A stretch of 64,000 nt of DNA from Phycisphaeraceae bacterium (GTDB taxonomy: Bacteria > Planctomycetota > Phycisphaerae > Phycisphaerales > UBA1924), in contig JAHBXG010000008.1 in assembly GCA_019636565.1 (NCBI GenBank), forward strand, positions 62,001 to 126,000, in the 5' to 3' direction. A model generated the notes under the pieces. It worked only from the letters and a program-made list of their open reading frames with translations, did not search any database and had not been told where the DNA came from. This document shows positions 1 to 64,000 of the stretch, in pieces. Both the position numbers and the translations under genes were made by a program. How positions within the stretch are numbered: the stretch's first letter is position 1; the number at the start of each line of letters is the position of its first letter.

Positions 1-310
1 GAAGTCGCTTGTGCCGGGAAAGTCGATGGCCGATCCGGTTCGCCGCGCGGATTCCGGTCCGCGCAATCGCGGAACACTCATCATCTGAAATCGCCGGCTT
101 CAAGAAGACCGCGGCCCCGGGGGATACACACACCCGAGGCCACGGAGGGAAGGAGCAATCTTCTTTGAAAGGTGCCCGTCGCTTTTACACGCCGGACACC
201 CGCTTCGAGAGCGTGAGGTCGTTTGCGGCCATACTCCCCGGCCGAACCCCAACTCGCTCAGCACACACAACACACCCCGGAACGAATCCCCAAGAGACCC
301 GGTCAACTAC
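1..310. other. Intergenic stretch downstream of htrA
   Basis: No gene is supported here. The open frames on either strand are short, Pro/Arg-rich and lack a ribosome binding site. The stretch lies downstream of the minus-strand htrA stop at 311. I see no convincing hairpin with a T tract. Confidence 0.5.
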
Positions 311-1912
311 TTAGTTCTCCGGCTTGATCACGACGAACCGCGACGCCTCGCCCCGCTTGATCCGGAGCAACAGGCCCTTTTCGGCGCTCACGCTCTTGGC
401 GAGTTCGCCGAACGTATCCGCGTCGGTTGCCGGCTTGCCGGCAGCCGAGAGGATCACGTCGCCCGGCTGCAGCCCCGCCAGTTCCGCAGCGGATCCGGCG
501 GCAACATCCGTGATCGCCAACCCGCTCTCGTCAGGCTTGAGGTTGAACTGCTCACGCAGCGCTTTGTCGAGCGATTGCACCGACAGGCCGAGCTTGTTAC
601 TTTCAGGTTGTGCCGCCTTGGTTTCCGCCGGAGCGCCCGTCGCACCCGGCCGCTTGCCGAGCTTCACCGAGATTTCCTGATCGCTGCCGCCCCGCAGAAT
701 GTGGAGATCGGCATTGGAACCCGGGCTCAGACGCGCCACGCGGCTCATGAGTTGACCGGGGTCGGCCACTGTGCCACCATTCACGGCCGTCACAATGTCA
801 CCGGGCTCGAGACCCGCGCCTGCGGCGGGTCCGCCGGGGACAACGTCGCCGATCAACACGCCGTGCCGGGGCTTGGTGCCCAGATTGGCCGCAATGTCGG
901 GCGTGAGAGGCTGGATCGACACTCCCAAATAGCCGCGCTCGACGAAGCCCTTGGTCATCAGATCGTGCATCACCGTCTGCACGGTGTCCGAAGGGATGGC
1001 GAAGCCGATGCCTTCGTTGCCGCCGGAGTTCGAACGGATCGCGGTGTTGATGCCGATCACTTCACCGTCGAGGTTGACCAGCGGCCCGCCGGAGTTTCCG
1101 GGGTTGATAGGCGTATCGGTCTGGATGTAATCTTCGAACGCTGCGGTCCCAACGCCGCTGCGACCCTTGGCGCTGACGATGCCGGCGGTCACGGTGTGAT
1201 CGAGGCCGAACGGGTTTCCCACGGCCACGCACCAATCGCCGGGCTGCACCCCTTCGGTGGCGGCGAACCGTGCCGCAGCGAGGCCGCTTGCTTCAATCTT
1301 AATGACGGCCAGGTCGGCGTCCTTATCGGCACCAAGGAGTTTGGCTTCGTGTTCCGTTCCGTCGGACATGATGACGACGATTCGATCGGCGCCGTCCACC
1401 ACGTGCGCGTTGGTCACGATGTTGCCGTCCTCTGTGGCGATGACGCCCGACCCCTGGCCCATCATCATCGGCGCACGCCGGCCACCGCTCGCCCCGGGAC
1501 CCTGGCGCGGCATCTGCGGCCGAGCGGATGGGTTCTCGTTTCCGGGTCCCTGACCGCCAAAGAACTTTTCAAAGAACTTTTCCGCGCCGGGCGGCAACGA
1601 CGGTGCTTCCTGACCATTTCCATTCCCCCCTTCGTATCCGCCGTTGTACATGGCGGGTGTGGTGCTCTTCTTTTCGATACGGATGCTGACGACAGACTCA
1701 CCGATGGTGCTCGCGGCGCCGCGGAACGCGGCCGAAAGGCTTTTCGCGAGCGAAGTTGCTTGTTTGGCTTCGGGTGATGGGCTCTTGGCGTCGGACGCGG
1801 CCGACGACGGACCAGCGGAGAGGGCCATTCCGGCGGCGGCGAACAGCGCGAGTGCGCTGAAGCCGGCGCGGCGAGTCCAGGAGTTGCGTGCGATGTTCAG
1901 ATTCGTGTTCAT
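311..1912 (-). CDS. HtrA/DegQ-type periplasmic serine protease with two PDZ domains
   Basis: A 533-residue protein of the Do/HtrA family, which degrades or holds misfolded envelope proteins. Residues 1-39 form a signal peptide ending near SSAAS. The trypsin-like domain shows His170 (VTNAHVV), Asp200 (DKDADLAVI) and Ser274 (PGNSGGPL). Two PDZ domains follow, at about 328-420 and 443-533. A Gly/Pro/Met-rich linker (about 85-150) precedes the protease core, where DegP has its LA loop. I chose the ATG at 1912 because a GGAAGGA ribosome binding site lies just upstream and the signal peptide begins there; the frame stays open to 2176, but that part does not look secretory. The triad and domain order are seen directly. 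The choice between DegP, DegQ and DegS-like roles is open, and with a cleavable signal and two PDZ domains DegP/DegQ is likeliest. Confidence 0.95.
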   Translation of the reverse strand: MNTNLNIARNSWTRRAGFSALALFAAAGMALSAGPSSAASDAKSPSPEAKQATSLAKSLSAAFRGAASTIGESVVSIRIEKKSTTPAMYNGGYEGGNGNGQEAPSLPPGAEKFFEKFFGGQGPGNENPSARPQMPRQGPGASGGRRAPMMMGQGSGVIATEDGNIVTNAHVVDGADRIVVIMSDGTEHEAKLLGADKDADLAVIKIEASGLAAARFAATEGVQPGDWCVAVGNPFGLDHTVTAGIVSAKGRSGVGTAAFEDYIQTDTPINPGNSGGPLVNLDGEVIGINTAIRSNSGGNEGIGFAIPSDTVQTVMHDLMTKGFVERGYLGVSIQPLTPDIAANLGTKPRHGVLIGDVVPGGPAAGAGLEPGDIVTAVNGGTVADPGQLMSRVARLSPGSNADLHILRGGSDQEISVKLGKRPGATGAPAETKAAQPESNKLGLSVQSLDKALREQFNLKPDESGLAITDVAAGSAAELAGLQPGDVILSAAGKPATDADTFGELAKSVSAEKGLLLRIKRGEASRFVVIKPEN

Positions 1913-2717
1913 GTGTGCTTCCTTCCGCAAGACGTTGAGTTGTTTGGCCTTCACGTCGAAGGTCCCCCGTGGTACATGCGAGCGCACTCTGCTGTTCGAA
2001 TTTGCGGACGTCGCGAGCATGCCGAACGTGTCTGCAAAGAAATGACGGAAATGGCAGACGCGCGCATCTCGCCCTGTTTTGTGCGGTGATTTGCCTGCCT
2101 TTTTGACTGCGTGAGGATTTCTACCGATTCGTACTGTGCGCATGCGCGCGGCATGATGTAAGCGCGACGCAAGCAATCATCAACGCTGCTGCGCACTTCG
2201 ATGCGCACGCACTCTCGAGATTTGTTCCTTGAAGTTCAACGGGCGCCAGGCGAAGCGTGCAGAGCAAAGAGTTGATGCCGATGCGATCGCGCGGCATGGT
2301 GAAACTCGGTCGTGCCGAAAAGGGCGTGGAGGTGGCGTTGCGATGGCATGTTCGAAACATGCGACGCAAACGGGTTCTCCGAGCCGAGCCCGCGCCTCAC
2401 TCGCGTCACCCGCTCTTTCGCCCGTGCCGCGTCCGGCCCGGAATCCGAATACCTGACCTCACCGCGCCCGACGAGCACCAATCCGGCTTTGGGGCGAGAA
2501 ATTCTCCGGTCGCCTCAAACGGTCCAAAACGCGCTTCCAGGCCTCCAGTGGCCCGTTTCCGGCCATAATCCAAACAGAATTGCCGCGCCAGACCATTCAT
2601 TCGTTCGAGGTTGGAACATCTATCCGGAACTTTGCTGGCACAAACCGGACTGCGAGGCATGTTTGAGGTGGCCGATGTGTGTGCTCCGCCGCGGGTGACA
2701 TGTTTTGGGGGTGCCAC
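1913..2717. other. Long intergenic region upstream of htrA
   Basis: About 800 bases without a supported gene. It should hold the htrA promoter (reading leftward) and the promoter of the small gene at 2718. The 2130-2220 part is dense in TGCGCA-like words. Open frames here on both strands are Arg/Pro-rich and have no start signals, so I read them as chance. Confidence 0.45.
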
Positions 2718-2963
2718 ATGGTCGAGAGAGTGAAAAACGTGCAAACTCGTCGATTGGTAAAGGCTGTCGCTGGCATCGTTTGCTGCTTGGTCGCGTATGC
2801 GGGAGCGATTTCGCTCTCCGCCCAAGATCAGGCCCTGGCGTTTCGCGCTCCTCGCGCGGCGGCACCTGCGCTGGCCTCGGTCTATCCGACTTCGCAGCAT
2901 CAGACGGCGCTCGCACAGAGCGTCACTCCGGTTGTGAAAGCGACGATCGCTTCCGCCCGGTGA
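2718..2963 (+). CDS. Small secreted protein of unknown function
   Basis: An 81-residue protein with a clear N-terminal signal: basic residues VKNVQTRR, then a hydrophobic run about residues 13-32, then a likely cleavage after SLSAQ. The mature part is short, Ala/Pro/Ser-rich and has no recognisable domain. Support for it being real comes from the signal peptide and from a strong rho-independent terminator 28 bases past the stop. The ribosome binding site is weak (a G run 6-7 bases before the ATG). The frame is open further upstream to 2679, but the secretory start is at 2718. Function unknown. Confidence 0.55.
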   Translation: MVERVKNVQTRRLVKAVAGIVCCLVAYAGAISLSAQDQALAFRAPRAAAPALASVYPTSQHQTALAQSVTPVVKATIASAR

Positions 2964-2990
2964 GTTTGGATTCAATCGAAAGTTCGATTG

Positions 2991-3017
2991 GCCCCGTCTG
3001 GTTGCGGGGCTTTTTCT
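2991..3017 (+). terminator. Rho-independent terminator
   Basis: GCCCCG at 2991-2996 pairs with CGGGGC at 3005-3010 and is followed by CTTTTTCTT. It ends the transcript of the small secreted protein gene at 2718. Confidence 0.8.
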
Positions 3018-3074
3018 TGCGCGGAGCGGGAATCGTGAGGTTCACGCACCAGTCGCTCGCGTGGCGAATTCCCT

Positions 3075-3106
3075 TTTCCCTCGCGCTATCGCGATCAGGG
3101 AGGGGG
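3075..3106. repeat. GC-rich palindrome between convergent genes
   Basis: TCGCG-CTAT-CGCGA at 3081-3094 is flanked by CCC and GGG blocks. It lies between the terminator at 2991 and the end of the VOC gene and lacks a T tract on either strand. It resembles the small GC-rich intergenic palindromes that recur in many bacterial genomes; its function is unknown. Confidence 0.4.
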
Positions 3107-3125
3107 CTTCGGACGTTCGATTCGC

Positions 3126-3539
3126 TCAGGCGGGATGCTTACGGGGATCTGTGGGCTCGATGAGATCCCACTTGTTGCCGTAGAGATCGAGAAAAACGGC
3201 GACGGTTCCGTACGATTCGGTGCGGGGCTGCGAGATGAATTTGACACCGCGGGAGGAGTAGAGGTCGAAGTCGCGTGCGATGTTGTCGGTGTGGAGAAAG
3301 ATGAAGACGCGGCCGCCGGTCTGGTTTCCAACGGAGTCGAGTTGCTCTTTCGTTGCGGCGCGGGCGAGGAGGATTGCGGGAGAGGTGGCGGAGGGAGGGG
3401 AGGGCGGCTGGATGCGGACCCAGCGCTTGCCGCTGCCCATGTCGGTGTCTTCGAGGAGTGTGAAGCCGAGTTTGGTGCAGAAGAAGGCGATTGACTCGTC
3501 GTATTCGCGGACGGTGAGGGCGAATTGGGCGATGTGCAT
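3126..3539 (-). CDS. VOC-superfamily (glyoxalase/bleomycin-resistance fold) protein
   Basis: A 137-residue single VOC domain made of two beta-alpha-beta-beta-beta modules. The first starts with IAQFALTVREYDESIAFF, the second with GRVFIFLHTDNIARDF. The ending AVFLDLYGNKWDLIEP carries the usual metal-ligand glutamate before the C-terminus. The substrate cannot be told from sequence; family members include glyoxalases, dioxygenases and antibiotic-binding proteins. The ATG directly follows a TGA (TGAATG at 3542-3537) that closes one frame of the upstream gene, so the two are probably translationally coupled. A short Pro/Ser-rich loop (PPSPPSAT) in the first module is slightly unusual. Confidence 0.85.
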   Translation of the reverse strand: MHIAQFALTVREYDESIAFFCTKLGFTLLEDTDMGSGKRWVRIQPPSPPSATSPAILLARAATKEQLDSVGNQTGGRVFIFLHTDNIARDFDLYSSRGVKFISQPRTESYGTVAVFLDLYGNKWDLIEPTDPRKHPA

Positions 3540-4075
3540 TCAGAACGAGCGTACGCGGAATTGGTGCGGGGCGAGTTGTTCGGATTGAGCGGGACCGGAG
3601 GGGATTCCGGTGATGACTTGGCGGCATTGCGCGAAGCGCTGCGGCATTCTGAATAGCGGAGAATGGTGGTGGACGCCTTGCGGGCGCGCTCGGCCTCCGC
3701 TTCGGAGGCGGGATCGGTGCGCGCGAGTTTTGAGAGGCGGGCGAAAGCGTCGGTGCGAGCTTGCAAGATGACGTGCTCGGCGCGCAGAATGTGAAGCGCG
3801 TGCAGAGAATTGAGAACGACGCGTGTGGCGGGATCCTGCGCCCATGCAGCGAGTTCAGCAACGGTGAGACGGCGGCCGGAAACGGCTTCCGGCAGGTGCA
3901 AATGGCCGTCAAGAAAGGCTGTCAGGAGATCGGCCTGATCCTGGTTGAGCGGTGAAAGGGGAGAATGGGAGAGCGGAGGCATATCGGACACCGCCGAGTG
4001 CCGGGCGCCTGTGGCGGCGGTCACGGGACCTTGGGTCTTAAGGGCTTCGAGGCCGGACGGTGTGGCATGCAGCAT
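3540..4075 (-). CDS. Conserved-looking hypothetical protein, probable frameshift near 3650
   Basis: The first 140 or so residues from the ATG at 4075 read as a helical, Ala/Leu-rich cytoplasmic protein (for example TVAELAAWAQDPATRVVL, then a probable coiled coil to TTILRY). After about 3650 this frame becomes low-complexity and would run on through the whole VOC gene to 3095. The neighbouring frame gives a tail ending in APHQFRVRSF with a TGA immediately before the VOC start. The simplest reading is one gene of about 178 residues with a one-base shift, either a sequencing error or a real lesion; it could instead be an intact gene overlapping the VOC gene. No domain is recognised. An extended -10 element (TGG-TAAACT) sits 6 nt before the ATG. 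Confidence 0.4.
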
Positions 4076-4090
4076 GGGAATAGTTTACCA
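4076..4090 (-). promoter_or_regulatory. Extended -10 element placed for a leaderless start
   Basis: On the minus strand TGG-TAAACT (4090-4082) is followed by 6 nt and the ATG at 4075. There is no Shine-Dalgarno sequence. Transcription would start at or next to the ATG. Confidence 0.5.
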
Positions 4091-4406
4091 CATAAAATAC
4101 CTTTAGGTTCGTATTTTGATAGGTTTTCTGTGAAATACTCTTAAGTCGTTTTTTCGCAATGGCTTGTGGAGTGTCAGCGCGAGGGCTGCGGTTTCACGGC
4201 ACTCGTTCGACCTGTTGAATTGATCGCGGAACCTGCATTTGGGCATGAACTTTCGAGGCAAACCAAAGCCTGCCCTTGGGGAACGCCCACCTCGGAATGG
4301 AGCGGGCTTTTGGGGCGTCCGGTAGCCACTGCGCAAGCAGAAAAGAGTTGGTTTTTGCAGTGGGAACGGGTACAACTGATGCTCGAAGGATTGGGAGAAA
4401 AGAGAC
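4076..4406. other. Intergenic region between divergent genes
   Basis: About 330 bases. The left end (4080-4150) is conspicuously AT-rich for this genome and holds the promoter of the minus-strand gene plus a small inverted repeat ACCT-TT-AGGT at 4099-4108, a possible operator. The rest holds the leader of the haloperoxidase gene. Open frames across it are not convincing. Confidence 0.45.
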
Positions 4407-5984
4407 ATGAGGGTGCGGGAATTCGCAATTCTGATGGTGGCCGTGTCTTCGCTCGGCGTGGTGAACGCTCGCGGCGATGTTGTCACCGAATGGATCGACA
4501 CGTACAACGCGGTCACGCGTCTGTCGGGCGGGGCACCGTGCCCGATCTCACGGTCGGGACCGATGCTTTGCCTGGCGATGTACGACGCGGTGAACTCGAT
4601 CGACCGGGTGGAGAACTTTGCTTCATCGTTCAAGCCGTACCAGCGGACGCTTGCTCCTGCTCCGGCAGGGAGTTCGCGGGAGGCTGCTGCCGCGACGGCG
4701 GCGTACACGATCATGGCGGGGACGCACCCGTTGCAGAGCGACGATCAACCGATGATCGGCGTGCTGATTCAGGGCCGCTACGACGATCAGTTGGTGTTGA
4801 TCCCCGACGGACCGTCGAAGGCAAACGGGATTGCGTTTGGTGAAGCGGTGGGCGCGCAGATGTTGCTGCTTCGTTTTCAGGACGGGTACGACGGCGATCC
4901 TTCGTACACGCTGGGCGGACAACCGGGCGACTGGCGACCAACGCCGGATTCACAGGTGCTGCAGCCGTTCACGCCTCACTGGGGCAACGTGGTGCCCTGG
5001 GGCATTGAGCACGGCTCGCAATTCAGGCCGGCACGGCTGACAGACAACGGAACGATGCACGACTTGATGGTTTGCTCTGCGTACGCCGAGCAGATCAATG
5101 GAAGCCAGGACGTGCCCGGAGTGAAGGATTTGGGAGCGCGCGTGAGCGCTTCGCGCACGACGGATCAGACCGAGGCGGCGTGGTTCTGGGCGAACGACCG
5201 GGACGGGACATCGAAGCCGCCGGGGCAATTGCTGAGCATTGTGCAGGTGGTTTCAGAGGCAAAGGGCCTTACGCTCTCGGAGAACGCGCGACTGTTCGGC
5301 TTGATAGCGCTGGGTATGGGAGATGCATGCATCGCGGCGTGGGACGCAAAGTACAACACGCCGATTGACTTGTGGCGTCCGATCGATGCGATCCGCGAAA
5401 CCATGAACGACGGGAACGCGGAGACAGTGGCGGACCCGGCATGGCTGCCGCTGGCGGATTTCACGCCGCCGTTTCCGGCCTATGTGTCGGGGCACGCGAC
5501 TTTTGCTGCGGTGATGGCCTCGATCATGGCGCAGTACTTTGGCACCGACAACGTCACGTTTACGATCGGGAGCGATGAATTCAGTGTCCATCCGTCGCTG
5601 GGCTATCCGGCAAACCTGACGCGAACGTTTACAAGTTTCTCGGCGGCGGCGTGGGAGAACGCGATGAGCCGCCTGTGGCTCGGGGTGCACTACTACTGGG
5701 ATGCCGTGGACGGGAATGCGCTGGGGTACGAAGTGGGCGAGTTTGATTTTGCACACCATCTGCGGCCGGTCAACGCCGGTCCGTGCGTTGCCGATCTGAC
5801 GACGGACGGACTGGTTGAAGACGCGGACTTTGTGATGTTCGCGGCGCAGTACGACGCGTATGACTGCGCGACGTCGGCGATGGCGAATGGGTGTTCGGGC
5901 GATCTGAACAGCGACGGCGTGGTAGACGATGCGGACTTTGTGCTGTTCGCGACGGCGTATGACGAGTACCTGTGCCCGGAATGA
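4407..5984 (+). CDS. Secreted vanadium-dependent haloperoxidase with C-terminal dockerin-like repeats
   Basis: A 525-residue PAP2/vanadium chloroperoxidase-type enzyme that would oxidise halides with H2O2, or act as a related phosphatase. Vanadate-site motifs are all present: K315...R324-P325 (KYNTPIDLWRP), the SGH motif S361-G362-H363, and SRLWLGVHYYWD with R422, catalytic H428 and D432. An N-terminal signal peptide ends near NARG. Residues 462-523 contain two Asp-rich repeats (DLTTDGLVEDADFVMF and DLNSDGVVDDADFVLF), each like a dockerin type I calcium loop. These tails are common on secreted proteins of Phycisphaerae and probably mediate surface attachment or sorting. The start has a GGGAG ribosome binding site. 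It is a single-gene unit, convergent with acr3. Confidence 0.9.
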   Translation: MRVREFAILMVAVSSLGVVNARGDVVTEWIDTYNAVTRLSGGAPCPISRSGPMLCLAMYDAVNSIDRVENFASSFKPYQRTLAPAPAGSSREAAAATAAYTIMAGTHPLQSDDQPMIGVLIQGRYDDQLVLIPDGPSKANGIAFGEAVGAQMLLLRFQDGYDGDPSYTLGGQPGDWRPTPDSQVLQPFTPHWGNVVPWGIEHGSQFRPARLTDNGTMHDLMVCSAYAEQINGSQDVPGVKDLGARVSASRTTDQTEAAWFWANDRDGTSKPPGQLLSIVQVVSEAKGLTLSENARLFGLIALGMGDACIAAWDAKYNTPIDLWRPIDAIRETMNDGNAETVADPAWLPLADFTPPFPAYVSGHATFAAVMASIMAQYFGTDNVTFTIGSDEFSVHPSLGYPANLTRTFTSFSAAAWENAMSRLWLGVHYYWDAVDGNALGYEVGEFDFAHHLRPVNAGPCVADLTTDGLVEDADFVMFAAQYDAYDCATSAMANGCSGDLNSDGVVDDADFVLFATAYDEYLCPE

Positions 5985-6088
5985 GGTTGATATCCGGCGC
6001 TGGTGCCTGAACGCAAGCCAAAGGCTTCGATGACGGACTTCGCAGAATCGGGAAACGTGCAAAGCGAATCTGTGTATGTGCGTGCGGC

Positions 6089-7207
6089 TCACGCTTTGCC
6101 CGAGGATGTGGCCGATAGCGAACGATTGAATAGGGTTCGCCCGAACCAGAGGGAAACGCTGACCAACGCGATAAGCATCGGGACTTCGATAAGGGGGCCG
6201 ATGACGGTGGCGAAAGCGGTGCCGGAAGTGATTCCGAAGATAGAGATGGCGACAGCGATAGCGAGTTCGAAGTTGTTGCCGCTGGCGGTGAATGCGAGCG
6301 TGGCGGATCGGTGATAGTCGGCACCGACTTGGCGGGCGAGGAAGAAAGACGCGAAGAACATGATGAGGAAGTAGAGCGCGAGGGGAATTGCGATGCGGAG
6401 GATATCGAAGGGGGCGGAGACGATGCGGTCGCCTTTGAGGCTGAACATGATGACGATGGTGAAGAGCAGAGCGACGAGCGTGATGGGCGCGATGAGAGGG
6501 ATGAACTTCTGCGAGTACCACCGCTCGCCCATGATGGGCCGGAGAATGAAGCGAGTGAGCATGCCGGCGAAGAAGGGGATGCCCAGGTAGATCAGCACGC
6601 TCTGAAAGATGCTCCACATGCTGACATCGACGACGACGCCTTTGAGACCGATGAGCGGCGGGAGCCAAGTCATGAAGAACCAGGCGTAGGCACCGAAGAA
6701 GAGAACCTGAAAGATGCTGTTGAATGCGACGAGACCTGCGGCGTATTCGGCACTGCCTTTGGCGAGGTCGTTCCAGACGAGAACCATGGCGATGCAGCGG
6801 GCGAGGCCGACGAGAATGAGGCCGAGCATGTACTCGGGCTTGTCGTGCAGGAAAACCGCGGCAAGAGCGAACATCAGCACGGGGCCGACGACCCAGTTCT
6901 GAATGAGCGAGATGGTGAGGAGTTTCCAGTCGCGGAAAATGGTCGGCAGTTCTTCGTAGCGAACTTTTGCGAGCGGCGGATACATCATCAGGATGAGGCC
7001 GCCTGCGATAGGAATGTTGGTAGTGCCGATGGTGACACTGTCAATCGCGTCGCGCACGCCGGGGATGAAGCGACCGAGCGCGACGCCTGCGGCCATGGCG
7101 AGAAAGATCCAGAGGGTGAGAAAGCGATCGAGGAACGAGAGGCGACCGGTGCGGCACGGGGCGGCACCTGCGGCGGCAACTGGAACTGGAATTGGCGCGC
7201 CGAACAT
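6089..7207 (-). CDS. Arsenite efflux transporter of the ACR3 family
   Basis: A 372-residue inner-membrane permease with about ten hydrophobic segments that extrudes arsenite using the proton gradient. It matches the ACR3 (BART/bile-acid symporter) family, not the ArsB ion-transporter family. The pore cysteine essential in ACR3 is Cys138 in [18 protein letters not shown], and the conserved Glu/Pro-rich last segments are intact. The first 25 residues are a Pro/Ala-rich cytosolic extension. GGAGGA lies 9 nt upstream of the ATG. It is the last gene of arsR-arsC-arsM-acr3, 21 nt after arsM. The symbol arsB is often used for such genes, but acr3 is more exact. Confidence 0.95.
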
Positions 7208-7228
7208 GCGTTGAGATTCCTCCGACGA

Positions 7229-8218
7229 TCAGCGAGCTTTGCGGGCGGAGACATCGAGGCTGGTGATGTAGTCGCTGGGCTTCGAGTTCGCGGGGAGTTT
7301 GGCGATGATGGCCTTATAGAGCGGGTCTTGCCAGTCGGTCATCGCTTCGATGTATTCGGGCTTGGGCTTGAGCACAATGTCGCTGAGCCCGGCGGCGGCT
7401 GCCTGCCGGCGCGTTTCTTCGACGAGCACGGCACCGGCAACGCAGCCGACGAGGGCTTCGATGTCGGACTTGACGGAATCGGGAAGCGGCTTCAAAAGCG
7501 CGAGATCGGAGACTGCGACGCGGCCACCGGCCTTGAGGACGCGAGCAATTTCTTGCCAGACGCGGGGTTTGTCGGGGGAGAGGTTGAGAACGCAGTTGGA
7601 GATGACGACGTCGACGGAGGAATCTGCTGCGGGGAGGTTTTCAATCTCGCCGAGGCGGAATTCGACGTTGTTGAGATTGGACTGCGCGCGATAGGACACG
7701 GTGTTGATGCGGGCTTTGGAGATCATGTCGGGCGTCATATCGACGCCGATGACGCGGCCGGTCGCACCGACTTTGGGTCCGGCGACGAAGCAATCGAAAC
7801 CCCCACCACTGCCGAGATCGAGGACGATTTCGCCGGGCTTCAGCGAGGCCAAGGCGGTTGGGTTGCCGCAGGAGAGGCCCATGTTTGCTTCGGCGGGTGA
7901 AGCGGAGAGATCGGTAGCGGAATAGCCGATGGCGGCGGCGAGTTGCTCGGGCGAAAAGGTGGCTGGGCCGCAGCATCCTCCGGCGGGAGAGCAGGATGAC
8001 TTTGCGGGAGCGGTCGCGCTTGCTTCGGCGAGCATGGCGGCGCTTTGTGCGGCCGACCAGCCGCCGGCGGTGGCGATTTTGGAGTAGCCAGCACGGACGT
8101 GATCGCGGAGAGCGTCGGCGGAAAGAGTTGAGGATTCGGAAGCCGGGACGGGTTTGTCGGAGCAGCAGTCGGGGCCGCAGCAGGACTTGGGAGATGTGGG
8201 CGAGTTGTTGGGTTGCAT
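7229..8218 (-). CDS. arsM: Arsenite S-adenosylmethionine methyltransferase
   Basis: A 329-residue ArsM that methylates As(III) to mono-, di- and trimethyl arsenicals. The SAM-binding motif is LDLGSGGGFD (about 134-142). The three cysteines that bind As(III) in characterised ArsM enzymes are present: Cys117 (GLSCGNP), Cys209 (ISNCVLN) and Cys259 (LVGCVAG). Unusual are two extra cysteine clusters before the methyltransferase fold, CCGPDCC (13-19) and C76...CC (82-83), which may pre-bind arsenite. AAAGGAA precedes the ATG. It lies between arsC and acr3 in one operon, with 54 nt to arsC. The spacer and the arsC stop carry a GC-rich element also found inside rsmA. Confidence 0.95.
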   Translation of the reverse strand: MQPNNSPTSPKSCCGPDCCSDKPVPASESSTLSADALRDHVRAGYSKIATAGGWSAAQSAAMLAEASATAPAKSSCSPAGGCCGPATFSPEQLAAAIGYSATDLSASPAEANMGLSCGNPTALASLKPGEIVLDLGSGGGFDCFVAGPKVGATGRVIGVDMTPDMISKARINTVSYRAQSNLNNVEFRLGEIENLPAADSSVDVVISNCVLNLSPDKPRVWQEIARVLKAGGRVAVSDLALLKPLPDSVKSDIEALVGCVAGAVLVEETRRQAAAAGLSDIVLKPKPEYIEAMTDWQDPLYKAIIAKLPANSKPSDYITSLDVSARKAR

Positions 8219-8272
8219 GAGAGTTCCTTTCGTGGGCGGATGCGACTGTTGAGAACTTTGAGCTCCCCTCCC

Positions 8273-8720
<448 letters not shown>

Positions 8721-8731
<11 letters not shown>

Positions 8732-9113
8732 CGCAGCAACCGCCCTTCTTTGGAGCGCAGGAGGCGGGGCAGCAGAGATCGAGGGCGTCGGCTAGGGCAC
8801 GGAGCATGCCGGAGACGTGCGCGTAGCGAACCGTGTAAGAAACAACACGACCCTGTTTGGAAGCATCCACAACGCCGGCGCGCTCGAGAAGGGCGAGATG
8901 GCGGGAGACCACGGAGAGATCAACCGAGCAGCACTCAGCGATTTCGGAGACCGAGCAGGGGCGCGAGCACTTGGCGAGGCATGCAAGCAAACGGAGGCGG
9001 GTGGGGTCGCTCAGGGCCTTGAACAGATCGGCGGAGAGGTGCTGATCGATGGGGCGGCGCAGAACGGCGGCGGCCTTGGGGGAACGGGGACGACGGGTGC
9101 TTACTTGCGTCAT
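8721..9113 (-). CDS. arsR: ArsR-family metalloid-responsive repressor
   Basis: A 130-residue winged-helix repressor at the head of the ars operon. The fold is recognisable from FKALSDPTRLRLLACLAK through the recognition helix DLSVVSRHLALLERAG to the wing GRVVSYTV. The sensing site is probably C61-C62 at the start of the recognition-helix segment (AECCSVDLSV), which resembles the classical ArsR alpha-3 site. The C-terminal tail adds six cysteines (C114, C115, C119, C126, C127, C130), giving a second possible As(III)-binding cluster. There is no Shine-Dalgarno sequence: an extended -10 element lies 6 nt before the ATG and a palindrome covers the start codon, so autoregulation of a leaderless mRNA is likely. 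Confidence 0.95.
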
Positions 9114-9123
9114 TATGCAAGTA
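9102..9123. promoter_or_regulatory. Candidate ArsR operator overlapping the arsR start codon
   Basis: Perfect 7-bp arms TACTTGC (9102-9108) and GCAAGTA (9117-9123) are separated by 8 bp. The palindrome covers the arsR ATG (9113-9111) and the downstream half of the -10 hexamer (9125-9120). ArsR dimers bind such 20-24 bp palindromes; position and symmetry fit an autoregulatory operator. Confidence 0.65.
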
Positions 9124-9148
9124 TAGCACGGGGCGGGATCGAGGTCTA
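9114..9148 (-). promoter_or_regulatory. ars operon promoter, leaderless start
   Basis: On the minus strand: TAGACC (9148-9143), 17-nt spacer, TATACT (9125-9120) with an upstream TGC (9128-9126) making an extended -10, then 6 nt to the ATG of arsR. Transcription should begin at or within a base of the ATG. Confidence 0.6.
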
Positions 9149-9217
9149 GTCACGGGCGGGACGGACGGATTGGCGAATTACGTGAGGTGAGAAAGGGCGG
9201 GGGCGGGGCGTGCGCTC

Positions 9218-9228
9218 TATATTGAGCG
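9218..9228 (+). promoter_or_regulatory. -10 element placed for a leaderless start
   Basis: TATATT at 9218-9223 followed by 5 nt and the ATG at 9229. There is no Shine-Dalgarno sequence and the upstream DNA is GC-rich. Confidence 0.45.
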
Positions 9229-9627
9229 ATGCCGTTGACACAGGATGAAGCGCGGGCGTTTGCGGAGGGGTGGTATGGTGCGTGGAACGCGCATGACATC
9301 GAGAAGATTCTGGCCTGCTACGACCCGTTGATCGAACACAGTTCTCCGTTCATCAAGCGGTACAACGACGCGATCGGGAAAGGCGACGAGCCATCGATTC
9401 GTGGGCTGCACGACCTGCGGAGCTACTTTCAGCGAGCGCTCGAACGGAATCCGACGCTGCGGTTCGAACCTACGCACCGCGCCACGGGCCTGGAATCGGT
9501 CATTTTGGTGTACCGGCGACACAGCCACGACACGCCTCCCGGGGGAGACCTGTCCGCCGAGGTGTTCTTTCTAAGTGCGCACGAGGACGGTTACCGCATC
9601 CGCCGCTCAGTCTCGCATTACGGGTGA
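9229..9627 (+). CDS. SnoaL-like (NTF2-fold) protein
   Basis: A 132-residue single-domain protein of the NTF2/SnoaL-like superfamily. The N-terminal helix FAEGWYGAWNAHDIEKILACYD is the typical opening, followed by beta strands ending in GYRIRRSVSHYG. Members include polyketide cyclases, ketosteroid isomerases and many small ligand-binding proteins; the specific ligand cannot be inferred. It reads divergently from arsR with about 115 bases between, and convergently with the lipoprotein gene at 9652. Probably a monocistronic, leaderless gene. Confidence 0.8.
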   Translation: MPLTQDEARAFAEGWYGAWNAHDIEKILACYDPLIEHSSPFIKRYNDAIGKGDEPSIRGLHDLRSYFQRALERNPTLRFEPTHRATGLESVILVYRRHSHDTPPGGDLSAEVFFLSAHEDGYRIRRSVSHYG

Positions 9628-9651
9628 CACCGGCATCAGTCATGAGCCGGA

Positions 9652-10197
9652 TCAGCGCGACCATTGGTATTCATTGCGCTCGAAGAATTCACTGGATCCG
9701 TCGGGCTTGACGAGCTTGGTCATGGTCAGGCGGGTGGGCGTGATGTTGTAGTGGAACTGGAACTGGGCCGGCTTGTCGTTGTCGGTGCCGTGTTTCTCGG
9801 TGACGATGCGCAGCGTGCCGCCGGGAAGCGAGGCCCTGCGCGTGACGGTTTCATCGCCAAGTCTGCTGCCGTCGGAAGAAAGCGTGATGAGTTTGCTGAA
9901 GTCTACCTTGGGCTCGTGGGGATAACCGAAACGAAATTCCCAGCCGGAGGTTTCGCCGGCAGACTCGTTCGTGCCCTTTGTGCCCGAAGGGGCCTTGACA
10001 ACCAGGAGCGTGGATTCGATCGTGGTGTTCTTGTTGGTGGTGTAGTCGCGGTACGTGAGAGTGCCGTTCCACTGCGGGCCCGTAAGACGGTCGATGTCCG
10101 CGTCGGTCACCCTCGGAGGAGATTCGCATCCGATCGCGCCGAGCGCCATGAACGTTGCCGCAAGGACCTTTGCAGAGAAGGAGATGCTGCGGAGCAT
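9652..10197 (-). CDS. Hypothetical lipoprotein
   Basis: A 181-residue protein with a lipoprotein signal: MLRSISFSAKVLAATF, then lipobox AIGC with Cys24. The mature domain is beta-rich, with repeated strand-like segments such as GTLTYRDYTTNKNTTI and GTLRIVTEKHG; no family is recognised. A good AAAGGA ribosome binding site precedes the ATG. It is probably an outer-membrane or periplasm-facing lipoprotein and appears monocistronic, with a divergent promoter region shared with the DUF2585 gene. Confidence 0.75.
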   Translation of the reverse strand: MLRSISFSAKVLAATFMALGAIGCESPPRVTDADIDRLTGPQWNGTLTYRDYTTNKNTTIESTLLVVKAPSGTKGTNESAGETSGWEFRFGYPHEPKVDFSKLITLSSDGSRLGDETVTRRASLPGGTLRIVTEKHGTDNDKPAQFQFHYNITPTRLTMTKLVKPDGSSEFFERNEYQWSR

Positions 10198-10340
10198 GAG
10201 GAAGTCCTTTTTCAGGCGGTCGGCATTGATATCGCAGGCTCTTGCTGGTCGGATTCGCCGAGGTGATTGAATACCCGCGGCGATCGGCCGGCTGTCTCAT
10301 CTCCGGCAATTCGGAAAAACGCCACGCGTTTCGACTTCAA

Positions 10341-10352
10341 TACGCTTGAGCA
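10341..10352 (+). promoter_or_regulatory. -10 element placed for a leaderless start
   Basis: TACGCT at 10341-10346 followed by 6 nt and the ATG at 10353; no Shine-Dalgarno sequence. The same hexamer and spacing occur before the alpha-amylase gene. Confidence 0.45.
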
Positions 10353-10985
10353 ATGCCTGCGCCTCCTGTCCAACTCGACGCGACACCTGCCAAGGGTGAC
10401 TGGAGACTGCCGGGTGCATTGGCCATCGGGATGGTCGCGATCGCAATTGCGTTGCTGCGGGCCAAGGGAAGAATCTGGTGGTGTGCAGGCGGAGATGCTT
10501 CGCCCTGGATCACCGATGTCTGGTCGAGCCATTGCTCGCAACACTTGGTGGATCCGTACACCTTCTCCCATCTTTCCCACGGCCTGCTCTTCTATATCGG
10601 ATTGAATTGGTTGCGTCGGCTGATGCCTGAACCATGGCGGGCGCGGTTTTCCCCGGCGTGGATGTTTCTTGTCGCGATCGCGGTCGAAGTGAGCTGGGAG
10701 TTACTCGAGAATTCTCCCGCACTGATCGAGCGCTATCGCGGGCAGACGGTCGCCTTGAATTACACCGGCGACAGCGTGATCAACTCGATCGGTGATATCG
10801 TGGCGTGCGCGATCGGCTTCTTGATCGCTCTGAAGATCGGGGCATGGCGAGCGTTCTGGCTGGTGGTGGCGTTCGAAGTGCTCACGGCTCTTTGGATCCG
10901 CGACAACCTCACCCTGAACGTTGTGATGCTGACTCATCCGATCGAGGCGATCAAACAGTGGCAGATGCCGCGATCGATGCGGTAA
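10353..10985 (+). CDS. DUF2585 (UPF0314) membrane protein
   Basis: A 210-residue integral membrane protein matching the DUF2585 family, known mostly from alphaproteobacteria and planctomycetes, function unknown. Visible signatures are WWCAGGD near residue 43, the SHCSQHLVDPYTFSHLSHG segment, and VEVSWELLENSPALIERYR followed by the GDSVINSIGD loop. About five hydrophobic helices are predicted. The DinB gene follows after 17 nt, so the two may be co-transcribed. Confidence 0.85.
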   Translation: MPAPPVQLDATPAKGDWRLPGALAIGMVAIAIALLRAKGRIWWCAGGDASPWITDVWSSHCSQHLVDPYTFSHLSHGLLFYIGLNWLRRLMPEPWRARFSPAWMFLVAIAVEVSWELLENSPALIERYRGQTVALNYTGDSVINSIGDIVACAIGFLIALKIGAWRAFWLVVAFEVLTALWIRDNLTLNVVMLTHPIEAIKQWQMPRSMR

Positions 10986-11002
10986 CTTGATGGAGACTTT
11001 GC

Positions 11003-11485
11003 ATGGATAACTCGACGCGCGACTTCGTGAAAAAGCTGTGGAACGAGGCCTTTACGCAGGGTGTTTGGGCTGCTTCCTGGTCCAAGTCGATAGAAAGCCT
11101 GACCGGAGCGCAGGCCGCATGGCAGCCCCCGGATGCGCCGAGCCTGCACGGGCGGGCGGGTAAGCGGCATTCAATCTGGCAGAACCTGCTTCACATGTGT
11201 CTGTGGCGCGAACACTGGCTGCGCAAACTCGCCGGCCAATCGACGCCAAAAGAAGAATTGGAAACACAGAACTTTCCGGTGATTACAGACACCTCCGAGG
11301 GCGCGTGGGCCGCGGCACGGGCTCGCTTCATCGAATCGCAGAAGCGAATCGGTGCCGCTCTCACCGACTCGAAGACTTCCGACGAGCAGTTCGAAGCGAT
11401 CGCCCACTTCCTTCCCCACGACTGCTATCACTTCGGGCAGATCAACTATCTTCGGGCGATGCAGGGCCTGCCGCCGATCGAATGA
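11003..11485 (+). CDS. DinB-family protein
   Basis: A 160-residue four-helix bundle protein of the DinB/YfiT-like type. The metal-site histidines are probably those in IWQNLLHMCLWREHW (first pair) and HFLPHDCYHFGQINYL near the C-terminus, the normal DinB arrangement of three histidines. Members include damage-inducible proteins and thiol-transfer enzymes that use bacillithiol or mycothiol; the substrate here is unknown. GGAG lies 8 nt before the ATG. It probably shares an operon with the DUF2585 gene. Confidence 0.8.
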   Translation: MDNSTRDFVKKLWNEAFTQGVWAASWSKSIESLTGAQAAWQPPDAPSLHGRAGKRHSIWQNLLHMCLWREHWLRKLAGQSTPKEELETQNFPVITDTSEGAWAAARARFIESQKRIGAALTDSKTSDEQFEAIAHFLPHDCYHFGQINYLRAMQGLPPIE

Positions 11486-11727
11486 CGAACCCATTCTCGC
11501 GAATACTTTCGAGTTGAAGACACCAACGGCACTCGGTCCGCCGACGCAGGTTCGCGGACACCCGGTCAACCCCCACGGCATCTTCAGGATCTTTGTACCA
11601 TCGCCATCAAGACAACCCGGCGACGAACGCGGCCACCGAAGCGGCTGGCGAGTTGACGCGTGTGTCATGTCACCGAATTGTCGGCCCCGACCGCGACCCG
11701 ATCTCGACCCCTATTCCGGAACAAGTC

Positions 11728-12399
11728 ATGCCGAAATCCCGCATCGTTCAGGTCACAACGCTCGCGATGCTGCTCGCGGGCTGTGCGAATTCCAACAACA
11801 GCGGAAGCGACCGCGCCGAGACGAACACTCTTGGCGAGCCGCGTCCGCTAGACGTCAACACCCTCGCGCCGCCGCGCCACTCCGGTCTGATCTCCGATTA
11901 CGCCCGTCTCAGGCCGTCTCCGGAGTTTCCCGGCACGCTCGTCTGGAGATCCGACAAGCTCGGCCAATACAAGCGGTTCATCGTTGATCCGGTCGTTGTG
12001 GTCCCGAGCGAAACCTCGCGAGGGCTGCCACTCACGGAGAAGGACAAGCAACGCCTGGCGGCGGACTTCCGCTACGAACTTGTCGACATCCTGCAGGCAA
12101 CTTATCCGGTGATCACGGTGCCCGCGCCCCGGACCGCCCGCATCAAGACCGCGATAACCGAGGTCGCGCGATCCGCCGGTCCGAACAACGACTGGTTCCG
12201 GTGGGAAGGCGGCGCCGCGGCAGAGATGGAAATCGTTGATTCCCTCACCGGAGAGCCCTTGGCGTCGGCGATTGATTCGAGCCTTGTCAAGACGCGTGAA
12301 TCGGGCAAGGTAACCGACCCGTATTCCGACACCAAGCTGGTTTTCCGAAGCTGGGCGGCAAGACTCGGCAAGATGTTGTTGAACCTGAACGCGAAGTGA
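11728..12399 (+). CDS. DUF3313 lipoprotein
   Basis: A 223-residue lipoprotein; signal MPKSRIVQVTTLAMLLAGC has its lipid cysteine at residue 19. After a Ser/Asn-rich tether, the segment HSGLISDYARLRPSPEFPGTLVWR is the typical opening of DUF3313, a family of envelope lipoproteins of unknown function. Later parts alternate strands and helices (DILQATYPVITVPAPRTARI; EMEIVDSLTGEPLAS). I chose the ATG at 11728 because the lipoprotein signal begins there, although the frame is open to 11593. A hairpin after the stop probably terminates it. Confidence 0.85.
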   Translation: MPKSRIVQVTTLAMLLAGCANSNNSGSDRAETNTLGEPRPLDVNTLAPPRHSGLISDYARLRPSPEFPGTLVWRSDKLGQYKRFIVDPVVVVPSETSRGLPLTEKDKQRLAADFRYELVDILQATYPVITVPAPRTARIKTAITEVARSAGPNNDWFRWEGGAAAEMEIVDSLTGEPLASAIDSSLVKTRESGKVTDPYSDTKLVFRSWAARLGKMLLNLNAK

Positions 12400-12402
12400 G
12401 CA

Positions 12403-12432
12403 CCCGGCCCGAGAGCCGGGTTTCGTTGCTTC
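12403..12432 (+). terminator. Hairpin terminator (weak T tract)
   Basis: CCCGGC (12403-12408) pairs with GCCGGG (12415-12420) across a 6-base loop, followed by TTTCGTTGCTT. Position after the DUF3313 stop supports termination. Confidence 0.5.
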
Positions 12433-12468
12433 GACGAACCCGGCTAAAGGCTTCGATGTACGCAAGGG

Positions 12469-13527
12469 ATGGCTGAAATAGCACGCAATCGGCTGGCTCG
12501 CCCTCTGCTTCTGACAGCGATTGGCGCGTTGGCGGCTTGCGGCGGGTTTCTTGCGCTCGCGTACGCGACGCCGGAGACCTTCGCGCATTCCCCGGGCTTC
12601 GCACGGCGCCTTTTCATGCTCGCGTTCTTGTTGCGCACATTCGAGACGCACATCGGGCTCGTCGTGATCTTGCCGCTTGTGGTTCTGCTCGTGCTGCGAC
12701 GATGGACTCTCGTTGTTGTCGCATTCGTTCTCGCTTTTTGGACGCTCGGACCGGTTGCTCTTTCCTTCGTGCGGCCCTCAGTATCACCGACGAATCATCC
12801 GCTTCGCATCATGACGGCGAATCTTCTGGTCGGTCACGCCGACGTCGAGGCGCTGGTGGCCCAGATCCTTCGCTTTGAGCCGGACGTGATCTTTTTTCAG
12901 GAATACACACCCGCGAAGGCGGCAAAGCTCGTGCCGCTGCTCGGCCCGACATTCCCGTACCGCGTCGAGGGAATGCGGGATCATGCCTTCGGAGAAGCGA
13001 TCTATTCGAAAATCGGATTCGCCTCGGAGCCGGAGCTTTACCCGCATCAGATCATCCGATCTCATAGTGCAATGGAGAGTCGTGCGGGCGGCGAAGTGGG
13101 AATCTGGGATCCGCAGATCCGCGCGGTCATCGATTTTCAAGGAAGTCAAATCGTGTTGCAGAACATCCACTACGCGCCGCCGATTCAATCGTCGTACCTG
13201 CTTGAGCAGCGCATCATGACCACCTGGCTTTGCGAATGGCTGTCGCATGAAACCCGCCCGGTTGTCATCGCCGGGGACTTCAACTGCACACAATCGAGCG
13301 TGAATTTCGCAGACCTGCGAAGGGCCGGCCTCACCGACTCCCGATCGGCGGGGCGCGGCTGGGCCGGAACCTGGCCAGCGAGGGGAGTGGCGTCTTTGCT
13401 ACCGGTCGCGATCGATCATGTGCTGGTTCGCGGGTTGCAATGCGAGCATTCTCGGCCCGGAACCGACATCGGCTCAGATCACCTGCCGCTGCTGGTCATC
13501 GTCGGGGCGAGTCAGCCAAATCGCTGA
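12469..13527 (+). CDS. Membrane-anchored endonuclease/exonuclease/phosphatase-fold protein
   Basis: A 352-residue protein with three N-terminal transmembrane helices (about residues 12-34, 46-66, 70-100) and an EEP catalytic domain. Active-site motifs are RIMTANLLVGHADVE, the metal-ligand glutamate in IFFQEYTP, VVIAGDFNCT and the C-terminal GSDHLPLL. This layout matches the YafD/VanX-associated type of periplasm- or cytoplasm-facing EEP proteins whose substrates may be lipid-linked phosphates or nucleic acid. A hairpin terminator separates it from the gene before. The acetate kinase gene follows after 37 nt. Confidence 0.85.
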   Translation: MAEIARNRLARPLLLTAIGALAACGGFLALAYATPETFAHSPGFARRLFMLAFLLRTFETHIGLVVILPLVVLLVLRRWTLVVVAFVLAFWTLGPVALSFVRPSVSPTNHPLRIMTANLLVGHADVEALVAQILRFEPDVIFFQEYTPAKAAKLVPLLGPTFPYRVEGMRDHAFGEAIYSKIGFASEPELYPHQIIRSHSAMESRAGGEVGIWDPQIRAVIDFQGSQIVLQNIHYAPPIQSSYLLEQRIMTTWLCEWLSHETRPVVIAGDFNCTQSSVNFADLRRAGLTDSRSAGRGWAGTWPARGVASLLPVAIDHVLVRGLQCEHSRPGTDIGSDHLPLLVIVGASQPNR

Positions 13528-13564
13528 CCGGAGCGGATAGAGTGTCGCAGGAGGGTCCAACCTC

Positions 13565-14797
13565 GTGACCAGCGCGGCTGCTCCAACGTCTTTCGTCATC
13601 GCGATCAACGGCGGCTCATCGAGCATCAAGGTCGCCGTGTTCGGCGCCGGGACGAATCCGGTGCGCATGCTGCGGGGCAGCGTCGATCGGATCGGCAGCG
13701 CGGGGGCGGAATTCCGGCTCGAAGGCTCGCTCGACGATGCAACGTCGCCGGCAACCGAAGTGCGAGCGATCGGTTCCCTTGCCCACAAGCAAGCGGCCGA
13801 AGTCCTGGCGACCGCCTTGCACGAAAAATTGGCAGGGCGTGCGGTGCTGGGGATCGGGCATCGCATCGTGTACGGCGGGCCGGGATCGCCGGATCATCAG
13901 TTGATCTCTCCACGATTGATGGATGAACTTCGCGCTGTCGCCAAGATCGATGCGACTCATCTGCCGCGCGAGATCGCGCTGATCGAAGTGTTCCAGAGCA
14001 CGTTTGCCGGAGTGCCGCAGGCCATGTGCCTGGATACGGCATTTCATCGCCGGCTTTCGCGCGTGGCAACCATGCTGCCGATTCCACGGCGGTTTGACGA
14101 GGCGGGACTGCGCCGGTATGGATATCACGGCCTTTCGTATGAATTCCTGATGTCGGAACTCGAGCGTGAAGAAGGCCGGAAAGCCGTCGGAGGCAGAGTC
14201 GTTCTGGCTCACCTCGGTTCGGGGGCGAGCATGGCGGCAGTGAACGCCGGTGTCCCGATCGATACGACCATGGCCGCATCCGCGCTTTCGGGGCTGATGA
14301 TGGGCACACGGCCCGGCGACCTGGACCCGGGAGTCGTCTTGTACATGGCTCAGCATGAAAAGCTGGCCCCGGACAAGTTGGTCGCTCTACTGAACAAGGA
14401 GTGCGGACTCCTCGGAGTGTCGGGAATCAGCGCCGACGTGCGCGATCTGCTCGCCAAGCGGGGCTCGGACACCCGAGCCGCGGAAGCGATCGACCTCTTT
14501 TGCTGGATCGCACGGAAACATCTCGGGGGGATGGCCGCATCGCTCGGCGGAATCGACATGCTCGTCTTCGCCGGCGGCATCGGCGAGAATTCACCGGAGA
14601 TTCGCGCCGGAATCTGCGAAACGCTGGGGTTTCTGGGTATTGCGCTTGATGCAGGGCTGAACTCCGTGGGAAAAGGACGGGTGTCGGCACCGGGATCACG
14701 CGTGGGCGTGCGCGTGATACCGACCGACGAGGAAGTTATGATCGCGCGGCACGTGCAGCGTCTGGTGGATGCTCATTCATTGATGGAAACGCGATAA
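13565..14797 (+). CDS. ackA: Acetate kinase
   Basis: A 410-residue ASKHA-fold kinase that makes ATP and acetate from acetyl phosphate and ADP. Seen: phosphate-1 motif NGGSSSIKVAVF (15-26), GIGHRIVYGGP, the substrate-site CLDTAFHRRLS, YGYHGLSYEFL, adenosine motif LAHLGSGASMAAVNAG and the ending GGIGENSPEIRAGI. Length is normal. The start is a GTG preceded by AGGAGG. The phosphoketolase gene begins 33 nt later, so acetyl phosphate from that enzyme feeds directly into this one. No phosphotransacetylase gene is visible nearby. Confidence 0.95.
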   Translation: MTSAAAPTSFVIAINGGSSSIKVAVFGAGTNPVRMLRGSVDRIGSAGAEFRLEGSLDDATSPATEVRAIGSLAHKQAAEVLATALHEKLAGRAVLGIGHRIVYGGPGSPDHQLISPRLMDELRAVAKIDATHLPREIALIEVFQSTFAGVPQAMCLDTAFHRRLSRVATMLPIPRRFDEAGLRRYGYHGLSYEFLMSELEREEGRKAVGGRVVLAHLGSGASMAAVNAGVPIDTTMAASALSGLMMGTRPGDLDPGVVLYMAQHEKLAPDKLVALLNKECGLLGVSGISADVRDLLAKRGSDTRAAEAIDLFCWIARKHLGGMAASLGGIDMLVFAGGIGENSPEIRAGICETLGFLGIALDAGLNSVGKGRVSAPGSRVGVRVIPTDEEVMIARHVQRLVDAHSLMETR

Positions 14798-14830
14798 CGG
14801 ACCGCGAGAAGCAACGCAGGAACCGGGAGA

Positions 14831-17206
14831 ATGAACATGGACAAAACACTGAAGGCCGACCTGCTGAGGCGGATGGATGCGTATTGGCGTGCCGCGAACT
14901 ATCTCTCTGTCGGCCAGATCTATTTGTACGACAACCCGCTGCTCAAGCAGCCGCTCAAAATGGAGCACATCAAGCCGCGCCTGCTCGGACACTTCGGCAC
15001 GACGCCCGGGTTGAACTTTGTGTACGTGCATTTGAATCGCGTGATTGCACGCGATGATCTCAACGTGATCTACATCGCAGGTCCGGGGCACGGCGGACCG
15101 GGCTTGGTCGCGAACACCTATCTTGAAGGCACCTACAGCGAGGTCTATCCGAATATTTCTCAGGACGAGGCCGGCATGCAGCGGCTTTTCAAGCAGTTCT
15201 CTTTCCCGGGCGGGATTCCGAGCCACGTAGCGCCGGAGACACCGGGATCGATTCACGAGGGTGGGGAACTGGGGTACGCGCTCTCGCACGCCTACGGCGC
15301 GGTATTCGACAATCCGGATCTGATCGCGGCATGCGTGATCGGCGACGGCGAAGCCGAGACCGGACCGCTGGCAACGAGTTGGCATTCCAACAAGTTTCTG
15401 AACCCCGCGCGCGACGGCGCCGTGTTGCCGATTCTGCACCTCAACGGTTACAAGATCGCCGGGCCGACCGTGCTGGCACGCATCCCACGCGAGGAGCTCG
15501 AATCGCTCATGCGGGGCTACGGGCACGACCCCTACTGGGTAGAGGGCGACGACCCCGCGTCCATGCACGAGTTGATGGCGGCAACGCTCGACAGGGCGTT
15601 CGCCGAAATCAAGCGCATCCAGCAATCGGCGCGAAAGGACGGATTCAAGGAGCGCCCTCGCTGGCCGATGATCGTGATGAAAACTCCCAAGGGGTGGACC
15701 GGGCCAAAGGTGGTAGACGGCAAGCCGGTGGAAGGTTCGTTCCGCTCGCATCAGGTGCCACTCGCGCACGTGCGCGAGAATCCGTCGCACATCAAGATGC
15801 TGGAAGAGTGGATGCGGAGTTACCGGCCAGAAGAGTTGTTCGATGCGAAGGGTCGACTGATCGCCGAACTCGCTGAACTCGCGCCGAAGGGAAATCGCCG
15901 CATGGGCGCGAACCCGCACGCGAACGGAGGCCTGCTTCTGCAGGACCTGCGGATGCCGAACTATCGCGAGTATGCGGTCAAGCTCACGGCGCCGGGCAGC
16001 GTCCAGGCAGAATCCACGCGGATTCAAGGTGAATTTCTACGCGACGTGATGCAACTGAACCAAGAGGCGAAGAACTTCCGGATTGTCAGCCCGGATGAGA
16101 CTTCGTCCAATCGCTGGCAGGCCCTGTTCGAGGTGACAAATCGCGAATCGGTCGCGGAGATCTACAAGACCGACGATCACGTCGCGCCCGACGGGCGCGT
16201 CATGGAGATGCTCAGTGAGCACCAGTGTCAGGGCTGGCTCGAGGGATATCTGCTCACCGGGCGGCACGGGATGTTCTCGTGCTACGAGGCGTTCATCCAC
16301 ATCATCGATTCGATGTTCAATCAGCACGCCAAGTGGCTGAAAGTCACTCGGAAGATGGGGTGGCGCAAGCCGATCGCATCGCTGAACTACCTGCTTTCAT
16401 CGCATGTGTGGAGGCAGGATCACAACGGATTCAGCCATCAGGACCCGGGGTTCATCGACCATGTGGTGAATAAGAAGGCGGATGTGATCCGGGTGTATCT
16501 GCCGCCGGATGCAAACTGTCTCTTGAGCGTGACGGATCACTGTTTGCGGAGCCGCAATTACGTCAACGTGATCGTCGCGGGTAAGCAACCGGCCCCGCAG
16601 TGGCTTGATATTGACGCCGCGGCGGCACACTGCAAAGCGGGAATCGGTATCTGGGACTGGGCCAGCAGCGACGGCGGCGGTGAGCCGGACGTGGTGATGG
16701 CGTGCTGCGGCGATACGCCGACACTCGAAATACTGGCGGCGACGATGATCCTGCGCGAGAGATTGCCGCACGTGAAAGCGCGGGTCGTGAACATCGTCGA
16801 TCTGATGAAATTGCAGCAGCAATCGGAGCATCCGCACGGGCTGTCGGATGAAGGGTTCGACCTGCTCTTCACGAGGGATCGTCCCGTGATCTTCGCGTAT
16901 CACGGCTATCCGTGGCTGATCCACCGGCTGACGTATCGGCGCACGAACCACCAGAACCTGCACGTGCGCGGGTACAAGGAAGAAGGCACGACGACCACGC
17001 CGTTCGACATGGTGGTGCTGAACGACATGGATCGATTCCATCTCGTCATGGACGCGATCCACCGGCTCGGCGGCCTTGGCAAGAAGGGCGAGGACGTCAC
17101 GCAGCACATGGCGGAGAAACGGCGCGAGCATACAAGGTACATCCGGCAATACGGCGAAGACATGCCGGAAGTACGGGATTGGAAGTGGGTACCTGCGAAG
17201 ACATGA
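14831..17206 (+). CDS. xfp: Phosphoketolase (xylulose 5-phosphate / fructose 6-phosphate)
   Basis: A 791-residue thiamine-diphosphate enzyme of normal family length. It splits xylulose 5-phosphate, and often fructose 6-phosphate, with inorganic phosphate to acetyl phosphate plus a triose or tetrose phosphate. Signatures: [45 protein letters not shown], the ThDP motif beginning [18 protein letters not shown], and the family ending [15 protein letters not shown]. Two in-frame ATGs (14831, 14837) share the AGGA/GGGAG region. It forms a two-gene unit with ackA. Whether it accepts C5, C6 or both substrates cannot be read from sequence. Confidence 0.97.
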
Positions 17207-17229
17207 AAAAGGCACGCGGGGGCGTGCCT
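17205..17229 (-). terminator. Rho-independent terminator of the HdeD-like gene
   Basis: Read on the minus strand, AGGCACGC (17229-17222) pairs with GCGTGCCT (17217-17210) across a 4-base loop and is followed by five T. The hairpin lies between convergent genes and may also slow plus-strand transcription from xfp. Confidence 0.75.
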
Positions 17230-17260
17230 GTGGTGGACGTTCGATCTGTTCAGAAACGAC

Positions 17261-17848
17261 TCAGGCCGTTGCGTGCTTCTTCAAACGCATCGAGAGGGCG
17301 ACGAGCGATACGCCGGAGATGATCGCAAAGATGCCGAGCACCATGACCATCGCGAGCGCGCTCTGACCCGGGAAGGCGAGCACGTAGACACCGAATGCGA
17401 TATCGATCAGGCCGCCGAGAATCAGGACCCACTCGTTCCTGATGACCTTTCGGAGCTGGATGGCGCCGACGATCTCAAAAACGCCGCGGAATATCGCGAA
17501 GAATGCGATGAACTTGAGCATCAGCAACCCGGCAACTCCCGGGAATTCAAAGATCGCGATGCCCGCGACGATGCCGAGAACGCCAACCAGGACAAGCCAC
17601 CAGGTTGGTGCGTAGGCCTTCGCCCGTCCTGAGATTGCCGCGACCAGCGCGAAGACGCCGTCAATCACGCAGAACGCCGCGACCATCCAGATCAGGGTTG
17701 CAATGGTCGGCAGCGGCATGGTGACCGCAATCGCGCCGAAGGCGATTGCGCAGATGCCACGGAAGAGAAGCAATTTCCACCCCATCGCCAGAGCGTGAAG
17801 GTGCGGCGCGGAACCGACGGATGGAGGCGAAGTAGCGACCTGTGTCAT
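17261..17848 (-). CDS. HdeD/DUF308-family membrane protein
   Basis: A 195-residue inner-membrane protein with about six short hydrophobic helices, each followed by a polar turn, the pattern of the acid-resistance protein HdeD and DUF308 proteins. Examples are AFGAIAVTMPLPTIATLIWM and GLIDIAFGVYVLAFPGQSAL. The precise role in non-enteric bacteria is unknown; stress-linked expression is usual. I chose the ATG at 17848 because AGGAG stands 6-10 bases upstream; the frame stays open to 17920. A terminator follows the stop. Confidence 0.85.
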   Translation of the reverse strand: MTQVATSPPSVGSAPHLHALAMGWKLLLFRGICAIAFGAIAVTMPLPTIATLIWMVAAFCVIDGVFALVAAISGRAKAYAPTWWLVLVGVLGIVAGIAIFEFPGVAGLLMLKFIAFFAIFRGVFEIVGAIQLRKVIRNEWVLILGGLIDIAFGVYVLAFPGQSALAMVMVLGIFAIISGVSLVALSMRLKKHATA

Positions 17849-18220
17849 ACGGGACTCCTGTGGAAGAAGAGCCACGACAAAGGCTCCGGAAAGGCCACGC
17901 ATCGGCAGGATACCCGCCAAACGGATAAGAAAAGGGCTCGAAAAGGCGAACGGAGCGCAAAAGGCCTATTGTTTCGCGATGGCAACGACTGTCTGATCAA
18001 TCCTGTGGCGACGATCTGCTGGTGCGGGCGCGACCGAATCGCCTGCAAACACGGCCTCGATCGTGCATTCCGGGCGTCTCGGCCCGGATGCGGTTTGTCG
18101 TGCTCAAGTTGGTTCTGAACTTGACGTACGGACAATGAGTTGCAGGATCGATCAACCGAGAGAACGAAAGTTCCTTGACCCCGCGGGCATCGCCCGCGGG
18201 CTTTGTGGTTGCTTCTACCA
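17849..18220. other. Intergenic region between divergent genes
   Basis: About 370 bases holding the promoter region of the HdeD-like gene (leftward) and of the RNHCP gene (rightward), plus the strong hairpin at 18180-18200. No gene is supported. Confidence 0.45.
18180..18204 (+). terminator. Perfect 9-bp hairpin upstream of the RNHCP gene
   Basis: CCCGCGGGC (18180-18188) pairs with GCCCGCGGG (18192-18200) across a 3-base loop and is followed by CTTT. It ends only 17 bases before the RNHCP ATG. No gene is visible upstream on this strand, so it may be an attenuator in the RNHCP leader or the end of an unseen small transcript. Confidence 0.35.
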
Positions 18221-18583
18221 ATGTCTCACAAGAGCAGAACTGAAACCAACGATTTTACCTGTATTCATTGCAAGAGCCTCGTCCCCGTTCAGGCGTGGGG
18301 CACCAAGCACCGGAACCACTGTCCGGTGTGTCTGTGGTCGCGCCATGTCGACGACGAACCGGGCGATCGGGCGTGCCCCTGCCGCAGCGGCATGGAGCCG
18401 ATCGGCATCGAGGTTCGCCAGGATGGCGAATGGGCGATCATCCACCGGTGCGCCGGCTGCGGCGTGATCGGCACGAACCGGGTCGCGGGCGACGATGAGG
18501 AGCGATCGCTGCTTGCGCTCGCGCTGCGCCCGATTGCGAATCCGGCTTTCCCGCTGGATGGGTTTCGGAGGCGGAGCGGGTAG
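18221..18583 (+). CDS. RNHCP-domain zinc protein
   Basis: A 120-residue protein dominated by an RNHCP domain: FTCIHCK near residue 12, the name-giving RNHCPVCLWSRHVD, then ACPCRSGMEPIGIE and a second pair CAGCGVIGTNR. The four Cys pairs should form two zinc ribbons. The family is widespread but uncharacterised; nucleic-acid or translation-related roles are only guesses. I start it at the ATG at 18221, which places FTCIHC close to the N-terminus as in relatives. The next gene starts 16 nt after its stop. Confidence 0.85.
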   Translation: MSHKSRTETNDFTCIHCKSLVPVQAWGTKHRNHCPVCLWSRHVDDEPGDRACPCRSGMEPIGIEVRQDGEWAIIHRCAGCGVIGTNRVAGDDEERSLLALALRPIANPAFPLDGFRRRSG

Positions 18584-18599
18584 GCTTTCCGGATACGCC

Positions 18600-19016
18600 A
18601 TGCTTTCACGCACCGTGCCAATCACGATTGAATCGTTTGAAGCATGCACGATCCCGCGCGAGGAGTATGACCACCGCGCGCACCTCACTGTGGCTTACTC
18701 GTATTTACGCGCGCACTCACTGAAGGAAGCCACGGCCAAAATGCGCGTGGGGATTCATCGCTTCAACGCCGCCAAGGGGATCGAGAACACTCCCACCGGC
18801 GGCTATCACGAGACCTTGACGGTTGCGTGGATGCGGGTACTGCACTCGGCGATGGCTTCGTACGGACCCGAAACCGGGCCGGACGAATTCCTCGCGCAGC
18901 ATCCGCACTTGCTTTGCCGCACGCTGCTGCGGGTGTTCTACTCACGGGACCGCATCATGTCGGCCGAGGCGCGGGCCGGCTGGGTCGAGCCCGACCTGGC
19001 CCCCCTGCCGGAATAA
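18600..19016 (+). CDS. Conserved hypothetical protein
   Basis: A 138-residue helical cytoplasmic protein with no named domain that I recognise. Distinctive segments are EYDHRAHLTVAYSYLRAHS, RFNAAKGIENTPTGGYHETLT and LLRVFYSRDRIMSAEARAGW. The conserved-looking His, Tyr and Asp residues in these motifs resemble a widespread family of small hypothetical proteins, possibly enzymatic. It follows the RNHCP gene by 16 nt and is probably co-transcribed with it. The ATG at 18600 is chosen because upstream residues in the same frame lie inside the RNHCP gene. Confidence 0.7.
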   Translation: MLSRTVPITIESFEACTIPREEYDHRAHLTVAYSYLRAHSLKEATAKMRVGIHRFNAAKGIENTPTGGYHETLTVAWMRVLHSAMASYGPETGPDEFLAQHPHLLCRTLLRVFYSRDRIMSAEARAGWVEPDLAPLPE

Positions 19017-19226
19017 GACTTCACTCATGCGCCAGGTGCATTCCGCCCTGGAATTCTGGAAAAACTGCCTTCCCCATGCAATGCCGGCGGTTCGGGATGC
19101 GATCGGCTGATAGTGAATCAGCGCGAACCATCCAAGACCCTTCCGGCATCGAAGGCCTAGTAGACAGAGCGGCGTGAGGCGTGCAAAGGTCGGTGACCGC
19201 GGCACGATTCGCGGCGGGAGAGCATC

Positions 19227-20402
19227 ATGAGTTTCCTTTGGAAGATTGCTTTGTTTCTGACTTCGGCCACAATCGCCGCGGGGATTTTTTACGCCGCGAA
19301 AGCTGGCGGACCCGGTCCGGCGTTCGGCTACGGCAATACGGCGCTGCCCGACAAGGGCAGCGAAACCCAGGACGACAAAGGGACTCTGAAGAGCATGATC
19401 AGCAACGCGAACGCAAAAAAGCAGGACGGGCCTCGATACTCCAAGAGCGGTTACGACGTCACTCCGTTGAGCGAGGCCAAGATCAACGAACTGGCCCAGA
19501 AACTCACGCCGGCGGAACGCGACGTGGTGCTCGCCAAGGGCACCGAGCGGGCATTCTGCGGCACACTGGTAGACAACCACAAGGAAGGCGTTTACATCTG
19601 CCACCTGTGCGGACTGCCGCTGTTTGCGAGCGACAACAAGTTCGATTCTGGCACCGGCTGGCCCAGTTTCTTCAAGCCGGTGGACAAGGACCATGTCGCG
19701 TACCACAAGGACAATGCCTACGGCATGGAGCGCACCGAGATCCTGTGCGAGCGCTGCGGGGCCCACCTTGGGCATGTTTTCGATGACGGCCCGGATCCAA
19801 CCGGCCTTCGCTACTGCGTCAACAGCGTTTCGCTCGAATTTGTCGAGAAAAAGGACGGCAAACTTGATCTGCCCCCTGCGAGCCAGCCATTGAAGACAGA
19901 GACCGCGTACTTCGCCGGGGGCTGCTTCTGGGGAACCGAAGATCTCTTTCAGCAGGTCCCCGGTGTGATCGACGCCGTGAGCGGCTACATGGGCGGCAAC
20001 GTGAAAAACCCGACGTACAAGGATGTCTGCTACACCGAAACCGAACACGCGGAGACCGTCCGGATCGTCTTCGATCCAGCCAAGGTGACATACAAGGACC
20101 TTCTGGCGAAGTTCTTCAAGTTCCACGACCCGACGCAACTGGACCAGCAAGGTCCTGATCACGGACGGCAGTACCGCAGCGCGATCTTCGCTTCCGACGA
20201 GAAACAACTTGCGGAAGCCAAGTCTTTCATCGCGGAACAGAGCGCCAAAGCGAAATACCAGACTCGAAAAATCGTGACGACGGTCGAACTGGCGCGAAAG
20301 GCCGGAGAACCCGGAGGATTCTGGGAGGCCGAGGAATACCACCAGGATTACCACATGAAGCACGGTGGACATTGCGCCCTGCCCGCACCCGACGATGAAT
20401 GA
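19227..20402 (+). CDS. Fused methionine sulfoxide reductase MsrB-MsrA, membrane-anchored
   Basis: A 391-residue protein that repairs both diastereomers of methionine sulfoxide. An N-terminal hydrophobic segment (6-25) anchors or exports it, so the domains probably act in the periplasm. The MsrB domain comes first (about 75-210): zinc cysteines C125, C128, C174, C177, catalytic Cys197 in GLRYCVNSVSLEF, and Cys111 as a possible resolving residue. The MsrA domain follows (about 225-385), with catalytic Cys233 in GGCFWG and the ending GFWEAEEYHQDY. Most fusions place MsrA first, so the B-A order is of interest. GGGAG precedes the ATG. It is followed by two PAS-LuxR genes on the same strand. Confidence 0.95.
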   Translation: MSFLWKIALFLTSATIAAGIFYAAKAGGPGPAFGYGNTALPDKGSETQDDKGTLKSMISNANAKKQDGPRYSKSGYDVTPLSEAKINELAQKLTPAERDVVLAKGTERAFCGTLVDNHKEGVYICHLCGLPLFASDNKFDSGTGWPSFFKPVDKDHVAYHKDNAYGMERTEILCERCGAHLGHVFDDGPDPTGLRYCVNSVSLEFVEKKDGKLDLPPASQPLKTETAYFAGGCFWGTEDLFQQVPGVIDAVSGYMGGNVKNPTYKDVCYTETEHAETVRIVFDPAKVTYKDLLAKFFKFHDPTQLDQQGPDHGRQYRSAIFASDEKQLAEAKSFIAEQSAKAKYQTRKIVTTVELARKAGEPGGFWEAEEYHQDYHMKHGGHCALPAPDDE

Positions 20403-20439
20403 TGAAGGCAGTCTTATTTGTGTTTTATTTCCGTTTGGG

Positions 20440-20475
20440 TTGGCGTCGGTCAGTAAGATTTCATAGAATGTGGCT
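20440..20475 (+). promoter_or_regulatory. Promoter of the first PAS-LuxR gene, leaderless start
   Basis: TTGGCG (20440-20445), 18-nt spacer, TAGAAT (20464-20469), then 6 nt to the ATG at 20476. No Shine-Dalgarno sequence precedes that ATG. Confidence 0.55.
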
Positions 20476-21192
20476 ATGACCACCGGCCCAAAAAAGGACG
20501 CCGTTGGGACAGGGGGCACGCTCGGCAACACCCAACTTCAGGCTTTGGGTGCCGCACTCGGATCAGACCCCATGAGCGGGGTTGCGATCTTCGGCGCGGG
20601 CGGCGCTGTGGTCTGGGCAAATCCGCAACTCTCGAAGATGTTCCGAGGTCCAGACGCGAGCCCGGAACAATCAATCGGCCGCCGGTTGAATCAGGTCTAT
20701 CCGGAGTCCTTCGCCAATGAGGTGGTTTCGCTGATTGATCAGTGTGCCGCCACCGGCAAACCCGCCCTGATGCGCACCATTTGGCGCGGCGAGCAGATCT
20801 ACACCTGGGTGCAGCCCATCAAGTCCGATCCCGCGGATACCGGAGATGCCGCCGGTTCATCGCAAGTACTCACCATCAGCCGAAAGGTCCGGGGTGATGA
20901 GCATCCGAAAGACCTGTTCTCCGCAGTAGAATTCGAAAAGCTCGACACCAAGACGATCGACTTGGGACCGCTGGATGTGTTAAGCACGCGCGAACTCGAG
21001 GTGCTCGCCCTGCTCGGCCAAGGGCTTTCCGCCGCGGATATCGCCGCAGTGCTCCACCGTTCGGTGAAAACCATCAATACCCATCGCGAAAGCATCGGGA
21101 AAAAGCTGAAAATGGACGACCGGGTGAAATTGGCCGCCGTCGCCCAACGGGCCGGCCTGCGGATCACGGACGCCGCTCGGGAAAGAACCTGA
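20476..21192 (+). CDS. PAS-like/LuxR-type transcriptional regulator, copy 1
   Basis: A 238-residue regulator. The N-terminal half (about 25-145) reads as a PAS-like sensor: MSGVAIFGAGGAVVWANPQLSKMF, the QIYTWVQPI strand and LTISRKV. The C-terminal 65 residues are a GerE/LuxR helix-turn-helix: TRELEVLALLGQGLSAADIA, then LHRSVKTINTHRE. No response-regulator receiver domain is present, so it probably senses a ligand or redox state directly. A GTG at 20470 is an alternative start, but the -10 spacing favours the ATG at 20476. It is paralogous to the next gene. Confidence 0.85.
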   Translation: MTTGPKKDAVGTGGTLGNTQLQALGAALGSDPMSGVAIFGAGGAVVWANPQLSKMFRGPDASPEQSIGRRLNQVYPESFANEVVSLIDQCAATGKPALMRTIWRGEQIYTWVQPIKSDPADTGDAAGSSQVLTISRKVRGDEHPKDLFSAVEFEKLDTKTIDLGPLDVLSTRELEVLALLGQGLSAADIAAVLHRSVKTINTHRESIGKKLKMDDRVKLAAVAQRAGLRITDAARERT

Positions 21193-21197
21193 GACGG

Positions 21198-21213
21198 TGG
21201 TATGCTTTGAACG
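21198..21213 (+). promoter_or_regulatory. Extended -10 element placed for a leaderless start
   Basis: TGG-TATGCT (21198-21206) followed by 7 nt and the ATG at 21214. There is no Shine-Dalgarno sequence. It gives the second PAS-LuxR gene a promoter of its own despite the 21-nt gap after copy 1. Confidence 0.55.
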
Positions 21214-21960
21214 ATGAGCCACCTCCACCACCCATCGGAACCGGAAAGCGCCCCGTCTCTCCCAAGCGGAATGGACTCGGGCGAACTCCGGGGTGTTTTC
21301 GCGGCAATCGGCGCCGACCCGATGATCGGGGTCGCGATTCTGGGAGAGGACGGTCACATTTTTTGGGTCAATCCCCAGATGGCTCAATTGTTCTTCGGCG
21401 ACAAGAAAACGGCCCACGAAGCGATGGGAAAGAACCTCGCATCGATGTACCCCGGCCCATGGGTGGACGAGCGCCTCAAGCTCCTGAAGCACGCAGCAGC
21501 AACCAACAAGCCGATCCAATTGCGTTCGATCTGGGAGGGTCGCCAGCAGTACTCCTGGATTCACCCGCTCGAAGCCGAATCCGAAGAAGAAATGGCTCCC
21601 GACGAGAATCACGGCGGGCCCATGCCACGCCGATTCCTGGTCATCACCAAGCGTGTGAGTGGCGAGGGCAAGACTGAAGAGCTCAAGCAAGCCGACGGCT
21701 TTGACAAAGTCGACAGCGAATTGATCGATCTCGGCCCTCTCGACGTTCTCACCAGCCGCGAATTGGAAGTACTGGCGCTATTGGGCCAAGGGCTCGCGGC
21801 AGCAGAGATCGCCAAGGTGCTGCACCGTTCGGTCAAAACCATCAACACCCACCGCGAAAACATCGGCAAGAAACTGAAGATCGACGACCGCGTGAAACTG
21901 GCAAACGTCGCTCAGCGGGCCGGACTCCGGTTTGCGGATGCGGAAAAAGAGCGGGTGTGA
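21214..21960 (+). CDS. PAS-like/LuxR-type transcriptional regulator, copy 2
   Basis: A 248-residue tandem paralogue of the previous gene. The sensor half keeps the pattern (MIGVAILGEDGHIFWVNPQMAQLF; RQQYSWIHPLE; FLVITKRV), and the junction sequence DLGPLDVL is identical. The helix-turn-helix differs at only a few positions (LHRSVKTINTHRE is identical), so both regulators probably recognise the same or very similar sites while sensing different signals. Tandem duplication followed by sensor divergence is the simplest history. A cluster of TGTGGA words lies just after the stop. Confidence 0.85.
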   Translation: MSHLHHPSEPESAPSLPSGMDSGELRGVFAAIGADPMIGVAILGEDGHIFWVNPQMAQLFFGDKKTAHEAMGKNLASMYPGPWVDERLKLLKHAAATNKPIQLRSIWEGRQQYSWIHPLEAESEEEMAPDENHGGPMPRRFLVITKRVSGEGKTEELKQADGFDKVDSELIDLGPLDVLTSRELEVLALLGQGLAAAEIAKVLHRSVKTINTHRENIGKKLKIDDRVKLANVAQRAGLRFADAEKERV

Positions 21961-22032
21961 ATCCACAGACTTGTGGAATGTGGACCGAGAATCCACAAGG
22001 TTATGGAAATGGGCCGGCCCCTGTTGTGGAAA
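21960..22032. repeat. Cluster of five TCCACA/TGTGGA words
   Basis: TCCACA occurs at 21962 and 21992 and TGTGGA at 21972, 21979 and 22026, forming overlapping small hairpins just after the second PAS-LuxR gene and before the next start. The last one reads TTTTCCACA on the minus strand, close to a DnaA box. A similar palindrome is at 63882. Confidence 0.4.
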
Positions 22033-22117
22033 ACGGCGGTTGTCAGTAATCTTCCATTGATGCACACAACGCGCGGCCGGGGCCGCGCGGCGGAGTGCAG
22101 ACAATGGAGGTTCTGTC

Positions 22118-22543
22118 ATGCTGGGGCGTTACGGATCGATCGGGGGCTTGGTCATTCTGTTGATTGCGATGTTCGCTGGGATCGGGAATGTCTATCTACG
22201 AAAGAGCCGTGTCAGCGAGGAATATCGCAAGGAAGCGCACGCACTTGTCGAGAAGTGCGATTGCTACAAGGCAAACAAGGACTATTGCGATTGGCTGGTC
22301 GACGCGACGCACGATGAAGTTTTCGATCACAGTTACAAGGTGAGTTACCGCCCCGGAGGTCGCTTCCGCTCGACGCGCGACGACAGCACGTTCGACGAAA
22401 GCGCCTACGCGGAAGAGCTGTTCGCGGGAATGATCGCCCGAGCGAAGGACGACAAGGCGGACACGGTGGTGAAGTCTCTGGAAAAACTTCTCAAAGAATT
22501 GAGCGGGGAAGACGAAGAGCCGGCAACCCCGGGCAAGAAATAG
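22118..22543 (+). CDS. Hypothetical single-pass membrane protein
   Basis: A 141-residue protein with one N-terminal membrane segment (about 7-26) and a charged domain outside or inside the membrane. Three cysteines cluster in EKCDCYKANKDYCDWL, which could bind metal or form disulfides. The C-terminal third is a Lys/Glu-rich helix ending in EDEEPATPGKK. GGAGG stands 7 nt before the ATG. No family is recognised. It converges with the alpha-amylase gene. Confidence 0.7.
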   Translation: MLGRYGSIGGLVILLIAMFAGIGNVYLRKSRVSEEYRKEAHALVEKCDCYKANKDYCDWLVDATHDEVFDHSYKVSYRPGGRFRSTRDDSTFDESAYAEELFAGMIARAKDDKADTVVKSLEKLLKELSGEDEEPATPGKK

Positions 22544-22631
22544 TGGCGTCGATCGAAAAGGCCGGGTTCATTGCCGCGCGCTGCAATCCCCGCTCAATCT
22601 TCACGCCCATCGGCGAGCAAACTTCAGCAAT

Positions 22632-24344
22632 TCACTTTGCTCCGGAAACATCGAGCACATACACGCTGCGCGGCGCGAGTTGATTCACTGGAACGTAGTC
22701 CGCCATCCCACCTTTTCCGACAACGCGAGGCGCGGCAGGATTGATCGCGGCTCCGGTCTGGAGCAGTTCGCGGGGCGGGGCGACTTTTGCGAACGAGCCC
22801 GATCCGGCCCGGATGCGACACCCCTGCACGGACTTGTCCGACAGGTTCGCGACAACGATCAGCGTCTGATCGCCCTCGGTGCGAGCAAAGGCATACACCG
22901 ACTTATCGCTCGCTTCGAGCGGCGTGTAGTCGCCCTTTGCCAGCGCGGGGTTGGCCTGGCGCAGGCGCACGAGTTTCCGATAGAGACTCAAGAGTGAATT
23001 GGGGTCGGAAGACTCCGCCTGCACGTTCTTTGTCGCCGTGTCCTTGTTCGCCGCACGCCAGGCACGGCCGGCAGTAAATCCGCCGCTCGCATCGCCCGTC
23101 CACTGCATCGGCGTGCGCAGGTTCTCGTCGGGCTTATCGCCGACGACGCCCAGCTCCTCACCGTAATACATGAACGGAATGCCCGGCTGCGTAAACAGCA
23201 AACTCGCGGCCAGCTTGGCCTTGCTGAAATCATCTCCGAAACGTGTCATCGAACGAGTCTGATCGTGGTTGCTCAGAAACGTACAGAACTGATTGCGCGG
23301 GTAGGCGGCCCACGCGTTCACGGTCGCGTCTCGCAGTCGCTTGGCGTCGGCGTTGTTCACCGCGTCGATCGTCGCGAACGACATGTCAAACTCGAAGCAG
23401 GTATCGAGTTGATCGGGGACGTAACTCGCGATCGTCGCGGTATCGGTCCAGACTTCGCCCACCGTGAACGCGTTGGGATCGACCGACTTGTAGAACTTGT
23501 GCCAATTGCGAAGCCACTCGTGCGTTTCTTTCGTGTTTTCCTGCTGCTGGCCGTCTTCGATCAGGTGGCGAATCGCATCGAGGCGGTATCCGTCCACGCC
23601 GTAATCCTTCAGCCAAAACTCGGTGACCTTGTCCATTTCCTTGGTCACTTCCGGATTGCGGTAATTCAGGTCCGGCATGTGGCTTGAGAAGATGCCGTAA
23701 TAAAACGGGCCTCCGCCCCCGGTGCTCCGCCTGCCACCCGCGTCGGTCGCATTGAACCAGACCTCCTGATTCCACGGGCCTTTCCACGTCGGCTTGTCCT
23801 TCGACCAGATGAACCAGTCGTGGTGCGGATCCTTCGGGTCCGCGGCATTCTTGAACCACGGGTGCTGGCTCGAGGTGTGATTGAGCACGAGATCGAGAAT
23901 GACGCGGATGCCGCGCTTCTTGCATTCGGCCATGAAGCGCTTGAAGTCTTCGTTGGTGCCGTGCTCGCTCTCGATCTTGTAGTAGTCGCTCGTCTCGTAA
24001 CCGTGATAGGTCGGGCCTTCGAACACCGGCATGAGCCAGATGGCCGTCGCACCAAGATCGGTCGTGGTGTTCGGATCCCCGTCGTTGATGTAATCGAGCT
24101 TTTCGATGAGCCCTGCAAAGTCGCCGATGCCGTCGTTGGCGAGCGGCCCGGTTCCAGAGTCCTTGAACGAGCGCACGAACACCTGATAGAAGATCGCGTC
24201 GTTCCACCAGTTGTCCATCCGCTGATCGGAGCGGTTCGCAAGTCCGGGCCTCTTGGAAGCAGTTGCCGGATTGGTCGTCGCCTGGCCGAACACCGGACAT
24301 GCCACTGAAATGCCCGCAAGAACAGCAAGAATTCCGATTCGCAT
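22632..24344 (-). CDS. Secreted alpha-amylase family (GH13) enzyme
   Basis: A 570-residue glycoside hydrolase with a signal peptide (1-21, ending VFGQA). The GH13 motifs are present: DLVLNH (151-156), nucleophile Asp256 in GYRLDAIRH, acid/base Glu297 in VGEVWTD and Asp361 in SNHD. The domain-B region with HDWFIWSKDKPTWKGPWN and the beta-sheet C-terminal domain resemble oligo-alpha-glucosidases and trehalose-synthase-like members as much as true endo-amylases, so substrate is uncertain. I chose the ATG at 24344 because the signal peptide starts there and a TACGCT -10 element sits 6 nt upstream; the frame is open to 24854. It reads divergently from the copper cluster. Confidence 0.93.
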   Translation of the reverse strand: MRIGILAVLAGISVACPVFGQATTNPATASKRPGLANRSDQRMDNWWNDAIFYQVFVRSFKDSGTGPLANDGIGDFAGLIEKLDYINDGDPNTTTDLGATAIWLMPVFEGPTYHGYETSDYYKIESEHGTNEDFKRFMAECKKRGIRVILDLVLNHTSSQHPWFKNAADPKDPHHDWFIWSKDKPTWKGPWNQEVWFNATDAGGRRSTGGGGPFYYGIFSSHMPDLNYRNPEVTKEMDKVTEFWLKDYGVDGYRLDAIRHLIEDGQQQENTKETHEWLRNWHKFYKSVDPNAFTVGEVWTDTATIASYVPDQLDTCFEFDMSFATIDAVNNADAKRLRDATVNAWAAYPRNQFCTFLSNHDQTRSMTRFGDDFSKAKLAASLLFTQPGIPFMYYGEELGVVGDKPDENLRTPMQWTGDASGGFTAGRAWRAANKDTATKNVQAESSDPNSLLSLYRKLVRLRQANPALAKGDYTPLEASDKSVYAFARTEGDQTLIVVANLSDKSVQGCRIRAGSGSFAKVAPPRELLQTGAAINPAAPRVVGKGGMADYVPVNQLAPRSVYVLDVSGAK

Positions 24345-24356
24345 AATGGAAGCGTA
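24345..24356 (-). promoter_or_regulatory. -10 element placed for a leaderless start
   Basis: On the minus strand TACGCT (24356-24351) is followed by 6 nt and the ATG of the alpha-amylase. There is no Shine-Dalgarno sequence. Confidence 0.45.
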
Positions 24357-24473
24357 GAAGAGTGAAAGCGAGAGCACCTGACGTTTCGAATTGAAGGGCT
24401 TTGTATTGGAAATCCGCATGAACCCGGGTGGCCAAGGCGCGGTAGTATTTACGCGGCGACCGTCCGCCAATTC

Positions 24474-24899
24474 ATGCTTGCCCGTTCCGCCATCTTCCGG
24501 CTCCTGCTCGCGCTGGTTCTCGCACTGGGAGGCCCCGCGTGCCTGTGTGCCGCCGGATCTGCAAAGCCGGTTTCCGGCTCGATGGCGTCTTGCGACGAAT
24601 GCTGCGATTGCTGCAAAGCAGATAATTCCGGCGGCTGCGATAGCGCCACGCCAGGCGAACGCCCGGCGGATGGCAAGCCCCACCACGATTGCTCGAGTGT
24701 GAATTTGCACGCCATGGCGGGGCCACCCGACGTGTCGATCGCAAAGACAGCGGTCGGCGCCATCCCGGTCGTGTGGGGATGGGGTTTCCTGAGTGCGGAG
24801 CAATCGAGCGACACGGCTCGCATCACAATTCATGCTCGCCGCACGATCGCGCAACCAACGACCTCGTTACTGCGCCAGCATTGCGCGCTGACTGTCTAG
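24474..24899 (+). CDS. Small secreted Cys-rich protein at the head of the copper cluster
   Basis: A 141-residue protein with a signal peptide ending near CLCAAG. The mature N-terminus holds a dense cysteine block, CDECCDCCKADNSGGC, followed by a His/Cys motif KPHHDCSS; the rest is less structured. Such spacing suits Cu(I) or other soft-metal binding in the periplasm. Placement directly before three other metal-binding proteins supports that, but the family is not recognised (a loose resemblance to DUF2946-type copper-region proteins is possible). There is no clear ribosome binding site. Confidence 0.65.
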   Translation: MLARSAIFRLLLALVLALGGPACLCAAGSAKPVSGSMASCDECCDCCKADNSGGCDSATPGERPADGKPHHDCSSVNLHAMAGPPDVSIAKTAVGAIPVVWGWGFLSAEQSSDTARITIHARRTIAQPTTSLLRQHCALTV

Positions 24900-25121
24900 C
24901 AAGTTGATCCCGATGCGCCTCTGGTGATGCGAGTGAATTCACACGCACCCGCCCGGTTGATCGCGCTCGTGAGCCGCTTACGCGAATCGCGCGTTTCCAT
25001 TTCAAACAAGATGCGGTCCGCTCCGGCCCACCACTTGGGAGGCGGGACCGAACCACCAAAGCATTTCCGGCACTTCGCCGGGTTTTCCGTTCATCTCTCA
25101 CAACGTTTCAGGAGCATTTCA

Positions 25122-25898
25122 ATGACAACTTTTTCAGTCCTTCGCCCCGCGTTTGCTTCCGCGCTCATGCTGAGCATCAGTGCGGCGTACGCGCAGCACG
25201 ACCACCACTCTCCCAAGCCAGCCAACGACTCCAGTCAACAAGCCGCGCCCGACTCTTCGAAACCGACGGATCGCACCGGCGATCCCTATCCCCTCGGCAC
25301 GTGCCCGATCTCCGGAAAAAAGCTCGGCGCAATGGGCGATGCCGACATCAAGATCTATGACGGACGCGAAGTTCGCTTCTGCTGCCCGATGTGCCCCCCA
25401 AAGTTTGAAAAGGACCTGCCCGCGAGCTTCGCCAAAATCGACGCCAAAATCGAAAAGGACCAGGGTCCGCTCTACCCGCTGACGACGTCCGTGGTCACCG
25501 GCAAAAACCTTCCCGTCAGCCCCTACGAATTTGTCTACGGCAACCGTCTGATCCGGCTCGGCTCTGAAACCGAAAAAGCCACGTTCCTTCAAGAACCCAA
25601 GAAGTACATTCAAGAACTCGACGCCGCGGCCATCAAGGCCCAACTCCCCACCTATCCCCTGACCAAGTGCCCGGTCAGCGACGAGGACACGGGCGGCGCG
25701 ATGGGCGAGGCGAAAAACATCGTGGTTGGCGGAAGGCTCGTCCAACTCTGCTGCAGCGACTGCAAGGCGGACGTGGAAAGAGACCCGGCCAAGTACATCA
25801 ACACGGTTGATCAAGCGCGGAAGTCAAAGACTGCCGCGCCCGGTGCGGACACGGACAAGAAAGCCGACAACGGCGAGCAGAAGCAAGGCGGCCACTAA
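25122..25898 (+). CDS. Periplasmic protein with three YHS/TRASH-like metal-binding repeats
   Basis: A 258-residue exported protein: signal peptide ending AYAQ, then HDHH. Three related units follow, each opening with YPL: unit 1 (CPISGKKLG ... FCCPMC), unit 2 (TSVVTGKNLP ... RLGSETEKATF) and unit 3 (CPVSDEDTGG ... LCCSDC). Units 1 and 3 keep the Cys-x-x-x-Gly plus Cys-Cys-x-x-Cys pattern of YHS/TRASH metal sites; unit 2 keeps the fold pattern but has lost all its cysteines. AGGAG precedes the ATG at 25122. Likely a copper-binding periplasmic protein; metal and partner are inferred from the neighbours. Confidence 0.8.
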   Translation: MTTFSVLRPAFASALMLSISAAYAQHDHHSPKPANDSSQQAAPDSSKPTDRTGDPYPLGTCPISGKKLGAMGDADIKIYDGREVRFCCPMCPPKFEKDLPASFAKIDAKIEKDQGPLYPLTTSVVTGKNLPVSPYEFVYGNRLIRLGSETEKATFLQEPKKYIQELDAAAIKAQLPTYPLTKCPVSDEDTGGAMGEAKNIVVGGRLVQLCCSDCKADVERDPAKYINTVDQARKSKTAAPGADTDKKADNGEQKQGGH

Positions 25899-26034
25899 GA
25901 AAAGCCCGCGTTCCCATTGTCCCGGTTCCTCTTTCAACCACCCTCCCCCGGCGGTCAAACGCCCGCGCGGGGGAATTCGAAGCGCACGTCAGACGCACCC
26001 GACTCGTTGAATGAGTCACGTTCTGGAGTCTTCC

Positions 26035-26460
26035 ATGAGGCATCAAATCCTGTTCGCAACGCTGCTGATGCTCGGCGGCTGCACAATGTCCTACACCGAT
26101 CCCCCGTTGTCTTTCGATAATCCTGCGAATCCTGCCGCGGCGGCGTCCCCGCCACCGGCTCGCTCGAGCACGCTCGATCTCGCCGCGGCGGACCTCGTAC
26201 CCCCGATGAACCCGACGAAGTCCATGGATCACTCCGATCACGGGATGGGAAACATGTCCATGCCGCAGGCCCCCGATTCCGGCACGAGTATTGAAACTCA
26301 AACATCTGCCGAGAATGACACTTCTTCAAATGGCGCGGCAGTCACGTACGCATGCCCCATGCATCCAGAAGTAACTTCCAACAAGCCCGATCAACGCTGT
26401 TCAAAGTGCGGCATGCAACTCCAGCCCGCGCCAACAGCACCGCAAGGAGAACCGAAATGA
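26035..26460 (+). CDS. Lipoprotein with heavy-metal-binding (HMBD) domain
   Basis: A 141-residue lipoprotein: signal MRHQILFATLLMLGGC with the lipid cysteine at 16. A low-complexity tether contains a His/Met stretch (MDHSDHGMGNMSM) typical of copper proteins. The C-terminus is a heavy-metal-binding domain: YACPMHPEVTSNKPDQRCSKCGMQL has the usual CPMHP and C-x-x-CGM. Such domains are found in CusB-type adaptors and on copper ATPases; here it is a free lipoprotein. GGAG precedes the ATG. Its stop overlaps the next start (ATGA). Confidence 0.85.
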   Translation: MRHQILFATLLMLGGCTMSYTDPPLSFDNPANPAAAASPPPARSSTLDLAAADLVPPMNPTKSMDHSDHGMGNMSMPQAPDSGTSIETQTSAENDTSSNGAAVTYACPMHPEVTSNKPDQRCSKCGMQLQPAPTAPQGEPK

Positions 26461-27881
26461 GAACGGTCACACCCTTCGCGGCACTCGTTGCGTCGGCCTT
26501 GCTGGCCGGCTGTTCATCGATGAAGCCGGGCTTGGGTTTCGACGACGTGAAACAAGCGGTTTCGGAGCGATCCGGCACGCAGGTACATTGGAACAACGGA
26601 ACCGAAGAAGATGCGCAGGCCAAGGCCGCTGTCATGGCGCTGCTTCAGAACGAACTCGCGGCCGATCAGGCCGTGCAAATCGCCCTGCTCAACAATCACG
26701 ACCTTCAGGCCGTTTACGAAGAACTGAACCTCGCACAGAGCGATGTCGTCCAGGCCGGCCTGCTCAAGAACCCGGTCTTCAGCGGCGACATTCGGTTTGG
26801 CGTGAGCGGCATCGGACCGGGCGTCGATCTCGGAATCGCTCAGGACTTTGTCAGCCTGCTCGCCATGCCCCTGAAGAAAGGGCGTGCCGAAGCCGCGTTC
26901 GAAGCGGCGAAGATTCGCGTCACTGCGGCAGTCCTCGACACCGCGTTCGAAGTGCGGACCGCGTTCTACGACTATCAGGCGGCGCAGCAGGCCCGGGAGA
27001 TGCGTTCGACCGTCGCAGAAGCGACTTCCGCCTCGTACGAACTCGCCAGCCGCTTACGCGACGCGGGAAATATCCGCGAACTCGATCTGTCCAACGAGCG
27101 GGCACTAAAAGAGCAATCCAAAGTCGAACTGGCCGCGGCACAAGCGGAAGAAACCAGGCTGCGCGAGCGTGTGAACGCGCTCATGGGGCTCTGGGGGTCG
27201 CAGACGCATTGGGTCGCCGCGGCGCGGCTCCCCGCCCTTCCCGAAGAGCAGATTCCGACAGATGATCTGGAGGCCAAGGCAATCTCCGCGAGCCTCGACC
27301 TGGCGCTCCTGCGGCGCGAGGCGGAGATTGCGGCGCGTTCAGCGGGAATCGCCAAGCCTTTCGCGTGGCTCGACGGCGCAGAAATCGGCGCTGTGAGCGA
27401 GCGGGATCTGGACGGGGCGTGGTCCGTCGGCCCGTCGGTTTCTGTTCCGATCCCGCTCTTTGATCAGGGACAGGCGAGTGTCGCGGCGGCGCATGCCCGC
27501 TACAAACAGGCTGCCGAGCGCACCATCGCCCGCGCCGTGGAAATTCGTTCGCGCGTCCGCGCGGCACAGAGCGGAGTGCTTTCCGCGTACGACCGCGCCC
27601 GCTATTACGAAAGGGTCATCCTGCCTCTCAAGCAGAGAATCCTCGACGAAACGCAACTTCAATATAACGCGATGCAGATATCGGGTTTTCAGCTGCTGCA
27701 GGCCAAACGCGATCAAATCGCCGCCGGCGCCGAGTATATCGCGTCGGTGCACAACTACTGGCAAGCCAAGTCCGCACTCGATCAGGTGCTGAACGGGCGG
27801 ATGACGCCCTTCGAACGAAGGACCCAATCCCCCGATGCGATGTCCATGATCCCCGGATCGTCCGGCGATGGAGGCCACTGA
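26457..27881 (+). CDS. TolC-family outer-membrane efflux lipoprotein
   Basis: A 474-residue outer-membrane factor. The signal ends in lipobox LLAGC, and the two repeated helical hairpins typical of TolC/CusC are present (FEVRTAFYDYQAAQQAREM in the first, EIRSRVRAAQSGVLSAYDRA in the second). It would form the outer-membrane exit duct for metal export. There is no RND pump or membrane-fusion protein gene next to it, although similar proteins in copper clusters often stand with cusA/cusB. It is translationally coupled to its neighbours by ATGA overlaps at both ends. Confidence 0.88.
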   Translation: MRTVTPFAALVASALLAGCSSMKPGLGFDDVKQAVSERSGTQVHWNNGTEEDAQAKAAVMALLQNELAADQAVQIALLNNHDLQAVYEELNLAQSDVVQAGLLKNPVFSGDIRFGVSGIGPGVDLGIAQDFVSLLAMPLKKGRAEAAFEAAKIRVTAAVLDTAFEVRTAFYDYQAAQQAREMRSTVAEATSASYELASRLRDAGNIRELDLSNERALKEQSKVELAAAQAEETRLRERVNALMGLWGSQTHWVAAARLPALPEEQIPTDDLEAKAISASLDLALLRREAEIAARSAGIAKPFAWLDGAEIGAVSERDLDGAWSVGPSVSVPIPLFDQGQASVAAAHARYKQAAERTIARAVEIRSRVRAAQSGVLSAYDRARYYERVILPLKQRILDETQLQYNAMQISGFQLLQAKRDQIAAGAEYIASVHNYWQAKSALDQVLNGRMTPFERRTQSPDAMSMIPGSSGDGGH

Positions 27882-29377
27882 TGAATAGCGACAAACCGGA
27901 AAAGTGTGAATCGCTCTCGGGCAAGATCCCTCTCTCGCGCCGGGACATGCTGACCGCTGGAGCATTTGCCGGAGGCGCACTGATGTTGAGCCGCCGCGCG
28001 CAGGCCACGCCGGACATCTCAGTTCCGGCGGAAAGCAATCGCGCCAAGCGGCTTCCCGCCGCACACACCGATAATTCGAACGAACATTTCCATCCCGGCG
28101 AACCCGGTCGGGACTACACGCCGGTTGTGGTTCCAAATGGCTGGACGCTCCCATATCAGGTGGTCGATGGAGTCAAGGTCTTTCACCTCGTCGCCGAAGA
28201 AGTCGAACACGAATTTGCACCGGGCTTGAAAGCAACTTGCTGGGGATACAACGGTGGCGTCCATGGCCCTGTGATCGAAGCGGTCGAGGGCGATCGCGTC
28301 CGAATCTTTGTGACAAACAAACTCAGCGCGCCGACCACGGTTCACTGGCACGGCGTTCTCCTGCCCAGCGGCATGGACGGCGTGGGCGGCCTGACGCAAA
28401 AAGCGATCCTGCCGGGCGAAACGTATATGTACGAGTTCCCGCTCCGCCAGCACGGCACGCTGATGTACCACAGCCATCACGACGAGATGACCCAGATGGG
28501 AATGGGGATGACCGGGCTTTTCATCATTCATCCCCGCAATCCGCAGGCGCCGCGCCCCGACCGTGACTTCGCACTCATGCTCCATGAATGGAAGATCGAA
28601 GTCGGCGCAAGCCGCCCCGACCCCAACGAGATGACCGACTTCAATACGCTCACAATCAACGCCAAGTGCTTCCCGGGCACGCAACCCCTGATCGTGAAAA
28701 CCGGCGACCGGGTTCGTATCCGCATCGGAAACCTCAGCGCGATGGATCACCACCCGATCCATCTCCACGGTTACTACTTCACCGTCACCGAGACCGACGG
28801 AGGCGTCATTCCCGAAGCCGGCCGCTGGCCGGAAACGACCGTGCTGGTCGCGACAGGAAGCACGCGCACCGTGGAGTTCGTTGCCGACAACCCCGGCGAT
28901 TGGGCCATGCATTGCCACATGACCCATCACGTGATGAACCAGATGGGCCACGGCATACCGAACATGATCGGAGTCGATGCTCGCGGGCTCGACAAGAAAG
29001 TGCGCGGGCTGCTCCCAGGCTACATGACCATGGGCCAGGATGGCATGGGAGGTATGACCGAAATGGGTATGGAGGTGCCGCCGAACAGCATCCCGATGGT
29101 TGGAGGAATAGGGCCTTACGACGAGATCACCATGGGTGGCATGTTCACCATCCTGAAGGTGCGTGACAACATCGCAAACTTGAACGAAGACCCGGGCTGG
29201 TACGAGCCTCCCGTCGGCACGCTGGCGCTGCCCGCGACGACGGACTCACTCCAGAAGAGCGGAATCACAGCGGATGGGCACAGCGCACCGCGAGCGCCGG
29301 CTGAAGCGATGAAGTCCTGGACCCTTCCTCCCCCACTGCAGAGTGTGCCGGCCAATCCGCATCATCACGGCCACTAG
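27881..29377 (+). CDS. Tat-exported multicopper oxidase (copper resistance)
   Basis: A 498-residue laccase-like oxidase with a twin-arginine signal (SRRDMLTAGAFAGG). The trinuclear and type 1 copper ligands are seen as four His pairs: HWHG (155-157), YHSHHD (197-200), HPIHLHG (291-296) and HCHMTHHVM (344-349). A Met-rich segment follows (GYMTMGQDGMGGMTEMGME, about 376-394), as in CueO/CopA-type oxidases that detoxify Cu(I) by oxidising it in the periplasm. It begins on the stop codon of the TolC-like gene and is followed after 12 nt by the copper ATPase. Confidence 0.93.
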   Translation: MNSDKPEKCESLSGKIPLSRRDMLTAGAFAGGALMLSRRAQATPDISVPAESNRAKRLPAAHTDNSNEHFHPGEPGRDYTPVVVPNGWTLPYQVVDGVKVFHLVAEEVEHEFAPGLKATCWGYNGGVHGPVIEAVEGDRVRIFVTNKLSAPTTVHWHGVLLPSGMDGVGGLTQKAILPGETYMYEFPLRQHGTLMYHSHHDEMTQMGMGMTGLFIIHPRNPQAPRPDRDFALMLHEWKIEVGASRPDPNEMTDFNTLTINAKCFPGTQPLIVKTGDRVRIRIGNLSAMDHHPIHLHGYYFTVTETDGGVIPEAGRWPETTVLVATGSTRTVEFVADNPGDWAMHCHMTHHVMNQMGHGIPNMIGVDARGLDKKVRGLLPGYMTMGQDGMGGMTEMGMEVPPNSIPMVGGIGPYDEITMGGMFTILKVRDNIANLNEDPGWYEPPVGTLALPATTDSLQKSGITADGHSAPRAPAEAMKSWTLPPPLQSVPANPHHHGH

Positions 29378-29389
29378 ACAGGGCAAACT

Positions 29390-31798
29390 ATGGCAAACAC
29401 AACTCAGCGAACCGACCTTCCCATCGAGGGCATGACGTGCGCCTCCTGCGCGAACACTATCGAGAGGCGGCTCGCCAAACAGCCCGGCGTCACCTCGGCG
29501 AGCGTGAACTTCGCTACCAAAGTGGCGACCGTGAAGTACGACCCGAACACGACCGCGCCCGAAAAACTCGCGAAGGCCGTCGACGACATCGGATACAGGG
29601 CGATCGTGCCCGCACCAAATGCGACCGATCCAACGCAGGCCAATCCGGCGCACGGGCACGATCACGCGGCGATGCTCGCAAGTCAGGGAATTTCCGCACA
29701 CGCCAGTCACACGATGAGCGGAGCCGAAGACCACGCCGCCCACATGAACGTCGGCGTGGCCGAGCGAAAGCGGCTCATGATCAAGATGATCGTCGGGGCG
29801 ACGCTCGCGTTGCCCGTGCTGGTCATCGCGATGTCGCACGGACAAATCGCGGCCTTCAACGTGCCCTGGATCAACTGGCTGCAACTCGCGCTCACCACGC
29901 CCGTTCTCTTCTGGTGCGGCTGGCAGTTCTTCCGCTCGGCGTGGAAGGGGCTGATGCACATGAGCGCGAACATGGACACGCTGGTCGCGCTGGGTACCAG
30001 CGCCGCCTACTTCTACTCACTCGCAGCGACTATCTGGCCGTCATTCTTTGTCGGCGCAGCAAATTCCGCTCATGCCGCTCGGCACGCAATCGCAGACGCG
30101 GGTCCCATGGCGGGAACGCCGATGGTGCCGGTGTACTACGAGGCCGCGGCCGTCATCATCGTGCTGATCCTGCTGGGCAAGTACTTCGAGGCCCGCGCCA
30201 CCGGTCAGACGGGTGCCGCGATCCAGGAGCTTTTGGGTCTGCAAGCCAGGACCGCTCGCGTGGTGCGCGCCGGTGTCGAAACAGACGTTCCGGTTGAGAA
30301 CGTTGTGGTCGGAGATGTCGTCATCGTCCGGCCTGGCGAAAAGATTCCCATTGATGGGCGCGTCGAGAGCGGCGAATCGGCGGTGGACGAATCCATGCTC
30401 ACGGGCGAGAGTGTGCCCGTCGAGAAAAAAGCCGGGGACAGCGTCTTTGGCGCGACGATCAACTCCACCGGGGCACTGCGCCTCGAAGCGACGAAGGTCG
30501 GAAAGAACACCGCGCTGCAACAGATAGTTCGGCTCGTACAGGAAGCACAGGGCAGCAAGGCACCGATCGCGCGCCTGGCCGATCGCGTCAGCGGGATATT
30601 CGTTCCGGTCGTCATCGCCATCGCGATCGCGACGTTTGTGACGTGGTGGCTTGTCTCGCCGGTTGAGACCCGTCTCAGCATGTCGCTCGTCACGGCGGTT
30701 TCGGTGCTCATCATCGCCTGCCCGTGCGCGCTCGGGCTGGCAACACCCACGGCCATCATGGTCGGAACCGGCAGAGGCGCTCAGAACGGAATCCTCATCA
30801 AGGGGGGAGAAGCACTCGAAACAGCGCACAAACTAACGGCGATCATCCTCGACAAAACCGGCACTCTGACCCGGGGAAAGCCCGCTCTGACCGATGCACG
30901 GGCGCTCTCGGGCTTTGCCGAGGATGAACTGCTGCGTTTGGCGGCCTCGGCAGAGAGGAACAGCGAACACCCCTTGGCTGCTGCGATCGTGAGCGGCGCC
31001 GAATCTCGTGGCGTCACGCTCTCCGAGTCAACCGCCTTTCAGGCCGTCGTTGGCCATGGAATCGAAGCGACTGTGGATGGGCGGTCTGTTCTCGTCGGCA
31101 AGCGTGCGCTCCTCGCGGACCGCGGCATCAACCCCGCCGCGCTCGATGACTCCGCCAACGAGTTCGCAGCATCCGGCAAGACACCCATGTTCGTCGCGCT
31201 CGATGGCAAGCCCGCGGGTCTCATCGCCGTTGCCGACACCGTCAAGCCCGAATCACGCGGAGCGGTTGAGCAAATGCAGAACCTGCAACTGCGCGTCGCG
31301 ATGATCACCGGCGACAATACTCAGACCGCCGGCGCAGTCGCGAAGGAAGTGGGAATCACAACCGAAATGGTGTTCGCCGAGGTTCTCCCGGAAGACAAGG
31401 CCCAACACGTGAAGAAACTCCAGTCGCAGGGGTTCGTGGTCGGAATGGTCGGCGACGGAATAAACGATGCCCCCGCGCTCGCGCAGGCCGACGTCGGTCT
31501 GGCGATGGGCACCGGCACCGATGTTGCCATCGAAGCATCCGACATCACGCTCATCCGGGGCGACCTGCGCTCGGTGCCCGATGCGATCGCGCTCTCACGG
31601 GCAACGATGCGCACGATCCGTCAGAATCTGTTCTGGGCTTTCATTTACAACGCCATCGGAATCCCCATCGCAGCGGGCGTGCTCTACCCGGCAACGGGCT
31701 GGTTGCTCTCGCCGATTCTGGCGAGCGGCGCCATGGCGTTCAGCAGCGTGAGCGTGGTTTTGAACAGCCTGCGGCTTCGAAACGCAACATTGGAGTAG
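29390..31798 (+). CDS. copA: Copper-exporting P1B-type ATPase
   Basis: An 802-residue P-type ATPase that pumps Cu(I) from the cytosol to the periplasm. One N-terminal HMA domain carries GMTCASC (Cys17, Cys20). A His-rich linker (about 88-123, for example HGHDHAAM) precedes the membrane domain. The CPC transport site is ACPCALG (near 445), the phosphorylation site DKTGTLTRG (near 488), and the hinge [12 protein letters not shown] (near 687). It closes the copper operon; the periplasmic Cu(I) it exports is the substrate of the oxidase before it. Confidence 0.96.
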
Positions 31799-32108
31799 CC
31801 CGTCCCGCTCGCCGATCTGCCCGCGTTGGCGCGTCCGGCCGCGGGTGATTGGCGGTCGAATCTCGCGATTTCGGCGGCAGCAAAGCACGATTTGAACGCG
31901 CATGAACGGCCGAACGAAGCGTACATCCCGGATGAGGGGGAGGCGACTTCCTCACAACTCGTTTCAGTTCAACCACTTGCGCAAACCAAGGAATCGCTGC
32001 ATACAGCGGGAATCGAATTCGCTTGGGCTGATAGAGTCATGGCGGGCGTTCGGACTCGCGGGCGCGTTGTCGCGCCGGAACGCCGCGGGAATAAAAAAGG
32101 AAACTCAG
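31799..32108. other. Intergenic region after copA
   Basis: About 310 bases without a supported gene; no clear terminator hairpin for copA is visible. It must hold the promoter of the SYLF lipoprotein gene. The end has a good ribosome binding site (AAAAGGAAA) for the ATG at 32109. Confidence 0.4.
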
Positions 32109-32690
32109 ATGCAGACTCGGAATATCGCTTGTGCGCTCACTTTGGCGGGGATTGCCGGATTGTCCGGCGTGGTGGGCGGGTGCGCATCACCTTCGGGACA
32201 GACCACCTCGGAGCGTCAGGCCAGCACGATGCTGATGCGTGATCAGACGCTGGCGCGCCTCGAGCGCGAGCACCCGAACGCCAAGACCGCGCTGCAGGCC
32301 GCCGCTGGCTACGCGGTCTTCCAGACGATCGCGATGGGCGCCGGAATCGGCGGCAGCAACGGCTTCGGCGTCGCCGAAGACCACGCGACCGGCAAGCAGA
32401 CCTTTATGCGCATGTCGAGCAACAGCCTGAACGCGGGCGTGAGCGCGCAGGAGAATCGCCTCGTGCTGATCTTCCGCGATCAAGCAGCGTTCGATCGCTT
32501 CGTCGCGGGCAACTGGCAATGGGGCGGTTCTGCCTCGGCTGGCGTGAGCACCTCGACCGGCGGCGGCGGCACCGGCAACCAGGCTGGCGCTTCGAACGAC
32601 GCTGTGCAGGTCTACCAGATGACCTCGTCGGGCTTCGCCCTCACGGCGAACCTCGGCGCGGCCCGCTTCTGGCCAGACGCGAACATGTAA
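32109..32690 (+). CDS. SYLF (YSC84)-domain lipoprotein
   Basis: A 193-residue exported protein; the signal ends near VVGGC with a likely lipid cysteine. The remainder matches the SYLF/YSC84 lipid-binding fold: AAGYAVFQTIAMGAGIGGSN, then LVLIFRDQAAFDRFVAGNWQWGG and the ending QMTSSGFALTANLGAARFW. Bacterial members are common and may bind phosphoinositide-like or other lipids in the envelope. GGAAA stands before the ATG and a strong terminator follows. Monocistronic. Confidence 0.8.
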   Translation: MQTRNIACALTLAGIAGLSGVVGGCASPSGQTTSERQASTMLMRDQTLARLEREHPNAKTALQAAAGYAVFQTIAMGAGIGGSNGFGVAEDHATGKQTFMRMSSNSLNAGVSAQENRLVLIFRDQAAFDRFVAGNWQWGGSASAGVSTSTGGGGTGNQAGASNDAVQVYQMTSSGFALTANLGAARFWPDANM

Positions 32691-32739
32691 GTCCACCCGA
32701 TTCGGACGATGCAAATCGCTCCGAGTTGCCAGAAATGAA

Positions 32740-32768
32740 AAACCCCGGCCCTGCGGCCGGGGTTTTTT
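32740..32768. terminator. Bidirectional rho-independent terminator
   Basis: CCCCGGCC (32743-32750) pairs with GGCCGGGG (32755-32762). The plus strand continues with six T, and the minus strand runs into five T, so it ends both the SYLF gene and the convergent subtilisin-like gene. Confidence 0.9.
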
Positions 32769-32795
32769 CTTGGACTTGTTCGGCGTCGAGCGCGA

Positions 32796-34712
32796 TCAGC
32801 GCCGAACCGCGGCGACTGTCTTCTTTGGATTGATAATGAAGCGGCCGTCGTAACCCGGCATCGGATCGGCGTTCACCCGGATCGCTTCCACGATCTCGGC
32901 CGTCGTGAGTTTCGGATTCACCGCAACCATCTTCCCCACCAGGTTGGTCACGTTCGGCGCGGCCATCGACGTGCCGCTGTACTTGAACCGCTTGCCTCCC
33001 GGCACGTAGCTCTCCACCTCGAATCCGTTCGCGTAAATCGTCACGCCTTTGCCGAAGGTTGTAAAGCTGGTTGGCTTCCCAGACGAGTCGATCGCCCCGA
33101 TCGTCAGCACATTCGGAAGCTCGATTCCCGATGGAATGAGCTCGGCAAACTTGTTGTCGTTGTCGCTGTTTCCTGCCGCGGGGACGAACAGAATCTCCGG
33201 CGCACTCTTCATCGCGGCCGTCATCGCGTCGGACAGAATCTGGAAATACTCGCGCGAGAGTGCCGCACGCTCTTCCTTTGTAGCACCCACACCCTTGACC
33301 TCCAGTTCTTTTTCGATATCTTCGCGACCCAATCCCCACGACATGTTCACCACGCGAACTCCGGCTTTCCGCATCGCGGCAACTGTCTCGGCAAAGCTCT
33401 TCGCGGCGGCCGAAGCAAACTCTTCGGTCCACGTGTATCGCGGAACCGACTTGAAGTCGAACGTGAGACGCACGCCAAAGATGCGGGCGAAGGGGTTGCC
33501 CTCGGTCGCGATGCCCGACACATGCGTGCCGTGCGAGTAGTTGCCGTAGAGACCCAGATCTTCAATGAATCCCTGCACCTCATCGGCCTTTAGACCTTTG
33601 ACGTAGGTGCGAAAAGCATCCGCTTCGGGGCTTTGCACGCCGGCCTGGCTATCGCCCGCGCCTTTGGTATGGGTCTCGACCAGAGCCAAGGGCGAATTCA
33701 TCTCATCGATCGAGATCAGCAGACCGCTGGTCGGCTTCCAGTTCATGTCGTACGCGATGCCGTTGACGTCGTCGACAAAGCCGTCATTGTCGTCGTCCTT
33801 GCCGTCCATTCTTTCGGCGCTGTTCACCCACAGTTGGCCGGAAAAGAGCGAGACATCGACGCCCGAATCCCAAATGCCGATCACGACGGGGGTCGCCTTG
33901 TCGGTTGGTGCGAGAACGACTTTGTTCGCGCTCAGGATGTCCACCCGGGGCTTGCTGTTCGCCTCGGCCAATGCGCCATAGACGTCCGCGACCGCAGGCT
34001 GAAGCTCGATCATCGTGTCGAGTAGGTTGCGCATGTTCACCATGCCCCCGACGAAATCGCCGGAAATCTCGCCCTTGTTCGTCTCCACGATGGGGTCGAG
34101 ATTCGCCTTGACCTGACCAAGGACCAGTTCCCGGTTCACGATCATCGCCGTGGAACGGGCTTGCAGCACGCTCTCCCGCACCTTGTCCCACGGCAGCGGG
34201 GCCACGCGCGCTTCGAGTTCTTTCTTGAACGCTGCCAGGTACGCCGCCTTGTCCGCGCCGTTCTCGCTGGCTTTTCGCGCCGCGATCATCGCGCGCAGCG
34301 TCTGCCCGGCCATCAGCCGCGACGATTCCTTTCCTTCCAGTTCTCTCGCCAGATCGCTCCGCCTGAGCGCTTCGTCGTAGTCACCCTCGAAGATCGCGAT
34401 CTGCAGCAGAAGTTGCTGGTAGCCCTTGAGGGTGGTCTTGTCCTGAATGTCGTACTTCTCAAGGTCGGAAAGGGTGTTGGCCTTCAGTTCCGCGACAAAC
34501 TGCTTGAACGCAGCGTCGCTCACCAGGAAATCGCTCGCCTTGCCGTCGATCTTGTACGTGTGCCGCGGCAGATCATCGGCGGTCTTGACGGCGATCTTGC
34601 CTGCCGGAGAAGCGGGCTCGGACCACGCCGCAGGGGCAAGCAACGCCTGCCCCGCGAGCAGCGCAATGCAGGCAGCCAGCGAGAAGGGCGAACGGTCGGA
34701 AATGAGTTTCAA
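32796..34712 (-). CDS. Secreted subtilisin-like (S8) serine protease
   Basis: A 638-residue protease with signal peptide (about 1-31, ending AAWSEP). The catalytic triad is Asp282 (GIWDSGVD), His394 (SHGTHVSGI) and Ser582 (GTSMAAP), with the oxyanion Asn515 in PAAGN. About 230 residues of helical, Ala/Leu-rich sequence precede the catalytic domain, longer than a usual propeptide. Between Asp and His lies an acidic calcium-loop-like segment (DGKDDDNDGFVDD). I propose a TTG start at 34712 because AAAGGA lies just upstream and the signal peptide then begins properly (M-KLISDRS); the frame itself stays open to 34802. It ends in a shared terminator. Confidence 0.88.
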   Translation of the reverse strand: MKLISDRSPFSLAACIALLAGQALLAPAAWSEPASPAGKIAVKTADDLPRHTYKIDGKASDFLVSDAAFKQFVAELKANTLSDLEKYDIQDKTTLKGYQQLLLQIAIFEGDYDEALRRSDLARELEGKESSRLMAGQTLRAMIAARKASENGADKAAYLAAFKKELEARVAPLPWDKVRESVLQARSTAMIVNRELVLGQVKANLDPIVETNKGEISGDFVGGMVNMRNLLDTMIELQPAVADVYGALAEANSKPRVDILSANKVVLAPTDKATPVVIGIWDSGVDVSLFSGQLWVNSAERMDGKDDDNDGFVDDVNGIAYDMNWKPTSGLLISIDEMNSPLALVETHTKGAGDSQAGVQSPEADAFRTYVKGLKADEVQGFIEDLGLYGNYSHGTHVSGIATEGNPFARIFGVRLTFDFKSVPRYTWTEEFASAAAKSFAETVAAMRKAGVRVVNMSWGLGREDIEKELEVKGVGATKEERAALSREYFQILSDAMTAAMKSAPEILFVPAAGNSDNDNKFAELIPSGIELPNVLTIGAIDSSGKPTSFTTFGKGVTIYANGFEVESYVPGGKRFKYSGTSMAAPNVTNLVGKMVAVNPKLTTAEIVEAIRVNADPMPGYDGRFIINPKKTVAAVRR

Positions 34713-35296
34713 GCAGATTCCTTTCAGGATATTGAGTCGGACTCGGAGGTAACTCTGGCAGCAACAGGGGGTGTCTTTGGATTGACCCGGACATAGTTGC
34801 AACTACCGACCCGAGTCCGCGGCGGCAGTCTCGCATGGATCGAACTGAATCGGATGACTCCAAATCCATGTCCACCCTCAAAAAACCAGCAAGACTTGCG
34901 CTAAGCAGGGTCCGATAGTACATCCCGGTGGTCCGAAAAAGTGCCCCCAATCAACCCGAGGGACTGTCAGGTGGGTCCCGAATTGGATACACTGGATCTC
35001 GGTGGTTTGCCGGACGGGGCCAAGGGCATTCGCCTTGGGGGCCCCGAAGGTGGGTAGTCGTGGGCGTTTCCAGATGAAGAACGGACCTTGGAAACTTCTG
35101 GAAGACGGGTCTCAGGGTGCCGGCAAACGCTGGAGTTTTGCAATTCGCCGCCGCGTCGGCTCAATCGCGCGGCAGTGTCTTTTCCGTCATGGTCGTCGCT
35201 TGCGGTCGAGACCGGCATGCACGATCGAGTTCTCGAATCCCGGCGGCGCTGGGCCCGTCGGGAGCAACAGTCCGGTCTCAGCGTGAGAGGAAATCT
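34713..35296. other. Long intergenic region between divergent envelope genes
   Basis: About 580 bases. It must carry promoters for the protease gene (leftward) and the DUF11 lipoprotein gene (rightward). The notable structure is the hairpin at 35016-35045. Open frames here are short or are upstream continuations of the DUF11 frame without a signal. Confidence 0.45.
35016..35045 (+). promoter_or_regulatory. Strong hairpin in the leader region of the DUF11 lipoprotein gene
   Basis: GGGGC (35016-35020) pairs with GCCCC (35041-35045), and CAAGG (35021-35025) with CCTTG (35033-35037). No T tract follows, so it is more likely an mRNA-stabilising or regulatory leader structure than a terminator. 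Confidence 0.35.
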
Positions 35297-36925
35297 ATGA
35301 ACATGTTTGGAAAACTAGTCGGAGTTGCGGCACTCGCCGTGACGGTCGGAACGGGCTTGATGGGGTGTCAGGCGAACGGTAAACGCCTGCCGAGCGAAGA
35401 CGGGACGACGCGCGTCGGTGCGTTCGGCTATTACTGGCGGGCCGAGAAGCCCAAGACGCCGGCCCCGGCCCCGGCCCCCGTCACTCGTTCGGCCGACCCC
35501 TGCAACCCGGTCATTGGCCCGGACATGATGACCACCAAGCAGGGCTTCCCGACCGGCGACATGAACTCGTCGCACGTCATGCTCCAGGAAGTCTTCCCCT
35601 CGATGGTGAAGGCCAACAGCAACTTCCCGTACAAGATTTACGTCAGCAACCTCACCAACGCAACGCTGAGCAACGTCATGGTGACGGCGACCAGCATGCA
35701 GAACCGCTCGATCGTCACCAGCAATCCGCAGGCGACGACCAGCGGCCCCAACGGCGAGACCCGCTGGTTCGTCGGCGATCTGCCCCCCGGCAAGTGCATG
35801 GTGATCGACGCGACCGCCAAGGCCAACTCGGTCGGCAACAGCTCGACCTGCCTCACGGTCAGCTACGCCAATTCGCTCTGCTCGAACCTCCAGGTCGTCC
35901 AGCCGGCGATCGCGCTGACCCACAAGGTCACCCCGAACGCCACGGTCTGCGACGCCATCAACGCGACCTTTGAAGTCAAGAACACGGGTTCGGGCCCGGC
36001 AACGAACGTTGTCGTGAGCGAAAACCTCCCGGCCGGCATCACCACGATGGACGGCGGCACGAGCTACACCTTCAACGCCGGCACGCTGGCGCAGGGTCAG
36101 AGCAAGCCGTTCAGCCTCGGCCTCAAGTCCACCAAGCCCGGCACCTTCACGATCCCGTCGAAGGTCACCGCCGATGATGGCCTGCTCGCCACTTCTGAGC
36201 CGCAGACCGTCACCGTCACCCAGCCGGCCCTCAAGATCGTTGCCGAGTGCCCGCAGGGCGGCCTGGTCGGTCGTACCGGCATGTCTCTGACCTTCAAGTT
36301 CACCGTCACCAACACCGGTAACGCCCCAGCCAACACCACCGTGTCGGCCACCGCTCCGAATTCCTCGACGTTCGTTTCCGCTGACAACGGCGGCACCGGC
36401 GGCGCGGGCGGAACGACCTGGAACATCGGCTCGCTCGCTCCGGGCGCGTCGAAGACGGTCAGCATGACCGTCCAGACCAGCGCGGTCGGCTCGGTCTCTA
36501 CGACTGCTACCGCCACCGCCCCGTGCGCCACAGCCGCGACGGCTCCTTGCACGGCCAGCACGGCGGGTCTGCCTGACCTGGGCACCCTCGTGAGCGACGT
36601 TGACGGCGTTGTGTACGTCGGCGACAACCACGAGTACACCTGCGAAGTCATGAACCAGGGCATGGTCCCCCTCACGAACGTGAAGATGACCATGGATATC
36701 CCGGCGGCCATCACCTTCGTCAGCTCGGCTCAGGCGAACAAGATGGAAGGCGGCAAGCGCGTGTTCGAAGTCGGCACGATCCCGGTTGGCGGGCGTGTGA
36801 CCTGGAAGTTCATGGCGAAGGCCTCGAGCCCCGGCGAACACCTGATCTCGGGCATCACGACCTGCACCGAACTCAAGACCCCGGTGCGTGACGACGAGTT
36901 GACCAACTACGTGAACAAGCAGTAA
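35297..36925 (+). CDS. Lipoprotein with DUF11-type repeats (OmcB-like)
   Basis: A 542-residue lipoprotein: signal with lipobox LMGC and Cys24. After a Pro-rich tether, several immunoglobulin-like DUF11 repeats follow, recognisable from NTGSGPATNVVVSENLPAGI, NTGNAPANTTVSATAP and NQGMVPLTNVKMTMDIP. Many cysteines are spaced through the repeats (SSTCLTVSYANSLCS, ECPQGG, APCATAATAPC), which recalls the disulfide-linked 60-kDa OmcB protein of Chlamydiae. Codon use is strongly biased to C-ending codons, suggesting high expression. AGAGGAAA precedes the ATG; a very strong terminator follows. Probably an abundant cell-wall or surface protein. Confidence 0.88.
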   Translation: MNMFGKLVGVAALAVTVGTGLMGCQANGKRLPSEDGTTRVGAFGYYWRAEKPKTPAPAPAPVTRSADPCNPVIGPDMMTTKQGFPTGDMNSSHVMLQEVFPSMVKANSNFPYKIYVSNLTNATLSNVMVTATSMQNRSIVTSNPQATTSGPNGETRWFVGDLPPGKCMVIDATAKANSVGNSSTCLTVSYANSLCSNLQVVQPAIALTHKVTPNATVCDAINATFEVKNTGSGPATNVVVSENLPAGITTMDGGTSYTFNAGTLAQGQSKPFSLGLKSTKPGTFTIPSKVTADDGLLATSEPQTVTVTQPALKIVAECPQGGLVGRTGMSLTFKFTVTNTGNAPANTTVSATAPNSSTFVSADNGGTGGAGGTTWNIGSLAPGASKTVSMTVQTSAVGSVSTTATATAPCATAATAPCTASTAGLPDLGTLVSDVDGVVYVGDNHEYTCEVMNQGMVPLTNVKMTMDIPAAITFVSSAQANKMEGGKRVFEVGTIPVGGRVTWKFMAKASSPGEHLISGITTCTELKTPVRDDELTNYVNKQ

Positions 36926-36951
36926 TTCAGCAGATTCAAATTGCATGCTTC

Positions 36952-36987
36952 AGGGCCCGCGTTCGAACGCGGGCCCTTTTCTTTTTT
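36952..36987 (+). terminator. Very strong rho-independent terminator
   Basis: A near-perfect hairpin (AGGGCCCGCG paired with CGCGGGCCCT around TTCGAA, 36952-36977) followed by TTTCTTTTTT ends the DUF11 lipoprotein transcript. Confidence 0.95.
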
Positions 36988-37025
36988 GAACCCCCGCGGG
37001 CGTTGGCCGTCAATCATTCCCACCC

Positions 37026-38288
37026 ATGGCTCAGATCCCGGTGGACACAGAAAGGCAGAAACTGCTGCTATCACATTGCCGCGATGCGATTGCCCGAGGT
37101 GAAATTGAGCTGGGCGAGCGGGTCTGCCGCGATATGAACGCCTCGGGCTGGGGCGACGGTCGCACGTGGATGCTGATCTCAGAGGTCGCCCGAATTGTCG
37201 GACGCCGCGATGTTGCGCTCGACGCGGCGGCTCGGGCGGCAGCCGCCACCGGACTCCATGCCGGCGAAGTAGAAAGAATCCGCACCGCGTGCGAAGCGAT
37301 GGTCGAATCCTCCCCCGGCCGGGGAGGCTTGCACGTCATCCGCTCGTGGGGGCAGGGGTTCTGGTCCGACGTTGATCACGTCGTCGGGCAATTGGTCGTC
37401 GCTGAAATGACCGGACGCACGCCGATTGTGCTGTGGGGAGCAAACTCCCGATTCGGGGACGGAACCAAGAACGCCTGGGAGAGCTTCTTTGAACCGGTGT
37501 CGGCCGGCACTATCCCCTGCGATGCCTCGTTCTTCCCCAGGAAGTGGCGTGCCGACAATCTCACGGTCGCCGAGAATGGCGCGTTCTCCGGCCCGGGCTC
37601 GCGCATCGCGTTCTTGCCCTTTCTTTCGAGCGACGCCGCCGTGACGGTGAGCGATTTTCACGCGCCGCTGCTGGCGATTTCACACTGGATTCCCGCTTCA
37701 AGCCCCCTTTTCGCCAGACCTGTCCGAGAGATTTACCAATCCGTCCTGGGAGATCGTGTACGGATCAGGGCCGACATTGCCGCTCGCGTTGATGAAGCCG
37801 CCAACCGTCTGGGAGTGGGTGGCGGCCAGCCTCCGGTCATCGCCGTCCATGTGCGCGGCAGCGACAAGGTCATCGAAATGGGAGACATGCGCCCGGTGCA
37901 CGAGGCTTTTCATGCGGAGATCGCCCGGCAGATCGACGCGCTGGGGCCCCACACCCGCGTGCTGCTCCTGACCGATTGGGAGCCGGCTGCCCAGGAGTAT
38001 CGGGCGAAGTACGGAACGCGACTGATCGAAACTGCAGCCGTACGCACGGCTGGCGATGTCGGGCTGCACTTTCAGAAAGACCGCGATGGCCGGCGGCTGG
38101 GCGAAGATGTGCTCATCGACACCATGCTCGCCTCGCGCTGCGATGCCTTTGTCGGGATCGGATGGAGCAACGTCTCGCTCTATATGTCGTACTTCGCTCG
38201 AATTCGCGGCATGGAGGACGACCGTATCGCGCTCATCGGGCCGAACATGCATGAGAACTACAACTGGTTCCTGCTACGCCGAGGTTGA
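37026..38288 (+). CDS. Fucosyltransferase-like (NodZ/GT23-type) protein
   Basis: A 420-residue cytoplasmic protein. The N-terminal 95 residues are helical, TPR-like. The rest resembles alpha-1,6-fucosyltransferases: VIAVHVRGSDK (about 275-285) matches the GDP-fucose-binding motif H-x-R-x-x-D-K, and GEDVLIDTMLASRCDAFVG with GWSNVSLYMSYF matches the second conserved motif. Likely modifies a surface glycan or lipid; donor and acceptor are inferred. It lies next to the mannose-6-phosphate isomerase gene, which supplies the mannose branch from which GDP-fucose is made. No clear ribosome binding site. Confidence 0.7.
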   Translation: MAQIPVDTERQKLLLSHCRDAIARGEIELGERVCRDMNASGWGDGRTWMLISEVARIVGRRDVALDAAARAAAATGLHAGEVERIRTACEAMVESSPGRGGLHVIRSWGQGFWSDVDHVVGQLVVAEMTGRTPIVLWGANSRFGDGTKNAWESFFEPVSAGTIPCDASFFPRKWRADNLTVAENGAFSGPGSRIAFLPFLSSDAAVTVSDFHAPLLAISHWIPASSPLFARPVREIYQSVLGDRVRIRADIAARVDEAANRLGVGGGQPPVIAVHVRGSDKVIEMGDMRPVHEAFHAEIARQIDALGPHTRVLLLTDWEPAAQEYRAKYGTRLIETAAVRTAGDVGLHFQKDRDGRRLGEDVLIDTMLASRCDAFVGIGWSNVSLYMSYFARIRGMEDDRIALIGPNMHENYNWFLLRRG

Positions 38289-38326
38289 CCCGAACTTCGA
38301 AGTCGCCGCGCCGCAGAGCCCATGTA

Positions 38327-39334
38327 CTACGCCACATCGACAACGAGCAAGGAAAGGTCCGTCGCCGCGACGAGCGAACTGTTTTCGAGAAGCGAGGCGG
38401 GGATCAGGAGTGTGCGCCCCGCCTGGATCGGAACCGGTGACGACTTTCCGGCGTGGAGCGTTCCGCTCCCGCGCAGGATCATCGCGACCTGAGCGCGATT
38501 CGGACGGCCTGCAAGCGGTCGCGATTCGCCGGCGCGCAGCCGCCATTCATCTACGCCGAAGAACTCGGAAGTCACCAACCGAGCCGAAGTCTGACCCGGT
38601 TCTAGCCTCGTCAGTGGCGGCGGCGGGCCGAGATCGGTGCAGGCCAGCGTCTGGGCGACGTGCAACTCGCGCCCCTTCCGCCCGTACTCCTTCGCCCAGT
38701 CGTAGACGCGAAAAGTGGTATCGCTCGGGGTTTGCACCTCGGCAACGACCACCCCCGCGCCGAGCGCATGGATCGTGCCGCTGGGCAGGTTGTGACACTC
38801 GCCGACGATCGCCGGGTACGACTGCATGACTTGGGGAACGGTCTGATTCTTCACGGCGAGTTCGAGTTGCTCGCGGGTGACGCCCGGCCTTAGCCCCTTG
38901 AAGATCACGGGGCATTGCCCGTTCGAATTGCTGGCGTCCAACACATACCAGCACTCGGTCTTGAGATGACAATCGGCGTTTGCAGCGGCATACGCGGGCG
39001 AGGGGTGCACCTGAATTGAAAGATGTTCGCAGGCATCGAGAAACTTCACAAGCAGCGGAAACCCGCCCGAAGCCGTGAGTTTCGTGCCTCCGAGCAGTTG
39101 CACTCCCCACTGGCGAATCGCTTCGCGGATCGACCGTCCGGCGAGCGGGCCGTTATCGATGACGGAGTGCTCGGCGCCGCCACCTCCGCCGCTGGCGGAC
39201 GTCGAGTCGAGATCGGCGAGTTCCCAAGATTCACCGATGTTTCCGGGCGGGAGCGACTTGCCGAGCGATTCGAGAGCGCGACCGCCCCAGACTTTGTCTT
39301 TGAAAACAGGGCGGAAGAGAAGGGGATATGGCAT
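38327..39334 (-). CDS. manA: Class I mannose-6-phosphate isomerase
   Basis: A 335-residue cupin-type zinc enzyme interconverting mannose 6-phosphate and fructose 6-phosphate. Zinc ligands are seen as Gln108 and His110 in IQVHPS, Glu127 in KTECWY and His189 in PSGTIHALG. The opening PVFKDKVWGGRALE and the length fit the short bacterial class. A Ser/Gly-rich loop (STSASGGGGG, about 44-53) is an addition. A TAGAGT hexamer lies 7 nt before the ATG with no Shine-Dalgarno sequence. Convergent with the fucosyltransferase-like gene. Confidence 0.93.
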   Translation of the reverse strand: MPYPLLFRPVFKDKVWGGRALESLGKSLPPGNIGESWELADLDSTSASGGGGGAEHSVIDNGPLAGRSIREAIRQWGVQLLGGTKLTASGGFPLLVKFLDACEHLSIQVHPSPAYAAANADCHLKTECWYVLDASNSNGQCPVIFKGLRPGVTREQLELAVKNQTVPQVMQSYPAIVGECHNLPSGTIHALGAGVVVAEVQTPSDTTFRVYDWAKEYGRKGRELHVAQTLACTDLGPPPPLTRLEPGQTSARLVTSEFFGVDEWRLRAGESRPLAGRPNRAQVAMILRGSGTLHAGKSSPVPIQAGRTLLIPASLLENSSLVAATDLSLLVVDVA

Positions 39335-39347
39335 GCGGGCAACTCTA
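39335..39347 (-). promoter_or_regulatory. -10 element placed for a leaderless start
   Basis: On the minus strand TAGAGT (39347-39342) is followed by 7 nt and the ATG of manA; no Shine-Dalgarno sequence. Confidence 0.4.
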
Positions 39348-39490
39348 CGCGAGAGTGATTATCGCAAGTAATTGATATAGACCTTGCAGGTCGCATCGCG
39401 ACGGGGAGCGATGAACCACGCTTTGTACGTCACGACCTCGCCGTACTTTCGATAGAGCCTTGTTTCAAGGCCGTTCAGGTCACAAATCCC

Positions 39491-39829
39491 TTAGTCTTGC
39501 TTCGGAACAAAAGAGAAGTACTCCACACGGCTTGCACCGATTCGCCTTGCAAATTGACCGAGCCGAAGTTTCAGCAGTTTCTCACGAAAAGTTGAATCAA
39601 CTGCTCCCAGAACAGACTCGCCCGCCTGTGATACCGGAATTGACGTCAGCTGCGGCAGTCTGAGGAATTCCACTTTGGCGTCAGGGTCGCGGAGCGGCGC
39701 ACGGTCCCCGGTGTAACTCGCAGTCATCTTGGCCATCGCATCGTCGGTGGATCGGCAACCGATCATCATCAGCGTGGCAAAGCCGAACGCAGCCCATGCA
39801 ACCCCGCGATGTGGGCGCAATCTTGCCAT
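39491..39829 (-). CDS. Small hypothetical lipoprotein
   Basis: A 112-residue protein with a lipoprotein-like signal: hydrophobic VAWAAFGFATLMMIGC with the lipid cysteine at 25. The remainder is short, with one helix pair (STFREKLLKLRLGQFARRIG) and no recognised domain. It starts 22 bases after the fabZ-like stop on the same strand, so it is probably the last gene of the H1-fabZ unit. Function unknown. Confidence 0.6.
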   Translation of the reverse strand: MARLRPHRGVAWAAFGFATLMMIGCRSTDDAMAKMTASYTGDRAPLRDPDAKVEFLRLPQLTSIPVSQAGESVLGAVDSTFREKLLKLRLGQFARRIGASRVEYFSFVPKQD

Positions 39830-39851
39830 GAGGCTTCGGGACGCGGTCGAC

Positions 39852-40400
39852 TCACATGCTCATGCCGGTGATCTGAGCCTGGAACGCCACTTTGCCGTCC
39901 ACCATCCCCTGGATGTTGGAGACAAACCGCCGGCGAGAGCACTTCAACTCTTCGCACAGGACGTACAAGTCCTGTCCTGGCTCGACCATGGCCCGGAACG
40001 AGCACTCATCGATCCGCAGGAACACGGCGATGTTGGTGTTCTTCCGGCGCACGTTGTAGAGGTACGAGGCGAGCTGAGCGCCCACCTCGATCATCAGCAC
40101 GCCCGGCATGATCGGGCGCGGCGGGAAGTGGCCGGCGCACCAGAACTCATCGGCGCGGGTGTTGTGCACCGCCACGCCCCGACTGAAATCGGGGGTGTGC
40201 CAGATCATCCGGTCGATCATCGACATCGCGCCGCGATGGGGGATGACGCTCTCGAGCTGCGCCTTCGAGACCATCTCGCCCTTCAAATCGATGCCCGATA
40301 GGTCGAACAACAACTTGGTGGGCGCGCTCTGCGACTCTTCCTCTTTGGAGAGGTGCGCAGAACCGGACTGAACTTGTGCCTCAGCTGGGCTTTGGGGCAT
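39852..40400 (-). CDS. FabZ-like 3-hydroxyacyl-ACP dehydratase
   Basis: A 182-residue hot-dog-fold protein. The active-site region AGHFPPRPIMPGVLMIEVGAQ holds the catalytic His and the following Glu as in FabZ, and VIPHRGAMSMIDRM matches the family opening. A 35-residue N-terminal extension, rich in Ser/Glu, precedes the fold. It would dehydrate 3-hydroxyacyl-ACP in fatty-acid synthesis; because of the extension and the unusual PHRGAMSM (usually PHRYPFLLVD), a side role in another lipid pathway is possible. It overlaps the histone H1-like gene by 20 bases. Confidence 0.85.
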   Translation of the reverse strand: MPQSPAEAQVQSGSAHLSKEEESQSAPTKLLFDLSGIDLKGEMVSKAQLESVIPHRGAMSMIDRMIWHTPDFSRGVAVHNTRADEFWCAGHFPPRPIMPGVLMIEVGAQLASYLYNVRRKNTNIAVFLRIDECSFRAMVEPGQDLYVLCEELKCSRRRFVSNIQGMVDGKVAFQAQITGMSM

Positions 40401-40563
40401 CTCGAACTTCCAGGACCTTTTCACGGATCTCTTGGGCCGCAGCTTTGATGTCCTGCATCGACTTGCGAACCCGGGTTCCGGCCGCCTTGTTGCCGCCGTC
40501 AAACTTCAGAATGTCTTCTTCCGCGTCGACGATCAGTTTTTTGAGTTTTTCGAAGGCTTCCAC
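40381..40563 (-). CDS. Histone H1-like (Hc1-type) DNA-binding protein
   Basis: A 60-residue basic-acidic helical protein: EKLKKLIVDAEEDILKFDGG, then GNKAAGTRVRKSMQDIKAAA. The block GNKAAGTRVRK closely resembles the N-terminal domain of the chlamydial histone-like protein Hc1 (GNKAAAQRVR), but the Lys/Ala-rich C-terminal tail of Hc1 is absent. I place the start at a GTG (40563) because GGGAG lies 10 nt upstream and the coding pattern begins there. It overlaps fabZ by 20 bases. It may bind or compact DNA; without the tail, a different role is possible. Confidence 0.8.
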   Translation of the reverse strand: MEAFEKLKKLIVDAEEDILKFDGGNKAAGTRVRKSMQDIKAAAQEIREKVLEVRDAPKPS

Positions 40564-40684
40564 GCGAATGGCTCCCAGTGAAATTGCGGTATCCAACCCC
40601 AGCCCCCACCGCCACGCGGCGTGACGGGGTAAGCCAGCCATTCTAGGGGGCTCCCGGCACGATTCCGCACGGGTCCTGTTCGGA

Positions 40685-41674
40685 TCAGCGAGAAACCTGC
40701 GGCAGCGTGTTTTCGAGGGTTTCAAGAGCGGCACGCAGGTATTTGGGGTGCCCTTCCCGATCGGTAAATGCCGGAGAAACCGCCGCCATCAGCACTCGCC
40801 GGATGTTGGCGAGATCCGGGTATTCGGGGTCCACCCGCATGCCCCGCTCGCGTCGGAGGTTGGCCAGTTCGGTCACGGGTTTCACGCCGTGGAGATATTC
40901 GGGCGCGGCCCAGTACTGGCGTTCGAGGTACACCGCATCCTCAACCCAGTGGCCTGGATGAACCATTGCCAGATCGATCATGACGCAGGCGTGGGAATCG
41001 TCGCGTGGCGATTCCAGCCGCAGCACGTTGCCCGGATGTAGATCGCCGTGGCACCAGCAATTGAGGGGGCGGGCCGTCCAGCGCGCCAGGAGTTTGGGCA
41101 GCAACTTGACCACCTGCTTGATCGCTTCGTTCCAGCGCTGCGGTTCTGCGATCGCGTAGGCGTGGCACACATCCCGGGCCTTGGCGAGCGTGCCCTCCCA
41201 ATCCAGGTGCTTGGGCGCGTGGATTTCGGGTCGCACCCGCAGCGCGGCGTCATGGAAGTCGGACGCGGCGATCAGCACTCGCCGCACGTCGCCGTCTTGC
41301 ATGCGAGGTCGGATCGGCTCGCCCTTCACGCGTTCTTCCACAATCCACGCAAGGTCGTAGCCGTTGAGTTCGCTGCCGCTGGCGAAGACCCGGGGGGTCG
41401 GAGCCTTGGCTTGGGGGTTTCCGAGTTCGGTGGTCCAGCGGAATTCGGCCGGACCCATGGGCAGTTTCACGATGACCTCGCACGATCCGCGTGCGTCGGT
41501 CCACGTGGCCGAGCCCGTCGCGCTGCCGCTGGAAGACCACGCGGACTTGAACCAGGTGACCGTGCCAAGGCGGCCTTCGCACTGACGGTGCAACACGGGT
41601 TCCAGCATGTGCGCGAGCGACGACGCATCGTTCTGCTCGGCCGGGTGCTGGGAGTGCGGATCGGTGAAATTCAT
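40685..41674 (-). CDS. APH-type phosphotransferase
   Basis: A 329-residue aminoglycoside-phosphotransferase/choline-kinase fold protein. The catalytic loop is CWCHGDLHPGNVL (about 208-220) and the metal-binding Asp lies in VMIDLAMVHPGHWVED, after the usual ~15 residues. The nucleotide-binding lobe includes EVIVKLPMGP. Real substrates of such chromosomal members are often small sugars, amino alcohols or unknown metabolites; I cannot tell which. Neighbours give no clue. No clear ribosome binding site. Confidence 0.8.
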   Translation of the reverse strand: MNFTDPHSQHPAEQNDASSLAHMLEPVLHRQCEGRLGTVTWFKSAWSSSGSATGSATWTDARGSCEVIVKLPMGPAEFRWTTELGNPQAKAPTPRVFASGSELNGYDLAWIVEERVKGEPIRPRMQDGDVRRVLIAASDFHDAALRVRPEIHAPKHLDWEGTLAKARDVCHAYAIAEPQRWNEAIKQVVKLLPKLLARWTARPLNCWCHGDLHPGNVLRLESPRDDSHACVMIDLAMVHPGHWVEDAVYLERQYWAAPEYLHGVKPVTELANLRRERGMRVDPEYPDLANIRRVLMAAVSPAFTDREGHPKYLRAALETLENTLPQVSR

Positions 41675-41857
41675 GTGGAATACTGAAACGGCAACGTGTC
41701 AGAACCGCAGAGCGGCGATGTGGAAGCCCGGCCGGCGGCGCGGATTTGGACGAGAGGTGCGATGTCGATGGAAAGTGCCGCAGCTGGGGTCGTCGGGCTC
41801 GACGATTCGGTGTGCAAGTGAGAGGTTCCTTGCGGCAGAAGGACTACCAATCTTCGT

Positions 41858-42865
41858 TCACGATACCGCGCCGGTTCGCCCGTTGCCACCCTCGACGGCG
41901 TGCATCAGCGCAAGTAGTTGCTGGGGCGAGAGGTTCTCGGCCCGCGATTTTGGGGTAATGCCCGGCGGATATGCGAATGGTTCGCGAACAGAAAATTTTT
42001 CGCGAAGAATGCCGCCCAGTTGCTTGCGACGCTGCTCAAAGAGGGCCTGGATGAAGTCGGCCAAATCGTGCGACCGGGGCGTGAGCGGATCGGGTCGGCG
42101 GCGGATTGCGATCATCGAACTTGTTACATCGGGGCGGGGCCAAAAGCACTCGGGCGGCAGCTTTGCGACGCGCTCGACGTGCGCCGTCGCACTGGCAATA
42201 ACGGAAAGCGGTCCGTAATCCGCGGTATCGGGCGCCGCTCCGAGGCGGTCGGCAACCTCTTTCTGAACCGTGACAAAGAGGCCGGAGCAGTTGGGATAGT
42301 CGAGCAGGAGGTTGGTGATGAGGGGCGTGGCAGCGCCGTACGGGAGGTTGGCGATGAGGCGGAATGAAGGTGCCGAGGAGCCGGGGTGACGAGATGTTGA
42401 GGGGGAAGCAAAGCCGGGCGAAACGTTCAGACTTGGCTCTGGTGTTCCCACTCGCTCCTTCACGATTCCTCGCCCACCCTCTGCCACCTCCCTCGGCGAG
42501 AGAGATTCAGAGAGGAGCCTTCGCAATTCGGGGTTGAGGGCGCGTTTTCCGTCGAGGCAGTCACCGTGGATGAGGGTGAGTTGGCCGCCGGCGATTTGAG
42601 GGGCAAGTCGGTCCAGAAGGAGGCTGTGAAGGCCGTTGTCCAGCTCGCAGGCGACCACTCGTACGCCGCGGGAAAGCAATTCTTCGGTGAGCACGCCTGT
42701 GCCGGGCCCGATTTCGAGGACGAATTCGCCGGGCTGGACGCCCGAGAAATCGACCAGTTTTCGGATAAGGTTGTGATCGACAAGGAAATTCTGGCCAAGA
42801 GACTTCTTCGGGGCGAGGCCCCGTGCGGCGAGAAGGTCTTTGATTGATGTCAGTGATTGGGGCAC
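41858..42865 (-). CDS. rsmA: 16S rRNA dimethyladenosine transferase with an in-frame insertion
   Basis: A 335-residue RsmA/KsgA that dimethylates two adjacent adenosines near the 3' end of 16S rRNA. Motifs: KKSLGQNFLVD (20-30), EIGPGTGVLTEEL (51-63), ACELDNGL, GDCLDG and the catalytic NLPY (173-176). Between GDCLDG and NLPY, where relatives have about 30 residues, there are about 70; the extra part (about 119-167) is Ser/Pro/Arg-rich (LSPREVAEGGRG at its start) and looks like an inserted repeat element. The start is a GTG at 42865. It reads divergently from the DUF4375 gene. Confidence 0.93.
   Translation of the reverse strand: MPQSLTSIKDLLAARGLAPKKSLGQNFLVDHNLIRKLVDFSGVQPGEFVLEIGPGTGVLTEELLSRGVRVVACELDNGLHSLLLDRLAPQIAGGQLTLIHGDCLDGKRALNPELRRLLSESLSPREVAEGGRGIVKERVGTPEPSLNVSPGFASPSTSRHPGSSAPSFRLIANLPYGAATPLITNLLLDYPNCSGLFVTVQKEVADRLGAAPDTADYGPLSVIASATAHVERVAKLPPECFWPRPDVTSSMIAIRRRPDPLTPRSHDLADFIQALFEQRRKQLGGILREKFSVREPFAYPPGITPKSRAENLSPQQLLALMHAVEGGNGRTGAVS
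42365..42511 (-). repeat. In-frame insertion within rsmA
   Basis: About 147 bases (49 codons) interrupt the conserved part of rsmA without breaking the frame. It contains CCTCCCTCGGCGAG (42487-42500), matching the arsC/arsM junction at 8267 except for one base, and on the minus strand CTCAACATCTC, similar to CTCAACCTCTC in the aat insertion. Confidence 0.55.
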
Positions 42866-42906
42866 GTTGGGTTTTTCAGTCAGTACTGCGCGGAGAATAA
42901 GACACT

Positions 42907-43377
42907 ATGACCACCGATCGATCACTCTTTGAAGACCGCGTTGAAATGTTATTGGCAGAGCGAGGCTGGCCGAGCGTTGACAGCGAGGCATTCAAGAAAA
43001 TGGACAAGCACCAGCAACGCATGGCGTCGCTGTTCGTGCTTGAGAACGAGGTCTCCGGGGGCGGCTTCTCGCGGGCCTACTTCAATCAGGATCTCGAACT
43101 GGGCGTGATTGCCGCGGACGCGTACGAGGCCATCGGCGCCAAGGAGCACGCGCAGGTCGTCCGGCAATCGCTTGAGGCCGCGAAGAAGCAGGCCGCATCC
43201 GAGAAGGCGGGCATGACGAGCGGATCGCTCCTGACCATGTCCGAGGAACACATCAAGTCGGGCTACGCGACGGTCGACAAGGCGTGGGCATCGATCTCGG
43301 GCATCGACACGGCCAAACTGAAGTCGGCGTATATGAAGCAGCATTCGCTGTCGTTTGGGATTGTGCTGAACAAGTAA
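42907..43377 (+). CDS. DUF4375-like (DMP19) protein
   Basis: A 156-residue helical cytoplasmic protein. The core LENEVSGGGFSRAYFNQDLELG followed by AYEAIGAKEHAQVVRQSLEAA matches the DMP19/DUF4375 family (usual form EVNNGGFxQYFYN). Other members have been proposed as DNA-mimic proteins that bind repressors, but this acidic-surface role is not shown here. It is monocistronic and convergent with the HAD gene, whose stop lies one base after its own. Confidence 0.75.
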   Translation: MTTDRSLFEDRVEMLLAERGWPSVDSEAFKKMDKHQQRMASLFVLENEVSGGGFSRAYFNQDLELGVIAADAYEAIGAKEHAQVVRQSLEAAKKQAASEKAGMTSGSLLTMSEEHIKSGYATVDKAWASISGIDTAKLKSAYMKQHSLSFGIVLNK

Positions 43378-43378
43378 C

Positions 43379-44263
43379 CTACCACTCGCCGGCCAGCACG
43401 CGATCGATCGCGTGTGCAACGCCCGAGTCCGCATTTGTGAGCGTGACCCGTTTTGCCGCGGCTTTCACCGCCGGGATTGCGTTGCCCATCGCGATGCCTA
43501 GCCCGGCGCCCTCGATCATTGAGACGTCGTTGATCTCGTCGCCGATGGCCACGACTTGCGCGGGCTCGATGTCCCATTCGCGCGCGATGTACGAAATCGC
43601 CGACCACTTGGTCGCATCGCGATCGAAGATCTCGAGGATGTTGAGGCTCTCGCCCTTGGCAACGCCCTGTGCGTGTTCGGGAGCGACAACCGCCGGGAAA
43701 TTATGGATGACCGCGCGATCGCCGAGCGCGGCAATCAATTGGCCCTTGGCACCGTCGAGAATGTGGCCTCGGCCACACGCACCGACGCGAACGGTGGCGA
43801 GAGGGCAGGGGTCGTGGGCCAGACTCTCGGTGTAACGGACTTCAACGTTCATCTTCGAGAACCACCACTGGGAGACCGGATCGAGCGGGCAGCCTTCGGG
43901 ATTGACGACGAGGTAGTCGAAACCGGCCTGGAGCGGATCTTTCAGCACGAGCGCGGCGTGCTTGCTGGCGAGAATGATCTCGACCGCGTTGTGGACGAGG
44001 CTCTGGTGGATGTTGAATCGGTGGATGGTCGTGCGCGAAACCGGGTCGGCGATGATCGCTCCGCCGGCGACGACTACGGGGTTGCGCTGGTTGATGGCTT
44101 CGAGGCCGCCCACGCATTCGAGGAGGCCCCGGCCTGTGCAGACGATGACTTTCAAACCCGCGTTACGCGCGCGATCGACGGCGGCGATGTTCGCGGGCGG
44201 GACGATGCTCTCGGGGTTGAAGAGCGTGCCGTCGAGGTCGAGGGCGAGGAGGCGGTAACGCAT
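43379..44263 (-). CDS. Cof-type HAD-superfamily phosphatase
   Basis: A 294-residue HAD hydrolase of the Cof (type IIB cap) group. Motif I is LLALDLDGTLFN (4-15), motif II is VIVCTGRG, and motifs III-IV are the Lys in the cap/core region and VVAIGDEINDVSMIEGAGLGIAMGNA. Such enzymes dephosphorylate sugar phosphates, pyridoxal phosphate or flavin intermediates; substrate unknown. I chose the ATG at 44263, where the HAD motif begins and a TACGAT -10 element sits 6 nt upstream; the frame is open to 44365 through a repeat region. Confidence 0.9.
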   Translation of the reverse strand: MRYRLLALDLDGTLFNPESIVPPANIAAVDRARNAGLKVIVCTGRGLLECVGGLEAINQRNPVVVAGGAIIADPVSRTTIHRFNIHQSLVHNAVEIILASKHAALVLKDPLQAGFDYLVVNPEGCPLDPVSQWWFSKMNVEVRYTESLAHDPCPLATVRVGACGRGHILDGAKGQLIAALGDRAVIHNFPAVVAPEHAQGVAKGESLNILEIFDRDATKWSAISYIAREWDIEPAQVVAIGDEINDVSMIEGAGLGIAMGNAIPAVKAAAKRVTLTNADSGVAHAIDRVLAGEW

Positions 44264-44275
44264 TGGCGGATCGTA
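44264..44275 (-). promoter_or_regulatory. -10 element placed for a leaderless start
   Basis: On the minus strand TACGAT (44275-44270) is followed by 6 nt and the ATG of the HAD phosphatase; no Shine-Dalgarno sequence. Confidence 0.4.
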
Positions 44276-44276
44276 G

Positions 44277-44468
44277 AGAGAACGCGGAGTTTGCGGAGAG
44301 GGCGGAGTTACGCGGAGAAGAGAAATGCTTTCAACACAAAGGAGAGAAGGGCTCGAAGGAAGCAAGGCAGGGGAAAATCACCACAGCGACACTGAGGCAC
44401 AGAGAAGAGACAGAATTTGAATCACAAGAAGGCATCGAGGCAGGAGGCATTGAGGCATCGAGGCATCA
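44277..44468. repeat. Purine-rich imperfect repeat region
   Basis: The plus strand is almost all A and G, with recurring GCGGAG/CGCGGAG words (44284-44318), ACACTGAGGCACAGAGAAGAG (44390-44410 region) and a tandem GAGGCATC/T array (four to five copies, about 44431-44468) reaching the thrC stop codon. Translated, it gives the ENAEFAERAELRGEE type of sequence known as a dispersed repeat in many unrelated bacteria. It separates the HAD gene from thrC. Confidence 0.65.
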
Positions 44469-45986
44469 AGTTGGCTCAGGAATTCCCATCGCCTTCAGAA
44501 TGTCGGTGAGATTGTCGGCGACTCGGATGGGCCGATTCGCGAAGCGGCCTTCGGGTTTGGAGTCGCCCTTCTGCTTTTCCGGCTCCATGTGGTAGTGGAC
44601 AGTGGCATCCGGGTCTTTGAGTTGGTGGCCGGTGAGGATGCAGACAACGGTTTCGTGCGGCTTGATGACGCCTTCGTTGAGAAGCAAACGCGCGCCCGCG
44701 ACGGATGCGGCGCTGGCGGGCTCGCAGCCGAAGCCGGTGCGGCCGACGAGGGCCTTGTGCTCCAGGATCTCGGCATCGGAAACCGAACGCACGACGCCGT
44801 TCATGGCGTGTAGAGCGCGAAGGGCCTTGGGCAGATTCACGGGGCGATTGATCTCGATCGCAGTCGCAACGGTGTGGGCGCGTTCGTTGGCCGAATCCAT
44901 GCGGAGGTATTCGGCTTCGACCTTTGCGCGGTCGTATTCGCCGGAAAGAAGCGAGCCTTCGCCCGACTTGGACCACGACACACCCTGTTCATTCACGACG
45001 CGATCGAGCGTGCGGGCGCCCTTGGCCTGAATCACAGCAAGCCGCGGCACCTTCGTGATCAGCCCCATTTCAAACAGTTCGATAAACGCCTTGCCGAACG
45101 CAGAGCAATTGCCGAGATTTCCCCCGGGCACGATGATCCAATCCGGCACTTTCCAATCCAATCCCTCAAGCACGCGGTACATGATCGTCTTCTGGCCCTC
45201 GAGCCGGAAGGGATTGACCGAGTTCATCAGGTACACGCCGGCCTGCGGCATATTTTCCGCGATGTGCTTGATGCGCGCCAGGCACGCGTCAAAGTCGCCC
45301 GCGATTTGCAGCGTGATCGCACCGTAATCGAGTGCCTGGGAGAGTTTGCCATAGGCGATTTTTCCGTCGCCGATAAAGACGTAGCAGCGCACTCCGGTGA
45401 GCGCGCCATAAACAGCAAGGCTCGCGCTGGTGTTGCCGGTCGAAGCGCACGCCACGCTGGTCGCCCCCACCATCGCGGCGTGCGTAAATCCGGCGGACAT
45501 GCCGTTGTCTTTGAAGCTGCCGCTGGGGTTAAAGCCTTCGTATTGCAGATAGAGCGGGCCGCTCGCGCCCGCGCCGGTGGGGACATCGAAGCCGATGGTG
45601 CGGGCGAGTTGATCGGCCCGCTGGAGGTTCGTGCGGCCCTCGCCGATCGTCACGATCTCGCTCTCGCGTCGGAAGAACGGGAGCAGTTCGCGGAAGCGCC
45701 AGACGCCGGAAAAATCGAGTGCCGCGGCGGTCGAGCCCTGACCGATGGTGACGCCCGCGGCGGAACGCGGCCCGGTGGTCAGTGATCGGCTCGTGAAGAG
45801 CGCAAAGTCCAGATTGCTCCGGCGAGGCCCGTGATAGAGAACATCGAGCAGCGAATGGCACTTCGGGCACGCGACCAGCACCTGCTGGACGGGAAATTCG
45901 GTGGCGCAGCGCGGGTTGATGCAGCGCTGGAAAGCGTGCGCGGGAAGTTGGATCGGTTCGGGTTGTTTCCCCGCGGCAGGCAGCAT
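44466..45986 (-). CDS. thrC: Threonine synthase
   Basis: A 506-residue PLP enzyme converting O-phosphohomoserine to threonine. The Schiff-base lysine is Lys159 in [11 protein letters not shown]. The N-terminal zinc ribbon (C22, C27, C40, C43: CINPRC ... CPKC) marks the plant-like/archaeal class. Further family blocks: [44 protein letters not shown] and GCEPASAAS. About 40 residues after the last fold element ([12 protein letters not shown]...) form a charged tail. A TAGCAT hexamer sits 5 nt before the ATG with no Shine-Dalgarno sequence. Confidence 0.95.
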
Positions 45987-45997
45987 TCAGAATGCTA
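45987..45997 (-). promoter_or_regulatory. -10 element placed for a leaderless start
   Basis: On the minus strand TAGCAT (45997-45992) is followed by 5 nt and the ATG of thrC; no Shine-Dalgarno sequence. Confidence 0.4.
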
Positions 45998-46055
45998 CGG
46001 AGTTCCGCCCGCATCGCGAGCCACAAAGCCTCGCGGCCCCTGCAACAATTTGGGG

Positions 46056-46913
46056 ATGAGTCTGGACCGGGCTTACGTCACCGTCATTTCCTACCCGCCC
46101 GACTTGTCGGAGCGCCAACGAACGGTCGCGCTCTCCGAGGCCCTCAAGGTGGATGAGTACACCGCCGAGATCGCGCAGCGCTGGCAAGCACCTGCCATTG
46201 TGAGAATCTGCACCACCGCCGAAGGACACGAGACCGTTCGCGTGCTCGAAGACCTTGGGATTCAGGCCTTCTCGGCGAGGCAATCTGCGCTCGACAAACT
46301 CGGCCGCCCGATCGTCGCCAAGCGCCTTCTCCCGGCAATCGGCTCGCCCAGACCGATGTACGGCTACGAACCGCTCCGCCCCCGCCTGCACCAGGGCGGC
46401 TCGATGGTGATGGAAGAGGTGTTCGCGATGTTCGCGGGGCGGGTGAAAGAACGGCGCTCGGTAACACCGACCCCGGTTCCGACGGGCGAATATGGCTATC
46501 CGGGCGATGCAACCGGGGCGGCCGGTGCCGCGGGAAGATCGGGTGTGGGGGGCAACGTGGTCGCCTCGCGCGCGACGGAGCGGTTTTTGCTCGATATCTA
46601 CCTTGTTGATTCGCGCCGGATCCGCATCGACACCGGCCAATTCAGTTTCGATTTTCTGGGCGGCAAACTGGGCTACACCGATCGCGAAAACTTCGACCGG
46701 GCGTGCACGCGCCTGCGCGCTGAAGCGCCGGGCGCGATCTTCGACGACCGGTTTGAAAGTTTCCGCCCTCCCGCCAACCGCACCGCCCGCTCGTCGCGCG
46801 CATTCGGTGACGGCGCGGTCTCGATTATCGACACCGGACCCGCGTTTGATTTCTATAGCACCTGGAAATGCCTGCTGCTGGTCCATCTGCGTAATCGAAG
46901 CCGCGCACCGTAG
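46056..46913 (+). CDS. Conserved-looking hypothetical protein
   Basis: A 285-residue soluble protein that I cannot assign. The first 60 residues look like an alpha/beta domain (YVTVISYPPDLSERQRTVAL ... RICTTAEGHETVRVLEDLG); a Gly/Pro/Ala-rich linker (about 130-165) separates it from a second domain (RFLLDIYLVDSRRIRIDTGQF ... SIIDTGPAFDFYS). The ATG at 46056 follows a G run, and AACAAT lies 6 nt upstream of it. It ends 5 bases before the end of the convergent aat gene. Confidence 0.6.
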   Translation: MSLDRAYVTVISYPPDLSERQRTVALSEALKVDEYTAEIAQRWQAPAIVRICTTAEGHETVRVLEDLGIQAFSARQSALDKLGRPIVAKRLLPAIGSPRPMYGYEPLRPRLHQGGSMVMEEVFAMFAGRVKERRSVTPTPVPTGEYGYPGDATGAAGAAGRSGVGGNVVASRATERFLLDIYLVDSRRIRIDTGQFSFDFLGGKLGYTDRENFDRACTRLRAEAPGAIFDDRFESFRPPANRTARSSRAFGDGAVSIIDTGPAFDFYSTWKCLLLVHLRNRSRAP

Positions 46914-46918
46914 CGGGA

Positions 46919-47812
46919 CTATGCACCGGCATTTTCAAATGGCTTCCACCCGATGAATTGCGGCGCGAGCGCTGCGAGGCGGGCGAGATACTCCTGACGC
47001 GGCATCTCATACATCCCAAACTGCGCTGTGTGGTGGTTGGCCAACTGGGCATCGAGCAGTTCAAAGCCCCGCGCTCGCAAGTGGGTTACCAGATGGACGA
47101 GGCAGACCTTGCTGGCATCGGTGCCGCCTAAATCGGCGCGATGGAACATGGACTCTCCACAAAAGACCTTGCCGAGAGCGAGGCCGTAAAGACCGCCGAC
47201 GAGGACGCGGGGAGAGGTTGAGGTGTGAGAAGCAGTATCAACCCGTCCCCCAACTCGTTCACTTGGAGAACTGGCTTCCGACCAGGCCTCGATGCTGTGG
47301 GCGTGGCCGTGTTTGTACAGGAGGATGAATGCTTCAACGATTTGCGGCGCGAGCCATGCGGAGTTGACGGCTTCGCCTTCGGGTCCTTCGCGGGGCGAAG
47401 CGGCGCACGCCCGGATCACGGCTTCGAAGGCACGGTCGCTCGTAATCGTGAATCGGCGTGAACGAACGCGCTGGGCGAGCGACTTGGGAACGTGAAATCG
47501 ATCGTCCAGCGGGATGATGGCCCGGCGACGGGGTTGAACCCATTCGATTTCAGGGTCCCCATCCACTCCCGGGCGATCCGGAGCGGCCATGGGAAACCAG
47601 CCCTGGGAATACGCCTCAAGCAGGCCGGCGACCGCCCGGGATTCACTCGCGGCGTCGGCGGGAGATTGTGCGGACGAATCTGGTCTCACGGCAGGCTCGT
47701 GAAATCGTTGGAGAGCGAAACCCAAAGAGAGGAAGGCCGCCGGACTTCGGCTCGGGCGGCGCGGAAATAGGCCCCCCGCCCCACTCCGACCCCCGATCTC
47801 CGCGTTCACCAA
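46919..47812 (-). CDS. aat: Leucyl/phenylalanyl-tRNA--protein transferase with an in-frame insertion
   Basis: A 297-residue Aat that adds Leu or Phe to N-terminal Arg/Lys of proteins, marking them for ClpAP. Family motifs: YSQGWFPMA (68-76), VLVGGLYGLALGKVFCGESMFHR (203-225, read as two adjacent blocks) and ANHHTAQFGMYEMPR. Relatives are about 230 residues; the excess is a 55-residue N-terminal extension and an insertion of about 25 residues (178-202, SEASSPSERVGG...) before the GGLYG block. The start is a TTG at 47812 or the following GTG at 47809, so the first residues are uncertain. Confidence 0.88.
   Translation of the reverse strand: MVNAEIGGRSGAGGLFPRRPSRSPAAFLSLGFALQRFHEPAVRPDSSAQSPADAASESRAVAGLLEAYSQGWFPMAAPDRPGVDGDPEIEWVQPRRRAIIPLDDRFHVPKSLAQRVRSRRFTITSDRAFEAVIRACAASPREGPEGEAVNSAWLAPQIVEAFILLYKHGHAHSIEAWSEASSPSERVGGRVDTASHTSTSPRVLVGGLYGLALGKVFCGESMFHRADLGGTDASKVCLVHLVTHLRARGFELLDAQLANHHTAQFGMYEMPRQEYLARLAALAPQFIGWKPFENAGA
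47207..47281 (-). repeat. In-frame insertion within aat
   Basis: About 75 bases (25 codons) lie in frame just before the conserved GGLYG block. The minus strand contains GAACGAGTTGGG and CTCAACCTCTC, resembling GAGCGAGTGGGA and CTCAACATCTC in the rsmA insertion, in the same order. Confidence 0.5.
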
Positions 47813-47845
47813 GGGAGTTCGATAGCAGGATTAGGATTCGGCACC

Positions 47846-48100
47846 ATGATGACCCTTCTTGCAGAAAGCGACTTCACGAACCTGTGCTCGCAAGTGCTCC
47901 AACGCGGGTACTTCCCGTGGGTGCTGGTGGTCGGTGGGATTGTCATCTGCAGCATCGCGAAACACACCGCCGGGGCCATCACCGGCGTGGCCAAGGAGCG
48001 GACACGGCGCGAGATCGCCGCGTTTATTGCTGAAGGCAGCATGAGCCCCGAGCAGGGCGAGAAACTGATGAAGGCGGGTAAGGGCGGCGGGACTTGCTGA
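47846..48100 (+). CDS. Tiny single-pass membrane protein, copy 1
   Basis: An 84-residue protein. One transmembrane helix (about 22-46, PWVLVVGGIVICSIAKHTAG) is followed by a basic stretch and the segment EIAAFIAEGSMSPEQGE, which recurs almost unchanged in the next gene. This short helical tail recalls SHOCT domains but I cannot assign it. Two ATG codons start it in tandem. The next gene follows after 46 bases, and both probably form one transcript. Confidence 0.75.
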   Translation: MMTLLAESDFTNLCSQVLQRGYFPWVLVVGGIVICSIAKHTAGAITGVAKERTRREIAAFIAEGSMSPEQGEKLMKAGKGGGTC

Positions 48101-48146
48101 AGCAGTCCGCACGAGCAAGACATGTCCACGATCGGGAGCAACGAAC

Positions 48147-48392
48147 ATGATGCCTGTAGTGACATTGGGCAGCGAATTGGAAATGGCGATCCCGATCGTC
48201 GGGATCGTGTTCGGTTGTTTCGTCTGGGTCAGCTCGATCGTGGTTAGCGGGATAAAAGAGGCGAAAGCAACCAAGCAGCGTGAAGAATCGCGTAGGGAAA
48301 TTGCCGCGTATATCGCCGAGGGCTCGATGTCGCCCGAGCAGGGCGAGCGGCTGATGCAAGCCGGAGAAAAGCCGGCGGGTAAGAAGACTTAG
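48147..48392 (+). CDS. Tiny single-pass membrane protein, copy 2
   Basis: An 81-residue paralogue of the previous gene: one transmembrane helix (about 12-36, MAIPIVGIVFGCFVWVSSIV), a basic linker and EIAAYIAEGSMSPEQGE, ending in a Lys tail. The helix sequence differs completely from copy 1 while the C-terminal segment is conserved, so the tail carries the shared function. GGAG lies 8-10 nt before the ATG. It converges with the glycogen debranching gene. Confidence 0.75.
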   Translation: MMPVVTLGSELEMAIPIVGIVFGCFVWVSSIVVSGIKEAKATKQREESRREIAAYIAEGSMSPEQGERLMQAGEKPAGKKT

Positions 48393-48411
48393 GCCGCGAA
48401 TCAGGTTTGCA

Positions 48412-50655
48412 TCACTGAGACGTCAAGAGCCAGACACGCAGACATTCCGCAACGCTCCACGCCTGGGCAAAGCAGCCGTCGGGCCGGCGCGGCCGATCGG
48501 GCGAGTCATCGCCGTCGTAGATTTCGGGAATCTGGCCGAGCGCCGGGCCGCCACCGGCGGCGGGGGCGACCATTTCAAACAGCGGCTGGATGACACGACG
48601 CGCTTCGGCCTTTGAAGAGGCGGAGAAACCGCCGCAACGCAGTATCGCTTCGGCAAACGGACCGAGCAGCCAGGGCCAGACCGTGCCGTTGTGATACGCG
48701 CGATCCCGCTCGAAGAGCGGGCCCTCGAAGCGGCCGATGTAGTGCGGATCATGCGGGCTGAGCGTGCGCAGGCCGCGGTCGGTCAGCAGATGCTGGCGTA
48801 CGACGGCGAGGACCGAATCGCGCTGGCTCGTGTCGAGCGGCGAGTAAGGCAAACTGCATGCGAAGATCTGGTTGGGACGGATCTGCTGATTCGGCGCATA
48901 GACACCCGCGCTGGGTGTGAGCACATCGAAGAGATACCCGGCGGGGTTCCAGAATTGCTCGCGGAAGCTCTTCCCGGCGCGCTCGGCGATCTGCCGAAGT
49001 TCCCGGGAAGTCTTCGGGCGATCCTTCTCGATCATGTCCGCTACCTGGAGGAGCCCGGAGTACCACAGCGCGTTGATCTCGACCGGCTTGCCGTGCCGCG
49101 GCGTGAACACAACTCCGTCGCGTTTGGCGTCCATCCAAGTGAGTTGCGTGCCGACATCGCCCGCGGTGATCAGCCCGTCTTTCGGGTCCATCCGGATGCT
49201 GAAATCCGTACCGGTCTGATAGGCGTCGAGAATCGCGAGGCACGCGCGCCGGATCGGCGAGTTCTCCGGTGCGGGATCCGGAAGTTTTCCCTTCTCGCAC
49301 GCCAGTTGCAGCGCGCGGGCGGCGTGCAGGAACCAGAGCGACGCGTCGACCGTGTTGTACTCGGCGTCGCCGCTGCCATTATCGAAGCAGTTCGGCACCA
49401 GCCCCCGTCGCGTGAGGTTGGCGAATGTTTCCATCACACGGCGGGCTTCGTCGAAGCGACCGGTGGTGAGAAAAAGCCCCGGAAGCGAGATCATCGTGTC
49501 GCGCCCCCAGTCGCTGAACCAGGGATAGCCGGCGATGACCGAAGATTCATCCGCCAACGCCGCCTCAGAAGGTGCCACACCCGCCATCGCGCGGGCACCC
49601 GCACCGACGCTGCGTACGCGGCGCACCACAAACTGATCGGCAGACTGCACGAGAACGGCGATCGCATCGGCGTCGGCCGGGGCTACTTTGACAGCGCCAG
49701 GCCGAGCCGCGGCAGCCAGTTCGGTCAGGCGGCCTCTTTCGGCGCCGGCCGCGGCATCAAAGCCGATAGCCACGCGCGTCGGACGCGTCGTCACCGGCGC
49801 GACCCGCGCGACCAACTCGAGCGACTGTTCGAGTCCCGGCTCGACATTCCACGAGAACCAACCGGGCGTGAACAGATCTTCCAGACAATCCTGTCCGCGC
49901 TCGGCGTCGCGTTCATAGCGGAAGTTGAACCACCAGTTGCGATCCTGCACGAACGAGCCTTGGGAAGCCTCGATCGTCAATCGATTTCCCCGCGAGCTCA
50001 CATCGCATGATGAAGTGCCCGCGAGCACGCTGTAGTCGTTCTTGCGGTCGGAATAGCGCACCAATTCGTGGAAATCCCGGAGCGCGGTCAGCGGCCTGAG
50101 TTCCAGTTTCGCCGCGTGGCGCGCCGACTTCACGCGATATCGAAGCACCGCGACGTTCTGATTGCGCACCAGCGTCAGTTCACGGGTGAAATCAACCGGG
50201 CCGCACTGGTAGAACCAGCGGCAGGAAACATCCTTTTCGAACCTTCGCAGATACGAATGACCGCAGGGGTTGATCACGACCGGCGGCCCGCCCGCCTCGC
50301 CCATGCGGGCTGGCTCCGAGTTGCCGGGAAACATGAACGACGAAAAGTCCACCCGCTGATCGCCGCCGGCTCCCGAAGTTGCCGCGCTCTTCTCTCCCCG
50401 CGCCGGCTCGGCGTGCCGGAGGACGACCGTCTCGACCATGGAGTTCAGGCCGACAACACGCCCGACCGGCGGCTGCATAGCCCCAATGAGCCAGGCGTGA
50501 TATCGGCGCTGGGGGATTGCGAGCGAGGTGCCGCTGGCGAAGCCGCCAAGACCATTGGCAAGAAACCACTCGCGCCGAAGGGGCGCCGCCAGGCCGGAAT
50601 ACCCCGGCACGTCACCGGAATTGGAGAGTTCGAGTTTGAGAGTTGGCAATGGCAT
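48412..50655 (-). CDS. Glycogen debranching enzyme (amylo-alpha-1,6-glucosidase type)
   Basis: A 747-residue cytoplasmic protein with the two-part layout of archaeal/bacterial GDE. The N-terminal domain starts with EWFLANGLGGFASGTS and QRRYHAWL; the C-terminal (alpha/alpha)6 barrel has YPWFSDWGRDTMISLPGLFLTT with the catalytic Asp, then EYNTVDASLWFLHAARAL and NGTVWPWLLGPF. It would remove alpha-1,6 branches during glycogen breakdown. It is a single gene, divergent from guaB. Spacing before the ATG is GC-rich without a clear ribosome binding site. Confidence 0.92.
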   Translation of the reverse strand: MPLPTLKLELSNSGDVPGYSGLAAPLRREWFLANGLGGFASGTSLAIPQRRYHAWLIGAMQPPVGRVVGLNSMVETVVLRHAEPARGEKSAATSGAGGDQRVDFSSFMFPGNSEPARMGEAGGPPVVINPCGHSYLRRFEKDVSCRWFYQCGPVDFTRELTLVRNQNVAVLRYRVKSARHAAKLELRPLTALRDFHELVRYSDRKNDYSVLAGTSSCDVSSRGNRLTIEASQGSFVQDRNWWFNFRYERDAERGQDCLEDLFTPGWFSWNVEPGLEQSLELVARVAPVTTRPTRVAIGFDAAAGAERGRLTELAAAARPGAVKVAPADADAIAVLVQSADQFVVRRVRSVGAGARAMAGVAPSEAALADESSVIAGYPWFSDWGRDTMISLPGLFLTTGRFDEARRVMETFANLTRRGLVPNCFDNGSGDAEYNTVDASLWFLHAARALQLACEKGKLPDPAPENSPIRRACLAILDAYQTGTDFSIRMDPKDGLITAGDVGTQLTWMDAKRDGVVFTPRHGKPVEINALWYSGLLQVADMIEKDRPKTSRELRQIAERAGKSFREQFWNPAGYLFDVLTPSAGVYAPNQQIRPNQIFACSLPYSPLDTSQRDSVLAVVRQHLLTDRGLRTLSPHDPHYIGRFEGPLFERDRAYHNGTVWPWLLGPFAEAILRCGGFSASSKAEARRVIQPLFEMVAPAAGGGPALGQIPEIYDGDDSPDRPRRPDGCFAQAWSVAECLRVWLLTSQ

Positions 50656-50793
50656 GGCGGCGCGGCAAGGTTAGCGATTGGAAACGGTTCGGGGGTCGGA
50701 TTCCATGTGAAGAAACGGGCAGAATCTTGAGATGCCGAAGGGATGAATAGGTCGCGGGCTTGACCCGGCGAAAGTCGACCCCAACGCTCATCC

Positions 50794-52428
50794 ATGTTGC
50801 CCAAAGCCGAAGCGGTGCGGCCGATTTCCAAGGGTTCGGAGAATTCCGGAAAGAGCGGAAGCTCGGCATCGAAAACCGATGCGACTTCGGAACGAGCCGG
50901 GTTCGACCCGTTCAACAAGATCGAATATGACGGTATCACATTCGACGATGTGCTGCTCCTGCCGCGGCTTTCCGGGGTCATGCCGTCGGAAGCGGACACT
51001 CGGGCGCGATTGACCCGCACCCTGACACTGAAGATCCCACTGGTTTCGGCGCCCATGGACACGGTGACGGAGCATTCGCTGGCGATCGCGCTGGCGCAGG
51101 AAGGCGGGATCGGGATCATTCACAAGAATCTGTCGGCCGAAGCGCAGGCACGCGAAGTTGCGAAGGTGAAGCGGAGCGCCAACGGAATCATCACCGATCC
51201 GCTGACGCTCGGACCGACCGATACGGTGAGCCGCGCCAAGGAACTGATGCGGGCGCACAATGTCAGCGGCTTTCCGGTCACGGAAGACGGCGCGACCAAC
51301 CCGCGGGGCAAGGGCAAGGTGCTCGGCATTCTGACCCGGCGCGACCTGAAGTTTGTCGAAGAACCAACAACGCTCGTGCGCGATGTGATGACGCACGAGG
51401 GGTTGATCACCGCGGCACAGGGCACGACTCTGGAGCAATCCGAGGTTGTGCTGAGCAAGAACAAGGTTGAGAAGTTGCTGCTGGTGGATGGACAGGGCAA
51501 CCTGCGCGGGCTGATCACGATGCGCGACATCGAGCGGCTGAGCCGGTTCCCGAACGCCAACACCGATTCGCGCGGGCGGCTGCTCTGCGGTGCGGCCATG
51601 GGCGTCGGGCAGTTTGATCGGCTGGAGCAATTGCTCGCGGCGGAAGTAGACGTCGTCGTCATCGACACGGCGCACGGACACAGCGAGAACGTCCTGCGGA
51701 CTCTTCGCGAAGTGAAGAAGAAGTCGAGTGTGCCGGTCATCGTCGGAAACATCGCGACGCGCGAGGCCGCGATCGATCTGATCGAATCCGGGGCCGATGC
51801 GATCAAGGTCGGAATCGGTCCGGGCTCGATCTGCACGACGCGGGTGGTGACCGGCGTCGGCGTGCCGCAGATCACGGCAATCATGAACGCCGTGAGCGGA
51901 GCGCACGCAGCAGATAAGACCGTGCCGGTCATCGCCGACGGCGGAATCCGGCACTCGGGCGATATTCCCAAGGCGCTCGCCGCCGGTGCCAGTTGCGTGA
52001 TGATGGGATCGCTCTTCGCGGGGCTGGACGAATCGCCGGGCGAAGCGGTCATCAGCGGCGGGCGCCGGTACAAGACCTATCGAGGCATGGGCAGCGAGGG
52101 CGCGATGAGCGCCGGGAGCGCCGATCGGTATCGCCAGGCGGAGAAACTGGACGACGATGGCAAGGTGCGGATGAAGTTTGTGCCCGAGGGTGTGGAAGGC
52201 CTCGTCCCCTACCGAGGCTCGCTCGCCGAATTCGTGTATCAGCTGGTGGGCGGACTCCGGAGCAGCATGGGTTATTGCGGCTGCCGCACCATCGAGGAAT
52301 TGAGGCAGAACGCGCGATTCTGCCGCGTGAGCAGCGCGACCGTCGTGGAAAACCACCCGCACGACATCAGGATCACCAAGGAATCGCCGAATTACACGGG
52401 CGAGGGTTCGTTCCGCGATCGCGACTAA
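50794..52428 (+). CDS. guaB: IMP dehydrogenase
   Basis: A 544-residue enzyme oxidising IMP to XMP, the first committed step to GMP. Opening [13 protein letters not shown], loop GIIHKNLS, two CBS domains (about 135-255), the catalytic loop [11 protein letters not shown] with the active Cys, [19 protein letters not shown], and the flap ending YRGMGS. The N-terminus has about 40 residues before the usual start, Ser/Lys/Glu-rich (for example [15 protein letters not shown]). The only in-frame ATG compatible with a start is at 50794, and no Shine-Dalgarno sequence is visible. A methyltransferase gene follows after 40 nt. Confidence 0.96.
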
Positions 52429-52468
52429 GCGCGAAGAATCCGGCAGAAGACGAGCAGGAGTCACGGGC

Positions 52469-53263
52469 GTGCAGAACTTTCAGACTTTCACCACAACGAC
52501 GGGCGGACCAATGCGAGCGGGCGGAATGCAACCTCTGGCGGCATGGGACAACCAGAAAGACCCTCGCTCGGACTTTCACTCGTGGTGGTATCTGCGCCAC
52601 ACGTTCCGCGTGATGGAGCATCTGGCCAGCCTGAATCTGCCCTTGAACAACAAGCGCATTCTGGAAGTTTCGGCGGGCATCGGCGATCTGACGACGTTCT
52701 TTCTCGATCGCGGCTGCACAGTCGATGCGACCGACAGCCGGCCGGAAAACCTGGCAATGCTCAAGTGGCGCTTCGAGAACGAGATGAAGGGGCTGCGTTT
52801 CTTCTTTCTGGATCTTGAGCATCCTTCCACGAGCAATCTGCGCCGAGATGAGAAGTACGACATCGTCTTCAACTTCGGCGTTCTCTATCACCTCGCGAAC
52901 CCGAAGGAATCGCTGGAATATCTCGCGCCATTCGCCAAAGACCTGTTCTTGCTCGAGACCTGCGTCTCGATGGGTTCGGAAGAGGCGATTAACCTCGTGA
53001 AAGAAGAGAAGGCCCACTTCTCGCAGGCGATGCACGGCACCGGATGTCGGCCGACGCGTCCGTGGATCTATAACCAGTTGAAGCGGCACTTCCCGCACGT
53101 ATACATGCCCAAGACGCAGCCGAACTGGAAGAATTTCATCACCGACTGGGAAGCAAAGGAATCGGGCACGCCTCTGACGCGCTCGATCTTCATCGGGTCG
53201 CACAAGCCGCTCGACAATCCGCTGCTGGTAGAGAGCATCCCGATGCAGCAGACCAAGCACTAG
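52469..53263 (+). CDS. SAM-dependent methyltransferase
   Basis: A 264-residue class I methyltransferase. Motif I is ILEVSAGIGDLTTFFLDRG (about 65-83), motif II ATDSRPENLAML, and motif IV KYDIVFNFGVLYHLANPK. Closest in look to methyltransferases that act on small molecules or glycans; the substrate is not evident. The start is a GTG preceded by CAGGAG. It lies between guaB and the PhnP-like gene on the same strand (40 and 15 nt gaps), so the three may be one operon. Confidence 0.85.
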   Translation: MQNFQTFTTTTGGPMRAGGMQPLAAWDNQKDPRSDFHSWWYLRHTFRVMEHLASLNLPLNNKRILEVSAGIGDLTTFFLDRGCTVDATDSRPENLAMLKWRFENEMKGLRFFFLDLEHPSTSNLRRDEKYDIVFNFGVLYHLANPKESLEYLAPFAKDLFLLETCVSMGSEEAINLVKEEKAHFSQAMHGTGCRPTRPWIYNQLKRHFPHVYMPKTQPNWKNFITDWEAKESGTPLTRSIFIGSHKPLDNPLLVESIPMQQTKH

Positions 53264-53278
53264 GGGCGCGCCGGAACT

Positions 53279-54112
53279 TTGCGCGATTTCAAGTTCAAGT
53301 TCCTGGGCACGGGCACATCGAGCGGGATCCCGGTGATCGGGTGCGACTGCGCGGTCTGCCGGAGCAACGACCCCAAGGACAACCGGCTCCGAACCAGCGC
53401 CGCGATCGAGTGGACCGATGATTCAGGGAAGCCCCGAACCCTTCTGATCGACACCAGCCCCGATCTGCGCCAGCAGGCGCTGCGGTTCGGTGTGAAACGC
53501 CTCGATGCGATCCTGTACACGCACAATCACGTCGATCACACGTTTGGACTTGATGAAGTGCGCCGGTACAACGCGCTGCAAGGTCAAGCGATCGATGTGT
53601 ACGCCGAGTCGCACACGCTGAGTTTCCTGAAGAGAACCTTCGGGCACATCTTCGAGAGCGAGAAGAACATCAACCAGAGTTTCGTGGCGACGCTGATCGC
53701 GTGGCCTCTGGAGGTGGGTAAGGCGATCGAGTTGCACGGCGTGCGGTTCACGCCGGTGCGAGTGCTGCACGGGCGGCTGCCGATCGTGGGGTTTCGGATT
53801 GAAGCGATGGGAGCTTCTGAAAGCCCACCGTCCGCCTCAATCCTGCCTTTGGCGTATCTGACCGACGTTTCGGCAATCCCGCCCGAGACTTGGAAGGAAC
53901 TCAAGGGCCTGCGCACACTGGTGCTCGATGCGCTGCGGCATCGTCACCACCCGACGCACCTCACGCTCGGCCAGGCGGTGAGCATCGCGCACGAGGTGGG
54001 CGCTGAAAAAACGTACTTCGTCCACATGACGCACGACCTCGGGCATGCGGAGACGCAGAAGGACTTGCCCGAAGGGATGATGCTGGCGTGGGATGGGTTG
54101 GAGTTGGGGTGA
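53279..54112 (+). CDS. Metallo-beta-lactamase-fold hydrolase, PhnP-like
   Basis: A 277-residue MBL-fold protein with the extra Cys-containing loop of PhnP: FLGTGTSSGIPVIGCDCAVC. The metal site is THNHVDHTFGLDE, with further ligands in VRVLHGRLP, YLTDVS and HMTHDLGHAE. PhnP acts as a phosphodiesterase on cyclic ribose phosphate; relatives include lipoate/octanoate-linked proteins, so the substrate is not certain. The start is a TTG 15 nt after the methyltransferase stop, preceded by GGAA. Confidence 0.88.
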   Translation: MRDFKFKFLGTGTSSGIPVIGCDCAVCRSNDPKDNRLRTSAAIEWTDDSGKPRTLLIDTSPDLRQQALRFGVKRLDAILYTHNHVDHTFGLDEVRRYNALQGQAIDVYAESHTLSFLKRTFGHIFESEKNINQSFVATLIAWPLEVGKAIELHGVRFTPVRVLHGRLPIVGFRIEAMGASESPPSASILPLAYLTDVSAIPPETWKELKGLRTLVLDALRHRHHPTHLTLGQAVSIAHEVGAEKTYFVHMTHDLGHAETQKDLPEGMMLAWDGLELG

Positions 54113-54322
54113 AACGCGGGATCGCCCAGACGTCGAGGGAGCCGGAGGCTTGTGCCCGACTCCAACAACCACCTGCCGGATCGCCCCGCAGATGCCAGAC
54201 TAAGGCGCGGAAGATCAATCGGATGGATTTTCTTTCGGACTTCGCTGCAACCTGACAATCATGGACTGCGGAAAGGACACCGCGGGGCACAGGGTCGCGC
54301 ATTGCGTGTTGGGGAGGACTGG

Positions 54323-56002
54323 ATGATTATCTCACCGGGTGTGCATGGCGCTATCGGAACTGTGGTTGTCGGTGGGCTAGTGGCTGGACTTCCAGTCGCT
54401 GCGTCCGCGCAATGCGATGCGCGTTGGCTACCTGAGACCCCGACGGAACGCGTTGAAGGCGCCGGAAATCGCATTGTGAAGATGACAATGTGGGATTCGG
54501 ACGGCGATGGCCCTTTGCCGCCGAAGCTCGTGATTGTGGGATCGTTCACGACTGCGGGCGGAGTGGCCGCAGCAAATATTGCAAGTTGGGATGGCTATCA
54601 GTGGGAACAGATTGGTGGAGGGACAAACGGGTGGCTCAGCGCTGTTGCCGTGCTTTCGGATGGGCGTCTGGTCGTCGCCGGCTATTTTTCGCTTGCCGGA
54701 AACGTGCCGGTCTCGAACATCGCGGCGTGGGACGGGAATCAATGGAGCACGCTTGGCGAAGGGCTGTCCGGCTCGCCGCCGCTGATTTATTTTCAAGTGA
54801 ATGCATTGTGTGCGGATGCGAACGGCGGCGTCTATGCCGCGGGGGGATTTACGAATGCCGGAGGAAGCGCGGCGAGCAACATCGCGTATTGGAACGGCGA
54901 TGCGTGGACGACGTTGAGCTCAGGACTATCTGGTGCGCCGGGTGAGCATCCCTGGGTGAGCAGCTTGCTCATGTTGCCCAGCGGCGAATTGCTTGCTGGC
55001 GGAATGTTTACGAACGCGAGCGGGACGGCCGTCAAGAGCCTCGCGAAGTGGAATGGGACAGTTTGGAGCGATGTCGGTGGCGGCGTGAACGGAACGATTT
55101 GGTGCATCGGGCGCGCGGCATCGGGTTCGATCTTCGTCGGCGGAGATTTCTCCGTCTTGACCGCCCCATTTCAGAGCGCTTCAAGTATTGCAGAATGGAA
55201 CGGCACTAAGTGGAACCGCGTCGGGTCGGGTGTCAATGGACCGGGGGGAGGGACAGGCATTGTTCGGGATGTAGTCTTCTTGCCGAACGGTGATCTGATC
55301 GCGGGTGGTACCTTGACTTTGGCGGGCAGCTCGCCCGCATCGTCCATCGCACGGTGGAACGGCTCAATGTGGTCGCAACTCGGATCGGGACTACCGAGCG
55401 CGGTGCAATCGATGTTCTTGCACCCGAGCGGCGAACTGCTTGTTGGACGCGACACCACCATGTCATCGAACAAGACGAAGGTGCTCTCCCGGTGGGCCGG
55501 CGGCGCGTCCACCTGGATCGCGGAACAACCCCAGTCGGCGTCGGCCCAATGCGGCGGCTCGATCGCTTTCGAGTCGCGCCTTTCCACGGGTTACGACGTA
55601 ACCGGCGCTTCCTGGTTCCGGGGCGAAGAACAGCTTTCTCACAATCCCGCAGCGGGAATTCGAGTCGAGATCAGCGGGCGCTCATGCGTACTGCGGTTCG
55701 ACAACGTTTCTCCCGCAATTGCTGGAGCATACCGCTGCGTGTTCAGCACCGCGTGCACGAATGTTGAAAGCGAAACGGCGGTGTTTGTCGTCACCGGAAC
55801 TTGTTGCGTCGCCGATTTCAACCTGGACGGAGAAGTGAACGACGTGGATTTCGAGCAGTTTGTTGTGGCGTACAACATTCTGGCGTGCGATGACGAATTG
55901 ATGACGCCGGGGTGTCCCGCAGACTTGAACCGCGACGGAATGGTTGACGATGCGGACTTCCAGGCGTTTGTGGTTGCATACGACCAGTTGGTTTGTTCCT
56001 GA
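54323..56002 (+). CDS. Secreted beta-propeller protein with Ig-like and dockerin-like domains
   Basis: A 559-residue exported protein (signal ending ASAQ). Residues 45-420 hold about seven blade-like repeats of the form GGxFTxAGGxxASNIAxWxG-xWxxLGxG; examples are AGGFTNAGGSAASNIAYWNG and AGGTLTLAGSSPASSIARWNG. An Ig-like unit follows (SASAQCGGSIAFESRLS ... GAYRCVFSTACTN). The C-terminus has two Asp-loop repeats (DFNLDGEVNDVDFEQF, DLNRDGMVDDADFQAF) like those on the haloperoxidase. Role in surface display or polysaccharide binding is inferred. GGGGAGG precedes the ATG at 54323, chosen for the signal peptide. Confidence 0.88.
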   Translation: MIISPGVHGAIGTVVVGGLVAGLPVAASAQCDARWLPETPTERVEGAGNRIVKMTMWDSDGDGPLPPKLVIVGSFTTAGGVAAANIASWDGYQWEQIGGGTNGWLSAVAVLSDGRLVVAGYFSLAGNVPVSNIAAWDGNQWSTLGEGLSGSPPLIYFQVNALCADANGGVYAAGGFTNAGGSAASNIAYWNGDAWTTLSSGLSGAPGEHPWVSSLLMLPSGELLAGGMFTNASGTAVKSLAKWNGTVWSDVGGGVNGTIWCIGRAASGSIFVGGDFSVLTAPFQSASSIAEWNGTKWNRVGSGVNGPGGGTGIVRDVVFLPNGDLIAGGTLTLAGSSPASSIARWNGSMWSQLGSGLPSAVQSMFLHPSGELLVGRDTTMSSNKTKVLSRWAGGASTWIAEQPQSASAQCGGSIAFESRLSTGYDVTGASWFRGEEQLSHNPAAGIRVEISGRSCVLRFDNVSPAIAGAYRCVFSTACTNVESETAVFVVTGTCCVADFNLDGEVNDVDFEQFVVAYNILACDDELMTPGCPADLNRDGMVDDADFQAFVVAYDQLVCS

Positions 56003-56173
56003 CGTCGGCTGCGGCGGCTACGCCAATCGATTCTGGTTGAACAGAGGGAAAAAAACAAAGCCGCGCAGCAGACTCTTGCCTGAGCGATGGCAACACGATT
56101 GGTCCGATCCCACACCGCAATTTGCCGAAACTGGTCCATGGCCCGACCATGACGTTTCGGCGAGAGCCGATGC

Positions 56174-56905
56174 TCACGGCTTGCGATACCCCGAATTCTC
56201 CACCACCACCTTGAGATTCTGCTTCTCAAGATTGAGCGTGGTCTCTTCCGCGTACGTTGTGCCATCTTCGAGTGCGCCGAAGGTCACGTTGCAGGTCAGC
56301 GGCTTCGCCGGTGTGTCGAGGTAGCTGGTGACCGCAAGCGTCGCCGGTCGGTTGTTCGTCAGATCTACCTCGATGCTCAGCTTGTCGCCGGGGACTTTGT
56401 AATCCTTGAAGTTGAGGCGCACGCGCTTGCCAGGGTCCACAACATCAATCGAGGCGTTGCCCGCGGCCTTGCAGGCCTCGATCTGTTCGTGGCTGGGCGG
56501 CACATACTGATGGAGCGTCTCGACGGCCTGTTTCATTTCGTCCGTCAATTCGGCCTTCTTCTTCTCCATGATGATGCCGCGCAGGCCGCGTTTGCGCTCT
56601 GGGGGCGCCGGCTGGGTAAGCATGACTTTCTCGACCTTGCCACCTGCGCCGTAATAGCAGCGCTTCTCGATCTGCGCTTTCTGCTCGCCCTTCAGGAAGA
56701 CCGTCGTCGTCTCGATCCACTCATACTGCTTGATCGTTTCGCGGCTCTTGCGGAGATTCGCGACCAGTTCGCCGACCCGCTGATTCAGGCTTTCGGAGGG
56801 CTGTTCCACGCCCGCATCAGCTCGCATCGTGCTTTCGGATGTCGCGCCGACCGCGATCGGGAGACACATCGTCAGCGCAAGAAGAGAAGACTTCATCGTC
56901 ATCAT
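56174..56905 (-). CDS. Exported protein of unknown function
   Basis: A 243-residue protein with a signal peptide (MMTMKSSLLALTMCLPIAVGA). The mature part has a Lys/Glu-rich helical region (ANLRKSRETIKQYEWIETTTVF) and a beta-rich end (LSIEVDLTNNRPATLAVTSYLD). The layout, with an opening helix ahead of strands and a basic patch, loosely resembles LolA-like lipid-carrier proteins, but I do not claim that. GGGG lies before the ATG at 56905; a second ATG is at 56902. Confidence 0.65.
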   Translation of the reverse strand: MMTMKSSLLALTMCLPIAVGATSESTMRADAGVEQPSESLNQRVGELVANLRKSRETIKQYEWIETTTVFLKGEQKAQIEKRCYYGAGGKVEKVMLTQPAPPERKRGLRGIIMEKKKAELTDEMKQAVETLHQYVPPSHEQIEACKAAGNASIDVVDPGKRVRLNFKDYKVPGDKLSIEVDLTNNRPATLAVTSYLDTPAKPLTCNVTFGALEDGTTYAEETTLNLEKQNLKVVVENSGYRKP

Positions 56906-57032
56906 GAATTGGCCCCTGCTGGTGGATCGTGCCGAAAGCCCGAACATGGCTTGTGCTGTTGTACCACAACGCATCGCTATCGCACTTTCCCCGCACAGGA
57001 ACGGGGCTTCTGTCTGCCGCAAGGCGGTTCTC

Positions 57033-57770
57033 TCAACTGCTCCCGGCTCGCATGCGTTCGACGCCTTCCGGGAAGGGATAACTGGGGAAGACTCCGACAT
57101 GCCCGAATTTCCACATCGCCGGTGAGGTGTACACGTCGCCCCGGAAGCCGGCGTGGAAAACCGTCTTGAGGAGATTCTCGAAACTCGGTTCGGTGCCCGC
57201 GGCGGGGCTGTTGCCGCCGGTCACGAGTTTGTTCGCGCGAGCGTTCAGGAAACTGACCGTGCACACGGGCAAACGGTCGCGACGCTCCGCCAGCATCTTG
57301 TTGACAGTGATGAAGCCACGCGAGAGATCATCGAGCGTGAAGTGATCACGCCCGCGCGGGCGGAGCAGCGCGAGAATGAGCACGCTGTCAAGATCGAACT
57401 TGAGCACGTACGGCTCGCGGTCGTGCGCCGCGTGAACCGCCACCGACTCCTGGAAAAGTTTGGCATAACTGGTCACCGAGCGGCTCGACCACTGGCTGGT
57501 CGCGACGAGTTCGCACAGTTGGGCGATGATGCCGTGGGAGTTGTCCTGATCGTTCACGCCGCAGACAACGGTGCGATAGCGCCCGTCGAGGATGTCGCGG
57601 AGCATGTCCTGCCCCCAAAGGATGCGCAGGCGCTGGCCGCTGGTCAGTTTGCCCCCGGCCCCCGGCAGCAGACTGATCCGGTCGGGAGACTGGTCGGCCC
57701 GCAGGAGCGCTTCGGCATCGCCCTCGTAGAGCTTGATGGTGGGTTCGGGTGGACGGCTGTTGTTTGACAT
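57033..57770 (-). CDS. Conserved-looking hypothetical protein
   Basis: A 245-residue soluble protein with no domain that I recognise. It has a mixed alpha/beta look: RLRILWGQDMLRDILDGRYRTVVCGVND is a strong middle block, and LKFDLDSVLILALLRPRGRDHFTLDD another. The Cys/Asp (CGVNDQDNSHG) and Arg/His-rich blocks could be catalytic. The ATG at 57770 has GGGAG 8 nt upstream; a GTG at 57779 is an alternative. It reads divergently from the DUF2339 gene. Confidence 0.65.
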   Translation of the reverse strand: MSNNSRPPEPTIKLYEGDAEALLRADQSPDRISLLPGAGGKLTSGQRLRILWGQDMLRDILDGRYRTVVCGVNDQDNSHGIIAQLCELVATSQWSSRSVTSYAKLFQESVAVHAAHDREPYVLKFDLDSVLILALLRPRGRDHFTLDDLSRGFITVNKMLAERRDRLPVCTVSFLNARANKLVTGGNSPAAGTEPSFENLLKTVFHAGFRGDVYTSPAMWKFGHVGVFPSYPFPEGVERMRAGSS

Positions 57771-57902
57771 AGGGGTCACTCCCGGGTTTCAGGGGAAGGT
57801 AGTCTTCGTCCGCAGGATTCGTTCGCCATCCGCGCCGGGCGGACGAATTTGATCCAGGCAAGATGGCTGGCTAGTATTTGCTAACAATTCCGGGAGGTGC
57901 GC

Positions 57903-60719
57903 GTGGATGAGCGGCTGGAAAAACGGCTCGAAGCAATTGAGCGCCGGTTAGCAGCGCTTGAGCAAGAGACCACCGAACGGCCGATCGATGCGCGGTTCGC
58001 GCAAGTTCCGATCCCACCTGCTGTCGCCGCACCGCCCGTAGTTCCTTTGCCTGCGTTGCCCCCCGTGATGCGGACCTCTCTGCCGCCGCAAGGTTGGGCT
58101 TCTGCTCCGGCGACGGCGAGCGCCTCAGAATCCAATGACCCCGCAAGCGAGGCCGAGAATTCTCTTGCTGAGCGACTGGCAGCGCAGAAAAAACTGCGTC
58201 AACAGGCCGAGCAGGCCTGGCGCGAGCGCCTCGAAAAAGTGACTTCGTCGCCCGCGATCGACTGGTCGAAAATCGAGAGCCTGATCGCCGGGCGCTGGTA
58301 CGCGCTGGCCGGCGGGCTGGTGGTCACGATCGGTGTTGCGATGTTCGTGCAGTTCGCGGTCAAGCAGGGTTGGCTGGGACAGATTCCTGGTTGGGCGCGC
58401 TGCGCCATGGGCGGGATGCTCGGAGTCGCGCTTTTATGCACCGGTGAGTGGGCTCGGCGAAGAGTGAACGAATGGGCCGCGGTCGGCCTCACCGCATCGG
58501 GGTTGGGTTCGCTGTACGTTTCCTCATACGCGGCATATGCGCTTTATCAGTTGATGTCTCCCGGCACGACGCTGCTGATTCTGGCCGGCGTCGCCGGAAT
58601 CGGGCTGGCGATCAGCGCCACGACGAGTCTGAGCGTCGTCGGTCTGGTTTCGATGGCCGGTGCCTATATCGCGCCCTTCATCGCGAGTTCCGGGAACGCC
58701 GGATACGTCTATCTGCCGCCCTACTGGATGGCTCTATTGATCGTCGGACAGTTGCTCGGAGTCACCAAGGGGGGCACGTTCGCGATGTGCCGCTGGTTTG
58801 GCGCCGGGGCGACGCTGCTGCTCGGTGCGGGGTGGATCCTGAAGTTCGGAGGTGAATCGCCACGAATCGGGCTGGCGATGCTGGGAGGCGCGTGGGTGCT
58901 GTTCCACGCCGAAAGCGCGTGGACAGCGCGTAGAGCCGATCTGGGGAATGTGCTCGAATACACCGAAGCGGACTTGCCCCAGATTCTTGAATCCACGGAT
59001 GCCTTTTCAAGGGCGATGCGGATGCGCTTGCGTCCTCTGGTCAGCGTGTCCACCTCGGCATGGGCCGCATCGCTCGGCGTGTACGCGGCAAGGGAGTCGC
59101 ACGCGGTACCAGAAAGCCTTGCACCGGGAGTGATCGGTGCCCTTGCGCTGATCCTGGCGTGCGTTCTGGTCGGCCCCGCGGGCATTTTGAATCCTCGGCC
59201 AACCACCCGGCGAGAGCGGCTCGCGGCCGCGCTCTGTGCGACGGCCGGAACGCTTCTCGTTGCCACGATCGCCATCGCTTTGTCCGGTTTCGCGCAGACC
59301 ATCGCCCTCGCGGCCATCGGCCTCGCCGCCTTGGGCGCTGGTCGGTGGCTCCGCACCCAGGTGCTCGACATCTACAGCGGCCTTGTGCTGCTGTTCGCGG
59401 CCGGGCGGGTGCTTTTCTATGACTCGTGGGCGACCGCTCCGAACGCCCCGGGGCTGGAGGTGTTGGGTTTCTATCTGACAGAGTGGGCCGCGGCGTGCGC
59501 GGGGATCGGCGTGGCTTGGATCGTTTACGCCGTGGCCGCGGCGCGCCATCGCGAAGCCATAGACCCGAATTCACAAGACGCGGGCAATAACTTCGTACCT
59601 GTCCAATGGGTGCAGATTGCCGCGAATTTCGCGCTCGGACTGGGGATCGTGCTGCTGGGCTCTTCGCTCATTCATGAGCGTGCGGCACACGAAGCGATCG
59701 CGAGCGCGATAATCGCAACGGCAATCGTGTTCAGCTTCGTGGGCGCTTTCCGGCGTTCGGACGGGCTCCGAGTCGCATCGCTAATCGCACTCGCGGGCGC
59801 AACGGGGTGCACGCTGGCCCTTGCCTGGTGGACACAGCGTTCACACACGACCGAGATTGCCGGGCTGGCGCTTGTGCCCCAGATGTGGGTCGCGTTTGCG
59901 AATGGAATCGCAGCGCTGGTAATGGCCTGGATCTTGAGCGAGGCGTCGTGGCGCTGGGCGGTCGTTTCCAGAGGAATTGCGGGACTGGCGGTCTTCCTGT
60001 TTGTACTGGGAATTTCGCATGCGGACTCGAGCGCGACGAGCTTGTGCTATGTCTGGCTGGCAATCTGCTGGGCGTGCCTGCTGCTCGCTCGGTTGACCAC
60101 CGGCTTGGCGTTCGAGGCTCATGCGTTGTTGGTGTGGGTGGTGGTTCTCGGTGCCTGGGGGGCCAAGTTTGCTGCCAACGACTGGATTGGCTCCAAGGCG
60201 CCCCCGCTGCTCCAACCGGGTCTTTGGATCGCGTTCGCGCTGGCGGGGACGATCCTGGCAATTCGTAAACTGTCGAAGCGGGCTCTGGTCGGCCAGGAAG
60301 CGAAAGCCAAGATGCTGGGGTGGTGGGCGGCGACAACGCTCATTTGGGCGTCCACAAGCCTTGAGGTTGCCCGACTCTCCGAGATGCTGCCCATCGACGC
60401 AACGGCCCGAGGCGCGGCAGTGAGCCTCTGGTGGGGCTTGTTCGCCATCCTTCTGCTGGTCATTGGCTTCTGGCGGGATGAACCCATGGTGCGTCGGTGC
60501 GGCCTTGGACTCCTGGCCATCGCCACCGGAAAAGCCCTGGTGATCGACCTCGCCCGGGTCCCGGGCGGCTGGCGCGCGGTCAGCGTCGTCTGCCTGGGGC
60601 TGCTCATGCTGGGTGTCAGCGTCGTCTACGCGCGAATCGCCAAGAGCATCGCAAAGGGTTCGACGCCTCCAAAGGAAAGCGACGACACCCCACCTTCGGA
60701 GCCTGTTGAGACCGCCTGA
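57903..60719 (+). CDS. DUF2339 multi-pass membrane protein
   Basis: A 938-residue protein. A short coiled coil (EKRLEAIERRLAALEQET) and a Pro/Ala linker precede the membrane part, which has roughly 20-25 hydrophobic helices; GRWYALAGGLVVTIGVAMFVQFA is the typical DUF2339 opening. The family's function is unknown; members are among the largest predicted membrane proteins in bacteria and may be transport or cell-envelope factors. I favour the GTG at 57903, with GGGAGG 5 nt upstream; a GTG at 57897 overlaps that ribosome binding site. Confidence 0.88.
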   Translation: MDERLEKRLEAIERRLAALEQETTERPIDARFAQVPIPPAVAAPPVVPLPALPPVMRTSLPPQGWASAPATASASESNDPASEAENSLAERLAAQKKLRQQAEQAWRERLEKVTSSPAIDWSKIESLIAGRWYALAGGLVVTIGVAMFVQFAVKQGWLGQIPGWARCAMGGMLGVALLCTGEWARRRVNEWAAVGLTASGLGSLYVSSYAAYALYQLMSPGTTLLILAGVAGIGLAISATTSLSVVGLVSMAGAYIAPFIASSGNAGYVYLPPYWMALLIVGQLLGVTKGGTFAMCRWFGAGATLLLGAGWILKFGGESPRIGLAMLGGAWVLFHAESAWTARRADLGNVLEYTEADLPQILESTDAFSRAMRMRLRPLVSVSTSAWAASLGVYAARESHAVPESLAPGVIGALALILACVLVGPAGILNPRPTTRRERLAAALCATAGTLLVATIAIALSGFAQTIALAAIGLAALGAGRWLRTQVLDIYSGLVLLFAAGRVLFYDSWATAPNAPGLEVLGFYLTEWAAACAGIGVAWIVYAVAAARHREAIDPNSQDAGNNFVPVQWVQIAANFALGLGIVLLGSSLIHERAAHEAIASAIIATAIVFSFVGAFRRSDGLRVASLIALAGATGCTLALAWWTQRSHTTEIAGLALVPQMWVAFANGIAALVMAWILSEASWRWAVVSRGIAGLAVFLFVLGISHADSSATSLCYVWLAICWACLLLARLTTGLAFEAHALLVWVVVLGAWGAKFAANDWIGSKAPPLLQPGLWIAFALAGTILAIRKLSKRALVGQEAKAKMLGWWAATTLIWASTSLEVARLSEMLPIDATARGAAVSLWWGLFAILLLVIGFWRDEPMVRRCGLGLLAIATGKALVIDLARVPGGWRAVSVVCLGLLMLGVSVVYARIAKSIAKGSTPPKESDDTPPSEPVETA

Positions 60720-60775
60720 CAACCGCCCGATGTGTGTTTGAGCATGCGATCTCGGGGCTTCGACCCAAAAATCTC

Positions 60776-60804
60776 TTGACCCAGACCCGAACAAGTGTTA
60801 AGAA
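60776..60804 (+). promoter_or_regulatory. Candidate promoter for the Na/Pi cotransporter gene
   Basis: TTGACC (60776-60781), 17-nt spacer, TAAGAA (60799-60804), in a locally AT-richer stretch of the 285-base gap. The -10 match is modest. Confidence 0.35.
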
Positions 60805-61004
60805 ATGGTAAAGATGGTTGGTTCCCAGGGTCGAAGTATTGAACCGGTCGATATTTGCGCGTTCCGCTTGAACGGCGAGAGGAAAGACCGGGCTGGCGGC
60901 GAACTTGGGGGGAAGAGAAAAAAGGTTTGAGGACGTGACGCGGCACGAGGGCAGCGCAGGGCGGCGCCAGCCGGCGCGGGCACGCACAGGACGGAGCTTG
61001 TTTG

Positions 61005-62714
61005 ATGGTCGAGATTCTTCATGCCGCCGGCGGCATCGCACTTTTGCTCTTCGCGATCAGGTTCCTGCGCAAGGGGCTGGATCGTCTGGTAGGCCAGCGA
61101 CTTGACCTGTGGGTAGGGCGCGTGACGCAGAGTGCGCCGAAGGCCGCCGCGGCCGGCACGTTGATCGGAACGGTGGTCCCCAGCAGCACCTCGCTGAGTC
61201 TGCTGACGGTGTCTTTGGTGCGCGACGGGGAACTGGCGCTGCATCGCGCGATGGCGCTGCTGCTGGGTGCGTTTGTCGGCATTACGCTGACGGTGCATCT
61301 GATCGCGTTCAACATCTTTCACCAGGCACCGATTCTCGCGCTGGTGGGCGTGGTGCTGTTCCAAGGGACCAGCCGCGACAAGTTGCGGGCGTTCGGACAG
61401 ATCATCCTTGCTGTCGCCTTCCTGTTCTTCGGGGTGCAGGTGATCTCCGACGCGACCACGATCATCGCGACGGCGAAAGAAGTGCCCCAGTTAGTGGAGA
61501 TGGCGGCCACAAGCCCGCTGGTGCTCGTGCTGCTCGGCATGGCGCTGACCGTCGCGGCACAATCGAGCACGGCGACGATTGCGGTGCTGGTGACACTGGG
61601 CCTGACAAGCGATCGGCTGATGTCGGACGGCGTCGCTTTGCCATTTGTGGTCGGCGCGAACATGGGATTGTGCGTGACGCTGATGATCGCCGGCTGGAAG
61701 CAGATCGAATCGCGCCGGCTCGGGATTGGGGTCACCATCTGCCGCGGAGTCCTGGCGGCGGTCATCATCTATCTGCTGCCGATTCCGGTGCAGTGGATGG
61801 AGAAACTGCCTTTTTCGCTCGCTGCACGAATCGCGGTTGTTCACACCTTGTTCAATGCAATCGCCGTGATTGTCTCGCTGCCGTTCCTGGTGTGGGTGGC
61901 TCAGCTCGCGACGTTCATGACGGGGAGCGCGGGGAATGCGGGCAAGAGTGCGGCGCTTCGGACCAGCCGCTGGCCGAACGAGCCCGCGGTTGCGCTCTCC
62001 CAAAGCAAACGGGAGATCGGCCTGGTTACTCGAGAAATTGTGGACATGCTGGAAGAGGCGTGGGAGGCGCTCAAATCGGGTGACGAGCAGGTGTTCAAGC
62101 AGATCCGCGTGCGCGACGATCAGGTAGATCGGCTCGACCGTCAGATCAAGAAGTACCTCACCACCACGATGGGCGACGACCTGCCGGGAGAACTGGACAA
62201 GGCACGCGACCGGCAACTGCGATTCCTCACCGATCTTGAAACCATCGGCGACGTGATCGACCGCAACCTGGTGACGGCGGCTATCAAAAAGTCCAAGAAG
62301 GGCGTCCGCTTCAGCGAAGAAGGCTGGGACGAGTTGAAGGATTACTTCCGGGGGACGACGGCCACACTCGAACTGGCAAGCGCGGTGTTTGTTTCGGACT
62401 CGCCCGATATGGCTCGCAAACTGCTCGAACACAAGACGCGGATGCGCGATCACGAGATCTCGCTCCGCGAAAAGCATTACGACCGGTTGCAGAAGGGCAG
62501 CCAGCAGTCGCTGGAGACAACCGACCTGCACCTGGAGATTCTCAGCCAGTTGAAGCACATCAACCATGTGGTGTGCGGGGTGGCGTACGGCGTGCTGCAA
62601 AGCGCGAGCGACGCATCGGCCAACGCGGCGCTGCTGAACGGAGAATCGCAGCTCGCTCCGGGATTAATCGGTTCGGCGTTCCCTCGCGAGGGTTCGCTGC
62701 ACGGGGCAATCTAG
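61005..62714 (+). CDS. Na/Pi-cotransporter family protein with PhoU-like domain
   Basis: A 569-residue protein. The membrane half (to about 310) carries the two inverted Na/Pi repeat motifs, here VVPSSTSLSLLTVSLV and AAQSSTATIAVLVTLG, with about eight helices. The C-terminal half is a PhoU-like three-helix region (TREIVDMLEEAWEALKSGDEQV; RLDRQIKKYL). The family (NptA/YjbB type) moves phosphate with sodium; YjbB exports it. Direction here is unknown. I prefer the ATG at 61005, GGAG 8 nt upstream, over the TTG at 61002. Confidence 0.9.
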   Translation: MVEILHAAGGIALLLFAIRFLRKGLDRLVGQRLDLWVGRVTQSAPKAAAAGTLIGTVVPSSTSLSLLTVSLVRDGELALHRAMALLLGAFVGITLTVHLIAFNIFHQAPILALVGVVLFQGTSRDKLRAFGQIILAVAFLFFGVQVISDATTIIATAKEVPQLVEMAATSPLVLVLLGMALTVAAQSSTATIAVLVTLGLTSDRLMSDGVALPFVVGANMGLCVTLMIAGWKQIESRRLGIGVTICRGVLAAVIIYLLPIPVQWMEKLPFSLAARIAVVHTLFNAIAVIVSLPFLVWVAQLATFMTGSAGNAGKSAALRTSRWPNEPAVALSQSKREIGLVTREIVDMLEEAWEALKSGDEQVFKQIRVRDDQVDRLDRQIKKYLTTTMGDDLPGELDKARDRQLRFLTDLETIGDVIDRNLVTAAIKKSKKGVRFSEEGWDELKDYFRGTTATLELASAVFVSDSPDMARKLLEHKTRMRDHEISLREKHYDRLQKGSQQSLETTDLHLEILSQLKHINHVVCGVAYGVLQSASDASANAALLNGESQLAPGLIGSAFPREGSLHGAI

Positions 62715-62768
62715 TCCGCTTTTCAGAATCTCGTTTGGTTCTCGGTGACGCAACCGGAATTCATTGCG

Positions 62769-62790
62769 GGCGCGATGCTTACGTCGCGCC
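62769..62790. promoter_or_regulatory. Hairpin between the Na/Pi gene and the Kazal-like gene
   Basis: GGCGCGA (62769-62775) pairs with TCGCGCC (62784-62790) across 8 bases; no T tract follows. A second smaller hairpin (CGTCGC with GCGACG, near 62853-62870) lies closer to the next gene. Either may end the first transcript or structure the leader of the second. Confidence 0.35.
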
Positions 62791-62898
62791 AGGCTTGAAC
62801 ACCTCCGAGGCGACGCTGGAACCGTTCCGAACGGGTACGCTGCGCACCGGGCGACGTCGCGCAGTGCGACGCCGGGTCATCTCATGAAGGAGGTCCTC

Positions 62899-63123
62899 GT
62901 GAAGATCAACGTGAAGAAGGGTTCGATGCTTGCGTTCGCCGTGGCCGTTGTTGCTGTCGGCGCCACAGCAACGGTCTCGCTGGGCGGATTCATGCCGTCC
63001 GCGAAGTGCGGCCCGGATCGGTGTCTGGACGTCTACAACCCGGTGACTTGTCCGAACGGACAAACCTATCCGAATGCGTGCTATGCCGCCAAAGCGTGCC
63101 AGAAGAACTGCGGCGCGTACTGA
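62899..63123 (+). CDS. Small exported peptide with a Kazal-like motif
   Basis: A 74-residue protein with a signal or anchor helix (about 10-32, MLAFAVAVVAVGATATVSLGG) and a short Cys-rich end: CGPDRCLDVYNPVTCPNGQTYPNAC then AAKACQKNC, written here in two parts. Six cysteines and the PNGQTYPNAC core are close to Kazal inhibitor domains (C-x-P-V-C-G-x-D-G-x-T-Y-x-N-x-C), though the region before it is truncated. The start is a GTG at 62899, set by AAGGAGGT 5 nt upstream; the ATG at 62884 overlaps that site. A terminator follows. Confidence 0.75.
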   Translation: MKINVKKGSMLAFAVAVVAVGATATVSLGGFMPSAKCGPDRCLDVYNPVTCPNGQTYPNACYAAKACQKNCGAY

Positions 63124-63148
63124 CTACACTGAGGCTGTTGAGCTAATA

Positions 63149-63180
63149 GAGGCCCGCCCCTTGGCGGGTCTCTTCTTTTT
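63149..63180 (+). terminator. Rho-independent terminator
   Basis: CCCGCC (63153-63158) pairs with GGCGGG (63163-63168), extended by outer pairs to 63149/63172, followed by TTCTTTTT. It ends the Kazal-like gene. Confidence 0.85.
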
Positions 63181-63194
63181 GCAAGCGAGACCGA

Positions 63195-63845
63195 TCACCT
63201 TGCCGCGGCGGCGAGAATGGCGTTACGAAGTTCGTCCACCTGCGCAGCATTTGTCTCGCCGATCCAGAAATTCTCGACCTTTCCGAGCGGGGAAAGCAGC
63301 ACGGCGCTTGGAGTTGCATTCACACGAAGCAGCCACGTCCTTGGCCCATCCTGTACGCGGAATGTGGGGATTTCGGGCGCGATCTGCTTGAGCGATGCGT
63401 CGTCTAGAGCGTCCGCAACGATGCCGACGATGCGGAGCCCCGGCCCTTTCGCCGCGGCGAGCGACTCACGCGAATCCCGGAGCGCCGCGGTCCACAGCGG
63501 GATCGCCTTTTCGCAGTAGCCGCAGTGCTCGGCGACGAAGAAAACGAGTGTGGCGGGCTCGTGCTCGCCGAATGTGGTGCGGGTGATGCTCTTGTCCGGT
63601 GCGATGAGTTCGAGGGGCGCGACACTCTCGCCGATCGCGAGGCTTGGTGCTGCCGAGGTTTGCTCGACGCGCTTCTTGAATTCGATCTGCGAGCGGAGTT
63701 CGCGGTTCTGTCGCAGAAGCAGCACGACCAGAACGCAGAGCACACAGACAGCCAACAGCAGAAATGCCTGAAAACCCCGCGCCCAGCCATCTTCGGTGGG
63801 CCGAGCGCTCGCGGACGGAGTGGCTGAATCTTCGTGTTTGGTCAC
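63195..63845 (-). CDS. Membrane-anchored thioredoxin-fold protein
   Basis: A 216-residue protein: cytosolic N-terminus (1-25), one membrane helix (about 26-46, AFLLLAVCVLCVLVVLLL), then a redoxin/TlpA-like domain. The redox site is CGYC (FFVAEHCGYCEKAIPLW, about 101-117) and the cis-proline region is VNATPSAVLL. It probably reduces or oxidises envelope proteins; partners unknown. The start is a GTG at 63845, with TGA-TAGCAT 6 nt upstream and no Shine-Dalgarno sequence. Confidence 0.85.
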   Translation of the reverse strand: MTKHEDSATPSASARPTEDGWARGFQAFLLLAVCVLCVLVVLLLRQNRELRSQIEFKKRVEQTSAAPSLAIGESVAPLELIAPDKSITRTTFGEHEPATLVFFVAEHCGYCEKAIPLWTAALRDSRESLAAAKGPGLRIVGIVADALDDASLKQIAPEIPTFRVQDGPRTWLLRVNATPSAVLLSPLGKVENFWIGETNAAQVDELRNAILAAAAR

Positions 63846-63860
63846 GCGCCGATGCTATCA
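63846..63860 (-). promoter_or_regulatory. Extended -10 element placed for a leaderless start
   Basis: On the minus strand TGA-TAGCAT (63860-63852) is followed by 6 nt and the GTG at 63845; no Shine-Dalgarno sequence. Same hexamer as before thrC. Confidence 0.5.
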
Positions 63861-63881
63861 CGCCCGCCTCCCCATCCGCCG

Positions 63882-63901
63882 AATCCACAAAGTTGTGGAT
63901 T
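63882..63901. repeat. Perfect 9-bp inverted repeat AATCCACAA/TTGTGGATT
   Basis: Arms 63882-63890 and 63893-63901 with a 2-base centre. It lies upstream of the thioredoxin-fold gene and resembles the TCCACA/TGTGGA cluster at 21960. It may be an operator or DnaA-box-like pair. Confidence 0.45.
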
Positions 63902-63945
63902 TGCGAATGCCGAATTCCGGCCTTCTCGCAGGATGAATCGCCACC

Positions 63946-64000
63946 ATGAGTTGCGCGCACTCTCACGAGAATCATCTGCCGGGCAGTTGCAACCGGGGCT
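63946..64000 (+). CDS. Possible start of a gene cut by the window end
   Basis: An ATG at 63946 opens a frame of 18 codons to the window edge (MSCAHSHENHLPGSCNRG), rich in Cys and His. AGGA lies 12 nt upstream, which is far. A second frame from the ATG at 63932 is equally open. Too short to judge. Confidence 0.2.
   Translation, partial: MSCAHSHENHLPGSCNRG

Follow-up and report, generated by a model that had tools for sequence, protein, structure and literature searches.

The rsmA gene of a planctomycete of the order Phycisphaerales contains an in-frame insert made of dispersed repeats that were most probably inserted into an RsmA surface loop in an ancestor of one subclade of this genus and have since decayed. 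The gene is located in a window of 64,000 nucleotides, i.e., the whole stretch of DNA analyzed here (contig JAHBXG010000008.1, positions 62,001 to 126,000), and coordinates given without a locus name refer to this window. A first-pass annotation had described the insert as repeat-like and in frame, reminiscent of palindromic elements. We found that it is indeed derived from repeats and in frame, but that it is a composite of three parts and that its own repeat copy is no longer palindromic. The genome containing the window (G000) was compared with seven congeners (G001-G007) and with other genomes, most of which are metagenome assemblies. The findings extend protein-coding palindromes to planctomycetes. 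Since filled, scarred, and empty sites occur in closely related genomes, the insertion, decay, and tolerance of such sequences in conserved proteins can be followed. They also point to a candidate source, open to testing, of palindromic repeats that lack a known mobilizer, namely DUF559, a common, little-characterized nuclease family.

A composite insert in RsmA

The open reading frame at 41858-42865 (minus strand; 335 aa with a GTG start) encodes RsmA/KsgA, the 16S rRNA dimethyladenosine transferase (TIGR00755, 201 bits; PF00398), and both models match on either side of the insert. About 47 additional residues, rich in Ser and Pro, lie between the GDCLDG and NLPY motifs, and the reading frame is intact. 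The first-pass annotation, which placed the insert at 42365-42511 (minus strand, 49 codons), had noted an unusually long link at this position, and comparison with relatives bore this out: the span from GxGTGxLT to NLPY is 116 aa in this RsmA versus 66-70 aa in most of the family. It is 104 aa in G006 and 71-72 aa in G001, G003, and G005; among the relatives compared it ranges from 60 to 116 aa, the maximum being the protein encoded in the window. In an AlphaFold2 model based on a 23-sequence alignment, most of the core has pLDDT values above 90, and residues 121-167, between helix 112-119 and strand 168-173, have low pLDDT and no secondary structure. The insert is predicted to be a disordered surface loop upon an intact fold, and RsmA would presumably remain functional with it.

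The insert consists of module A (42473-42508), a middle part of 71 bp (42402-42472), and module B (42369-42401), all on the minus strand. Module A is a decayed copy of a dispersed palindromic repeat, identical to its consensus at 28 of 36 positions, a level that none of 20,000 shuffled sequences equaled. Module B is a repeat of 8-bp units (CTCGACAC-like) and shares 28 of 33 positions with a copy in truD. When the insert was searched against its own genome, one significant second place was found, in truD (E 4.8e-5, through module B), and the middle part had no significant second copy. Copies of modules A and B were also found in other genes.

Modules A and B in conserved genes

Genome searches revealed that both modules are dispersed in G000, G002, G006, and G007. 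Module A (in truD, GAAGCCCCTTCCCCGAGGGAGGGGGTTCGGG) is a repeat of 38-41 bp with a 9-bp GC-rich hairpin. The consensus of 42 aligned copies is TTCnGAAGCCCCCTCCCCGAGGGAGGGGGTTGGGGG(T/AA)GGG, and in nine of these copies one stem pair is altered on both sides. With a covariance model, at least 67, 37, 97, 7, 12, 40, 69, and 87 copies were detected in G000 to G007, respectively, each count being a lower bound. No Rfam family matches module A. Module B (in truD, CTCGACACCTCGTCACCTCGACACCTCGGCACC) is an array of 8-bp units that resembles a short tandem array, often opposite an inverted array, and it may simply share permissive loops with module A.

Module A or B is present in frame within more than a dozen conserved genes, including truD, asnS, valS, dnaE, deoC, and pyrD, and the copies are read in several frames and on both strands. 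In the own genome, domain models are found on both sides of the repeat in TruD, HupE/UreJ, HMG-CoA lyase, and AsnRS. In congeners, the models run across the repeat or border it in AsnRS, ValRS, DnaE, DeoC, MqnE, methylmalonyl-CoA mutase, dihydroorotate dehydrogenase, an E2 subunit, and an FAD oxidoreductase, and the repeat adjoins domains of GTPase Der, Mfd, and RNase HII. The surplus can be seen against the models: in AsnRS of G002, 504 residues cover 449 positions of the model, and in PyrD 347 cover 298. The commoner core variant of module A has no stop codon in any frame, so that most insertions with a net length divisible by three stay readable. A T-loop variant has a stop in one of six frames, and the TTCT-GAAG junction gives rise to a TGA in one frame as well.

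The truD gene of the own genome encodes the in-frame insert SEAPSPREGVRVGKEFSSSLDTSSPRHLGTS, whose DNA corresponds to module A plus module B. Both modules are present at this site in G000 and G002, a B-like remnant is present in G003, and the site is nearly empty in G006, whose TruD is 92% identical over conserved TruD columns. Comparison of the filled and near-empty truD sites revealed no clear target-site duplication. The rsmA and truD copies each contain a single module A, not two inverted ends. A second site of variable in-frame inserts lies further downstream in truD of G001, G002, G003, and G005 (L258, L260, L261, L262); in G002 it includes the module-A-like peptide SPREGEGGG. Immediately upstream of the truD start in L258 (G002), PLCPFAPLPLCPFAPLPLCPFA is encoded by a tandem run.

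The insert had initially been likened to the palindromic elements of Rickettsia (RPEs), and the likeness is valid as an analogy but not as membership. Both types of repeats are short, palindromic, dispersed in the genome, and located in frame within many conserved genes, where they are tolerated in loops, and the host genes of both include tRNA synthetase, pseudouridine synthase, and polymerase genes. The palindrome is a property of the module A family, not of the decayed copy in the window. The likeness is one of features; the tag differs, and the host, a Phycisphaerales planctomycete, belongs to an unrelated phylum. Module A is about 40 bp long, whereas RPE-1 is roughly 100-150 bp. Module A is also associated with a DUF559 gene, and we know of no such association reported for RPEs.

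Palindromic repeats inside genes have already been described in a PVC bacterium, Opitutus terrae, and the intragenic REPs of this and other organisms occur in genes including dnaE, truB, and those of tRNA synthetases (PMC3733652). Like module A, GTAG/CGTC REPs are hairpins, of 20-40 bp, that are mostly intergenic but in some cases lie inside dnaE and tRNA synthetase open reading frames. Module A differs from them in that it lacks the GTAG/CGTC tag (in the 42 aligned copies, the tag position is mostly GAAG and never GTAG) and was not found at the ends of the eight RAYT loci fetched.

DUF559 genes with inverted ends

In the own genome, the HMG-CoA lyase gene (L089) contains an in-frame DUF559 domain bracketed by two inverted copies of module A; no other DUF559 gene was detected in this genome, and none was detected in G003, G004, and G006. 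At this locus, module A serves as the terminal inverted repeat at either end of an element that carries a gene. The same order (module A, DUF559, module A, with inverted ends) occurs at the same HMG-CoA-lyase site in G001, G002, and G007, and in G009, G073, G088, and G120 the arrangement recurs with ends of different or related sequence. The site is unoccupied in G013, G022, and G030, and in G003 it holds one module-A-like scar (21 of 25 positions; none of 5000 shuffles as good). The link in G005 was considered as a further scar and rejected (608 of 5000 shuffles as good). In the host protein, the nuclease domain appears either to be retained or to be removed by a deletion.

The position of a nuclease domain, in frame at a fixed site of a conserved gene, is reminiscent of inteins and other in-frame homing endonuclease elements. 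Unlike inteins, the fused open reading frame has no detectable splicing domain around DUF559: Pfam and NCBIfam searches returned only HMG-CoA-lyase-like, DUF559, and related models. Module A is also similar to MITEs, i.e., short non-coding derivatives that share their end sequences with the inverted ends of an element carrying a gene. It differs from these in that typical copies are single-ended, that its partner encodes a Vsr/DUF559-type nuclease and not a known transposase, and that no clear target duplication was seen in the truD comparison.

Inverted repeats accompany DUF559 genes well beyond this site. Within the family, an inverted repeat (score of at least 20) surrounds 22 of 33 DUF559 loci, versus none of 126 shifted controls and one of 66 rsmA flanks, the controls being simple shifted windows and rsmA flanks. 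In a sample of the phylum, inverted repeats occur at 10 of 27 DUF559 loci versus 0 of 105 controls, and at a score of at least 16 the corresponding numbers are 18 of 27 and 1 of 105. Among DUF559 genes on plasmids of Cyanobacteria, Deinococcus, and Alphaproteobacteria, 7 of 10 have inverted repeats, most of them C-rich hairpins, that score at least 18. In G138, a single-contig genome, the end of a DUF559 element recurs elsewhere, with several near-full-length solo copies. Our literature search found no link of DUF559 to palindromic or inverted repeats, mobility, or transposons. A Caulobacter protein, VsrA, belongs to the same domain family (Vsr-like, PD-(D/E)XK) as the domain in HMG-CoA lyase; it was studied as a putative mismatch-repair endonuclease, in a paper that does not mention palindromes (PMC12907096).

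Several loci have additional features. Imperfect direct duplications flank the DUF559 elements of L209 (53 bp; 1359-1411 and 1929-1981) and L200 (39 bp; 1223-1261 and 1902-1940) and give the impression that part of the target was duplicated by the element. The DUF559 genes of L197, L198, L199, and L205 are flanked on both sides by direct repeats of about 145-180 bp, in which several C-rich hairpins occur. Plasmid DUF559 genes are found within conserved operons, i.e., between sufB and sufC, between paaD and paaZ, and among hpa genes (L296, L298, L291, L293), and two Deinococcus species have DUF559 at different positions among the hpa genes.

A possible explanation of this association is that the DUF559 nuclease, a Vsr-like PD-(D/E)XK protein, recognizes the palindromic ends, or cleaves them, and spreads them through copying of the homing or repair type; we consider the chances of this to be slightly short of even. 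Because each element end is palindromic, about 21 bp of the two inverted ends also match in direct orientation. Slippage or recombination between these directly repeated 21 bp or so would delete the DUF559 gene and leave a solo end, and solo copies of module A may have arisen by such deletions between palindromic halves. The repeat may plausibly have originated from the element with its two inverted ends. The mobilizer role of DUF559 is not established, since only one DUF559 gene was detected in the own genome, for at least 67 copies of module A, and none in G003, G004, and G006; the mobilizer could have been lost in these three lineages, or could be something else. A broader proposal, which we advance tentatively and hold somewhat less probable again, is that DUF559 nucleases mobilize widespread short palindromic repeats. 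The C-rich hairpins of Planctomycetota, Cyanobacteria, Deinococcus, and Alphaproteobacteria would then represent the terminal inverted repeats of very small DUF559 elements, together with solo remnants of them; such elements could sit in frame in genes and leave in-frame peptide scars, as in rsmA.

Mobility itself could be questioned. Slippage, template switching, and gene conversion might create and spread palindromic and 8-bp-unit sequences, with DUF559 merely preferring to land there, and both the tandem appearance of module B, with its frequent facing inverted array, and the great excess of module A copies over DUF559 genes would fit such a process. It is unlikely, however, in that module A keeps a defined consensus of 38-41 bp at unrelated sites and that the ends of DUF559 elements carry asymmetric bases beyond the palindrome; these ends differ between genomes and match the dispersed copies of their own genome.

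We regard as slightly less likely still the possibility that module A is a REP that the genus mobilizes with its RAYT (Y1_Tnp) transposases, its presence at DUF559 ends being secondary. Each of the eight genomes of the genus has 1-9 Y1_Tnp genes, module A is palindromic and of REP size, and REPs inside genes have precedent (PMC3733652). However, module A was not found at the ends of any of the eight RAYT loci fetched, the copy in L112 being located in the neighboring methylmalonyl-CoA mutase gene, and several RAYT loci carry GTAG-type repeats of their own, so RAYT is not supported as the partner of module A. These inverted GTAG-type repeats (CTGTAGCCACGGGTG...), found at the RAYT genes of L105, L106, and L109, represent a second palindromic family.

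The rsmA site in congeners

The history of the insert can be read from the same site in related genomes. Alignment of RsmA sequences showed no insert at the GDCLDG-NLPY link of G001, G003, and G005. The nearest congeners, with 88-90% identity in the rsmA core, also have inserts, and these differ in sequence: PSPREGVGGGSAISQLAS... in G006 and PSPREGVGGGQIISQPAS... in G007. In G002 the insert reads SGQSDYVAGAAPPTPRRLDISTPS. At this site, G006 and G007 carry an intact, near-perfect module A that, unlike the copy in the window, retains the palindrome; with covariance scores of 69.7 and 68.1 bits, these are among the best copies of the genus. The corresponding parts of rsmA in G002 and G004 were not significant as module A (796 and 628 of 5000 shuffles, respectively, as good). 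The insert is restricted to one subclade and varies between close congeners, and many other copies lie inside genes; it is neither conserved across the order nor alone in its genome. We propose that a dispersed palindromic repeat entered the permissive RsmA loop in an ancestor of G000, G006, and G007, and probably of G002, and later decayed in the own genome; the repeats would have survived because the frame was kept.

The signs of decay are clear in the window's copy: under the covariance model it reaches only 10.1 bits (E 0.73), four stem pairs are broken so that the palindrome is lost, and there is no folding excess (z 0.07). The annotation had also pointed to a motif, CCTCCCTC(G/A)GCGAG, shared with the arsC/arsM junction. 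The motif is exact at both sites (42487-42500 and 8267-8280) and absent elsewhere in the window at up to two mismatches, but as a lone 14-mer it is not significant (2 occurrences in the window versus 2.06 expected). It becomes meaningful because the two sites are also the window's top matches to a 38-bp module A consensus that was derived from other loci, with scores of 20 for rsmA and 18 for arsC/arsM, the next being 14. The partial module A at the junction (8265-8288, minus strand) overlaps the end of an arsC-like open reading frame (8273-8731). Weak covariance matches on the minus strand at 47220-47284 (15.6 bits) and 40569-40660 (14.6 bits) are possibly decayed copies.

An ordinary, lineage-specific Ser/Pro loop of low complexity, grown by small indels and resembling GC-rich repeats by chance, could account for the variation in loop length across the order, the predicted disorder, the weak covariance score of the window's copy, and the long loop of unrelated sequence at the same place in G019 rsmA. 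This explanation is improbable and is largely refuted by the module A copies that G006 and G007 carry at this site; the shuffling result and the match of module B to truD also speak against it. The annotation's reading of the insert as repeat-like and in frame is largely right. An artefact of assembly or binning is hardly credible: the host genome is a metagenome assembly of 112 contigs, 90.6% complete, but independent assemblies, among them G002 with its four contigs and family members assembled into a single contig, have such repeats in genes and at DUF559 ends.

A different repeat-like insert is present at the rsmA link in G040 (L034/L152) and in L164, with the peptides NAECGMRNAE...EIRIP and SAECGVRSAE...EIRNP, derived from AATGCGG-type repeats. 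Because these inserts represent a different repeat, the rsmA loop seems to accept unrelated repeats repeatedly.
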